From a virus, in the IMG/VR virus record IMGVR_UViG_3300035034_001387, positions 1 through 41,160 of that record: a stretch of 41,160 nt of DNA. One strand, given 5' to 3'. Each line of letters starts with the position of its first letter. Position 1 is the stretch's first letter. The notes beneath the pieces were generated by a model that was not told where the DNA came from, searched no databases, and was given only the letters and a program-made list of their open reading frames with translations. This document shows positions 1 to 41,160 of the stretch, piece by piece. The position numbers were made by a program, and so were the translations under genes.

Positions 1-49
1 CATCTTAGCTCCTAAGCTGGGTTTTATATGCACGCCTAAGCGAACATAG

Positions 50-137
50 AGGAGAGAGGGGGATTCGAACCCCCGTGCCGCCGAAGCAACTCTCGATTAG
101 CAGTCGAGCGCGTTTGTCCTATCTCTGCCATCTCTCC
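50..137 (-). tRNA. tRNA-Ser (anticodon GCU)
   Basis: On the minus strand a full class II cloverleaf can be drawn. The acceptor stem is GGAGAGA/TCTCTCC and the T arm is GGGGG-TTCGAAT-CCCCC. The anticodon stem CTCGA/TCGAG encloses a seven-base loop with GCT at positions 34-36, and there is a long variable arm as expected for serine. It would read AGC/AGU codons. No 3' CCA is encoded, so the host must add it. The base in the discriminator position is T, unusual for serine. It is the last element of the leftward tRNA group. Confidence 0.93.
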
Positions 138-328
138 TTAGGTGCCCTTTTTTACGTGTAGGGCAAGAATCCTTCAACAGTAAAGGACTCCCACGGGCCG
201 TCTTTGCGGCCTGTCACCTGCTATTTATCCGCCACAAGAGGGCGCTCAGTGCTAGAGCACTGAGACTCCCCTACGACATAACCCTCGTAGGGTGGGAAGA
301 GATAGGTAACTGCTCACCTCTCTCAAGG
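138..328 (-). other. Protein-free spacer with three consecutive hairpins
   Basis: I see no protein gene here. Three stem-loops lie close together: GGCCG/CGGCC at 196-211, a perfect 8-bp stem with a four-base loop at 245-264 (CTCAGTGC/GCACTGAG), and an 8-bp stem at 269-292 (CCCTACGA/TCGTAGGG). No T-arm consensus is present, so this is not an obvious tRNA. It could be a structured small RNA, decayed tRNAs, or processing hairpins between tRNAs. The function is unknown. Confidence 0.4.
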
Positions 329-422
329 TGTGACGGTAGGAATCGAACCTACTGTGGCTTACGCCTGATGTAAGACCCGTCAGGGTCACATCCCTTGTCC
401 CAATGACAAGGCTAACGTCACA
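329..422 (-). tRNA. Atypical tRNA-like element with enlarged middle domain
   Basis: A 7-bp acceptor stem (TGTGACG/CGTCACA, extendable by one pair) and a perfect T arm (GTAGG-TTCGATT-CCTAC) are clear on the minus strand. The middle does not fold canonically. Fold 1 gives a D arm CCTTGT/ACAAGG, an anticodon stem GATGT/ACATC with a 16-base loop, and a short variable arm GGC-GTAA-GCC. Fold 2 gives an anticodon arm CTTAC/GTAAG with loop ATCAGGC (anticodon CAG, leucine) and a 41-base D region. It lies between tRNA-Ser and tRNA-Phe. It may be a functional odd tRNA, one with an insertion, or a decayed copy. Confidence 0.5.
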
Positions 423-470
423 CGTTTCTATTGGGATTTTCAAAGATTCGAGATGTTTCGACATCTCAAG

Positions 471-542
471 TGGTTCCTCGGAGACTTGAACTCCGGCCTC
501 CGGCTTTTCAGACCGGCGCTCTTCCAGTTGAGCTAAGGAACC
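471..542 (-). tRNA. tRNA-Phe (anticodon GAA)
   Basis: Minus-strand cloverleaf with acceptor GGTTCCT/AGGAACC and discriminator A. The D arm is of the usual AGCTCAACTGG type. The anticodon stem CCGGT/GCCGG has loop CTGAAAA (anticodon GAA), and the T arm is CGGAG-TTCAAGT-CTCCG. CCA is not encoded. A 7-bp inverted repeat (GAGTAGG/CCTACTC, 552-585) lies just upstream on the minus strand and may help processing. Confidence 0.95.
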
Positions 543-650
543 TTATGTTGCGAGTAGGGCCTTTACTTCCCTGTCTCGCCTACTCACTATACCACCAAGT
601 CTCACCCTTTTCAACTCTTTTCTCAAAAAGAAAGGCCGAACCTTCCGTTG

Positions 651-712
651 TGGAGGATTCGACCCTGGGGTACTTGACTATGTGAGTCACTTACACTACG
701 GCGCATCCTCCA
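651..712 (-). pseudogene. Degenerate tRNA-like remnant
   Basis: On the minus strand GGAGGAT and ATCCTCC form a perfect 7-bp acceptor-like stem followed by A. GTCGAAT resembles a T loop and TGACT/AGTCA resembles an anticodon stem, but the T stem is incomplete and the presumed anticodon loop has only five bases. It lies between the candidate promoter and the three downstream tRNA elements. The likeliest reading is a decayed tRNA; chance folding is possible. Confidence 0.3.
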
Positions 713-785
713 AAGCGGCCACCATTATGGGCCACGGGGAGATGAGAGCCACTAAAAGTGGTGGCTTTCATGATTGTCGAGATAT

Positions 786-814
786 AAGTTAACACGTTGC
801 TTGCTCTTTGTCAA
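786..814 (-). promoter_or_regulatory. Candidate sigma-70 promoter for the tRNA group
   Basis: Minus strand shows TTGACA, a 17-base spacer, then TAACTT. The -35 box is perfect and the -10 box is poor. It sits at the head of the leftward tRNA group, with no gene between it and the tRNAs. Confidence 0.45.
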
Positions 815-950
815 GTCGAAATCAGCCTTTGATTTCGAGAATGTACTCTAGGGTTATATAAGAGCATTATCAATGCTTTCTCGCCTTTATGTATACCAAA
901 ACACCTGGGGTGCTCTCTTTTATTTCGAGGATGCGAAAAAAGTTTCCTTT

Positions 951-1376
951 TTATCGGAGCAAACGGCTAATCTCGGCTACTGACGCATCTTCCTGATCGA
1001 TCAAGGTCTCCAACTGGCGTTGGATGATGGGACGGCCCTCCGCGAGCACGTGCGCGTGCCTATAAATCGAGAGCGCGGTACGTTCCATCTCAAAAGCCTT
1101 CATCAAAAGGTCTTCAGGTGCGCTGAGCATCGTCTCCTCCAGGTCAAGATCGATTTCAATCTTAGTTCCAGGCTCGACTTGTAAATCCGACAGGATACCC
1201 CGCACAAGGCTAAGATGTACGGCGCTCTCGGCTGCTTCAGCCTCGAACAGGGGCGCAAGGGTTAGCCTGTACATCCCACGGCAGTATACCGCCATATGGC
1301 CATAAGAGAGCATCGCTCTCATTTCAAACTCCACGGCCTCTTCTAACACGTCGTGCAGGGTAGGTTCACCAGACAT
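951..1376 (-). CDS. Ferritin-like helical protein
   Basis: A 141-residue, all-helical, acidic protein. The pattern of paired helices carrying Glu and His (E16/E18, E47/E50 with H54, E96/E98, E123 and E129-D130) resembles the ferritin-like/bacterioferritin di-iron four-helix fold. Exact ExxH spacing is not kept, so metal binding is uncertain. I chose the ATG at 1376 because a GGAG lies six bases upstream. This start overlaps the stop of the preceding gene, implying translational coupling. The same frame stays open further upstream but only inside the preceding gene. It could act in iron storage, DNA protection or simply as a structural helical bundle. Confidence 0.55.
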   Translation of the reverse strand: MSGEPTLHDVLEEAVEFEMRAMLSYGHMAVYCRGMYRLTLAPLFEAEAAESAVHLSLVRGILSDLQVEPGTKIEIDLDLEETMLSAPEDLLMKAFEMERTALSIYRHAHVLAEGRPIIQRQLETLIDQEDASVAEISRLLR

Positions 1377-1584
1377 CATCAACTCCGTCATCTTCGCCAT
1401 AAATGAAGTCGTCTTCCTCGCCCAGCACGTCATACACGTCGTCAAGACGATCTTCGTCTTCGACCATGACAGAGTACCCGTCACCTTCAAGGTCTGCCAC
1501 GATCTTCTCAAGCTTGGCTTGGTGGTCGTCCTCATCCTTTGCAGTGATCGTCCTGACTAACTGGAGCGTAACTTCGGTTTTCAT
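1366..1584 (-). CDS. Small acidic protein of unknown function
   Basis: A 72-residue protein whose C-terminal half is very rich in Asp and Glu. It starts MKTEVTLQLV. An AGAGG sits seven bases before the ATG, and the gene begins ten bases after the RNA ligase stop. Its last codons overlap the start of the ferritin-like gene, so the two are probably translated together. The beta-strand-like N-terminus and acidic tail would suit a small protein-binding or DNA-mimic role, but nothing specific is recognisable. Confidence 0.7.
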   Translation of the reverse strand: MKTEVTLQLVRTITAKDEDDHQAKLEKIVADLEGDGYSVMVEDEDRLDDVYDVLGEEDDFIYGEDDGVDDVW

Positions 1585-1594
1585 TCTCGTCCTC

Positions 1595-2203
1595 TCATTT
1601 TAGCTTCTCGAATAGCTTTTCGTCCTCACCACATCGGGATTTGAGGGCTTCTAGCCACGCGTTTGATTTTATCTTGAACATCCCCGGACCTGTCTTGCCG
1701 GGAACGCCCTTTACAATCACACCTTCAAGCGACATGCCCTCCAGTGTGGACTCTCGAACCGAACGCACAAAGGCGTCGTCAATGTTCCCGTGAAAAAGAA
1801 GTTCGGCATGAGGAACCTCAGAAAAGAGACCCAAGAACTCTTCGGGTCCCAGGAGGCCCTTCTTATAAGGCGCTACATCAATCAGGAACAGACCCATATC
1901 ATCTTCGGGATCGTGCGAACCTGCGAAAGAGTTCGGTCCCACGTACTCAAAATAGAAGACAGCGCGTTCCCACTTCTGGGCTTTAGCAGTCTCAGACAGT
2001 GTTTCTGCGTAGCTACCCTCAAGAAGCGCTACAGAGGGGCCAAATACAGGGTCTGAGGGGTCCAACAGTCTACGCCGGGTTCCATACTTGTAGAAGCCCT
2101 TCTTGTGGCTCCACTCGGCTCTAATGTTGCTTCCGTCCAGTTTGTTGAACGCATAGAAAACCCCGTTGCGAATGCTTCGGGGTATGCTGGGGTAAGTCTG
2201 CAT
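1595..2203 (-). CDS. RNA ligase family protein
   Basis: A 202-residue nucleotidyltransferase of the ATP-dependent RNA ligase (Rnl2-like) type. Visible motifs are KLDGSN near residues 21-26 with K21 as the predicted AMP-accepting lysine, an FYFEYVG motif III-like segment, EGVIVKG (motif IV) and FKIKS (motif V) near the end. This family seals nicked RNA, for example tRNAs cut by host defence nucleases. The start at 2203 is preferred over an in-frame ATG at 2248: it has AGGA six bases upstream and lies 12 bases after the previous stop, whereas the longer form would overlap that gene by 34 bases. It lacks any large C-terminal domain. Confidence 0.85.
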   Translation of the reverse strand: MQTYPSIPRSIRNGVFYAFNKLDGSNIRAEWSHKKGFYKYGTRRRLLDPSDPVFGPSVALLEGSYAETLSETAKAQKWERAVFYFEYVGPNSFAGSHDPEDDMGLFLIDVAPYKKGLLGPEEFLGLFSEVPHAELLFHGNIDDAFVRSVRESTLEGMSLEGVIVKGVPGKTGPGMFKIKSNAWLEALKSRCGEDEKLFEKLK

Positions 2204-2214
2204 AAAAATCCTGT

Positions 2215-2586
2215 TCAGGTCCTGGCGAGCCTCTGACCTCGCTTCCAAGCCCTGTATGTGTCGCGATCGTCTTTGGACATGGCCTTGAAAGCCTTACGTG
2301 TCTGACGATCGCCTAGTAGCGTGTTGATCTGCCGCTTCGTTAGGTTGAGATACGTCTCACCCTCATGCTCTACATTGAAGAGTACCTTATGCACCACGGT
2401 GTCGCGGGGCTCCCCGTCCACCCACTGGTACCGAATCCCCTGCTTGGAGTGGGCAAGCTTGCGGGCCAGTCTTACGGTCTTACCTCCGACCGGGTTACCG
2501 AAGACGTCCTCGGAGGGCTTCGTGGTCACGGTAGACCGGGGTGCATTTGTCTCACTGTCACGGGCAACGGTTACTTTTGAGGTCAT
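2215..2586 (-). CDS. Hypothetical protein
   Basis: A 123-residue basic protein that I do not recognise. The N-terminal 30 residues are Thr/Ser-rich and probably flexible. The remainder has a compact, charged look with LNLTKRQINTLLGDR, and it ends in a run of Arg/Lys-rich residues. AGGAG lies nine bases before the ATG. It is the first gene of the leftward run toward RNA ligase, with a promoter-like sequence right at its start. The basic charge would suit nucleic-acid binding; that is inference. Confidence 0.7.
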   Translation of the reverse strand: MTSKVTVARDSETNAPRSTVTTKPSEDVFGNPVGGKTVRLARKLAHSKQGIRYQWVDGEPRDTVVHKVLFNVEHEGETYLNLTKRQINTLLGDRQTRKAFKAMSKDDRDTYRAWKRGQRLART

Positions 2587-2589
2587 AGC

Positions 2590-2618
2590 CTTATACTCCT
2601 AAAATTTATCAATGTCAA
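2590..2618 (-). promoter_or_regulatory. Near-consensus sigma-70 promoter abutting a start codon
   Basis: Minus strand shows TTGACA, a 17-base spacer, then TATAAG. This is one of the best promoter matches in the window. The -10 box ends only three bases before the ATG of the 2215-2586 gene, so transcription would start at or just inside the start codon. Either that gene is leaderless or starts later, or the promoter serves RNA ligase and the genes after it. Confidence 0.55.
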
Positions 2619-2676
2619 CGCGGCAGCCTTATCGGCTTTATCATGTATCCGAACAGGTACAGCTTTCTCTTTTATT

Positions 2677-3621
2677 TCACTCTTCCTCATCTTTTGTATT
2701 CAAAAGATCGGCTAAAAATCCTCCCGCTTTGTACGTGTCAGGAGCGTCGTCTTCCAGTAAAATGTGAGGATCACCACCTTGGAAGATATCCAGGCTTCGT
2801 GAAAACCACACATCCCTATGTAGAGGGATTATCGGGGCTGACCTTCCACGTCTCCACAAGATCTCTTCTCGCGACCCTCCCTTGTGTTTAGCAGTTACGT
2901 TACCCACGGACGAGTACGAATCAAACGCAAACTTCTCGACTCCGGCAGGAATAGTCAAGTTGTCTTGATCATAGTTACTTACCATCCAAGACCCCTGGCA
3001 GTTGCCCAGCAGGTTAAAAAGGTCTTGAAGGTCTCCTAACGAGTAACCCCCGTAATGCCCTTGACCCGTATTGGGATAGGGAGGGTCACAGTAAAAGAAG
3101 GTGTTTGGTGAGTCCCAGGTCTCTATGACTTGGAGAGCGTCCCTGTTTTCAATGTATACACGGGAGAACCGCTCCGTACAGGCGAAGAGGCGTTTCTTCC
3201 CATTATAGTAAGTTTTGGGATGAAGGGGGTAAATCGTACTCTTACCCCAACCTCCGTTGATCTTATACCCGAAACTTTGCCTGATATTTACAAAGAATCG
3301 TCGAGCCCTTTCCACAGCCTCCAGGCCGTCCTCTTGAACCCCGATAGCAAGCTCGTATTCCTCGCGACTATACAGCGTAAGGTCCAAGGCACGATGTAAC
3401 TCTTCGCCTTGGTCTCTCAAAACCTGATAGAAGTTAACTATGTCGCTGTTAAGATCGTTGACGACCTCTGCATAATAAGCGCTGCCAACCAAAGGCTTTT
3501 GGAAAAAGACAGCTAGACCTCCAGCGAAGGGTTCCACATACACCAAGTGCTTGGGAATGAGAGGTATTATTTTGGCCGCAAGGCGGACTTTCCCCCCATA
3601 ATAATTGAAGGCAGGTTTCAT
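2677..3621 (-). CDS. dam: DNA adenine methyltransferase (Dam/D12 class)
   Basis: A 314-residue protein of the D12 class, which methylates the N6 of adenine in DNA using S-adenosylmethionine. Seen in order: the N-terminal NYYGGK (FxGxK-like) segment, VEPFAGG near residues 29-35 (AdoMet loop), NDLN near 55-58, FGYK near 117-120, and the catalytic DPPY at 179-182. GAGG precedes the ATG at a short distance. Length is a little above the usual 260-280 because of a C-terminal extension of about 45 residues, acidic at its end. A phage Dam typically protects its genome from host restriction. No partner restriction gene is next to it. Confidence 0.93.
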   Translation of the reverse strand: MKPAFNYYGGKVRLAAKIIPLIPKHLVYVEPFAGGLAVFFQKPLVGSAYYAEVVNDLNSDIVNFYQVLRDQGEELHRALDLTLYSREEYELAIGVQEDGLEAVERARRFFVNIRQSFGYKINGGWGKSTIYPLHPKTYYNGKKRLFACTERFSRVYIENRDALQVIETWDSPNTFFYCDPPYPNTGQGHYGGYSLGDLQDLFNLLGNCQGSWMVSNYDQDNLTIPAGVEKFAFDSYSSVGNVTAKHKGGSREEILWRRGRSAPIIPLHRDVWFSRSLDIFQGGDPHILLEDDAPDTYKAGGFLADLLNTKDEEE

Positions 3622-3652
3622 ACTTCCTCTGGAGCTTTAATAGTTGACTGGA

Positions 3653-3724
3653 AGCCTTCGGAGGGAATCGAACCCTCATCTCATCCATACCACAGATGTA
3701 TTCTAGCCGTTGAACTACGAAGGC
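3653..3724 (-). tRNA. tRNA-Thr (anticodon GGU)
   Basis: Minus-strand cloverleaf: acceptor GCCTTCG/CGAAGGC, D arm with AGTTCAACGGCTAGAA, anticodon stem CATCT/GGATG around loop GTGGTAT (anticodon GGT), and T arm GAGGG-TTCGATT-CCCTC. Discriminator is T and CCA is not encoded. A 5-bp hairpin GGGCC-GTAA-GGCCC (3729-3742) sits between it and the upstream coding sequence. Confidence 0.93.
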
Positions 3725-3750
3725 GTGCGGGCCGTAAGGCCCAGTGAGCA

Positions 3751-4251
3751 TCAGACAGTCGAGGAATCGGTCTTCGGAGTGTCCTCTGATCTTGCTCGCT
3801 CAATGAGCTTGATTTGTGACTTCAGCGTTGTAAACAGAATGTCGCCTACTTTCACCTCTTGGTCCGGCTCTTCGTCAAGGGTCCAGTTCTCTTCTTGCCC
3901 AATGAACTCGGCAACGGTTTTTTCGCCCAGATTCGTCTGATCGTACTGGCATGAAAGGTAGGTTCCCGTCACACGGTTACCGTCAACGCTCGTGACCTTG
4001 ATGGACGCGACGAAGTAGTCCTTATTGTCAGCCTCTATCTGAACCCTGTTCGTTCGCGACTTTACCTTATCACCTACTGCGACATTTTGGTAGTTCAAAC
4101 AGTTGATTGGATAGACCGTGGAACATTTGAACGCACCGTGTGTGGGACGCACCACAACGCCCTTCCCACCACAGCGTCCATAACCCTCACGGTCGAAGCC
4201 TCCGACGACCCCTTCTTTCCAACCGTCAGGTCCAGCCCCCAGGACATTCAT
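3751..4251 (-). CDS. Hypothetical protein
   Basis: A 166-residue protein of unknown function. The N-terminus is Gly-rich. The rest looks beta-rich, with a TSVDGNRVTGTYLSCQY segment and a VKVGDILFTTLKSQ segment that suggest a small barrel. It is flanked by tRNA-Ser upstream and tRNA-Thr downstream. The frame stays open upstream through tRNA-Ser, so those residues are not real protein. ATGs at 4278, 4272 and 4251 are possible. I chose 4251 because GAAGG lies seven bases before it. Confidence 0.6.
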   Translation of the reverse strand: MNVLGAGPDGWKEGVVGGFDREGYGRCGGKGVVVRPTHGAFKCSTVYPINCLNYQNVAVGDKVKSRTNRVQIEADNKDYFVASIKVTSVDGNRVTGTYLSCQYDQTNLGEKTVAEFIGQEENWTLDEEPDQEVKVGDILFTTLKSQIKLIERARSEDTPKTDSSTV

Positions 4252-4311
4252 CTGGACGCCTTCTTTCGTCATACTCATTACGTACTCACTTGCACAGGTT
4301 AAAGACCTTAG

Positions 4312-4400
4312 AGGAGCGGGAGGGATTCGAACCCTCGTGCCCTTTGCAGGACCATCCGAGTTCCAGTCGGAGACGATAAGCCAAGCTCTGTCACCACTCC
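4312..4400 (-). tRNA. tRNA-Ser (anticodon GGA)
   Basis: Class II cloverleaf on the minus strand: acceptor GGAGTGG/CCGCTCC with one G-T pair, anticodon stem TCCGA/TCGGA with loop CTGGAAC (anticodon GGA), a long variable arm, and T arm GAGGG-TTCGAAT-CCCTC. CCA is not encoded and the discriminator is T. Its 5' end directly touches a perfect 16-bp inverted repeat. Confidence 0.94.
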
Positions 4401-4447
4401 TTATCTGGGATGATAACACCCTACAACAGGATTATCATCCCAGATAA
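4401..4447. repeat. Perfect 16-bp inverted repeat abutting tRNA-Ser
   Basis: TTATCTGGGATGATAA at 4401-4416 is the exact reverse complement of 4432-4447, with a 15-base loop. On the minus strand it follows the stop of the 4450-4728 gene and ends exactly at the first base of tRNA-Ser. No T run follows, so it does not look like an ordinary terminator. An RNase-processed stem that frees the tRNA 5' end is one possibility. Confidence 0.75.
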
Positions 4448-4449
4448 TA

Positions 4450-4728
4450 TCAAGCCTGGCGAATGTAGCTGGCGTCTAGCCAACCGAACTGAAGGTCAAG
4501 ATCACGATTAACAGGGGTGCTCACGATGTACGCGACCCAAGCCCCATCGCTATCCTGCATCACAACCGAAGCTACTACGGTACCCCCCTTGAGCATACCT
4601 GCGTCACCGTAATCAATGGACACCTTATCCCCCACCTTGTGCGCGGGAGTGGTCGAAGTGATGGCGACGGGTCCGTTGCGGGCGATGCCCATAAGCTTGT
4701 CATTCTTCAGATTCTTCAGGTCAGTCAT
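4450..4728 (-). CDS. Hypothetical small beta-rich protein
   Basis: A 92-residue protein with an apparent small beta-barrel: HKVGDKVSIDYGD, GGTVVASVVMQDSDGAWVAYIVS, then an aromatic end. The style resembles SH3/KOW-like barrels. I chose the ATG at 4728 because AAGGAAG lies just upstream; an in-frame ATG at 4758 overlaps the previous stop but lacks a clear ribosome site. It is followed by the inverted repeat and tRNA-Ser. The function is unknown. Confidence 0.7.
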   Translation of the reverse strand: MTDLKNLKNDKLMGIARNGPVAITSTTPAHKVGDKVSIDYGDAGMLKGGTVVASVVMQDSDGAWVAYIVSTPVNRDLDLQFGWLDASYIRQA

Positions 4729-4754
4729 CTTTACTTCCTTTGGATTTAGCCTCG

Positions 4755-5417
4755 TCATTGAGGCTTGTGGTAGAAGGTCACGAGGTCCATGAGCACTTCA
4801 AGTTGAAGTGGAACATAACACCTATTCAGGTTAGACACAAGGGCTATTTGATTCTTCGTAGGGTTGAACAGAACAAAACTGGACTGCCATTCCGTAGCAA
4901 GGTCAAAAAGGGTCGTCATGAAATCGTCTTCCCATGACACCTTTGACATCTCCTCTAACCTTTCCTCGGGAACAGACAGTCTCCAGCCCGGCTTACCTGC
5001 CCCGTCCAATGGGACGGAGCAATTGCCCAAAAAGAAAGGCACCACAGACAAACCGTGGACGGTCTTGGTGGGAGTTACACGCCTGAAGTTGAAGAGCATC
5101 GAAGCGGCTTCTGGGAGCAGAAGTTCAAACATCGTGTCTGGGTCAGGACCTTGAAGCAACAGGGTGTTGACCCCAGGGGCGTGCGCCATGTACGGACGCC
5201 CCAGAACTGTAGACACGTCCTCAGACGACATGTAACCCCGACGCAGGGTGATCTTGATAAGCTCTTTGACCCCTTCAATCTCCCCTGCGTAAAAGAGAGG
5301 GTTGTCTTTATGGTGGGGCAAGATACGGGTCAACCCAAGGGACATCAGGTGTGAGGTCCCACCCAGGATCTCCAGTTCGTCCAGAAAATCCTTCTCTTCA
5401 AGGTCGTCTATAATCAT
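4755..5417 (-). CDS. Hypothetical protein
   Basis: A 220-residue acidic protein that I do not recognise. It is mixed alpha/beta with hydrophobic strands such as HGLSVVPFFLGN and QIALVSNLNRCYVPL. No signal peptide, membrane segment or known motif is visible. AAGGA lies eight bases before the ATG, and it starts 14 bases after the sigma factor stop, so both are probably in one transcript. Whether it regulates the sigma factor cannot be told from the sequence. Confidence 0.75.
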   Translation of the reverse strand: MIIDDLEEKDFLDELEILGGTSHLMSLGLTRILPHHKDNPLFYAGEIEGVKELIKITLRRGYMSSEDVSTVLGRPYMAHAPGVNTLLLQGPDPDTMFELLLPEAASMLFNFRRVTPTKTVHGLSVVPFFLGNCSVPLDGAGKPGWRLSVPEERLEEMSKVSWEDDFMTTLFDLATEWQSSFVLFNPTKNQIALVSNLNRCYVPLQLEVLMDLVTFYHKPQ

Positions 5418-5431
5418 GCTCCAAATCCTTC

Positions 5432-6028
5432 TCAGTTACCGGAGCAAGCCTCTTCCAACGTCTCCGGGGAAAAGATTTGCTCCAAAATCGCGTTGTCATA
5501 GGTGTCAAGCAACACCTCGCGAGCCTTGCGGCGCGCCCTGTACAGCCGACTCATGACCGTCCCCACTGGAACCTGAAGTTCAACCGCAGCTTCTTTGTAG
5601 GACATGCCGTTGACATCCACAGCGGATATCACCTCGAAGAAGATATCATCAAGATTGACGGAAAGCAAGTCCAAAAGGGAGTCAAGCTCCATACCAGACA
5701 TGGGGTCCGACTTCAGACGCTCGTAAGTAGACGTGTAGGCACGAAGTGTGGCAGGATGGTTTGACACGATCTCCTGGTACTTCCTCTTACGGCGATACCT
5801 GTTGACAAACAGGCGGAAGAGGATCACGAAGAGCCAAGCCTTGAGGTTGGTCCCCTTCTCGAAGCGATCCTCGTTGGACGCTGCCTTCACGATGGTGTCT
5901 TGGACAAGATCCTCGACCCCGTTGGTTGAACCATTGAACAGTTGCAGTGCGCGACGGGTCAGGGCTTCCTCGTGTTCGAGGATCTGGTGGATGAACTCTT
6001 CATTAAGGGTCTTATCGGGCTTTGACAT
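5432..6028 (-). CDS. ECF-like RNA polymerase sigma factor
   Basis: A 198-residue sigma factor of the two-domain (sigma2-sigma4) ECF type, which directs RNA polymerase to particular promoters. Region 2 shows EDLVQDTIVKA followed by NLKAWLFVILFRLFVNRYRR. Region 4 shows a helix-turn-helix, MSYKEAAVELQVPVGTVMSR, then YRARRKAREVL. No sigma1.1 or sigma3 region is present. I chose the ATG at 6028 because GGAGG lies four bases upstream; an open extension upstream lacks a site. It is divergent from the Nfu-like gene with an inverted repeat between them. It may switch on a set of phage or host promoters; its targets are not known. Confidence 0.9.
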   Translation of the reverse strand: MSKPDKTLNEEFIHQILEHEEALTRRALQLFNGSTNGVEDLVQDTIVKAASNEDRFEKGTNLKAWLFVILFRLFVNRYRRKRKYQEIVSNHPATLRAYTSTYERLKSDPMSGMELDSLLDLLSVNLDDIFFEVISAVDVNGMSYKEAAVELQVPVGTVMSRLYRARRKAREVLLDTYDNAILEQIFSPETLEEACSGN

Positions 6029-6105
6029 AATACCTCCGGGTATTTTCGTGAACGTCGGCTTTGTGTTGAGGGGACACATTAGCACAAGACGCTTCATATT
6101 GCAAA

Positions 6106-6123
6106 TTTAAACAGGGCAGTTTA
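6106..6123. promoter_or_regulatory. Inverted repeat in a divergent intergenic region
   Basis: TTAAAC and GTTTAA form a perfect 6-bp inverted repeat with a six-base spacer, midway between the divergent sigma factor gene and the Nfu-like gene. The symmetry and position suit an operator for a dimeric regulator, but short AT-rich repeats also occur by chance. Confidence 0.3.
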
Positions 6124-6143
6124 ACGCCGACCAAGGACTTCTG

Positions 6144-6680
6144 ATGCAAATTCAAGACGTTACCACCACTCCAAATCCAAACGCCGTTCTTATACGAGTA
6201 GGCTTCAATTTAACCAGCGGGTTCGAAATCCTTTCGTCATTAACAGACCCTGAGCATCCCGTCATCGCCTCTCTCATGCTGCGTCCGTCTATCACCGACG
6301 TGATGGTTCAAGGTGCCGAAATCACCGTAAGGTTCGATCCTGACCTCGCAACAGACGGTAGGGACGAACTGAGGTGGGTAGGGTCTAAGTTGAGGAACTT
6401 GCCAGACAACGCCGCGCAAGATTATGTTCCACAAAGGATCGAAACCTCTGACGACCCTACCACTCTACTCATACGAGAGGTTCTGGCCGCTGAAATCCTC
6501 CCCTACCTCAGTAGTCACGGCGGGAGCGTGCAAGTCCTGGGGGTTGAAGATGGGGCGGTTCTAATCCGATATATGGGCGCCTGTGGGGGATGCCCGTCCT
6601 CTATGGGGGGAACTTTGAGTGCTATCGAGAACGTTATACAGTCAGAAGTGGACCCCAACCTAACGATTCGTCTGGTTTGA
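6144..6680 (+). CDS. Nfu-like Fe-S cluster scaffold protein
   Basis: A 178-residue protein with the two-domain layout of Nfu proteins. An N-terminal Nfu_N-like domain contains TTPNPNAVLIRVG near residues 7-19. A C-terminal NifU-type domain contains LPYLSSHGGSVQVLGVEDG and then GACGGCPSSMGGTL. The CxxC (Cys-Gly-Gly-Cys) is the family site where two subunits hold a [4Fe-4S] cluster for transfer to target proteins. AAGGA lies six bases before the ATG. Cellular Nfu works in Fe-S delivery; a phage copy could mature a viral Fe-S protein, such as the DUF1848 product in this window. The client is inference. Confidence 0.9.
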   Translation: MQIQDVTTTPNPNAVLIRVGFNLTSGFEILSSLTDPEHPVIASLMLRPSITDVMVQGAEITVRFDPDLATDGRDELRWVGSKLRNLPDNAAQDYVPQRIETSDDPTTLLIREVLAAEILPYLSSHGGSVQVLGVEDGAVLIRYMGACGGCPSSMGGTLSAIENVIQSEVDPNLTIRLV

Positions 6681-6704
6681 ATAGGACCTCCTCTCGGGAT
6701 GTTC

Positions 6705-6733
6705 TTGCCCTTCCAGTGAGCATGTGGTAGAGT
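6705..6733 (+). promoter_or_regulatory. Candidate promoter for the topoisomerase gene
   Basis: TTGCCC, a 17-base spacer, then TAGAGT, four of six matches in each box. It lies in the 97-base gap after the Nfu-like gene and 45 bases before the GTG start of the topoisomerase gene. Confidence 0.35.
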
Positions 6734-6777
6734 CAAAACATGAGGCCCACTGAAAATTCCCTTGAAGCGAGGTAAAA

Positions 6778-8736
6778 GTGACCAACAATAAGAAGTACGA
6801 TGGCGGGCAGATTCAGTTGCTCGAAGACCGTGAGGCTGTGAGGCTTCGCCCTGGCATGTATATTGGGGGGACGGCAAAGCCCGGCCTACACCACCTGATC
6901 TGGGAGATCGTCGACAACGGGGTAGACGAAGCTATGAACGGGTACGCCTCTCTTATTGAGGTGACGTTGCATAAGGACGGGGAGAGCATCACCATCAAAG
7001 ACGATGGGAGAGGAATTCCTCTGGACATTGAGCCCAAGACGGGGAAGCCTGCCCTTGAGGTCGTGTTCAGTACGCTCCACTCCGGGGGCAAGTTCGAGAA
7101 GAACGGGGCTTATGCAGCCTCTGGAGGCTTGCACGGTGTGGGTGCCGCCGTAACCAACTTCCTGTCCAAGAGCCTGATCGCGAGGGTGTATCGTAACGAG
7201 ACCATCTATCAGGTGAGCTTTGAAGAAGGTGTCATCTCTCAGGAACTTGAAGAGGTGGGGACGTACTCAAAGCATTCACGTCAAGGCACAGGTACAGAGG
7301 TGTTTTTCGCCCCTGACCCCAAGGTCTTCCCCGAAGTTAAATTCGACGCCGAGCATGTACGTGACAGGCTGGAGGTCAAGACCTACGTGAACCCCGGCTT
7401 GAAAATCCTGTTCAAAAATGAAGCCAGCGGAGAAGAGGTAGAGTTCCACCACCCGGAAGGGATCACAGAGTACCTTCAAGCGATCATCACCAAAGACAAG
7501 TCCAAGCCTATCCATGTGCCTGCTATTCATCTGGAGGGAGGCCCCATCGGACCTGACAAGGTGACGTTTGAGATCGTGATGCAGTGGACGGAGGATACGC
7601 AAGAGACGTGCAAGAGCTTCGTCAACGCCATTCCCACACATGAGGGGGGTACGCATGAGGCCGGGTTCAGGGATGCGCTGTACGCGGCCATACGGTCGTA
7701 TATGGAGACCTCTTCCGATGTGCCCAAGAGGCTTTCGATCCGTGCAGAGGACATCCGAGAGGGCCTGAAGGTCGTGCTAAACGTCTTCACTGCGGGCGAC
7801 ATTCAGTTCCAGTCGCAGAACAAGATCCGGCTCAACACGCCCGAAGTGCAGCCGATCATTTCGACTCACGCCAAAAAGCAGCTTGAGACCTACCTGTTCG
7901 CCAACCCTGCCACGAGTGACATGATCGTGCAGCGTATCGTGGTGAGCGCGCGCGCCCGTGAGGCTTCCCGCAGTCTCGCTTCGTCTGCAAGTAGCAAGAA
8001 AAAGAACGCACGCAAGCTGACGCTCCCTGGGAAGCTGTCTGACTGCGCCTCTAACGACCCGGCTGAGTGTGAAATCTTTTTGGTGGAGGGGGACTCGGCG
8101 GGCGGCAACGCAAAGGAAGCCCGTAACAGGGAGACTCAAGCGATCCTGCCCCTGCGTGGTAAGGTCCTCAACGCCGAGACCGCCAAGACAAGCGCCGTGC
8201 TCAAAAACAAAGAACTTTCGAGCATCATCGAAGCTCTGGGGTGTGGTGTAGGCGACAACTTCAACCTCAGCGCTCTCAGGTATGACAAGGTTATCTTGCT
8301 CATGGACGCCGACTCGGACGGGCACCATATCTCAACGCTACTGCTCACCTTCTTCTACCGTTACCTCCCCGACCTGATCTCAGAGGGACACGTGTACATC
8401 GCGGCACCACCTCTCTACAGGATCATGCACGGTAAGGATCGGCACTGGGCGGAGACGGATGCGGAGAAAGAGAAGCTGGTTGCAGCCCTCACCAAGAAAG
8501 ACGCGCGCAAGACCATCGAGGTATCCCGCTTCAAGGGTCTGGGAGAGATGATGGCGATCACCCTCAAAGAGACGGCCCTTGACCCTTCGACCCGCACCCT
8601 GATCAGGATAGAGATCCCAGCGGGGACGGAGACGGAGACGGAGACCATGATCTCTAGCCTTATGGGTAAGGACGCCAGCGCACGTCAAGCTCTCATCCAA
8701 GAGAACATCACTGATCTTGCGGACTTGGACTTTTAA
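6778..8736 (+). CDS. Type IIA DNA topoisomerase, ATPase/TOPRIM subunit (GyrB/ParE-like)
   Basis: A 652-residue B subunit that uses ATP to pass one DNA duplex through another. The GHKL ATPase domain shows EIVDNGVDEA, DGRGIP and GGLHGVGAAVTN within the first 130 residues. The transducer domain follows. The TOPRIM domain shows the metal-binding EGDSAGG and the DADSDGHH motif, then PLYRI. The length fits ParE or short GyrB proteins without the extra insert of proteobacterial GyrB. The start is GTG with GAGG five bases upstream. No A subunit (cleavage/religation) is in the window, so it must lie elsewhere in the phage or come from the host. Its last 29 bases overlap the convergent exonuclease gene. 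Confidence 0.94.
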   Translation: MTNNKKYDGGQIQLLEDREAVRLRPGMYIGGTAKPGLHHLIWEIVDNGVDEAMNGYASLIEVTLHKDGESITIKDDGRGIPLDIEPKTGKPALEVVFSTLHSGGKFEKNGAYAASGGLHGVGAAVTNFLSKSLIARVYRNETIYQVSFEEGVISQELEEVGTYSKHSRQGTGTEVFFAPDPKVFPEVKFDAEHVRDRLEVKTYVNPGLKILFKNEASGEEVEFHHPEGITEYLQAIITKDKSKPIHVPAIHLEGGPIGPDKVTFEIVMQWTEDTQETCKSFVNAIPTHEGGTHEAGFRDALYAAIRSYMETSSDVPKRLSIRAEDIREGLKVVLNVFTAGDIQFQSQNKIRLNTPEVQPIISTHAKKQLETYLFANPATSDMIVQRIVVSARAREASRSLASSASSKKKNARKLTLPGKLSDCASNDPAECEIFLVEGDSAGGNAKEARNRETQAILPLRGKVLNAETAKTSAVLKNKELSSIIEALGCGVGDNFNLSALRYDKVILLMDADSDGHHISTLLLTFFYRYLPDLISEGHVYIAAPPLYRIMHGKDRHWAETDAEKEKLVAALTKKDARKTIEVSRFKGLGEMMAITLKETALDPSTRTLIRIEIPAGTETETETMISSLMGKDASARQALIQENITDLADLDF

Positions 8737-9256
8737 GAGCTTCAACCAAGACACGACCCGTGTTATACGCGTCGTCATACCCATCATGGGGCCTACCTTC
8801 AAACTCAAGCCCAAAGGCTTGTATCGTGGAGAGTAGGCCCGTTTTGTGTCGAGAGGATAGCCCCCTTTGGAACCTGAAGAACTGGAAGGTCTGTTTGAGA
8901 TCGTATTCGTCCAGTCTCTTGGGAACCTGCACCCCATACCTCTCACTCTCCTGGCGTATCCACTCCGCATCATCCCCCCAACCGGCAAGCCTGTACTTGA
9001 CCGAAGCCCTGGCAAACTTTTTCCAGAAGCTCTTGAAGACCTCTTCAGGCGGGCGCGCTTGGTCAAGGTCTTCCTGATAGATGCCGCACAGGTTAGATAT
9101 GTAATCTGAGAGTTGGACGCCTTCGGGCAGGGCTACGTACTCGTTAAAAAACGGCGAGACAATGCTACGAAGAAGGTCGACTTCTACTGCCCCAACCTGT
9201 ATGATGTCCCTACCGCCCTGGTTCTCGAATTCAAGGTCGAGGATGACGAGCTTCAT
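8708..9256 (-). CDS. DEDD-family 3'-5' exonuclease
   Basis: A 182-residue protein of the DnaQ/RNase T fold. Motif Exo I is ILDLEFENQGG with D7 and E9; the Exo II region lies around GWGDDAEWIRQE; Exo III is HDGYDDAYNTGRV near the C-terminus, giving the DEDDh set of catalytic acids and His. Such enzymes trim 3' ends of DNA or RNA using two metal ions. It is a stand-alone exonuclease, not fused to a polymerase. It lies opposite in direction to the topoisomerase and Lon genes, and its 3' end overlaps the topoisomerase gene. DNA versus RNA substrate cannot be decided from sequence alone. Confidence 0.85.
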   Translation of the reverse strand: MKLVILDLEFENQGGRDIIQVGAVEVDLLRSIVSPFFNEYVALPEGVQLSDYISNLCGIYQEDLDQARPPEEVFKSFWKKFARASVKYRLAGWGDDAEWIRQESERYGVQVPKRLDEYDLKQTFQFFRFQRGLSSRHKTGLLSTIQAFGLEFEGRPHDGYDDAYNTGRVLVEALKSPSPQDQ

Positions 9257-9283
9257 TACAGAACTCCAATGTGAAAAAAAAGG

Positions 9284-9312
9284 TTGCTTTGTCAGGTGAA
9301 TGCGTCTATATT
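9284..9312 (+). promoter_or_regulatory. Candidate sigma-70 promoter for lon
   Basis: TTGCTT, a 17-base spacer, then TATATT. It lies about 105 bases before the lon ATG, leaving a leader that ends in GAGGAA, seven bases before the start codon. Confidence 0.5.
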
Positions 9313-9417
9313 CAGAAGCGTAGTCGAATACGTTGCCTACGTCAAACCGTTTTAGGAGTGACGCCCCTCACATGAGGGAACGTACTCAAGAACTATCCCA
9401 AACCGAGGAAACTTCCT

Positions 9418-12400
9418 ATGGTAACAGTAACGTACCCCGTCCTCTCTCTGAGGAACATCACCATCTTCCCCACCAACATTGTGCCTCTCGCGGTGGGACG
9501 TCCCAGGTCTGTTGAACTGATCATGAACGCGGCTAATGCCACGACCTCCGAGGATGAGGTTGTGGTACTCACGCAGAGAGATCAGGGCGTGGCCGATCCC
9601 GGCGAGGGGGACCTGTACAAGACCGGAGTGGTCGTCAAGATCCTCAAGATCGTCAAGATCCCCTCGCAGGAGGGCGGTAACAGCACACTCAACGTGGTCG
9701 TGCAGGGAGTCAGGCGTGTCCGCCTCGTGAGCCTTGACCAGACCGGTAAGTTCGATACGGGTACCTTTGAGGACTTCCCCATCGGGCGTGATAACTCCCC
9801 CGAGGAGACGGCCCGGTTCCTCCACCTTCAGGGTCTGGCAGACGACATCACGTCGACGATCCCCAGCGTCCCCAAAGAGGCGAGCGCTGTTCTCAATGAC
9901 ATGACGGACCCCGAGACCCTGTGCCACTTCGTGGCAGGCAACCTTGAGGTGTCGGTCAACGAGCGTCAGGAGATTCTTGAGCAAGACAAGCTGATTGACA
10001 TGCTCACCCTGATCTCGGAAAGCCTCGCGCGTCAGATTGAGTCCGCCAAGGCCGCCGAGAAGATTCAGAAGTCCATCGCGGCAGACACCGAGAAGTCTCA
10101 GAAAGAGTATTACCTGCGTAAGCAGCTTGAGACGATCAAAAAGGAGCTTGGCGAGGAGGAAGGGCTTGAGGGTCTGATCAACCGGGTCTCCGCTCTTGAC
10201 CTCCCCCTGGAAGTCGAAGCCAAGTGCCTCAAGCAAATCGATCGTTTGCAGGGTATGCAGAAGTCGTCTTCTGAGTACAGCGTGACCCTTAACTACGTGG
10301 AGACGTTGCTTGACGTCCCGTGGAACATCACCTCAGACGATAACATGGATCTCGAAGAGGCACAGGAGATCCTTGACGCGGATCACCACGGTCTCGACAA
10401 GGTGAAGAAGCGTGTCGTCGAGTACCTTGCGGTGCGCAAGCTCAAAGACAATATGAAGGGGCCGATCCTGTGTCTGGCGGGACCCCCCGGCGTGGGTAAG
10501 GCTCAGCCTCTGGACGCGAAGGTGCTTACTCCCGAGGGCTGGAAGGTCATGGGGGCGATGGCCGTGGGGAGTCAGGTTATTGGGTCGGATGGTCTCCCGC
10601 ACAAGGTCACAGGTGTCTTCCCCCAAGGAGCGCGTGAGGTTTTCCGCGTGACCTTTAGTGATGGGTCGAGCACCGAGTGTTGTAAAGAACATCTCTGGCT
10701 CACGCAAACCGATCTCGACCGTAAAGCGAACCGGGCTGGAGAGGTTAAAAGCCTTGACGAGATCTCCAAGTCCCTTCGATACGGTACCGATCAGCGTAAA
10801 AACCACTCCATCCCTCAGGTCGCTCCCGTCGAATTCGAGAGGAAGGATCTGCCCCTGGACCCGTATGTTTTGGGCGCTCTGCTTGGCGATGGAACCCTCC
10901 TCGCCTCAGGTGGGGTCAAGTTCTCCAACGGGGACGCGGATGTGGTCGAGCGTGTCCGAACAAACCTCCCGGATGACGTCTCTCTCCTGCCAGAAGTCGG
11001 GGATAATGTCGACTATCGCATCTCCACGGGCGCCGCAGCCAAACGAGACGCCCGTGGCTGGCCTGTCAAAAACAAGATGCAGGAAGAGATCATCGCTCTG
11101 GGTCTTGCCGGATGTAAGTCCGATTCAAAGTTCGTACCGGCGAGTTACCTCCAGGGTAGCGTGGTCCAACGTCGGGACATCCTACAGGGTCTGATGGATA
11201 CGGACGGGACGGTGACCCCGAGCGGCCACCACGTTTCGTTTAGCACCACCTCGCCGCGTCTGGCAGAGGACGTCACCTTCCTCGTGAGGTCTTTGGGAGG
11301 CACCACGAGGATGACGTCCAAGAATGGTTGGTACCGTGACGCCTCGGGCGACCGTGTCGACTGTAAGACGTGTTACAGGCTTACCGTGACACTTCCTGCT
11401 ACCGTCGCACCGTTTTGGTGCTCCCGTAAAGCGTCCAAGGTGGTGACCAAGACCAAGTACGCTCCCAAGAGGTTCATCGTGGGTATCGAGCCTGCGGGGA
11501 CGAAGGAGACCCAGTGTATTCGGGTGGACGCCGAAAATCACCTGTACGTTACGGATGACTTCATCGTCACACACAACACCTCGCTGGGTAAGAGCATCGC
11601 TCGCACACTGGGTCGCAAGTTCATTCGCATCTCACTGGGTGGTGTGCATGATGAGTCGGAGATTCGTGGTCACCGCCGTACCTACGTCGGTGCGATGCCC
11701 GGACGTCTCGCCAAGGCCATGATCAAGGCGGGCACGAACAACCCCGTAATCATGCTCGACGAGATTGATAAGCTGGGTAAGGACTTCCGTGGCGACCCCC
11801 AGGCTGCTATGCTCGAAGTCCTCGACCCCGAGCAGAACAACACCTTCGCGGACCATTACATTGAGCTTCCGCTGGACCTGAGCAACGTTCTCTTCCTGGC
11901 TACGGCCAATCAGCTTGAGAACATCTCGGGTCCTCTCCGCGACCGTATGGAGATCATTCAGGTGCCTTCTTACACGTCGAGTGAGAAGCTGGAGATCGCC
12001 AAGAAGCACCTTGTGCCCAAGCAGATTGATAACCACGGCATTAGCCGTGAGAACCTTGGGTTCGAGGATGAGGCTCTTACGTACGTGATCGATAGGTACA
12101 CCCGTGAGGCGGGCGTGCGAAACCTTGAGCGACGTATCGCAGAACTGTGCAGGTCGGTCGCTGTCACGGTGGCCAACACAGAGGAAGAGGATCGTGACAC
12201 CATCAGCGTCACGTGTGACCCCGAGTACGTGTCTGAACAGCTTGGCGCCGAGAGGTACACGTCGGAGGTTGCGCAGCGCACTTCGGTAGCAGGTGTCGCT
12301 ACGGGGCTCGCCTGGACCTCGGTGGGTGGTGGTGTCCTGTTCGTGGAGTCCGCCAAGATGCCGGGTAGCGGCAAGCTCAAGCTGACGGGACAGCTTGGTG

Positions 12401-12891
12401 ATGTCATGAAAGAGTCCGCGTCGGCGGCCATGACGTTCCTGCGTTCCAACGCGGACAGGTACAATCTCAAGCGTGAGGTCTTCGAGGAGCAAGATATTCA
12501 CATTCACTTCCCCGCTGGTGCGATCCCCAAGGATGGCCCTTCGGCTGGCGTGACGATCTTCACCTCACTTCTGAGCACGCTCACTGGCGTCACGGTTCGT
12601 AAAGACGTGGCCATGACAGGTGAGATCACGCTGCGCGGTACCGTCCTGCCCGTGGGTGGTATCAAAGAGAAGCTGACCGCAGCACATCGTGCCGGGATCA
12701 AGCGCGTCCTCATCCCCGCCTTGTGCGAGAAGGATCTTCGTGACCTCCCCGATGAGGTCCGTAACGACCTTGAAATCCTCCTGATTACCAGGGCGGAAGA
12801 GGTTCCCGCTCTCGCGCTGGACGGCGAGCTTCCTGCGATCGCCGTGGTAGACGGCGAGCCTGACAGCAAGGATGAGGAAATCGTCCACTGA
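9418..12891 (+). CDS. lon: ATP-dependent protease Lon, interrupted by an intein
   Basis: A 1157-residue precursor made of a 798-residue Lon extein and a 359-residue intein. The Lon N domain begins at YPVLSLRNITIFP. The AAA+ domain has Walker A GPPGVGK-T split by the intein, Walker B VIMLDEIDK and a sensor-1 ATAN. The C-terminal protease domain has the catalytic Ser in PKDGPSAGV (precursor residue 1042) and Lys in GGIKEK (residue 1083), forming the Ser-Lys dyad. Without the intein the length is that of ordinary bacterial LonA. Lon unfolds and degrades proteins in the cytosol. A strong terminator follows the stop. A phage Lon could remove host regulators or antiviral proteins; its targets are unknown. 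Confidence 0.97.
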   Translation: MVTVTYPVLSLRNITIFPTNIVPLAVGRPRSVELIMNAANATTSEDEVVVLTQRDQGVADPGEGDLYKTGVVVKILKIVKIPSQEGGNSTLNVVVQGVRRVRLVSLDQTGKFDTGTFEDFPIGRDNSPEETARFLHLQGLADDITSTIPSVPKEASAVLNDMTDPETLCHFVAGNLEVSVNERQEILEQDKLIDMLTLISESLARQIESAKAAEKIQKSIAADTEKSQKEYYLRKQLETIKKELGEEEGLEGLINRVSALDLPLEVEAKCLKQIDRLQGMQKSSSEYSVTLNYVETLLDVPWNITSDDNMDLEEAQEILDADHHGLDKVKKRVVEYLAVRKLKDNMKGPILCLAGPPGVGKAQPLDAKVLTPEGWKVMGAMAVGSQVIGSDGLPHKVTGVFPQGAREVFRVTFSDGSSTECCKEHLWLTQTDLDRKANRAGEVKSLDEISKSLRYGTDQRKNHSIPQVAPVEFERKDLPLDPYVLGALLGDGTLLASGGVKFSNGDADVVERVRTNLPDDVSLLPEVGDNVDYRISTGAAAKRDARGWPVKNKMQEEIIALGLAGCKSDSKFVPASYLQGSVVQRRDILQGLMDTDGTVTPSGHHVSFSTTSPRLAEDVTFLVRSLGGTTRMTSKNGWYRDASGDRVDCKTCYRLTVTLPATVAPFWCSRKASKVVTKTKYAPKRFIVGIEPAGTKETQCIRVDAENHLYVTDDFIVTHNTSLGKSIARTLGRKFIRISLGGVHDESEIRGHRRTYVGAMPGRLAKAMIKAGTNNPVIMLDEIDKLGKDFRGDPQAAMLEVLDPEQNNTFADHYIELPLDLSNVLFLATANQLENISGPLRDRMEIIQVPSYTSSEKLEIAKKHLVPKQIDNHGISRENLGFEDEALTYVIDRYTREAGVRNLERRIAELCRSVAVTVANTEEEDRDTISVTCDPEYVSEQLGAERYTSEVAQRTSVAGVATGLAWTSVGGGVLFVESAKMPGSGKLKLTGQLGDVMKESASAAMTFLRSNADRYNLKREVFEEQDIHIHFPAGAIPKDGPSAGVTIFTSLLSTLTGVTVRKDVAMTGEITLRGTVLPVGGIKEKLTAAHRAGIKRVLIPALCEKDLRDLPDEVRNDLEILLITRAEEVPALALDGELPAIAVVDGEPDSKDEEIVH
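10501..11577 (+). mobile_element. Class 3 intein with LAGLIDADG homing endonuclease in lon
   Basis: This in-frame segment encodes 359 residues inserted between Lys and Thr of the Lon Walker A loop. It begins AQPLDAKVLTPEGW, with Ala in place of the usual Cys/Ser, and ends FIVTHN before a Thr +1 residue. Block B shows EHLW (H64, W66), block F shows QCIRVD (C339), and block G shows T357 before His-Asn. That is the W-C-T triad of class 3 inteins, in which the block F Cys starts splicing. Two LAGLIDADG-type motifs, VLGALLGDG near 122-130 and ILQGLMDTDG near 226-235, indicate a homing endonuclease that looks intact. Splicing would rebuild the ATP-binding loop. Confidence 0.93.
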
Positions 12892-12918
12892 CAGTTGACC
12901 TAACCTCCGAGTCCTGCT

Positions 12919-12955
12919 AAAAGGGTCATGAGCATTCACGCTCATGACCCTTTTT
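12919..12955 (+). terminator. Rho-independent terminator after lon
   Basis: AAAAGGGTCATGAGC, a six-base loop, then GCTCATGACCC and a T run. The stem is perfect and long, and it starts 27 bases after the lon stop. Its symmetry with A and T runs would let it work in both directions. Confidence 0.9.
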
Positions 12956-12972
12956 ATGTCTGGAGGTTTGAT

Positions 12973-13356
12973 ATGCACGGGTTCCGCTTCGTATACATCC
13001 TACAGGTCGAAGACGAAGACGACTTCGCAGAGTTCCGACTGGACCTGCACAACCACTCCGACTTCAAATCAACCTGGGAAGACCCTGACTACCCCCTGTT
13101 CGGTCTGTCTACGTCGGGGCTTGCCTTGACCGTGCATTATTATGACCCGGACGACCCTCCTTACGAGACTTGCCTACCTCTCTATGTCACACGTCAAGAC
13201 CCCTTCATTTACATCACGGAAGCCTTTATCAACAGGGCTGTGTCAATGAGGAGGCTTACATCCGCCCTTGAGAGGCACCAGAAGCTCTTGAGCCTCATAG
13301 AAAACGCCTTCCCGAGTAGGAAGGCGTCTCTTCATATGGAAGGCTGCTACGTTTGA
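12973..13356 (+). CDS. Hypothetical protein
   Basis: A 127-residue acidic protein, MHGFRFVYILQVED at its start, that I do not recognise. The first half looks beta-rich with many Asp and Tyr residues; the last 40 residues look helical. I chose the ATG at 12973 because GGAGG lies six bases upstream and the longer open frame would begin inside the lon terminator. Near its 3' end the coding sequence contains a 9-bp hairpin (ACGCCTTCC/GGAAGGCGT, 13314-13327 region) without a T run. It is the last rightward gene before a leftward block. Confidence 0.75.
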   Translation: MHGFRFVYILQVEDEDDFAEFRLDLHNHSDFKSTWEDPDYPLFGLSTSGLALTVHYYDPDDPPYETCLPLYVTRQDPFIYITEAFINRAVSMRRLTSALERHQKLLSLIENAFPSRKASLHMEGCYV

Positions 13357-13367
13357 ATACGGGCGTT

Positions 13368-13988
13368 TTACTCTCCAGTGGAGCCGAAGCCACCCCGATT
13401 GCCGTCCTCATCAAAAGGCCACTCCTCAAGAGCGGTCTCAATCAGGTCGGCGCGGTAGTAGGGCAGGAAGAGGACTTGGCAGAACTTGGCGCCTGCGGGA
13501 AACACCATGTAGTCATTCGCGTCCTCAACATAATAGTGCCAAGCCCCGGTCTTGGGACACGGAAGCGCCTTCAGAAGGGAATCAATACTGGCGTCACGCT
13601 TCTCTAGCCACTGATTCATCCCGACTGCATCGTGAAACTCTTCCTTGGACACCTTACCAAGATAGCGCTTCTTCTTGGGCTCTCGCGTCAGGTCGACGAT
13701 GAGGTGGTCTTCGGGGCCGTGGTAAGAAGGGTCAATGACTCCAATGGTATTGGAGAGACGAACGCCCTTCTTACGTGCCGAGGACCGGGGAGACAGGAGC
13801 ATCCAAACAGGCTCAGGCAGGTTGAAGATAATGCCTGTGTCTACCTGCCTCCGCGAGTTATAAGGCATGAGGATAGGCCCCTCATCCTCGGGCAAACTGA
13901 TATCGTAGCCCACTGAACCCCCCTCGGAAAGAATAGGGGTGACTCCGAACTTACCGCAAACTTCAACTCTAACATGATTTGTAATCAC
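13368..13988 (-). CDS. dut: dUTPase-family nucleotide hydrolase
   Basis: A 206-residue trimeric-type dUTPase, which converts dUTP to dUMP and pyrophosphate and keeps uracil out of DNA. Motifs in order: GYDIS (motif 1), SPRSSARKKG (motif 2), NTIGVIDPSYHG (motif 3, with the catalytic-loop Asp), FPAGAKFCQVLF (motif 4) and the P-loop-like RGGFGSTGE at the C-terminus (motif 5). A non-standard insert of about 50 residues between motifs 3 and 4 makes it longer than the usual 140-150. The related dCTP deaminase fold is an alternative, but motif 5 favours dUTPase. It stands convergent to the 12973 gene. Confidence 0.9.
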   Translation of the reverse strand: MITNHVRVEVCGKFGVTPILSEGGSVGYDISLPEDEGPILMPYNSRRQVDTGIIFNLPEPVWMLLSPRSSARKKGVRLSNTIGVIDPSYHGPEDHLIVDLTREPKKKRYLGKVSKEEFHDAVGMNQWLEKRDASIDSLLKALPCPKTGAWHYYVEDANDYMVFPAGAKFCQVLFLPYYRADLIETALEEWPFDEDGNRGGFGSTGE

Positions 13989-14052
13989 AAAAAACTCCTC
14001 TACATTGGGTGTGGTAACTGAACCACTACCCTATACAGAAGAGTCCCACGGA

Positions 14053-14382
14053 TCAGCGGTGAAAGTACGCGGAAGATATCTTCTCGGCGTAGGCCCTCAT
14101 CTGGTCTTCTAACAAAGCCTTTGCGCTCTGCCCCAGGTGTTTCGGTACTGGTCGGGGAGGCAGGGTCAGGTGGTAAATGTTGTGCCCGCCCTTACGTCCG
14201 ATAGCTTCGTTGAAAGACACCACGTAAGCGTACTGGGACACGTCCACACCATACCGAGACTTCCTCAAGACAAAAGGTACCCCGACCAACTGACTCATTT
14301 CAGAGCAAAAGATGCGCGCCGCCGTTGCGTACTCATCATCAACGAGGACCGGGACATTCCGAATTTTGACGCTAGCTTTCAT
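14053..14382 (-). CDS. Hypothetical protein
   Basis: A 109-residue basic protein beginning MKASVKIRNVPVLVDDEY; I do not recognise it. It appears alpha/beta, with no membrane segment or Cys cluster. I chose the ATG at 14382 because GGAG lies five bases upstream and the open extension would read into the preceding gene. It lies 19 bases after that gene, probably in one transcript. Confidence 0.72.
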   Translation of the reverse strand: MKASVKIRNVPVLVDDEYATAARIFCSEMSQLVGVPFVLRKSRYGVDVSQYAYVVSFNEAIGRKGGHNIYHLTLPPRPVPKHLGQSAKALLEDQMRAYAEKISSAYFHR

Positions 14383-14401
14383 CAGGGCTCCTTTTGCTGG
14401 G

Positions 14402-15001
14402 TCAAGGCACGCGCGATAAGATAGAAGACATCCTACCCTGCAAAGGGTCAGCGTCTGGCTCCCCTTCCTCGGGAAGCTTGACAAGAACCGTACCATCCAA
14501 GTTGAATGTCGTCAACCATTTCACGTGGTCACCCTCCAGAATCTCACCTAACCTCCACCTCTCCACGATCACCCGGTCGAACGCGTGCTTCTGAGTCTCG
14601 GACAGCCTCCCCAAGAGCTTCTGAGAGGTCACCATGTGTTCAGCCTCATCTCGCGTCGAGAAGCTGCCTAGAGGGTGTTTCATGGGACCTGCGTAGCAAG
14701 ACAGAACGTAGACGTGCTTCATAGGGTCTTCCTTTGTATTGGATATCAAGGCTTGTGCCATACGAGAAGTCGCTCCGCTTGACTCAAGGTGTAGGGTCGT
14801 CAAGGTATACGATTCAAGGCCCGTCGTCAGTGAGACGAGGCGGCTTATGTCGGGTGGGGTAGGGTAACCGCTCGCGGTCTCAAGCGTGATCGCCCATCCT
14901 GTAGAGTCGCTGTCTAGCAGGATCTTGGATTGAGGGTACAGGTGGGATACGGCGCGCTTTAAAAGCAAGAAGCCCTCCTGGAAGAAGGGTGGTTCGTCCA
15001 T
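14402..15001 (-). CDS. Hypothetical protein, possibly a two-part fusion
   Basis: A 199-residue protein of unknown function. Residues 1-92 and 93-199 look like separate small proteins. The second part starts MKHVYVLSCYAGPMKHPLGS and has its own GGAAG five bases before its ATG at about 14725. The full-length ATG at 15001 also has GGAGG upstream, nine bases away. The gene may make one long and one short product, or be a fusion of two neighbouring genes. No known domain is visible in either part. Confidence 0.65.
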   Translation of the reverse strand: MDEPPFFQEGFLLLKRAVSHLYPQSKILLDSDSTGWAITLETASGYPTPPDISRLVSLTTGLESYTLTTLHLESSGATSRMAQALISNTKEDPMKHVYVLSCYAGPMKHPLGSFSTRDEAEHMVTSQKLLGRLSETQKHAFDRVIVERWRLGEILEGDHVKWLTTFNLDGTVLVKLPEEGEPDADPLQGRMSSILSRVP

Positions 15002-15016
15002 AAGGGCTATCCTCCG

Positions 15017-15259
15017 TCAGTCAGGCTTGGCGCCGAACTCACGATCAATGTCAGTGGGTGTCAATATAGAGAGTCGCCTTAGCGTCCTCTCCGGCTGACC
15101 CTGGCAGGCTCGAAGCATACGAAGGCGGGGGTCTTCTACGTTAATGTCATTCACCTCTGCCCTCTCAAGAGCGTTCCTCTTGAGGGCGTTCCAATTGACG
15201 GCCTGCACAGGCTTACGTACGGTGGGCTTTTTGAGGTATTTGCGCATGGTTTTCTTCAT
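15017..15259 (-). CDS. Small basic hypothetical protein
   Basis: An 80-residue, strongly basic protein (MKKTMRKYLKKPTVRKPV at its start). Its ATG overlaps the stop of the preceding gene in the ATGA arrangement, so translation is probably coupled. The N-terminal Lys/Arg cluster suggests nucleic-acid contact, but no fold is recognisable. Confidence 0.68.
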   Translation of the reverse strand: MKKTMRKYLKKPTVRKPVQAVNWNALKRNALERAEVNDINVEDPRLRMLRACQGQPERTLRRLSILTPTDIDREFGAKPD

Positions 15260-15687
15260 TGGGAGACTAGCTGACCGTTCTGAATCTTGGAGACGACCTT
15301 ACCCCGGATTCCAGGGAGGATCATGCTTTGAAGTTCGGGACTGACTTTCTCAAGTGCAAGGTCCCACACCAGATCGATATACATGCCTGCCGTGACCGGG
15401 AGGGGTTGATTATTGTAGACAGTGCTCTCTGTGGACTCTGCAAGAAGCCTGCCAGACCTATCTTTAAGACGTAGCTTGAAAAAGTACACGGGGATCGTGA
15501 CGCCCACGGGCTTCACGAACTCCATAGGAAACTTGATCTGAATCCTCTTATCTCCCGCCACCACTTTAGGTGAGGAATGATAGCCCCAGCCGACGACTTC
15601 GACGTAAAGGTCTTGACCTTCAATCATCCGTTGGATAACGTCCTGTTCAGTCTCGGTCAGGGGGACATAGCTAAATTGGTGTGACAT
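15256..15687 (-). CDS. Hypothetical protein
   Basis: A 143-residue protein with a beta-sandwich feel: alternating strands around GQDLYVEVVGWGY, KRIQIKFPMEF and TIPVYFFKLRLKDRSG. AGGAG lies six bases before the ATG. The stop overlaps the start of the 15017 gene. I do not recognise the family. The strand pattern would suit a binding or structural protein. Confidence 0.7.
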   Translation of the reverse strand: MSHQFSYVPLTETEQDVIQRMIEGQDLYVEVVGWGYHSSPKVVAGDKRIQIKFPMEFVKPVGVTIPVYFFKLRLKDRSGRLLAESTESTVYNNQPLPVTAGMYIDLVWDLALEKVSPELQSMILPGIRGKVVSKIQNGQLVSQ

Positions 15688-15714
15688 CTGTTGCTCCTGT
15701 TTACTTCTGTAATC

Positions 15715-16131
15715 TCAAACGAGGCGGATCTTGTAGGCACGGTCCCTCCCGTCCCTCCCGCTTCTTACTTCAAACTGAACCTTCATTCCTATCTGCACGT
15801 CTTCTGCCTTGCCTAGCCCCTCAAAATCTGTGAAGTGTGCGAATACATCGGCTTTGGCCTCTCGACCAATAAACCCAAATCCCCTGTCGGGATTGTAAAA
15901 CATCACCTCACCAACCTCTTCGGCCATCACAGGCGGGTTGACACGTTCAACTTCACGCGCCATCATACCCTTGTGCCCTTCCGCTGGAGTGAAGAGGACT
16001 TCCTCACCACCTAACAGCATGTCTCCGTTCACATCCGTGACGTGTACGAAGTAATCAGCGCCTTCAACCTCAACGAAGCCGAAGCCCCTTTGGTAATTGA
16101 AGAACTTTACATTTCCTTTAAGCTTTGACAT
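15715..16131 (-). CDS. Tandem cold-shock domain protein
   Basis: A 138-residue protein with two cold-shock (OB-fold) domains. The first has GNVKFFNYQRGFGFVEV, then YFVHVTDV. The second has GEVMFYNPDRGFGFIG, then DVFAHFTDF. Both keep the RNP1-like GFGF and RNP2-like V/F-x-H segments that bind single-stranded RNA or DNA. Single-domain Csp proteins are about 70 residues, so this is a duplication. A probable role is RNA chaperone or anti-terminator during infection. An AGG sits just before the ATG. Confidence 0.92.
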   Translation of the reverse strand: MSKLKGNVKFFNYQRGFGFVEVEGADYFVHVTDVNGDMLLGGEEVLFTPAEGHKGMMAREVERVNPPVMAEEVGEVMFYNPDRGFGFIGREAKADVFAHFTDFEGLGKAEDVQIGMKVQFEVRSGRDGRDRAYKIRLV

Positions 16132-16221
16132 TTGTACCTATCCCGCATATTTTGAAGTACCATAAGTGTGAGTTTTACTCAAAAATTGGTATCTATAAGT
16201 AAAATAGCGGTAGCTCCAATC

Positions 16222-16560
16222 TCACTCCGTAGGCTCGCCCAGACTGCTCAGGAAGACGGCAAGCGATAAAGTGGCCAGATACTCGTCCTGAAGGGCCTGT
16301 ACGCGCAATAGGGAGGCTTCTACGGCCTCCTCATCGGCAGGGTCCAGCCCCTCGAAGACGCCTTCTATTTGGGCGCGCATGAGCAAGCGGGGTGTCATCT
16401 CACTGAGTTCGTAGAGGGTCAGGATGTCTTCTTGATGCCGGGCCAACTCTCGGTCGTGTCTGGCCAGTAGAGGGCCTACCTTCTCGTTGAGGATGTTGGC
16501 TAACTCCCGAAGGCCACCAGACAAAGACTTCAAGGTTCGCTTTAAAACTTGGCTATCCAT
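16222..16560 (-). CDS. Small helical protein, last gene of the coupled operon
   Basis: A 112-residue protein, almost entirely helical by composition, with heptad-like LARHDRELARHQEDILTLYE suggesting a coiled coil. Start and preceding stop overlap as TAATG, so its translation depends on the Cys-rich gene before it. No known family is recognised. As the last member of the DUF1848/AAA+ operon it might be an adaptor or oligomerisation partner; that is inference. Confidence 0.7.
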   Translation of the reverse strand: MDSQVLKRTLKSLSGGLRELANILNEKVGPLLARHDRELARHQEDILTLYELSEMTPRLLMRAQIEGVFEGLDPADEEAVEASLLRVQALQDEYLATLSLAVFLSSLGEPTE

Positions 16561-16922
16561 TAGTCTTCCGATCCTGGGGGCGTCTTGAAGACGCCCGGTC
16601 CAATGTATTTCAGGTTATCCCTGTACGGCAGGTTCACGTTGGAGGCGAAATCTTCGTTCAGTTGCTCTTCAGTGCGAACCGTTTGAGCCGTATCCGCAAA
16701 GTCTTGGATGCGCTGGGACGGAGCCTGACAGCACCCCAAAGCCACGCAACGGGATACGTCGTCACGCGCAATTGGGGAGTTGCATATAATGGCAAACACC
16801 TCATGCTCGGGGAGGATATTCAAGAAGCACTGCCCCTGACTCACCCAATAGCAATCCGAAGGGCAATAGTTGGTCGTGTTCGTGGTCGCGACAGTCTTTT
16901 TGTCGCCGCATTCGTCACTCAT
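16560..16922 (-). CDS. Cys-rich hypothetical protein
   Basis: A 120-residue protein with eight Cys residues, at 5, 20, 24, 32, 47, 59, 64 and 65. C20-x3-C24 and the adjacent C64-C65 stand out. No signal peptide is visible, so in the reducing cytosol these Cys are more likely metal or Fe-S ligands than disulfides. AGAGG lies six bases before the ATG, and the ATG overlaps the stop of the AAA+ gene. The family is not recognised. Confidence 0.7.
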   Translation of the reverse strand: MSDECGDKKTVATTNTTNYCPSDCYWVSQGQCFLNILPEHEVFAIICNSPIARDDVSRCVALGCCQAPSQRIQDFADTAQTVRTEEQLNEDFASNVNLPYRDNLKYIGPGVFKTPPGSED

Positions 16923-18310
16923 TTGGAACCTCTCTTTTTGTAACCTGTGGAGGTTGCCTCGCCCGCCATCTTCCCGCCCATGAACAAATCGTCCTCGTCT
17001 GTGTATATGATATAGCTGTAATCCTCCTCGTCATCGTCCATATACCCAGGGTAAGACACGGGACCCGGTATCACGTTGACGTTCCAACTCTCATCAAAGG
17101 TCAGGTCCGTAGCGTCGAATTCAAGCTCATCCTCTCCCATGACAGCGACCCTGCGTAGAAGCTCTCGAATATGGGCGCCTGGAAGGTCAAGGCTTTCGGA
17201 CACCTCTAGCATCTTCACAGCGCCCTCTTCCGAGAGGGTCACGCCCTCTTGACCCGCGAGATAATGGATCACGCGCAACCTGATCTCACCCTTGGGAGGT
17301 TCAACCGCCCAAATCTCATCAAATCTGCCCGGCCTCTTGAGCGCGTCTGGCAGATTTTCGAGATGGTTGGTGGTAGCAATCAGTAGGGGTGTGTGGTTCT
17401 CAGACTCTTCAAAGAAGTTCAAGAAGAAGTTAAGATCCCTCTCTCCCATACGGTCCAAGTCGTCGACGATGAATATGTCGGGCTTGAGGGTCCCCATGAC
17501 CTCCAGTAGCGTTTGGATGGTCACTTCGGCAAGGATCTGTACTGAGATATAGCACACACGGCCTTGTATCTCTTTTGCCGCCTGTTGCGCCAGGGTTGAC
17601 TTACCCGTGCCAGGAACTCCGTGTAGAATCACGGACCGTCGGACCCCTGCGGCGTAAAACTTTTTCCAACGTGCGATCAGCCTATCACCCTGGTCACCTT
17701 CGTAGTGCCACAGGATCTCCGCTTTGGGTGAGAAGGTCAGGGTCTCCGAGGCGTCATCGTACCCGATCTCGATATGAGAGCCGTGCGGCTGCCATAAGAG
17801 GTCTCGGAACTCACTCAACAAAGCAGGTCCGTCGTCTACGTCGGACTCAGGGAGAGCCATGCAAGAGGTTCTGTCTTGCCACTCAATCCAATAGACGAAC
17901 TTTGTGGGGGCATACTCATACTTCCACAAGGATGTACCTGAGGGGTCCTCGTCATCATCAAGACAGTCCAACAGAACTCGCTTTGGGTCTAACAAGGGGA
18001 GGACAAGGCCCACGGTGTCATTGTCTATTAAATACAATCCCTCGTCGAGGATGTTTTGAAACTTGCTTTGAGCCTTGGACGTAATCATCTTGTTCGTGAT
18101 TCGAGGCATCGCATTGTCTGTCAAGATGCTTACGATACCAAAGGCATTGCTCATCGTTGCGAGTGTATTATCTTCGCGCAAGGATAAACGTAACAACATC
18201 CCAGCCTCTAGGAGGCTTTTTATAGTTGAAAACTTTGAAGTACCTGTCACCCTCCTCAACTTGTCAATGCTTTCTCTGAGCGTAGGACCCTTACCATCAA
18301 AAGGTTTCAT
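16919..18310 (-). CDS. AAA+ ATPase
   Basis: A 463-residue protein with a unique N-terminal half and a classic AAA domain after residue 220. Walker A is GVPGTGKST (231-239), Walker B is IFIVDD (about 279-284), sensor 1 is IATTN (about 311-315), and the second region of homology RPGRFDEIW supplies the arginine fingers. The layout is closest to the FtsH/Cdc48/BCS1 clade. A C-terminal acidic stretch ends in a basic tail. The start at 18310 has GGAGG four bases upstream and overlaps the DUF1848 stop; the open extension upstream runs into that gene. It probably remodels or unfolds a protein partner, perhaps within this operon. Confidence 0.9.
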   Translation of the reverse strand: MKPFDGKGPTLRESIDKLRRVTGTSKFSTIKSLLEAGMLLRLSLREDNTLATMSNAFGIVSILTDNAMPRITNKMITSKAQSKFQNILDEGLYLIDNDTVGLVLPLLDPKRVLLDCLDDDEDPSGTSLWKYEYAPTKFVYWIEWQDRTSCMALPESDVDDGPALLSEFRDLLWQPHGSHIEIGYDDASETLTFSPKAEILWHYEGDQGDRLIARWKKFYAAGVRRSVILHGVPGTGKSTLAQQAAKEIQGRVCYISVQILAEVTIQTLLEVMGTLKPDIFIVDDLDRMGERDLNFFLNFFEESENHTPLLIATTNHLENLPDALKRPGRFDEIWAVEPPKGEIRLRVIHYLAGQEGVTLSEEGAVKMLEVSESLDLPGAHIRELLRRVAVMGEDELEFDATDLTFDESWNVNVIPGPVSYPGYMDDDEEDYSYIIYTDEDDLFMGGKMAGEATSTGYKKRGSK

Positions 18311-19098
18311 CTTTCCTCCAGTCCCCGTGTATACGGAGCGTAACAATAGGAGCATCTGGAGCCACACCCGAACTTGGGTCCGAGACATGGGTCCACGCTC
18401 ATTAAACACGCGCATTCAGCTTCTTTCTTCACGACATTCGAGATTCCGTACAAATTAGCCAGATAAGGACCGTCCAGACATTGAGATTGCCGGTAGGTCT
18501 CAGTAGACATCAATTCAGCGTCCTTTCCACATAAGCCTACCTTAGGTCCCGACTGAAGAATTGAACTCAAGATGTCCTGACGTGTTCCCCCCTGATAAGG
18601 GAGGTTCACATCATGTAACAGGGACACGTCCAGTAACAACTCCAACTCTTCAACCACCTCACATAACCTGTACCATTTCTCTTCCCTAACAGGGTTCACA
18701 AAGAGATCCGTAGGGACAGGTGAAAACCGTACCCTGACGGAGGACGCGCCTACCAACGCCACAAGGTCCTGTAGACCTGCTAGTTGAGCCTCAAAGCCTG
18801 GAGCACCCGGTTCCTCTTCGTCCCAACACGTGATTGTCACCGCTGTGAAGACTCGATAGGGAGTTAGCCAGGACATCAAAGGGGTAAGTAGTGCCGAAGG
18901 GTTCTTGGTCCAGAAAAACAGGCTGTGGACCTCTTCAGGATGTAAGCTCCACTTCTTGAATAAGCCGTCTTCGGGGTCAGGTGCAAAGACAAAACCCTGG
19001 CGCGTGATAAGGTCACAAAGCCAGGGTTTATACCAATGCGCAACATCGGTCCAACGGGAGAGCGATAAGGGCAGTCCTCGTTGTAGCAGGTTTTCCAT
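18307..19098 (-). CDS. DUF1848 protein with radical-SAM-like Cys cluster
   Basis: A 263-residue member of the DUF1848 family. The N-terminus has SLSRWTDVAHWY and the middle has HSLFFWTKNPSALL, both family hallmarks. The C-terminus carries C229, C231 and C238, then C245-x3-C249-x2-C252 (CGSRCSYC), a CX3CX2C pattern like the [4Fe-4S] site of radical SAM enzymes but at the opposite end of the protein. The family function is not established. A cluster-dependent enzyme is likely, and the phage Nfu-like scaffold could supply the cluster (inference). The start overlaps the stop of the small membrane protein (TAATG), and its stop overlaps the AAA+ start (ATGA). Confidence 0.85.
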   Translation of the reverse strand: MENLLQRGLPLSLSRWTDVAHWYKPWLCDLITRQGFVFAPDPEDGLFKKWSLHPEEVHSLFFWTKNPSALLTPLMSWLTPYRVFTAVTITCWDEEEPGAPGFEAQLAGLQDLVALVGASSVRVRFSPVPTDLFVNPVREEKWYRLCEVVEELELLLDVSLLHDVNLPYQGGTRQDILSSILQSGPKVGLCGKDAELMSTETYRQSQCLDGPYLANLYGISNVVKKEAECACLMSVDPCLGPKFGCGSRCSYCYAPYTRGLEER

Positions 19099-19241
19099 TA
19101 CTTCTCTTCGCGATTAGCCTTGAGTCGTTTTAGCCACAGAGTTAACATGAAATAGAGACGTATCCCTATCAGTGCTCCTACAACAATAGCCATAGCGATA
19201 AAAATCATTATCCCTATCCAATTCGATACGGTCAATACCAT
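19098..19241 (-). CDS. Single-pass small membrane protein (47 aa)
   Basis: A short gene of 47 codons. It starts MVLTVSNWIGIMIFIAM, continues as one long hydrophobic helix of about 25-30 residues, and ends in a basic tail (KRLKANREEK). That predicts one transmembrane segment with the C-terminus in the cytosol. GAGGA lies five bases before the ATG, and the stop overlaps the DUF1848 start as TAATG. Position and ribosome site argue that it is real. It might anchor the operon products at the membrane. Confidence 0.72.
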   Translation of the reverse strand: MVLTVSNWIGIMIFIAMAIVVGALIGIRLYFMLTLWLKRLKANREEK

Positions 19242-19252
19242 GAGATTCCTCT

Positions 19253-20164
19253 TTAGTAAGATTTAGGCGCTCTTCGCTTGCTTCTAGGTGAATTCTTGGT
19301 ACGCTTGCGGTACCTCTTGGCTTTGGTCTTTGCAGGTCCCTTCTTACGTTCCCTGCGTTGATTGCGGTTTTTACGACGGCGCGCCGCAGGATTTTGCCTC
19401 TCCCTTTTACGGCGATTCCTGTAGTCCTGGGACTTCGACCGGGGGGTCTTCTTACGCAACCCTTCCACGACCTCATCGTCATCGTGGTCCCCTGCCTCTC
19501 TAGCGTCGTCCTCATACCAGTTCGAGGCTTCGTACCCGTTGGATTCCGCCGATTCTTCGGCTGCACCCTCATCATACCACGACGCCTTTTTAGTCTCGCA
19601 CCCGCAGTTGCCTTCGCCGCCGCATTTACAGTCGTCGCCACAGTGACACTCACCGTCGCTGCACGCATCGGCCAGCATATCAGCTAGCTTCATAATCTCA
19701 GTTGAAAAATTCATAAGGGCTCCAGAGGTTACAGAAGAGAACAGGGCGCGTCCTACTGGGACCGACTCGGCTATCCACTGGCCTGTTGCGTTGCGAGTAA
19801 AGGTCGTGGTATCGACCAGATCAGGAAAGTTGTCCGTGGGCATCTCATTGTATTCATAGCTGGTCACGGGGAACCGCTTCTTTGCTATCTCCCACGCTTC
19901 TTTTTTCATAACCTTCTTGAAGTCATAGAAGACGTCTTCGGGTACGTACAGGCGGACCGTGTTTTTATCTGCCCGGTATTCGAGCATTGCGGTCGCTCCT
20001 ACAGCTTCCCAGTTGGGCATGTACAGGAAATCCCGATTGAGAGGCCCCAAATAGGCCGTCTCATCGTCCGCAGCGTCTTGCGGGTACTGGTCAATACCTA
20101 CAAGATGAACCTCGGCGTTAATGACGAGGAAGCGTAGGTAGGTGCCTTTGTCGAGATAGAACAC
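19253..20164 (-). CDS. Protein with metallothionein-like Cys cluster and Arg/Lys-rich tail
   Basis: A 303-residue protein in three parts. Residues 1-165 are an alpha/beta domain of unknown family. Residues 168-189 hold seven Cys and one His (C168, C173, H174, C175, C179, C181, C187, C189) in CxC spacing, like a metallothionein. An acidic stretch follows, then residues 235-303 are extremely Arg/Lys-rich, like a nucleic-acid-binding tail. The start is GTG with GAGG six bases upstream. It is the first gene of the six-gene operon. Metal binding and nucleic-acid binding are inferred from composition only. Confidence 0.72.
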   Translation of the reverse strand: MFYLDKGTYLRFLVINAEVHLVGIDQYPQDAADDETAYLGPLNRDFLYMPNWEAVGATAMLEYRADKNTVRLYVPEDVFYDFKKVMKKEAWEIAKKRFPVTSYEYNEMPTDNFPDLVDTTTFTRNATGQWIAESVPVGRALFSSVTSGALMNFSTEIMKLADMLADACSDGECHCGDDCKCGGEGNCGCETKKASWYDEGAAEESAESNGYEASNWYEDDAREAGDHDDDEVVEGLRKKTPRSKSQDYRNRRKRERQNPAARRRKNRNQRRERKKGPAKTKAKRYRKRTKNSPRSKRRAPKSY

Positions 20165-20223
20165 GTAGAGCCTCGGTGTAGAATGTCTTACGCTGGCGCG
20201 ATCTAAAGGTAAAATAACGAGAA

Positions 20224-20260
20224 AGGCGTGAACCCCTCCGCTAAGAGAGAGTCACGCCTT
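20224..20260 (-). terminator. Possible terminator after the HNH gene
   Basis: AAGGCGTGA and TCACGCCTT form a 9-bp stem with a 20-base loop, followed on the minus strand by TTTCTCGTT. It lies between the HNH gene stop and the start of the six-gene operon. The long loop lowers confidence. Confidence 0.5.
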
Positions 20261-20282
20261 GAGGTCACGAGGTGTCGGGAAC

Positions 20283-20828
20283 CTAACCCTCTTCAAGCTC
20301 CTGCGTCCAGTAGAGGTAATTCCTCCAGGCGTCTGGGATGGACCTGCCCGTCATGGTGAACTCAAGATTGTTCACCGCTTTGGGCTGGTACGGCTCTTGC
20401 ATGAGGGTCATGCATGCCTGCCGAGGGGTCTTATCCGCCTTCTTGGAGTTGCAAGACTGGCACGCCGTGGCGATGTTATCCCAGGAGGTCTTACCTCCCA
20501 CGGACCTGGGGATAACGTGATCGAAGGTGAGATCCTTGATCTTGAGCTTCTTACCAGATCCGGCTTTCTTGCCGCAGTATTGACACTGGTAGTTATCTCG
20601 GGCGTAAATATTAGCCCGATTGAACTTGACGCGCTGACGAAACACCACGTACTTGAGCAGTACGATCACGGAAGGGACCTTGATCGTGACTGAAGGGGAC
20701 CTCACATCCCAATCTGTGTACTCTTCCACAACGGTCGCTACACCGCGCACGAGGTAGCCAATGGCTTCCTGCCAAGTCACAAGAGCGTGAGGTCTATAAT
20801 CTGCATTTAGTACCAGGGTATCCGCCAC
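20283..20828 (-). CDS. HNH endonuclease
   Basis: A 181-residue protein with an HNH/zinc-finger nuclease domain. The first Cys pair is YQCQYCGKK, the catalytic His lies in LTFDHVIPRS, and NIATACQSCNSKK supplies the Asn and second Cys pair. The N-terminal region ADTLVLNADYRPHALVTWQEA is typical of a widespread stand-alone HNH group of bacteria and phages. I chose GTG at 20828 because AAGGAGG lies upstream; earlier in-frame codons overlap the promoter. It may be a homing or genome-processing nuclease. Confidence 0.9.
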   Translation of the reverse strand: MADTLVLNADYRPHALVTWQEAIGYLVRGVATVVEEYTDWDVRSPSVTIKVPSVIVLLKYVVFRQRVKFNRANIYARDNYQCQYCGKKAGSGKKLKIKDLTFDHVIPRSVGGKTSWDNIATACQSCNSKKADKTPRQACMTLMQEPYQPKAVNNLEFTMTGRSIPDAWRNYLYWTQELEEG

Positions 20829-20883
20829 GACGTACCTCCTTATGTGGCAAAAGTCTAAGACACTGGTGTGCCTCGCAAAAGCA

Positions 20884-20912
20884 ACCTTATCCCTATCAAA
20901 ATATCGTGTCAA
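20884..20912 (-). promoter_or_regulatory. Sigma-70 promoter for the HNH gene
   Basis: Minus strand shows TTGACA, a 17-base spacer, then TAAGGT, about 55 bases before the GTG start. A terminator lies immediately upstream (20916-20940), so this promoter begins a separate transcript. Confidence 0.65.
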
Positions 20913-20915
20913 CAC

Positions 20916-20940
20916 AAAAAGACCTGTCGGTAGGTCTTTT
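20916..20940 (-). terminator. Rho-independent terminator
   Basis: AAAAGACCT and AGGTCTTTT enclose a short loop, with an extra T run on the minus strand. It separates the leftward transcript ending at 21045 from the HNH promoter. The A/T symmetry could make it work both ways. Confidence 0.8.
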
Positions 20941-21044
20941 CGTTCAAACGGTAAGACAAGATTACCTATTCCCCGGCATATTGAAAGATCCTACACGGGT
21001 AACAGTCCCAACATAAGGCGAGCGTGCGAAGCCTCGATGTTAAT

Positions 21045-21317
21045 TTAAGACGATTTAGAAGCCATAACAGGGAGGATCAAGGACAACACGTCCATGACGG
21101 CCTTCTTCAACGTAAAATACTCCCCCGCCTCAGAGATCACCTTCTCGTCCTCCGAGTTGACAAACTCCCATTGCCAGAGGTTGTTTCCCCAACATATGAG
21201 GAAGATCGCCCCCACAGCAATTGGAATACGGTACTGACATGAAAACCTGCCATGTTCTTCCCACACTGCGTTTGGGAATATACGCATCAAGAAATCATGG
21301 TCAACCTGATAGTCCAT
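21045..21317 (-). CDS. Hypothetical protein
   Basis: A 90-residue protein beginning MDYQVDHDFLMRIFPN. It has a hydrophobic stretch (IPIAVGAIFLICWGNNLWQW) that could be a buried core or a membrane segment, followed by an acidic segment and a C-terminal helix. GGAGG lies six bases before the ATG at 21317, two bases after the DHH gene stop. The family is not recognised. Confidence 0.68.
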   Translation of the reverse strand: MDYQVDHDFLMRIFPNAVWEEHGRFSCQYRIPIAVGAIFLICWGNNLWQWEFVNSEDEKVISEAGEYFTLKKAVMDVLSLILPVMASKSS

Positions 21318-21319
21318 AC

Positions 21320-22402
21320 TCAACCTCCAGACATGAACGCGATGATGCGTTGGGTAAGGAGACGAGCCGCGATGGTGCATATCTCATTTTTAATAGTGTC
21401 ATCGTCCGAAACCGAGTAGAGGAAGCCCAGAGGCGTTTTTGCGCCTCCAGACCCTTGCTTACCTCCAGCGTACTCCTCACCGAAGATACGCTGGCAGAAG
21501 TCATGGACGTTGATGGCGGAGTTTTTGGAGCGGACTGAGGCTTCAATGTGGTCTTGCACGATAGCAAATACCACCACAGTCTCAACGCCTTCCATCCTCA
21601 TGAACTCATCGGCAATCAACGGTAGGGCGTCTCTCTTCTTGCGCGTGATGGCGCCCAGTGACGTGATCAGCATGGAATCTTTGACCACCTTGTTACTGAC
21701 CGCCTCGACTCGAAGGTCGTACAGGTAAGAGGGTAGCGTGTACTGCATGATCTCTTGCAGCTTCTTGCGGTCAACCTTGGTGATCAGGTCCGAGTGCGCT
21801 GCGATATCCGTGGAGTTACGGTTCTCAGACAGCAAATCTTGCGTATCGTTTAGAATTCCAAACAAGAGAGCCGTAGCCACCTGAACGCCCCTGTCAGACG
21901 TCCAGTCAAACTCAGGGCCGTCAAGGTACGTCCACACGATCGTAGAACACGCTCCGCAGGGACGGATATCAGTGTGCGCAAGATCAAGGTCAAACTGGTG
22001 GTGGTCCAGAACTGCATGGAACTCGGGGAAGTCGTCTTGGAACCCTGTGTTCTGCGGTACCGTATCGACCACGATCACAAGATCGTATTCCTTGTAGGGG
22101 AACTTGGGCTTGTCTTTGATAGGGATGTCAAGCACATTGCGCATGGTCAGGTTCTGAGGGTGAGAGACCTGACCACGTGCAATGATCTCACTGGAGATTC
22201 CATACTGAACCTCCAGTAGCCATTGCATACCCAGAGCGGACGCCATAGAGTCCGGGTCGGGCGTATACTGCATCGTAATGACGGCTTTCGTCTCAGAATC
22301 ATACTGTTGCATGAACTTCTCAAACGGCGTCTTGTCGGGCGTGAACGGGTTACCAAGCAGCATCAACGCGCCGCCCTCTTCCTCATCATCTTCAACACTC
22401 AT
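21320..22402 (-). CDS. DHH/DHHA1 phosphoesterase
   Basis: A 360-residue protein of the DHH superfamily (NrnA/RecJ-like), which cleaves phosphodiester bonds in short oligonucleotides, pAp or cyclic dinucleotides with two metal ions. Motifs: TPDPDSMASALG (about 47-58), VIVVDTVP (about 109-116), DHHQFD (133-138), and near the C-terminus the DHHA1-type GGKQGSGGA. The ATG at 22402 has AGGAG five bases upstream; an earlier TTG is possible but lacks a site. In the phage it might recycle nanoRNA to nucleotides or destroy a cyclic dinucleotide signal. The substrate is not decidable here. Confidence 0.88.
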   Translation of the reverse strand: MSVEDDEEEGGALMLLGNPFTPDKTPFEKFMQQYDSETKAVITMQYTPDPDSMASALGMQWLLEVQYGISSEIIARGQVSHPQNLTMRNVLDIPIKDKPKFPYKEYDLVIVVDTVPQNTGFQDDFPEFHAVLDHHQFDLDLAHTDIRPCGACSTIVWTYLDGPEFDWTSDRGVQVATALLFGILNDTQDLLSENRNSTDIAAHSDLITKVDRKKLQEIMQYTLPSYLYDLRVEAVSNKVVKDSMLITSLGAITRKKRDALPLIADEFMRMEGVETVVVFAIVQDHIEASVRSKNSAINVHDFCQRIFGEEYAGGKQGSGGAKTPLGFLYSVSDDDTIKNEICTIAARLLTQRIIAFMSGG

Positions 22403-22425
22403 ACACACTCCTGGGAGGTTGAACC

Positions 22426-22683
22426 TCAAATAAAGCCTTTCAAGGACTTTACCTTACGAACGGGGCTGGTGTCAACCTCCGTTCGCGAGGTCTCTCGGCT
22501 GGATATCTCGTTGACCAGCGTTTCTATTTTGACCGAACGCGTGGCGACATCGGATAAGGTCTCATCTTCGGCAGGAAACCTGTGGTCCAACCTCAACTCA
22601 ACCAAGGCGTCGACAAGAGCCCCCAGCTTGAGGGACTGAGCACGTTCTATGTAAGAGGGTAACCACTCAAGAGGCTTCGTCAT
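22426..22683 (-). CDS. Hypothetical protein
   Basis: An 85-residue, mainly helical protein starting MTKPLEWLPSYIERAQSLKL. GGAGG lies six bases before the ATG at 22683. The start lies inside the 3' end of the preceding acidic-tail gene, so the two are coupled. The part of the open frame further upstream is the overlapping Asp/Glu-coding sequence read in another frame and is not used. The family is unknown. Confidence 0.65.
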   Translation of the reverse strand: MTKPLEWLPSYIERAQSLKLGALVDALVELRLDHRFPAEDETLSDVATRSVKIETLVNEISSRETSRTEVDTSPVRKVKSLKGFI

Positions 22684-23029
22684 CGTCATCCTCCTCATAA
22701 TCCTCCTCAAAGTCGTCTTCGTCGTCTTCATCTTCGGGGAAGTCGAAGTCATCTCGGGCCATTAGCTCCAGATAACAAGACAGTTGCCCCAGGAGATAAC
22801 CGGATTGCAAGAGGTAGTCGAAATAAATCTCGGTGGTCTCTGCACCAGCCCAGAAGAAGGCTGCTTCTATCACACCCGGCTTGGTGATGTCAAGGTCCAG
22901 TTTTTTCCAATCACCGATCGGCAAGATGTAGTGATCGGCCTCGGTCTCTTCAAAGTCATACCGTGACAGTAGCTCCACTACGTCATCTTTATCGCAGCGG
23001 TGAGTTAACTTCCATTTGTAAGCGGCCAT
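22667..23029 (-). CDS. Hypothetical protein with acidic tail
   Basis: A 120-residue protein with an alpha/beta body (residues 1-92) and a C-terminal tail made almost only of Asp and Glu. Such tails occur in DNA mimics and in proteins that contact basic partners. It lies 12 bases downstream of the patatin-like gene. The body is not recognised. Confidence 0.7.
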   Translation of the reverse strand: MAAYKWKLTHRCDKDDVVELLSRYDFEETEADHYILPIGDWKKLDLDITKPGVIEAAFFWAGAETTEIYFDYLLQSGYLLGQLSCYLELMARDDFDFPEDEDDEDDFEEDYEEDDDDEAS

Positions 23030-23041
23030 TAGGTTCTCCTT

Positions 23042-23917
23042 TTATTTGGCGAGGTAACTTGCGGGCTTCCACGACCGCATTTTTCTTGACGCAATATCGT
23101 AACCATGCTCGATAGCGAACGTCTTGTCTGACGAGAAGTTGACCTTTGAATATCCGAGAGGGTGTTCAGGGCGGATCACGTTCAGGCTCACGTTTTTGAA
23201 CTTGGGGTCTGAGTTGCGTTGCTCAAACAGGCTCAGGTCTTTCAAGAGAGGATACGTGGTGGATATCTCCGCCATCCTCCACGCGGTCTCAAGAGGGTTA
23301 TTGGGAAGCTCTGCGCCCTCATAGGGGACGTGCATGTGTACCACGCATATCTCCGTGGCCCCTAGCATAAGAGCCGCCTTCAAGGGCTGTTGCTGAGCGA
23401 AGGCCCCGTCCCATACCTCACCCCTCCAGGGGAAGACGCCTGGGATGGCACCGGCTGCCAGCACTGAGTTCAAATCCAAAAACGAAATGTTGTAAGAGGG
23501 GGAGAGTGCCGTCACGATATCATCGTCGAGGCGTGAGCAGAACAGGTGCGACCTTCCCGTGCGGATATTCATGCCTGTGATACCCATCAGCTTGTCCGAC
23601 TCATAGACCCGCTGGAAATCAATCTGACGGTCCAGAAACTCTTCCAGGGGCGTTGTATCCACAAGGTGCGTCCACGTCCAGGGCCTTAGCCAGTCTCTCA
23701 TGGGACGCATCCGGTAGACATCCTTGGTGGATATCTTCTTCCACATGGCTATGAGGTCGTCGGCAGGCAAGCCCGACACCCACCCCGTGCCGTTGATAGC
23801 TCCGACAGAGACACCCAATACTATGTCGGGGTCCCAGCCCGACTCTTCAATGGCTTTGAGAGCGCCTGCCTGAAACGCGCCGTGAGACGCACCCGAAGAG
23901 AGAAAAAGTACCTTCAT
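23042..23917 (-). CDS. Patatin-like phospholipase
   Basis: A 291-residue patatin-fold hydrolase, which cleaves acyl chains from lipids with a Ser-Asp dyad. The oxyanion-hole loop is SSGASHGAFQAG (7-18), the nucleophile elbow is GVSVG (35-39, S37) and the catalytic Asp is in VWDGAF (D170). No signal peptide is visible, so it acts from the cytosol or is carried in particles. In a phage it could attack host membrane lipids late in infection or help exit. It heads the leftward group ending at the DHH gene. Confidence 0.9.
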   Translation of the reverse strand: MKVLFLSSGASHGAFQAGALKAIEESGWDPDIVLGVSVGAINGTGWVSGLPADDLIAMWKKISTKDVYRMRPMRDWLRPWTWTHLVDTTPLEEFLDRQIDFQRVYESDKLMGITGMNIRTGRSHLFCSRLDDDIVTALSPSYNISFLDLNSVLAAGAIPGVFPWRGEVWDGAFAQQQPLKAALMLGATEICVVHMHVPYEGAELPNNPLETAWRMAEISTTYPLLKDLSLFEQRNSDPKFKNVSLNVIRPEHPLGYSKVNFSSDKTFAIEHGYDIASRKMRSWKPASYLAK

Positions 23918-24006
23918 TTATTCTGACCTGTCAAGGCCGCCCGTGATAGGAGGCGTGTTCTATGTTATGTCTACCAAGGGCGTTTGAAAAACCGTTTACC
24001 GCTTTT

Positions 24007-24035
24007 TTGAAACTCTAAGTCTTGGCGGGTATTAT
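24007..24035 (+). promoter_or_regulatory. Sigma-70 promoter
   Basis: TTGAAA, a 17-base spacer, then TATTAT: five of six matches in each box. It lies 27 bases before the 24062 gene and starts the short rightward segment. Confidence 0.8.
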
Positions 24036-24061
24036 CTTCAACAGCAACCAAGAGGTTCACC

Positions 24062-24301
24062 ATGCGTCTACTCCAAGCCCTTCTTCGCCTAGAAACCGCC
24101 ACGAACGTAAGCGTCCAGGGCGATACTACCTATGCCGCAATCCAGATAGGGGGAGACCTTACTACCCTTACCTATACGAGTAAGGGACGCTATAAAGTCA
24201 CGAAGCTTTCTACGGGGAACCCTCCGCAAGATAAGGGTGACCTTGACGTGCGAGGCAAAGAGGCGGGGTGTCTCGCAAAAGAAATCTTGGGGTTCATTTG
24301 A
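24062..24301 (+). CDS. Small hypothetical protein
   Basis: A 79-residue protein preceded by AGAGG six bases before the ATG and by a strong promoter. It reads as a beta-rich small domain (VSVQGDTTYAAIQIGG, TTLTYTSKGRYKVTKL). Its last codons overlap the -35 box of the next promoter. It is probably an early-type accessory protein. The family is unknown. Confidence 0.7.
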   Translation: MRLLQALLRLETATNVSVQGDTTYAAIQIGGDLTTLTYTSKGRYKVTKLSTGNPPQDKGDLDVRGKEAGCLAKEILGFI

Positions 24302-24326
24302 AAAAATCGGATCTCGTGGGTATGAT
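24298..24326 (+). promoter_or_regulatory. Sigma-70 promoter
   Basis: TTGAAA, a 17-base spacer, then TATGAT, followed by AGGTGTAAGAG. The -35 box includes the stop region of the previous gene. It lies about 40 bases before the 24367 gene. Confidence 0.78.
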
Positions 24327-24366
24327 AGGTGTAAGAGACGCGAATCGAAACACAAAGGAGTCCAAG

Positions 24367-24762
24367 ATGAAGATCATTAGCCCGCGTAGAACCGAAGAGG
24401 TTACCATTCACGAGTACACCTTTGCCTGGGAGCTTGACGGATGGGGGTCCGGGTTCGTGTTTCCCTGTGACGCCTCGGGGAACATCAAGAGAGAGGAGAT
24501 GAAGCCCGCCGCGCTCGAAAACCTCCGCAAGTGCCTGGACGGCACCCATGCTGTGCATGACCTGGGACCCAGATCGTACTCCCAGACGATCGTTCACGCC
24601 AAGATTGGCCAATGTGGGTGCGGTCGTGAGGTTGTGCTTGACGGATTCACCTGCCCGTGCGACTGTGGCCTTGAGTACAACTCTTCGGGCCAGAAGCTCG
24701 CTCCTCGTGAGCAGTGGGGCTGGGACACGGGCGAAGATTGGCGCGACCTTCACGACCTTTGA
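24367..24762 (+). CDS. Hypothetical protein with Cys-rich zinc-ribbon-like segment
   Basis: A 131-residue protein. The C-terminal third has CGCGREVVLDGFTCPCDCG, five Cys in CxC-type spacing resembling a zinc ribbon, after an alpha/beta N-terminal part with several Trp residues. AAAGGAG lies six bases before the ATG at 24367. It has its own promoter and is followed 28 bases later by the CPBP gene. Metal binding is likely from the spacing; the function is unknown. Confidence 0.75.
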   Translation: MKIISPRRTEEVTIHEYTFAWELDGWGSGFVFPCDASGNIKREEMKPAALENLRKCLDGTHAVHDLGPRSYSQTIVHAKIGQCGCGREVVLDGFTCPCDCGLEYNSSGQKLAPREQWGWDTGEDWRDLHDL

Positions 24763-24790
24763 GATTAACACCCCAGACAACGGGAGTGCG

Positions 24791-25498
24791 ATGAGCACTC
24801 AAATTGACACTACAGACGATTCCGTCGAGGGCCTTGGAACCCTGGTGTTCCTGGCGACCGTGATACCTGCCATCGCCGCTTTGGTAGGTGCGGTTCACGA
24901 GACGAACTTTATGGTGTTCGAGTTTTTCGGACAGCCCTTCTGGCAACTGCCCGGCGAAGCACTCCTGGGGTTCTGGTTCATTCCGTTGTGGGCGTTTGGG
25001 ATGTACCTCCTGACGTCCCTAATCAACAGAAGAAAGGCTTCGAAGTCTTCCACGAAAGAAATCCTCATGTTAGGGTTTTTGATATCTTTGTGGGCAGGCG
25101 TTGTGGAGGAACTACTCTTCCGATGGGGTATTTTCATGGGCCTTATCGCCGGAATTCAGCTAGCAGACCTGCTTATGTGTGGGCTGACCTCCTGGGTTTA
25201 CGAGAACATCCTCATGGTGATCGTCAACTTCGTGACCTTTGGAGTGTTCGAGCCCCTCATTTATCATCCCGCAGGGTGGTTCGTAGGTGCGGCTATCATA
25301 TCCGCCTCTGCAATGTTCCGAAAACAACACGCCTATCAAGGTCTCCCCGGATTCATTGACTCGTGGATATTTTCCTTTGTGATGTTCCACGTGGTCTTGA
25401 GTCAAGGCATCCTGGCGTGCATCATCCTGCACTTCACGTTCAACATGACCGTGTTCACCCTCCTCGCGGCGGAAACGCATTTCCGAAAAACTTTCTAA
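24791..25498 (+). CDS. CPBP-family intramembrane metalloprotease
   Basis: A 235-residue, multi-pass membrane protein with about six hydrophobic helices. It carries the conserved triad of the CPBP (CAAX protease/bacteriocin-processing, Abi) family: VVEELLFR (E106, E107, R111), FVMFH (H200) and LHFTFN (H214, N218). These residues bind zinc and cleave a peptide bond in the membrane. GGGAG lies four bases before the ATG at 24791; the open frame upstream overlaps the previous gene. Bacterial relatives mature peptides or give bacteriocin immunity. In a phage it might alter a host membrane target or block superinfection (inference). Confidence 0.85.
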   Translation: MSTQIDTTDDSVEGLGTLVFLATVIPAIAALVGAVHETNFMVFEFFGQPFWQLPGEALLGFWFIPLWAFGMYLLTSLINRRKASKSSTKEILMLGFLISLWAGVVEELLFRWGIFMGLIAGIQLADLLMCGLTSWVYENILMVIVNFVTFGVFEPLIYHPAGWFVGAAIISASAMFRKQHAYQGLPGFIDSWIFSFVMFHVVLSQGILACIILHFTFNMTVFTLLAAETHFRKTF

Positions 25499-25507
25499 GA
25501 AAGTTTT
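25486..25507 (+). terminator. AT-rich hairpin at the end of the CPBP gene
   Basis: AAAACTTTC and GAAAGTTTT form a 9-bp stem whose three-base loop is the TAA stop codon itself. No clear T run follows, so termination is uncertain; mRNA 3' protection is an alternative. Confidence 0.45.
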
Positions 25508-25534
25508 CAAAAAGCGAGTTCAAGCGAGTATTAT
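25506..25534 (+). promoter_or_regulatory. Candidate sigma-70 promoter
   Basis: TTCAAA, a 17-base spacer, then TATTAT, followed by AGGTGTAAGAG, the same downstream sequence as at the promoter near 24298. It lies 55 bases before the 25590 gene. Confidence 0.65.
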
Positions 25535-25589
25535 AGGTGTAAGAGGGAAGGCAATCAGCCTCCCCCGAGAAAACCCAAAGGAACCCAAC

Positions 25590-25898
25590 ATGGCTACTTA
25601 CGACGTGTCGCTCTTCGGCTCCAACCCCTCCAACAACAACGATGACTGCTTTGCGGGTAAGTCCTTCTCCTCTTACGAGAAGGCCCTTGCGGTCTTCAAC
25701 AACCCGGAGAAATTCTTCTCCGAGTTCGCAATGGAGGGTGTCCGATTCGTGCGGTTCGAGGGCAGCCGTTCCAAAGAGGACGAGTATTTCGTCAGGGAGC
25801 TTGAGGGAAACGACGCGCCGTCCGAGGACTGGGAGCGTGAGATGCGCGCCGAGTCCGCGTGGGACCTCGACTCCTACAACGATGGCATGGGCTGGTGA
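25590..25898 (+). CDS. Small acidic hypothetical protein
   Basis: A 102-residue acidic protein, MATYDVSLFGSNPSNNNDD at its start. The pattern of alternating short strands and helices is compact, with no Cys cluster or membrane segment. AAAGGA lies seven bases before the ATG and it has its own promoter and terminator, so it is probably well expressed. The 3' end overlaps the convergent 25874 gene by 25 bases. The family is not recognised. Confidence 0.75.
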   Translation: MATYDVSLFGSNPSNNNDDCFAGKSFSSYEKALAVFNNPEKFFSEFAMEGVRFVRFEGSRSKEDEYFVRELEGNDAPSEDWEREMRAESAWDLDSYNDGMGW

Positions 25899-26251
25899 GT
25901 AGCCAAGGCTTGTAGAACCAAGCCTGCCCTCTTACTAGGAGCCTTCGTAAGAAACCCCCCTCTACGCCCTGAAGCGTAGGGAGGGGTTTTCCCTTGTGAG
26001 GTGTACTGCTCTTGAGTAGGGTCCAAGATATCACCTGCCTCATTCTCTAGCCACCAGTGACAAACGCCGTATTCGTCGCGTGCTCGCACTGGAAACCAAT
26101 CTGAGGTACTACCCCCTAAAGAGTGATACAACGCCTCAGACGCGACGTAGCAATGCCCTGACAGCTTGTGGGGTCCTTCGAAGCCCTTCTTGAGTAGCGA
26201 AGGGGTAAGGACGGCTTGAATCTGTGTGATTAGGTCTTGCATTCGAGTCAC
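25874..26251 (-). CDS. Conserved phage protein with His/Cys motif, enzyme-like
   Basis: A 125-residue protein with motifs that look conserved: GHCYVASEALYHSLGG, then CHWWLENEAGDILDPTQEQY and GGFLTKAPSKRA. The Cys in GHC and the His in CHWW, followed by an Asp, resemble the Cys-His-Asp arrangement of papain-like or transglutaminase-like hydrolases, but that is inference. The start has only a weak ribosome site. The C-terminal coding region also carries the terminator of the convergent gene. Confidence 0.68.
   Translation of the reverse strand: MTRMQDLITQIQAVLTPSLLKKGFEGPHKLSGHCYVASEALYHSLGGSTSDWFPVRARDEYGVCHWWLENEAGDILDPTQEQYTSQGKTPPYASGRRGGFLTKAPSKRAGLVLQALATHQPMPSL
25952..25990 (+). terminator. 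Terminator inside the convergent coding sequence
   Basis: AACCCCCCTCTACGC and GCGTAGGGAGGGGTT pair with two mismatches around a short loop, followed by TT. It lies 54 bases after the stop of the 25590 gene and entirely within the coding sequence of the opposite-strand 25874 gene. Confidence 0.75.
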
Positions 26252-26286
26252 TTTGATACGGGTCTAATTTCCATTCCTTACCCCTA

Positions 26287-26322
26287 AAAAGAAACCCATG
26301 TCGTCACGGACATGGGTTTCTT
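26287..26322 (-). terminator. Rho-independent terminator after groEL
   Basis: AAGAAACCCATGTC and GACATGGGTTTCTT form a perfect 14-bp stem around a six-base loop, with a T run on the minus strand. It ends the leftward GroEL transcript. Confidence 0.92.
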
Positions 26323-26354
26323 AGATTTCACCTCGCTAGCTATCTAGCCAAGAT

Positions 26355-27995
26355 TCAATTGTCTTCGGGAAAGCAATCCTCGGTCGTGCTTTCCGTGATC
26401 ATGCACGCTGTCGTGATGGCGATACCTGCGACACTCACCGAATTCACGAGGACATTCTCGACGACCTTAGCCGGGTCAATGACGCCCGCTTCAAGTGCGT
26501 TGGAGATCACCCCAGTACGGGCATCCATAACCACCGTAGAATCTTCCCTACGGGCTTCGTTGAACCTGAACAGGTCCTCGAAAGGGTTCCTGCCTGCGTT
26601 CACCATGATACGCTGGAAAGGCGCGCTGAGCGTCTTGCGTAGGAGATGGTAGCCGTGCTCCTCATCGGGGCTAGAGAACGTGATCTTGCCCTCATCGGCC
26701 TCATCTGTGGTCAAGAAGTCGAGGAAGTCACTGATCTCCAGAAGAGTCGCGCCGCCACCTGGGACGATACCACTCTCAACACCACTCTGGGTAGCGCTTA
26801 GAGCATCCTCTACGCGAGCCTTGTACTCTTTGAGTTCAAGCTCACTGGTCGCGCCGACCTTGATCACCGCGATCCCGCCCGACATCTGGGATACTTGCTG
26901 TTGGTAGAACTCACGATCGTGCTCTGAGCCTGAACGCTCAAGCCGACCCCGAAGCTCACGGATCTTCTTCTCAATAGCCTCGGTCTCACCCGCCCCACCC
27001 ACGAACGTGGTCGTGGCGGAGGTGATGTTCACCGTATCGGCGCTGCCAAGAGCTTCCGCAGGCTCAACATCGTCCAGCGTCACCCCTGTGGCATCAGACA
27101 CGACGACCGCGCCGCAAAGGGCCGCGAGGTTATGCAAAATCTGCGTCCGCTTGTCACCGATTCGAGGCGCCTTGACCGAACACGAAATGACGTTACCTTG
27201 TAGGTGATTCATCACCACAACCTGCCGAGCGTGGCCCTCAAGACCTTGCGACACGATCAGAAGGGGGCGGCTGGACTCCGACGCAAGCTGCATAGCAGGC
27301 ACCACATCAGCGGGGACCTTCAGGACCTTATCCGCGATATAGATGAGAGGGAGTTCCATCGCAACATCATTACGCTCAGGGTCCGTGATGAACTCACGTA
27401 GCTCGAAGCCCCTGTCAAGCTGTAAGCCCTCCGAGAACTCCAGTAGGGTGTCAATGCCCGAACCCTCTTCGACGGCGATTACACCGTCTTTACCGACCAT
27501 CTCCATAGCCTGAGAGATCAACTCACCCAGTGCCGTATCTCCGTTGGAAGCCAGGGTCGCGATCTTGGCGATCTCTTCGGCGGTCTCCACAGGCTGTGCG
27601 TACTGACGGAGGTAGCCCACCGACTCCGCAAGGGCACGATCCATGCCACGCTTCATAAAAATGGGGTGCATCCCACCCGCTACAAGCTTACGCGCGCCGC
27701 TGAACAGTGCCTGGGTAAGAACCATCGAAGACGTGGTACCGTCCCCAGCCTCTTCCGCCGTCTTGATCGAACTCTGCTTTGCAATCTCTGCGCCAATCTT
27801 CCTCACATCACCGAACTCAATCTCACGGGCGACGCTCACGCCATCCTTGGTGATCTGAGGGGACCCGAAGGTCTTCGCGAGGGTCACGTTACGTCCCGAA
27901 GGTCCAAGCGTCACACACACAGCGTTTGCCGTGTCATCAATGCCTGCCTGTAGACGCTTAAGCACGTCGTCACCAAAGTAAATCTTCTTCGCCAT
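26355..27995 (-). CDS. groEL: GroEL-type chaperonin (Hsp60)
   Basis: A 546-residue chaperonin that folds proteins in a ring chamber using ATP. The ATP site shows LGPSGRNV near 30-37 and GDGTTSS near 84-90. The catalytic Asp lies in RVEDALSATQ, followed by GIVPGGGATLL. It lacks the Gly-Gly-Met repeat tail of bacterial GroEL and ends TEDCFPEDN. GAGGAA precedes the ATG. No groES-like gene (about 95 residues) is in the window, so it uses the host GroES, a remote viral cochaperone, or none, as reported for some large-phage chaperonins. It probably folds virion proteins. Confidence 0.96.
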   Translation of the reverse strand: MAKKIYFGDDVLKRLQAGIDDTANAVCVTLGPSGRNVTLAKTFGSPQITKDGVSVAREIEFGDVRKIGAEIAKQSSIKTAEEAGDGTTSSMVLTQALFSGARKLVAGGMHPIFMKRGMDRALAESVGYLRQYAQPVETAEEIAKIATLASNGDTALGELISQAMEMVGKDGVIAVEEGSGIDTLLEFSEGLQLDRGFELREFITDPERNDVAMELPLIYIADKVLKVPADVVPAMQLASESSRPLLIVSQGLEGHARQVVVMNHLQGNVISCSVKAPRIGDKRTQILHNLAALCGAVVVSDATGVTLDDVEPAEALGSADTVNITSATTTFVGGAGETEAIEKKIRELRGRLERSGSEHDREFYQQQVSQMSGGIAVIKVGATSELELKEYKARVEDALSATQSGVESGIVPGGGATLLEISDFLDFLTTDEADEGKITFSSPDEEHGYHLLRKTLSAPFQRIMVNAGRNPFEDLFRFNEARREDSTVVMDARTGVISNALEAGVIDPAKVVENVLVNSVSVAGIAITTACMITESTTEDCFPEDN

Positions 27996-28043
27996 GTTTT
28001 CTTCCTCAACTTTTAGGGTTGCACACGTGGTGTGTGTACGAGA

Positions 28044-28064
28044 AACGCCCCCAGAAGGGGGCGC
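28044..28064 (-). terminator. Terminator after the metallophosphoesterase gene
   Basis: GCCCCC and GGGGGC around a four-base loop, followed on the minus strand by GTTTCTC. It lies between the phosphoesterase stop and the groEL start. Confidence 0.75.
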
Positions 28065-28098
28065 ATTCCTACCGGATGCAAGGTTGCTCCAGTGTTTT

Positions 28099-28872
28099 TT
28101 ACTTGACCATCAAGTCAAGCGTCTCCTGAGTAAAAGGCAGGTCTACCATGACGTAATCACACGGGCTGTCATCGTCTCTCGACATGTCCACGCAACGCCA
28201 CTCACACTTTGAACTCAGGTCGGTCTTCCACATCTTCCTGTGGTAGTGCCCGAAGAACCAACGGTCAGGGCGAGCATCTTCCAAGACCGCCTGAAGAAAC
28301 TTGCGGTTAGAATCCACGATCTCAACCTTGGAGTAAATACAAGCCTCTTTCACGTCAAAGGACCCAGGACAATCGTGCGTGAACACCGTGTGAATGTTCT
28401 CGCTGCCATAGGAGGCGATGTTATCGAACACATCAGACTGTTGCCTGTAATTGATGTTCTCTTCGGGGAACCAGTCCCAACCCCTGACACGGTGCATGGC
28501 ATCAATGGAGCGAGCGCCACCGATGAACAGGTGGCCATCAATAATCGTGCCACGTGGAATGTACGTCCACTGAGACATCATCTCTTGCCACATAGCAAGG
28601 TTCTTGGGCTCATAGGTCTGAGGGTCGAAATCCCAATTGGGAAGGTGCGCACCTCTCAGAGTCCAGAAGTCCTCATGGTTCCCGTCAATCCACATACAGG
28701 GATGGTCAAACTTGCGTCCCCATACGAGATGGCGATCCATCCGGGGCCAGAAGCCAAAATCTCCCAACTGAATCAGAAGGTCAGGTGTGCCATGCTCCGC
28801 CACGGCCCGATCATAAAGCTCCCCGGCAGAGGTCCAGCGGCCATGAATGTCACCGAGTATCAAGGTCTTCAT
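28099..28872 (-). CDS. Calcineurin-like metallophosphoesterase
   Basis: A 257-residue enzyme with the five metal-binding motifs: GDIHG (7-11), LGDFGFW (about 36-42), DGNHED, FTHDCPG, and FGHYH near the C-terminus. It removes phosphate from proteins, nucleotides or nucleic-acid ends with two metal ions. AAGGA lies seven bases before the ATG. Phage members include Ser/Thr phosphatases and end-processing enzymes that could work with RNA ligase; which applies here is unknown. Confidence 0.9.
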   Translation of the reverse strand: MKTLILGDIHGRWTSAGELYDRAVAEHGTPDLLIQLGDFGFWPRMDRHLVWGRKFDHPCMWIDGNHEDFWTLRGAHLPNWDFDPQTYEPKNLAMWQEMMSQWTYIPRGTIIDGHLFIGGARSIDAMHRVRGWDWFPEENINYRQQSDVFDNIASYGSENIHTVFTHDCPGSFDVKEACIYSKVEIVDSNRKFLQAVLEDARPDRWFFGHYHRKMWKTDLSSKCEWRCVDMSRDDDSPCDYVMVDLPFTQETLDLMVK

Positions 28873-28893
28873 TTCAATTCCTTTTTAGGCGTT

Positions 28894-28935
28894 AAAAAGC
28901 CCTCTCACTACTATGGTTGAGTGAGAGGGCTTTTT
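28894..28935 (-). terminator. Rho-independent terminator after the tail sheath gene
   Basis: AAAAAGCCCTCTCACT and AGTGAGAGGGCTTTTT form a perfect 16-bp stem with a ten-base loop. It is the strongest hairpin in this part and would work in both directions. Confidence 0.93.
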
Positions 28936-28955
28936 GTTGTCAAGCTCTTTTTGAC

Positions 28956-31900
28956 TTAGACGCTTGACGAAATCGTGAAGCGGATGTCAATGAAGAGAAG
29001 AGGGAAGATTGGAGCGTAGAACGCTTCAACATTCAACAGCGTGGGGTCGTTAGGGTCTGGCGTAGCAGATACTCCACGGAAGGCCGTGATGATCTGGTTC
29101 TCGACCAGTGAGTTGAGCAAGCCCGTGAGAGCGAGTTCAACATCCTGAGCGCGTCCCTGGAGGAACTTCAACCCGATGAAGCGGTCAAGTGTTGCGCGCG
29201 CCTGACGTTGCACGAAATCCTTGATGGCGATCACGGAAGGCGTTGAAGTAAGGACATTCGCCACGTTCGTGGTGAGCCCTTGACGTACACGGAGGAACGG
29301 TGTAGCATCTTCCAGTACCGTAACACCAGAGACTGCCAGATTGTTCGCTTCAATCTCGTCAAGAGACCTGTTCAAACGGTCGAACCCTGCAAGACGCTGA
29401 CGCGTCATGGGAGTTGCCACGTCGGAGGCGGGGCTTACTGAGACACCTGCGAGAGCAGAAGCCAGGAAGGTGCCGTCGACAATGAACTGTGTGCTTCTAC
29501 CAAGCTCATCCTGAACTGAGAGGATAGCCGAGTCTGGGTATACCAGTACGGCACGCTCTGAGTTCAACCCTCTGGCCAGTGCCTGAGCATCCGAGGGGCG
29601 AGTTCCCGAAGCCGTTCCGAAGAAGGCTCGAAGCTCGTTACGGAAGCGAGGTGAGGACTGAACCTCTGCGAACTTGACAATCTCACCGAACACGGTCGGG
29701 TTGGTTGTCAGAGGCACGATGAGGTCAGGGCGAAGGCCACCTGCAAGAGGACGGCGAAGGTCATCCAAGGCGGTGAGGAATCCTGCGGAGGAAGCCTGCA
29801 ATGACCCTGCGTCCCTTGGAACCTGACGGGCTGCTACGACACTTGCTCCGTTAAGCAGCGCAAGGTACGCCGCCAGAGTCAAGGGGTTGTCGGGGCTCAA
29901 TCCACCGTAGTTAAGCTCAACCTCACGGAAGCGCGTAAAGAACTGAGTGGAGAAGTCATCCTTGGCGTAGTCATAGGTGATGTAGTAGTAATCACCGATC
30001 CCAGGCTCGTCACCGCTCTTGTCGTACGTCTGTACCAACGCCGTATCGCCCGTTGTGATGTCCACGAGGGATGTCACGATGAGGTCAACTCCGGGGAGAG
30101 ACTTATTGACAATGCTGCTACCGGTAAGCATCTGCTCTTCAGAGAGGAGCGTGAACTCTTGCCCTACGGTGTACGCCCCATCTTCTGCGGCCAGTACGGT
30201 GAACCTGAGCCCGGTCACTGCGTCGGTGTAGGTCTGGCCTACAACGCCCGTTCCCGTGCTTCCTTGAGCAACGCTAGAAGCAACGGAGTACCCGTCAATT
30301 CCATCGGTGCCCTGTGCCGTATCTCCGACTTCGATACCTAACCCTGTGTCATTCAACGCAGAGTTGGCAACGGAAGCGAAAGTGAGGCTCGTGTCAACGC
30401 CCGTGTTAAAGGACTTGACAGTCAGGTACGTCCCGGCTCCGGTGACTACGGTAGTCCCGGCGTAGAAGGCGTTCAGGAACTCCCCTGCCACTGCCAGTAC
30501 GGCAAGGTCAAGGTCGGTCTCGTCAGCCCAAGCCGCTGTGTTGTTATTCAAGACAGTTACGAGGTCGGCTGCTACAGGCTGAACCTGTGAAGCAAGGTCA
30601 CCCTCCGAGAACTTGAGGTAGAGGTTCGAAGCTCCGTCTCCAATCTCCACAGCGGACGTAGAGTCCACCGCGAGAGATGTGATGCGGATTTGCTCCGTTC
30701 CTGCCTCTTGTGTCACTTCAGCAACGTTGGCGCCAGCCGCTCCGATTACGGCATCAATCGCCGTAACGATATCTCCCACGGAAGCTACTGTGTCGAAGTC
30801 GGTGCCTGCAACGGTGTACTGTACGCCGTCAATGCTAACCACGAAATCTTCTTCGGCAACTTCGAGGTTAGTGATGTCAGTAGCTGACATCCCCGAATCG
30901 CTCAAGAGAGACGCACCACGGTTGACTGCGCCCAGTGTACCCACAGCCGAATCAAAGGCTTTGAAGCCAAGCAATTCGTTAGCGGTCCCCGAAAGAACGC
31001 GCAAGAGAGACACGGACGAAGGCGTTGTAGGAGTCACACGGCTACGCAACAGAAGGTACTCTTTGTCGGTCCCTTCCCAGGTACGTGCGACACGTACGTT
31101 GGTAAGAGTTGTTCCTACGGTGAGTCCCAAAGTATCCTCAATATCGGAAGCGCCGCCTGCATTCGAAATCAGGATAGATTCAGAGGCTTCAATAGTAACC
31201 GTGCCGTCAACGTTCGCGATTACTTGGAAGTCATTTGCAGGGTCCGTGAGAGGCCCGCCTGTGAGAGTTCCCGAATCCGTCTCAATGGCCGTCTGTAGCG
31301 CTGCCGCCACATCCGCAGCCGAGTCTGCCGCCGTTCCAATAGGAAGCGTTCCGGTGACGTTGGTGCCGTTGATGGTGACATCATAATCACTGGCAACGGA
31401 GAGGTCAAACGTCTCAGCCAGTGTTCCTGTGAAGGAAGCTCCCGTAGGAACTGCACGCCACAGGTACTCAGCGACTTGAGCGATCGTATAAGCCCCTGCG
31501 GGAAGTGTGACCTCGTAGTTAGCCTCATCAAGAGTGAGAGCGAACACATCGTTCTCACCAGACACTACAGTGAACGTGGAAGCAGGCTCGAAGCCTTCGC
31601 TTACCAACACTGCGAATCCAGCCTGTCCCAGATCAACCGTCACGGCATCCGAAGCCAAGCCTCGTGCGCCATCGTTAAGCACAACCGCCAAGTCCGAAGA
31701 GGTCCCGTCGAAGATATCGTAAGGACCAGGGTTGGAGTTTGTGACCGTAGCGGCCTCTCCGCCTACGGAAGCGAACGTTACCGTGATGGTCTCATTGAGG
31801 CCATCAGCGCCTTCGTAAAACGCATCAGGGTTACTCTGTACGCCGCCAGGGAAGTTGATTGAATCAACTGCCGTTGACGTTCCAAAGCGAACGTTGTACA

Positions 31901-33512
31901 GGTTCTTACCACGAAGCGTGGAGTTGGCCGTGAAGCGGCCCGAAGCCGTCCTTACGAGGGTATAGGTGTCATCCTGCAAGCGAGGGTAGTAGTACGTAGC
32001 GTACACCACATCACCAGCGGGGATAGGCTCCCTCAAAGACACGCGACGTGTAGTGGGGTCCACTGACGTGACCACACGAGCACCTGCCGCAATCGCAGCC
32101 TGCAAAGAGCTACCGTGGTACACCTCGACAAGAGAAGGGTCTCTAGTAGGCGTGTCACGACCGTCACCCGTTACGGGAACGTTGCCCAGTACCACAACGG
32201 TCTCGGAAGGGCGAGGAGGGGTTACAGCGGTGTCCTGAAGACGCTCGACGGGCTCAAGATAAATCCTGGCATCCGTGAGAGTCGTCGTGACCTGGGTATC
32301 GTCAAACACGGTCGCACCCGGCGTCGAACGCCCTGGGGAGATCGTCGAGGCAGAACCCCAAAGAACACGGTCATCCAAGATGATGTAATCAAGACCCTGG
32401 ATATAATCGTTACGGCCTGGGGCATTGCCCAGACGGCCAACAGACACGACGCCTTCATTGGGAAGGTAGTCGAAGGTGTTCTGGAACGTGTTGAAGTGGT
32501 ACGTGATTTGCACTGTCGAGTTCACCAGAGGCGGCTCGGTCAGTGTAACCGTACGATTCGCACCGTCAAGGCTTGCTGCAATAACAACGTTTCCGTTCAC
32601 ACGAACCGTGATGTCATTGACGTTGGTAGAGGTAAGCCCACCGTTAGAGCCGGCGACAACGGGTCCGTTGTATACAATGAAAGACGCGTTACGTGCAGAG
32701 CGCTCACCCGAGAGGAAGCCCAGCAAGGTGTTCGCAGACCCATCACCGACGAGCAGAGATCCTTCGGCGGAAAGCTGCAAGCGAGACTGTCCCTGGTTAT
32801 CCAGATCAGCGGAGGCCGTCAACCCTTCGACTTGCGCCGAGTTGATGTCAATCGCCAAATTGGCCGCTGAGAAGGTTCCAGCCGACAGAGGGATAGAGGC
32901 AACGGCCCCGTCCACTGTGAGCGTCAGAACGTCATTTTGGCCCCCTACCACGACGTAAGCGCCGGGGACAGAAGCCTTGAGGACAGCCGAGTCCGCTGTA
33001 ACCTGTTCGGAGACGTCATCTGTGATGAGCGTATCCGTACGGTTGAAGGAGTACGTTACACGCACTTCGGCTCCAACAGGAGGGGGAAGCTGTAGCTGAA
33101 CGATTCCGGTAGAACCTTCTACGCGTCCGACGACAACGGGAACGCCGTCAACGGAGACCTGTACGTCCTGGGGACGATTTGAGGTCAGGCCCTGCCCGTC
33201 TCCCACCACAATGGGGAAGTTCTGAACACGCAAGAGGCTAGAAGCCCCGTCTGCGGCGCCCAAGATAGGGTTGGAAGGGTTGGTGTTATCCAGAACGAAG
33301 CGTGTGCCCGCGTCCTCGTTAACGATTTGCTGGTCGACTGACGACGATGAACCCCTAATAAGCTCAAGGTCTGTCGCCGTAAGCGTCTCCTGCCCAACCC
33401 CCAAGAATACAGGAATTTGAATCCCCGCTGGTGGTCCAGACAGAGAGTTAGCTACCTGTGTTGTCGTGGTGACACCAGGGGGAGTGTAAGATTGAAAGGG
33501 TCCATTTGCCAT
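28956..33512 (-). CDS. Giant tail sheath protein
   Basis: A 1518-residue virion protein. The N-terminus (SYTPPGVTTTTQV) and the last 270 residues (FAEVQSSPRFRNELRAFFGT, VRQGLTTNVANVLTSTPSVI, then a subunit-joining end) match the pattern of contractile tail sheaths, which polymerise around the tube and contract. Ordinary sheaths have 400-700 residues. The extra bulk is Thr/Ser/Val-rich beta sequence with repeated modules: residues 96-157 resemble 279-342, and residues 189-268 resemble a later segment near GENDVFALTLDEANYEV. These are probably surface domains inserted in the sheath. GAGG lies six bases before the ATG. It is followed by a strong terminator. Confidence 0.85.
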   Translation of the reverse strand: MANGPFQSYTPPGVTTTTQVANSLSGPPAGIQIPVFLGVGQETLTATDLELIRGSSSSVDQQIVNEDAGTRFVLDNTNPSNPILGAADGASSLLRVQNFPIVVGDGQGLTSNRPQDVQVSVDGVPVVVGRVEGSTGIVQLQLPPPVGAEVRVTYSFNRTDTLITDDVSEQVTADSAVLKASVPGAYVVVGGQNDVLTLTVDGAVASIPLSAGTFSAANLAIDINSAQVEGLTASADLDNQGQSRLQLSAEGSLLVGDGSANTLLGFLSGERSARNASFIVYNGPVVAGSNGGLTSTNVNDITVRVNGNVVIAASLDGANRTVTLTEPPLVNSTVQITYHFNTFQNTFDYLPNEGVVSVGRLGNAPGRNDYIQGLDYIILDDRVLWGSASTISPGRSTPGATVFDDTQVTTTLTDARIYLEPVERLQDTAVTPPRPSETVVVLGNVPVTGDGRDTPTRDPSLVEVYHGSSLQAAIAAGARVVTSVDPTTRRVSLREPIPAGDVVYATYYYPRLQDDTYTLVRTASGRFTANSTLRGKNLYNVRFGTSTAVDSINFPGGVQSNPDAFYEGADGLNETITVTFASVGGEAATVTNSNPGPYDIFDGTSSDLAVVLNDGARGLASDAVTVDLGQAGFAVLVSEGFEPASTFTVVSGENDVFALTLDEANYEVTLPAGAYTIAQVAEYLWRAVPTGASFTGTLAETFDLSVASDYDVTINGTNVTGTLPIGTAADSAADVAAALQTAIETDSGTLTGGPLTDPANDFQVIANVDGTVTIEASESILISNAGGASDIEDTLGLTVGTTLTNVRVARTWEGTDKEYLLLRSRVTPTTPSSVSLLRVLSGTANELLGFKAFDSAVGTLGAVNRGASLLSDSGMSATDITNLEVAEEDFVVSIDGVQYTVAGTDFDTVASVGDIVTAIDAVIGAAGANVAEVTQEAGTEQIRITSLAVDSTSAVEIGDGASNLYLKFSEGDLASQVQPVAADLVTVLNNNTAAWADETDLDLAVLAVAGEFLNAFYAGTTVVTGAGTYLTVKSFNTGVDTSLTFASVANSALNDTGLGIEVGDTAQGTDGIDGYSVASSVAQGSTGTGVVGQTYTDAVTGLRFTVLAAEDGAYTVGQEFTLLSEEQMLTGSSIVNKSLPGVDLIVTSLVDITTGDTALVQTYDKSGDEPGIGDYYYITYDYAKDDFSTQFFTRFREVELNYGGLSPDNPLTLAAYLALLNGASVVAARQVPRDAGSLQASSAGFLTALDDLRRPLAGGLRPDLIVPLTTNPTVFGEIVKFAEVQSSPRFRNELRAFFGTASGTRPSDAQALARGLNSERAVLVYPDSAILSVQDELGRSTQFIVDGTFLASALAGVSVSPASDVATPMTRQRLAGFDRLNRSLDEIEANNLAVSGVTVLEDATPFLRVRQGLTTNVANVLTSTPSVIAIKDFVQRQARATLDRFIGLKFLQGRAQDVELALTGLLNSLVENQIITAFRGVSATPDPNDPTLLNVEAFYAPIFPLLFIDIRFTISSSV

Positions 33513-33592
33513 GTTGTGCCTCTTTGGTCAGAGCCGGTGATCAAACCAACGCCGGGTTCGCTTCACGTAGCTATCAAATCTTTATCGAAGTT

Positions 33593-34090
33593 CTACTTTT
33601 TAGAGGACTGCTTCTTCTTAAACTTTTCATAAGGGTCTGAGTCCAAATACTTGCTCTGACCTCTCTCCTCACGAGACTTCGTATGTTCCGTATACGCCTC
33701 TTGGTACTCTACGTGTAACTCTTGAATCCGAGGCAATTCGCTTTCAGGTACAGGCTGATATTCACCCGTGTGAGGGTTCTTCGTCAGGGGTACCGGAGTA
33801 TCCCCGCCCACTTGGTGTTGAATCGCACGCTTGCGCGCGTTCCTGTCTTTGATGGCTTCCCATCGTACCTCGGCGTCGCGCCCTACGGTTTTGTCTATGC
33901 TTCGGTCCAGGCTGTCCACGCCTGTGTTGCCTGGAGTCTGACCGCTACCAAATTTAAAACCAAAACCTGAAAGTTTTTTGGTAGCCTCCCCTTTACAAGA
34001 AGGGCATGGCATGGTATCCTCATCTTTGGTGCGTATCAGCTTCTCGAATAGAAGGCTGCAATCAGGACACTGGAATTCATACATCGGCAT
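33593..34090 (-). CDS. FmdB-type zinc ribbon protein
   Basis: A 165-residue protein whose first 40 residues are a FmdB-family zinc ribbon: MPMYEFQCPDC, then MPCPSC (two CxxC pairs). The rest is charged and probably helical or unstructured with a Lys-rich end. GGAGG lies six bases before the ATG. It stands between the two large virion genes, and phage FmdB-like ribbons often sit in structural operons. Its role is not known; assembly or transcriptional control are both possible. Confidence 0.85.
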   Translation of the reverse strand: MPMYEFQCPDCSLLFEKLIRTKDEDTMPCPSCKGEATKKLSGFGFKFGSGQTPGNTGVDSLDRSIDKTVGRDAEVRWEAIKDRNARKRAIQHQVGGDTPVPLTKNPHTGEYQPVPESELPRIQELHVEYQEAYTEHTKSREERGQSKYLDSDPYEKFKKKQSSKK

Positions 34091-34151
34091 CTCAAACCTC
34101 CAAGCTTTGACAGGAGACAGACTCCTACCTTCTAGATAACATTAAAAGACA

Positions 34152-34919
34152 ATGGCAAATACCATGAAACCTAAAACAGAAATCGCACTTAGCCCTTACG
34201 TCCAAGAGTATTGGAGACAAAAGGGCTACTGCGTTCATGGCGAGGTTGCGGTATTCAAAGCCACGACGTTCGTTGATCACGTCGCTCACACTGGCCCCTG
34301 TCACTGTCCAGACCATGTGGTCGGTATCGAAATGAAGAAGGGTGCAGGCAAGAGCCTTAGACGCCAGATAAGCAAGCTGGACCGCAAACATCTCGCAGAT
34401 GAGATATGGGGCGTGGTCATAGCCTCTCCGAATGAGGAGACTTTACACCAGTGGGAAGACCTGGGACGATGGATCAGACCCGGACTCTTGGTCTGGGAAG
34501 ACGGGAAGCTCGTTGAAGTCCAAGACTCCCAGATCAGTAAAGAGTACAAACGTAAGCTTCGTAAAGAGCGCCTGCTACTCGTCGCGGAGAACCGTGACAT
34601 CCTGGCAGGGTATCCCGCATCCCATGAGGACAGCGTGTATGTCACCCACTGGAAGCGTGTACGTACGGCTGCCAAAGACTTCGTGATGTCCCACGACGAT
34701 CCGTTCGTGGTAGACGATCTCAATGACACAGCCCCGCCTGAACTGAGCCTGTACAAAAACCCTACGGCCACGCTCACCAAAGCACTCAAAGAGCTTGAAG
34801 AGCACGAACGTATTGTGAGGCAGATAGGAAAGGAAGGGGGGAAGCCCCTGTTCCAGAGGGACAAGGCAGAAGAGGACGACCTCTTGGACCAGAGGTTCCT
34901 TGACCTCTTCGAGTTTTAA
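34152..34919 (+). CDS. Possible PD-(D/E)XK-type nuclease
   Basis: A 255-residue charged protein, the only rightward gene in the virion block. The N-terminal segment shows a Glu in CVHGEVAVF, then DHVVGIEMKKG, followed by LRRQISK and HLADEIWGVVIAS. This E...D...ExK with a following Gln and a strand resembles the core of restriction-endonuclease-like nucleases. The C-terminal half is helical and acidic. The ribosome site is weak (AAAGA), and its stop overlaps the stop of the convergent 34916 gene. The nuclease call is an inference from spacing. Confidence 0.65.
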   Translation: MANTMKPKTEIALSPYVQEYWRQKGYCVHGEVAVFKATTFVDHVAHTGPCHCPDHVVGIEMKKGAGKSLRRQISKLDRKHLADEIWGVVIASPNEETLHQWEDLGRWIRPGLLVWEDGKLVEVQDSQISKEYKRKLRKERLLLVAENRDILAGYPASHEDSVYVTHWKRVRTAAKDFVMSHDDPFVVDDLNDTAPPELSLYKNPTATLTKALKELEEHERIVRQIGKEGGKPLFQRDKAEEDDLLDQRFLDLFEF

Positions 34920-36754
34920 CTGATAGACTCAAAGTCGCTGTTGCGTCCCTTGATATACATCTTACCTACCTTCTCCAAGTTGAGTTGGTCCGCTGTGAGA
35001 GGACGCATCAGGTTGCTCTCGGGAGCATTGCCTGTCCCGGCAGCCTCGGCGCGCGCGCGGAATGAGGTGGGGACGATCCGTTCAATCATCAATGGCTTGG
35101 GAACATGAATAGCCCAGTCGGTCTGGAACGTCAACGAAATCGAAGAGTTGAAGTAGTAGTCACCCGATGTATCATCGTAGGTCTCTTCAACCTCACCCCC
35201 GAACGAAATATCCATAAGCTCAAGCCCTTCCTCTGTCAACGCCTCTTTACGAATAGCAAAGAAGTACATCAGGAGAAGGTCCGAAAGCTCCTCTCGGGTC
35301 ATGGGATCACGAGCGATGATGTCAAGTTCAATCGAAATCTCCCACCTGCCGCCGTATTCACTGGCAGCCTGCACCCTGGAGTCGTGTACCACCACGGCTT
35401 GTTTGTCTCCGTCCCGAAGCTGCTTACCAAAGGCAAGAACCACGCCAGGGATCGCCTTGTTATTGGACCGGTCCCGATTGAGCCCAAAAGGCCCCACTGA
35501 ATTGGTGGGGTATTTGTAATCAGCCTCAACTCGCGTGCCTGGGGAGAGGGGTTGCATCAGGGTCACGACACCCTGGGTAGGGTCAACCGTATAGTCTCCC
35601 GCCTCAACGGCCTCTACAGAGAGTTCTCCAGCCCCAAACGAAGCTTGCAGCCTTGCCGCGAGAACATCAGGGTCAATCTTACCCTGGTATATTTCAAAGT
35701 CAACTGTCGTCCCGTTCACCGTGATAGGGATCGTAGCAGGCTTGACGGCGTACTCTGGGAAGAGGAACCCCGTAAGCGTGGGAGAGACAAAGCCCTCAGT
35801 CAAACCAAGGGTCGCGTTGGCCGTCGACAAAAGGTCTGAAGCTATGTCCAGGGAATTAGAAGCCCGAATCAAGACAGTCCCGGCATCAGTCGCCTCCACA
35901 CCCAGATCCTGTGCAGGCACTCCGCTTTGATATAGACCGTTTCGCAGGTCTGTAGCTACCTGCGACGCGGTACGCAACCCTGGCGTCAAGGTCACCGAGA
36001 TGTTCAACCCGTCTAAGGTGAATTCTACCACGTCATTACTACCGGCTTGGATGCTATAGGGCTCCACATTAGCCGTCTCCGCTACAGGAGTGACCCGACC
36101 ATAGGGTAACCCTAAATCAACCTCCGACTCGCTCTCACGACCTATAAACAAGCTCTCGCTCGCCGTGAGCACCAAAGAGGTTCCTGTTTCGAGGTACGAT
36201 CCGTCTGCCAACAGTCGGAATGACCCAGGAACGAAGGGGACATTCATCACGGTAGCTGTGGTCTCCACTCCCGTAGACAAGAGAAGCGGCTCACGCCGTG
36301 CCGAAATCAAAGGGTCTACGTAGAAGTAAAAAGGGTAGTCCCCTTCATTGGTCAGCACATCAGTAAACTCGGCAGGCGTCAAGGTGTTCTCTAGCCGTGC
36401 CTTGTCATAAATCTCAATGTAATAGACGCCTGGGAGCGAAGGGAAGTTACCTCCCGTTTGCTGGAGCAATAGAGTGTCCTCTTTAACCCACTCCAGTGCG
36501 AGCCCCTGTTGGTTCTCAAGACCTGCGAGCATGACGTAAGAGGTCACGGTCCCTTGGAAGTTGTCAGCGCTCAGACGCATAGGGTTGGCGCTTGCGTTCG
36601 TGACGACGATTCCTTTCTGCGGCCTGTTTTCAAACGAATACTTGTGATTGATGTACTCGATGATATCTTGGTGCTGTGGGAAATAGTACCGGAAGCAATC
36701 TTTGAGTTCAAGCAAAACTTTACGTTTAAGCGCGCCCATTAGATAGTAATACAT
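34916..36754 (-). CDS. Virion structural protein sharing modules with the sheath
   Basis: A 612-residue, beta-rich protein. Residues in the middle (SIQAGSNDVVEFTLDGLNI) repeat a module also found in the sheath (VVVGGQNDVLTLTVDGAVA). A later segment ISIELDIIARDPMTREELSD with a C-terminal beta/Trp region is of a type seen in tail-completion or baseplate proteins. I chose the ATG at 36754 because GAGG lies six bases upstream; an earlier frame extends into the palindrome and terminator. It may be a tail or neck component or decoration protein. Confidence 0.75.
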   Translation of the reverse strand: MYYYLMGALKRKVLLELKDCFRYYFPQHQDIIEYINHKYSFENRPQKGIVVTNASANPMRLSADNFQGTVTSYVMLAGLENQQGLALEWVKEDTLLLQQTGGNFPSLPGVYYIEIYDKARLENTLTPAEFTDVLTNEGDYPFYFYVDPLISARREPLLLSTGVETTATVMNVPFVPGSFRLLADGSYLETGTSLVLTASESLFIGRESESEVDLGLPYGRVTPVAETANVEPYSIQAGSNDVVEFTLDGLNISVTLTPGLRTASQVATDLRNGLYQSGVPAQDLGVEATDAGTVLIRASNSLDIASDLLSTANATLGLTEGFVSPTLTGFLFPEYAVKPATIPITVNGTTVDFEIYQGKIDPDVLAARLQASFGAGELSVEAVEAGDYTVDPTQGVVTLMQPLSPGTRVEADYKYPTNSVGPFGLNRDRSNNKAIPGVVLAFGKQLRDGDKQAVVVHDSRVQAASEYGGRWEISIELDIIARDPMTREELSDLLLMYFFAIRKEALTEEGLELMDISFGGEVEETYDDTSGDYYFNSSISLTFQTDWAIHVPKPLMIERIVPTSFRARAEAAGTGNAPESNLMRPLTADQLNLEKVGKMYIKGRNSDFESIS

Positions 36755-36768
36755 AGCTGACCTCTTTA

Positions 36769-36784
36769 TTGATGTACACATCAA
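36769..36784. promoter_or_regulatory. Palindrome before a virion gene
   Basis: TTGATGT and ACATCAA are exact inverted copies around a two-base centre. The 16-base palindrome sits between a terminator and the ribosome site of the 34916-36754 gene, a position that suits an operator. Confidence 0.45.
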
Positions 36785-36801
36785 CCCGATAAACAAAAGA
36801 A

Positions 36802-36838
36802 AAGAGCGCCTATCCTACTTAGAAGGATAGGCGCTCTT
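36802..36838 (-). terminator. Rho-independent terminator
   Basis: AAGAGCGCCTATCCT and AGGATAGGCGCTCTT form a perfect 15-bp stem around a seven-base loop, with TTTTCTTTTG following on the minus strand. It ends the transcript from the 36877 gene. Confidence 0.93.
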
Positions 36839-36876
36839 GTGCGCTGTGGTCTGTTTAGTGACCTAACTCTAGTCTA

Positions 36877-37314
36877 TCAGACGAAGGGAGCGGTAACTTC
36901 AGCAAGAATAGCCTTGGCTACGGCCTGAGCGGGAAGGTGCCCTGGGAGCTTGAGCTTGAAGCCACGCCCTTCCCCAATACCGTCACACATGACGTGCAGT
37001 ACCTTACCATCATACCTCATGCGGACATCCGCAAGGTACTGGGACTTGTCCTTGATCACGCCAAAGACGTGATCTCCATACTCTTCACCCATTTTGGTGA
37101 TACGGAGCGTGGCGCGTGGGAGCTTACCGATCATCCCTGCCATCATCTGAACGATCTCACGAAGGCGTCCTTCAATAGCCCCTTCCAAAGACGACGCGGC
37201 TACAGCCGCTTCGACGTGACGTTCAGACGCGATCTTATCCAACACAGGAGTAAGGTGAGGGCGAAGTTCGGGGGAAGTCTCCCCCAACTTGATGAGTTCT
37301 GCTTTAATATCCAT
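36877..37314 (-). CDS. Putative virion-associated protein
   Basis: A 145-residue protein whose start, MDIKAELIKLGETSPELRPH, is like a short helical leader found on several proteins of large phages. The rest is alpha/beta with a DVRMRYDGKVLHVMCDGIG strand region. Its ATG falls at the stop of the 37304 gene, so the two are coupled. The function is not known. Confidence 0.7.
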   Translation of the reverse strand: MDIKAELIKLGETSPELRPHLTPVLDKIASERHVEAAVAASSLEGAIEGRLREIVQMMAGMIGKLPRATLRITKMGEEYGDHVFGVIKDKSQYLADVRMRYDGKVLHVMCDGIGEGRGFKLKLPGHLPAQAVAKAILAEVTAPFV

Positions 37315-37675
37315 TGAGGAATCCTTTGAGGGGGGAAGACGAGCTACGTCGTTGTTCTTGACGACGTTTAATCTCTTGTAGCTGTTGACGCAAATCTTGC
37401 CTGGAGTGATTAGGACTCGCAGGGCGTTCGGGGGGTGCTTTCTGAACAGGTTTTAAGGCATTCAGTACGTTGTACAGGTCCCTAATAGCAGACTTCTTAC
37501 GAGGAGCTAGGGTGGTGAGATTCCAATAGAGAACGTTTAAATTCTCCATTAGGTCTTTAACACTCTTTTCAGAGACTTTACCCGCTCTCCAACCCATCAT
37601 ATCGCGGCCCATAACCATAGAGGCTACAGAATTGATTTGTTGGATTATTTGAGGGGTGAATTCATACTTGAACAT
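37304..37675 (-). CDS. Hypothetical protein
   Basis: A 123-residue basic, helical protein starting MFKYEFTPQIIQQINSVAS. A Pro-rich linker and a Gln/Arg-rich helix (RQQLQEIKRRQEQRR) form the C-terminal half. GGAG lies seven bases before the ATG at 37675; the longer frame would start within the upstream terminator. The function is not recognised. Confidence 0.7.
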   Translation of the reverse strand: MFKYEFTPQIIQQINSVASMVMGRDMMGWRAGKVSEKSVKDLMENLNVLYWNLTTLAPRKKSAIRDLYNVLNALKPVQKAPPERPASPNHSRQDLRQQLQEIKRRQEQRRSSSSPLKGFLNGY

Positions 37676-37691
37676 CCTTGGTCTCCTAAAC

Positions 37692-37723
37692 AAAAAGAAC
37701 CGAGGACGTAAGGCCCTCAGTTC
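37692..37723 (-). terminator. Terminator after the actin-like gene
   Basis: GAACCGAGG and CCTCAGTTC pair with one G-T around a nine-base loop, and the minus strand continues with TTTTTG. It lies between the actin-like gene stop and the next start. Confidence 0.8.
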
Positions 37724-37750
37724 CACCTGCGTACTAAAAGATCCTCAAAA

Positions 37751-38857
37751 TTACTCGTCCACGTACTCCTGCATAGCCTGAATCAGAAGCCCTTGAGCAA
37801 CTGCCGTCATGGGGTCGTCTGCGTGGCGGATCTCGCTCACCTCAATGGGGAAGCGCTTCCTCTTCTTCTCGAAGACCTCCGTGAACAGTTCAAGGAAGCC
37901 GTTAGCAAGGGACGTGCCGCCCGAGATCACGATAGGGATCGCTTCTTTGAGTTCAACGTTACCCTTGGAGGATTTGAACTTCTTGGCGATCTTGTCAATC
38001 GCGTAAGAGATCAGGACGCGGTAATAGGTCACCAGAGCCTCACGCTCACGCTGGTGCTTCTCGGGACCTTCAGAGGGGTCCATGAGGTTGATCCCGCCCT
38101 CTTTGATCATGCACATCTTGGAAGAGGTGGCGCCAACAGCTTGTGCTGAAGACCCATCAATCCAATCGCCTCCACGCTGCACCGAGAACTCAAGGTCCTC
38201 GATAGAGATTGTCTTGTAAGACATGGCCACGTTGGTCATCCCTGAACCAAAGCTAATGCCAATGCCCGAGAACATCGTGTCTGCGCACTCCGCGTAAATA
38301 ATCGCCAGGGCTTCGTTGCCCGACACGGCGTCATACCCAAGGTCTCCCAGGATACGCTCGAACACAGCCTCGTGGTAAAGTACATCCTGTTCGGGATTGT
38401 CCAGAGGCGCGGCAGGGATTGAGAAGTAACACACCTCGCCATCTTCAAGGGGTGGGCCGACCACGTTCTCGATAAGGATCGCCAAGACCTCCATAGCGTC
38501 AATCTCAGAACTGGAGATGATCCCCTTCGACAGAGGACGCCGAACCTCCTTACCGAAGATGTTCGCCGTCTCAATGGCCATATCGCCCAGAATCAACAGA
38601 CGGTCCTCTTGCTCAATGTAAGATACGTCCGCCGCCATCTTGAGCATCTTCTTGGCGTCAGGGTCAAGGTCAAGGAAGCAATCCCTCTGCCTCTTGGTAT
38701 GGACCTTGCTACCTACCTTTCGGGCTGACACAAGGTTCATGGTGCCCACGTCCAGTCCCACACCCAACTCGGGCTCTACCGGAGTCTTCTTACGGCGAAC
38801 AGCCTTCTTGGTAGGGGTCTTCGTCTCTTCGTCTTCTTTTACAGTATCGTCGCTCAT
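37751..38857 (-). CDS. Actin/Hsp70-superfamily ATPase (ParM/MreB-like)
   Basis: A 368-residue protein with the actin-fold nucleotide site: phosphate-1 GVGLDVGTMNLVSA (32-45, D36), connect-1 near GNEALAIIYAE, phosphate-2 GIGISFGSGMTNVAM, and the adenosine motif IVISGGTSLANGF near the C-terminus. A charged 30-residue N-terminal tail precedes the fold. ParM, MreB and phage actins form filaments that move or position DNA and capsids. It lies in a virion block, so a role in virion positioning or assembly is possible. Which clade it belongs to cannot be settled by eye. Confidence 0.85.
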   Translation of the reverse strand: MSDDTVKEDEETKTPTKKAVRRKKTPVEPELGVGLDVGTMNLVSARKVGSKVHTKRQRDCFLDLDPDAKKMLKMAADVSYIEQEDRLLILGDMAIETANIFGKEVRRPLSKGIISSSEIDAMEVLAILIENVVGPPLEDGEVCYFSIPAAPLDNPEQDVLYHEAVFERILGDLGYDAVSGNEALAIIYAECADTMFSGIGISFGSGMTNVAMSYKTISIEDLEFSVQRGGDWIDGSSAQAVGATSSKMCMIKEGGINLMDPSEGPEKHQREREALVTYYRVLISYAIDKIAKKFKSSKGNVELKEAIPIVISGGTSLANGFLELFTEVFEKKRKRFPIEVSEIRHADDPMTAVAQGLLIQAMQEYVDE

Positions 38858-38907
38858 GTCTACCTCTTATTTGGGAGTGGCGATGTGAAGTGCAAACGCT
38901 TCGGGCA

Positions 38908-39594
38908 TCACTCTTCTTTCTTTTTCCTCGGACGGCGCTTCTTGCTGCCACCCTTTCCTATAGACGCTAACGCTTCGGAGGCGGCGTCCATTTTGTCGCT
39001 CGCATCTTTTGTTTCCTCTTGTACCGACGTCGACTCCGAGACAACAGTGGTGTCGCTCCTGATCTTGGACGGGAGGAAGATCACGGGCTCCTCTTCGTCC
39101 CAATCGTCCGCCTCACGCTCTCGGTCAGGCTGCGAGGGGTCGTGTGCAGGTCTGGGCCTTCCAGCCCGCGTGGGAGCCTGCAAGGGGCCTTGTGTGACCA
39201 TCCCGTCTATCTTGCTCACCAGTTCACGTTGAGAAGAGGTCAGATCCGCCAGGGTTTCCATAAGGGCGCGGTTCATAGCCTTCAGGTCTTCGACTTCCTG
39301 GGAGGCCGGGGGTGATGGAGGCAGGCGAGGGGGTAGGGGCTTCTTGGGGGCTTTCTTGACCCGTACCGGAGCGGCTACGGGAGGCTTACGCGCCTGCGGA
39401 GGCAACGGAGCGGGACGGTGCTCTCGTTGACCGATTTTGACCACCGAGTTGTTTTTGATTGAGAACATCAGATCGCGGGACCAACCGGCCCTCTGGAGTG
39501 GGATAGACACTTCCTCCCCAAACGCGATGTTGAGCCCCAGATCAATAATCTGGTGACCTCCCTTGACGTTACCTTTTATCACGATAAATTGCAT
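38908..39594 (-). CDS. Hypothetical protein with Pro-rich linker and coiled coil
   Basis: A 228-residue protein in four parts: a small beta-rich N-terminal domain (MQFIVIKGNVKGGHQIIDLG), a Pro/Lys/Ala-rich linker (about 60-98), a coiled-coil-like helix (SQEVEDLKAMNRALMETLAD), and a charged tail ending in Lys/Arg-rich residues. GAGGAA lies a few bases before the ATG. It precedes the actin-like gene and may be a linker or adaptor. Confidence 0.72.
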   Translation of the reverse strand: MQFIVIKGNVKGGHQIIDLGLNIAFGEEVSIPLQRAGWSRDLMFSIKNNSVVKIGQREHRPAPLPPQARKPPVAAPVRVKKAPKKPLPPRLPPSPPASQEVEDLKAMNRALMETLADLTSSQRELVSKIDGMVTQGPLQAPTRAGRPRPAHDPSQPDREREADDWDEEEPVIFLPSKIRSDTTVVSESTSVQEETKDASDKMDAASEALASIGKGGSKKRRPRKKKEE

Positions 39595-39607
39595 ACTTCC
39601 TCCAGAC

Positions 39608-39645
39608 TAAAAACCCCCGACCACCAAGATAAGGTGTCGGGGGTG
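39608..39645 (-). terminator. Rho-independent terminator
   Basis: CCCCCGAC and GTCGGGGG form the core stem, with GGTGG/CCACC-type bases near the loop, and a TTTTT run follows on the minus strand. It separates the 39671 gene from the 38908 gene. Confidence 0.82.
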
Positions 39646-39670
39646 GTATTATCTTCCCGTGTAATACGGT

Positions 39671-40153
39671 TTAATCCTTCAAGGCTTGCTTGAGCAATTC
39701 CTTGTAGGTCTTTAAAAGCTCTTCCTTTACAGCCTTTACAGCGGCATCCTGACCTCGTTCCATGAAATGTTTACCCGAGATACCTGGGTGTTTCCATGAA
39801 CCATCGGACAGGCTCTGTGATGAGGCCGTCCTGTATATCAACTCACCCGTCTCCGTTATGATAGGAATAGGCTTCTTGGCATCTTCAAGGTAGGACATGC
39901 TATGCGGCTTGACCCCTTTATTTAGATACATTGCCGCAGGGTGGTCAGACGTGACCTTGAGCGCTCCGTTCTTGACCTCATAACTGAATGAGTTCAAGAG
40001 ACGGCTTGGGGTCCGGTTCCAAGACGATCTCCGCACCTCTTTTTGAAAGGCTTTGATGGCAACTGAACCCAGCCTTTCCAGGGTGTCCTCGGTCGCCTTG
40101 CGGATATCTCGGTCAGTGGGAACATCACCGTTGGTTTTCCCCTTGGTTTTCAT
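39671..40153 (-). CDS. HK97-gp10-like neck/tail protein
   Basis: A 160-residue basic protein with features of the HK97 gp10/tail-completion family: SDHPAAMYLNKGVKPHSM in the middle and GISGKHFMERGQDAAVKA near the C-terminus, then a long helix. Such proteins sit at the head-tail or tail-terminator interface. The start lies two bases after the stop of the 40155 gene. The resemblance is by motif pattern, not a database match. Confidence 0.65.
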   Translation of the reverse strand: MKTKGKTNGDVPTDRDIRKATEDTLERLGSVAIKAFQKEVRRSSWNRTPSRLLNSFSYEVKNGALKVTSDHPAAMYLNKGVKPHSMSYLEDAKKPIPIITETGELIYRTASSQSLSDGSWKHPGISGKHFMERGQDAAVKAVKEELLKTYKELLKQALKD

Positions 40154-40154
40154 C

Positions 40155-40460
40155 TCAGATCAGGTCCATTTTTTTGGCGATCTCGTTGATCGCAGAACGG
40201 ATGTGAGGATAAACCTCGGGGTCGTCAAGGTCCATATCAAGACCCTCTTGGTCAAGAACTCCCTCAAGGTAAGCCTCGGCATCCGTGAAAAACTTCTCGG
40301 GGGCATCTGTAATGCCCATCGAACGGGAGAGGACTTCTCCCATCATCTTGTGCAGGGGTGTTGAGGCTTTGAACGCCGTCTTTGTAGGGAGGGCATCACT
40401 GTAGTAGCTAAGAAAGACGCGACGTGCGACTTTTCGGGCAATCTTGGTACGTTCAGACAT
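40155..40460 (-). CDS. Hypothetical protein
   Basis: A 101-residue helical protein, MSERTKIARKVARRVFLSYY at its start and an acidic C-terminal half. It is tightly packed between the 40484 and 39671 genes, so it is probably part of the same virion transcript. The family is not recognised. Confidence 0.7.
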   Translation of the reverse strand: MSERTKIARKVARRVFLSYYSDALPTKTAFKASTPLHKMMGEVLSRSMGITDAPEKFFTDAEAYLEGVLDQEGLDMDLDDPEVYPHIRSAINEIAKKMDLI

Positions 40461-40483
40461 GGTATATCTCTATGTAAGGGGGT

Positions 40484-40828
40484 CTAAGTTCCATCACCTT
40501 CGCCTTCTATCAAAGAATTCTCAAGAAGGTTCCAGTCAAGCGTTAGTTCGGGGTCTTTTGTCATGTAATCCAATAACCAACTGTCATCCCCCGACTCGGT
40601 GCGAAGATCGTGTAGCCATCTCCGCCTGAGCACGACCGTCAACACGGCCTGCGTCATCGGCTCAGCAGTACAACGGGCAACCTCTCCCGCAGGAGATACA
40701 GAGTAAACCGCTGCATCGACCGAGGTATGAAGATACAAGTCTTCCATTGTAAAGGTTTGAAGCCTCCTCTTTACACGGTTAGTGTATTCGGAGTCAACAG
40801 CTAAGAAAGAGCCGACACGCTTCGACAT
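40484..40828 (-). CDS. Hypothetical protein
   Basis: A 114-residue protein with a helical N-terminal part (NRVKRRLQTFTMEDLYLHT) and an acidic C-terminus. It begins three bases after the stop of the preceding gene. It could be a small head-tail connector, but no motif proves it. Confidence 0.7.
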   Translation of the reverse strand: MSKRVGSFLAVDSEYTNRVKRRLQTFTMEDLYLHTSVDAAVYSVSPAGEVARCTAEPMTQAVLTVVLRRRWLHDLRTESGDDSWLLDYMTKDPELTLDWNLLENSLIEGEGDGT

Positions 40829-40831
40829 ACC

Positions 40832-41160
40832 TTACGCCTTGTGATTGATGTTTTCGTAGGTGGGAGTCCTGCCACGCTCCTCAATAGAGTCGGGGACCTT
40901 CTCATCCTCAGTGATTTGAGGGTAATTGGTCTCGTCTTGAGGGTCGTCCCAATCCATTGTACGGGTTTCAGGATACGTCAACCCTGCCACGCCTGTAACA
41001 GGGACCTCATAGATGATGTCGTTCTCATCCCTCACGTCAATCGTGAACTCCTGTTGCAGAACATTGCCTCGGTTAGAGAACATGGTCACAGGGCCTATCG
41101 AATACCGGTCGTTGTTCTGCTTGACAATGAAATCGCGTTGCGATAGCATTGGAGTGGGTC
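40832..41160 (-). CDS. C-terminal part of a virion gene running off the window
   Basis: The frame is open to the window edge without a stop. The first ATG in view, at 41149, has only 11 bases before it, so the true start probably lies outside. The visible part contains QRDFIVKQNNDRYSIGPVTM and LQQEFTIDVRDENDIIYEVP, a style common in structural proteins of large myophages, followed by an acidic Pro-rich end. It is the first gene of the leftward run seen here. Confidence 0.75.
   Translation of the reverse strand, partial: PTPMLSQRDFIVKQNNDRYSIGPVTMFSNRGNVLQQEFTIDVRDENDIIYEVPVTGVAGLTYPETRTMDWDDPQDETNYPQITEDEKVPDSIEERGRTPTYENINHKA

Follow-up and report, generated by a model that had tools for sequence, protein, structure and literature searches.

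DUF1848 (PF08902) is a protein family without known function, and no paper naming it turned up in the literature that we searched. The Pfam note on the family already likens its C-terminal cysteines to those of radical SAM enzymes. In these enzymes the CX3CX2C motif that carries the SAM-cleaving [4Fe-4S] cluster normally lies near the N-terminus. Two members of that superfamily bear on the locus presented here: NifB, a cofactor maturase with cysteines beyond its SAM cluster, and spore photoproduct lyase (SPL), a DNA repair enzyme. DUF1848 is also the subject of a PADLOC model, RTasDUF1848, that associates it with DRT. Finally, the nearest solved protein to a second member of the locus is YjoB of B. 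subtilis (PDB 7w42).

The window, by which we mean the whole stretch of DNA that was analysed, is a 41,160-bp IMG/VR virus fragment for which a DNA-level search found no close relative among GenBank phages. It codes for GyrB, an intein-split Lon protease, a GroEL-like chaperonin, volactin, a sigma factor, a NifU-like protein, a ferritin-like protein and tRNAs, a gene content that points to a huge phage of a bacterium as the source. An earlier note on this DNA had described six coupled genes, and we find these as it placed them. All six ORFs, here called A to F, are on the minus strand from 20164 to 16222, with an 11-nt gap between A and B and overlaps at the other junctions (B/C TAATG, C/D ATGA, D/E ATGA, E/F TAATG). 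The features of the locus are as follows.

20201..20216, minus strand: first copy of the promoter-like motif (TATTTTACCTTTAGAT), which ends 37 nt before gene A starts; putative function
19253..20164, minus strand: gene A, 303 aa, GTG start
19098..19241, minus strand: gene B, 47 aa, one membrane helix predicted from sequence
18307..19098, minus strand: gene C, 263 aa, DUF1848
16919..18310, minus strand: gene D, 463 aa, classical AAA ATPase
16560..16922, minus strand: gene E, 120 aa with 8 Cys, weakly assigned to the Cys-rich family of the cassette described below
16222..16560, minus strand: gene F, 112 aa, helical, equivalent by position to the cassette coiled-coil protein
16191..16206, minus strand: second copy of the promoter-like motif (TATTTTACTTATAGAT), 15 nt after F and ahead of the cold-shock gene
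15715-16131: cold-shock protein gene, between F and G
15256-15687: second gene between F and G
15017..15259, minus strand: gene G, 80 aa, last cassette member, beyond the coordinates of A to F

The domain identities given by the earlier note also hold. C matches DUF1848 over the whole profile (PF08902, E 6.9e-27, 95.3 bits against a gathering cut-off of 30.5, profile positions 2-262 of 262), and D matches AAA (PF00004, E 1.3e-18). No significant match in Pfam, PHROG or NCBIfam was obtained for A, B, E or F. The window has 42 pairs of neighbouring genes on the same strand; 8 of them overlap by 1 or 4 nt, and four of these eight are in the A to F run. Gene coupling is therefore enriched in the run, yet not special in the window. 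Since overlaps are this common, overlap alone is weak evidence for a complex and no proof of the fixed stoichiometry that had been read from it.

A 16-base AT-rich promoter-like motif, TATTTTACNTNTAGAT, has exactly two exact matches in the window and is absent from the other loci that we fetched. The two copies fit a single transcription unit spanning A to F, with the next unit starting at the cold-shock gene. Because the motif was defined from these same two copies, we infer this unit rather than observe it.

D is a classical AAA ATPase, as it has a Walker A motif (GVPGTGKS, 231-238), a Walker B motif (IFIVDDLD, 279-286), and a sensor 1 and second region of homology (309-334, with ATTN within 309-316 and LKRPGRFD within 323-334). 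Its match to YjoB (E 1.2e-16) places the core of D at the corresponding chain position, residues 218-366 against 216-364, but the alignment covers the ATPase core only and the operon partners of D differ. For the N-terminal ~217 aa of D no homologs were detected. A begins with a region of about 165 aa and unknown fold, followed by a seven-cysteine cluster at 168-189 (CHCGDDCKCGGEGNCGC) and a Lys/Arg-rich tail with 35 K/R in the last 83 aa; tblastn gave no match to A in phages.

Single-sequence scans of IMG/VR with C and with D found no relative. With an alignment of DUF1848 proteins as the query, 29 viral loci were retrieved, and more cassette records came from scans that used E and G. Loci of one clade share a tightly packed cassette of fixed order and strand, consisting of DUF1848, a protein S of about 90 aa that usually has a CxxC, and then the E, F and G families. 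The E family is Cys-rich and has a mean length of about 130 aa, a conserved helical core, an N-terminal Cys pattern that varies and a fixed C-terminal tail (IPFYxxFRGQPPFAQ); a fold search with this family gave no match, which is no evidence of novelty. F-family proteins are basic, form a coiled coil and carry MNRxxRR, and members of the G family, about 80 aa long, often overlap F. The cassette is present in 12 huge-phage records of 93-417 kb (L017, 411 kb; L018, 107 kb; L019, 416 kb; L020, 116 kb; L025, 208 kb; L026 and L029; L058, 148 kb; L059, 309 kb; L064, 252 kb; L067, 93 kb; L068, 203 kb), 11 of which are distinct, as L026 and L029 are nearly identical. C, E and G occur together in all 12, with E and G in one copy each.

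The window's C lies inside the cassette clade (tree support 100/99), on a long branch (2.5). Like DUF1848 proteins in general it matches the whole profile and keeps the C-terminal Cys motif, but its phage clade is a divergent one in which the partner genes are constant, and it reads 'SLSRWTD' where the family has 'SxSRRxDIP'. The window's G matches the G-family profile with E 4.9e-16. E gives a weak match to its family profile (E 0.031), the best of all window ORFs, and another weak match with hhalign (P 2.6e-4, HH probability 42%); its place in the gene order is that of the cassette E. Sequence homology of F to the F family had to be rejected, as only the gene order speaks for the pairing. 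Judged in this way, C and G are clear cassette members, E a weak one and F a member by position. In the slot between C and E the window has D and no S; relatives have S there, together with an ADP-ribosylglycohydrolase in L064 and a small gene in L068. The window's G is also split from F, by the cold-shock gene and the ORF at 15256-15687.

The earlier note had proposed the six genes as one undescribed system, and asked for the same gene order in other phages. A conserved phage module does exist, with the likely Fe-S enzyme of that note, gene C, at its centre, but A to F are not the conserved unit. A direct similarity search, which had no positive control for A, did not find A or D in the cassette records, and B is absent beside DUF1848 there, the absence on which it is judged. 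For A, B and D this is the separation in related phages that the note had named as counting against its proposal. It follows from the result for A and D that the unit of six genes is a local feature of the window's lineage, whereas the conserved part is C-E-(F)-G.

It could be that there is no joint function at all, and that unrelated small phage genes were densely packed with an acquired DUF1848 gene in a run kept by the large syntenic blocks of huge phages. The frequency of overlaps in the window, the missing A, B and D in relatives, the lack of sequence support for F and the two genes that part G from F would all suit this explanation; a YkgJ-type gene and other genes downstream of the cassette are conserved too, as general synteny would give. 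However, the cassette phages all have C, E and G inside about 3 kb, even though their C proteins share only about 45-63% identity with the L059 copy and about 30% with that of the window. Furthermore, E and G are jointly absent from LR745208, LR756511 and LR756501, and insertions split the cassette block without scattering it. We regard an absence of joint function as unlikely, though as an explanation to be taken seriously.

Volactin, an archaeal-type actin, is found in 8 of the 12 cassette records, some of which are fragments, and also in LR745208 and LR756511, so these phages make up a recognisable lineage. Several candidate relatives were discarded. LR745208, which has the closest volactin, is without C, E, F and G, while LR756501 and other AT-rich huge phages have a different DUF1848 clade without E, F or G. 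The MT83xxxx 'phage' records matched by C contain ordinary cellular genes and look like contigs of gut bacteria instead of phage.

What kind of enzyme is C? In an alignment of 22 phage DUF1848 proteins, cysteines 190, 207, 229, 231, 245, 249 and 252 are invariant, and the last three form a CX3CX2C at residues 245-252, the C-terminus of the protein. The canonical radical SAM profile (PF04055) does not match C, whose motif is C-terminal where the canonical order puts the motif before the barrel, and C can therefore be at most a permuted relative of that superfamily. An AlphaFold model built from the 22 sequences has a pLDDT of 79 and a pTM of 0.81, with the C-terminal 20 residues, which carry the CX3CX2C, under 50. 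When this model was compared with 999 chains using VIA-align, the top ten were all radical-SAM enzymes. NifB is the best match (Z 8.1, rmsd 3.6, 162 residues aligned), followed at lower scores by SPL (Z 7.7, about 165 residues aligned), TsrM (Z 7.0) and MiaB (Z 6.5); a Z of about 8 is borderline by VIA-align's own calibration, and the aligned part is about 160 of the 263 residues. Foldseek alone returned generic TIM barrels with low TM-scores.

The register of these alignments is informative. Residues 1-189/193 of the C model align to NifB 70-258 and SPL 120-341, and in both proteins the N-terminal CX3CX2C lies before the aligned region. The alignments thus begin past that motif, as a circular permutation predicts, and this register is what we add to the Pfam note. 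C shares the CX3CX2C with SPL but has it at the opposite chain end, along with extra invariant cysteines, and a search of PDB sequences with C gave no detectable similarity to SPL. With NifB it shares cysteines beyond the SAM cluster, but it lacks a nitrogenase context and its motif order is permuted. The motif and the model together support a radical-SAM fold for C, and SAM chemistry would be expected of it. A MiaB-like stretch of C, CSYCYAPYTRG, occurs in no sequence but the window's and was left out of the argument.

An enzyme of this kind might act on a protein or peptide. C would then modify the Cys-rich E, in the RiPP-like manner of radical-SAM enzymes that act on Cys-rich precursors, or as a maturase, and D, with a core nearest to YjoB, would remodel or release the product. 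It is true that the gene for a small Cys-rich protein always lies close to that for a radical-SAM-like enzyme here, and that E occurs only with the cassette, in a single copy per record, while a search of 84,980 bacterial and archaeal genomes returned no E. Yet the length and conserved helical core of E look more like a partner than a precursor peptide, bacterial DUF1848 genes do without E, the cassette has no transporter or protease, and D is absent from relatives. Peptide modification therefore seems to us quite improbable.

Some of the evidence on the substrate comes from bacteria. We fetched 57 bacterial DUF1848 loci with an alignment of cassette-type C proteins; the bacterial sequences placed in the tree fall outside the phage cassette clade. 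Many of the loci are from anaerobes (Clostridia, Negativicutes, sulphate reducers and Chlorobia), which is what one would expect of radical-SAM enzymes, given their sensitivity to oxygen. The neighbourhoods of 52 bacterial DUF1848 genes were surveyed, and Pfam assignments for 100 neighbouring ORFs show DNA-repair genes in several of them: Ada and Ogt together (L133 and L099), AlkA-type HhH-GPD glycosylases (L123, L125), a uracil-glycosylase-superfamily gene (L108) and Y-family polymerases (L088, L129, L140, L141, L005), and Cdd1 adjoins DUF1848 in Chlorobia. Among the first 25 families listed for 100 control ORFs, 2.5-3.9 kb away on the same contigs, no such family has at least two members, a comparison in which single repair genes would not show. 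As several of the repair matches are from related taxa, they amount to about six independent associations.

These neighbours suggest that C may repair or modify DNA. Our preferred explanation, which we put forward tentatively and as somewhat short of probable, is that C, a radical-SAM enzyme with a circularly permuted chain, acts on DNA together with small metal-binding partners. C would be a partial TIM-like barrel with its SAM-cleaving [4Fe-4S] motif moved to the C-terminus, and its four further invariant cysteines might bind a metal or another cluster. The likeliest job for such an enzyme would be radical chemistry on DNA, either the direct reversal of a base lesion, as by SPL, or the modification of a base in the phage's own DNA. 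DNA as the substrate is suggested by the bacterial neighbourhood and by the likeness in fold to SPL; for the phage branch of DUF1848, a role on DNA would be carried over from the bacterial relatives. In two phage records that were read more widely, replication and metabolic genes lie near the cassette, and no recognised repair gene lies in it. Every partner role is a guess. The fixed small proteins S, E, F and G that huge phages encode with C, several of them Cys-rich, might deliver the metal centre, shield it, or bring the substrate to C. Lineage-specific additions would share one operon with the cassette in the window phage: B, the presumed AAA+ remodeller D, and A, with its Cys cluster and possibly nucleic-acid-binding tail.

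A smaller set of loci has ADP-ribose or NAD enzymes beside DUF1848. These raise the possibility that DUF1848 takes part in NAD, ADP-ribose or RNA metabolism, reversing or processing ADP-ribosylation or RNA ends, perhaps as counter-defence. Selenomonas has the order Macro - DUF1848 - Sir2, and Anaerovibrio an ADP-ribosylglycohydrolase near DUF1848. Among the phages, the ADP-ribosylglycohydrolase of L064 lies between DUF1848 and S, L040 has a KptA/Tpt1 RNA 2'-phosphotransferase gene near DUF1848, and Macro-domain genes lie about 5-6 kb downstream in L025, L026 and L068. The partner genes differ each time, however, and more loci show repair neighbours. There is also the PADLOC model RTasDUF1848, which represents the same protein family and matches C with 8.9e-15, a match that denotes association rather than tested function. 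DRT calls for an adjacent reverse transcriptase, and a Pfam scan that took in the operon and the window's larger ORFs turned up none. We hold a role in NAD, ADP-ribose or RNA metabolism to be the least likely of the explanations considered. Defence as such was rejected, as PADLOC returned only DUF1848 itself, weak generic AAA matches and, for the protein E, a CRISPR-associated model that it matches weakly (E 0.0019).

Returning to radical chemistry on DNA, a wider and more doubtful proposal is that DUF1848 as a whole is an unrecognised family of permuted radical-SAM enzymes that repair or modify DNA, common across bacteria in the company of genes for Ada/Ogt, AlkA-type glycosylases and translesion polymerases, and that one lineage of actin-bearing huge phages built a dedicated multi-protein version of it. 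A large family without a function gains a testable chemistry and pathway in this way, and the cassette itself serves as a marker for a lineage of huge phages. If the proposal is true, many anaerobes would have, in DUF1848, another radical-SAM enzyme besides spore photoproduct lyase for the reversal of DNA lesions.

The cassette, in which the DUF1848 gene and genes S, E, F and G lie in one order on one strand, is found in 12 huge-phage records. The sequence GGTGTA is kept approximately 4-10 nt 5′ of the DUF1848 start codon in most of these phages (fetched loci L017, L019, L020, L025, L026, L058, L059, L064 and L067). L017, L019, L020 and L025 encode, upstream of DUF1848, large proteins with peptide repeats resembling 'SRFEEGKPADPTKNMSPEDAKKWREMNEEHKDEFK'. 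Downstream, at ~2-5 kb from DUF1848, 12/12 records (L017-L020, L025, L026, L029, L058, L059, L064, L067, L068) retain a gene for a metal-chelating protein of the YkgJ type (PF03692, CxxCxxCC); a search for this protein in the window found none.

Other neighbours recur beside DUF1848. In a number of contigs from gut bacteria and viruses it is directly preceded by a ~284-aa protein with SAM-methyltransferase-like sequence, for which a Pfam search returned no match, and at four loci ADP-ribose/NAD enzymes lie close by:

L003 10205-11860, ~284-aa protein then DUF1848
L002 426-2569, the same pair (also in L021-L023 and L031)
L040 4763-6837, DUF1848 with KptA
L064 5860-8351, DUF1848 with ADP-ribosylglycohydrolase
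L093 5490-7737, DUF1848 with Macro and Sir2
L118 3649-6828, DUF1848 with ADP-ribosylglycohydrolase

Elsewhere in the window, two further genes were annotated:

9418-12891, plus strand, Lon protease of 1157 aa, split by an intein
37751-38857, minus strand, volactin (PF25216), an archaeal-type actin

The intein interrupts the Walker A motif (GPPGVGK / TSLGKS), apparently begins with Ala and carries a LAGLIDADG homing-endonuclease domain.

Volactin is encoded here by a huge phage of a bacterium. Its gene occurs in 8/12 cassette records, and also in two huge-phage records without E and G, LR745208 (56% identity) and LR756511. Volactin may be a marker of a huge-phage lineage.
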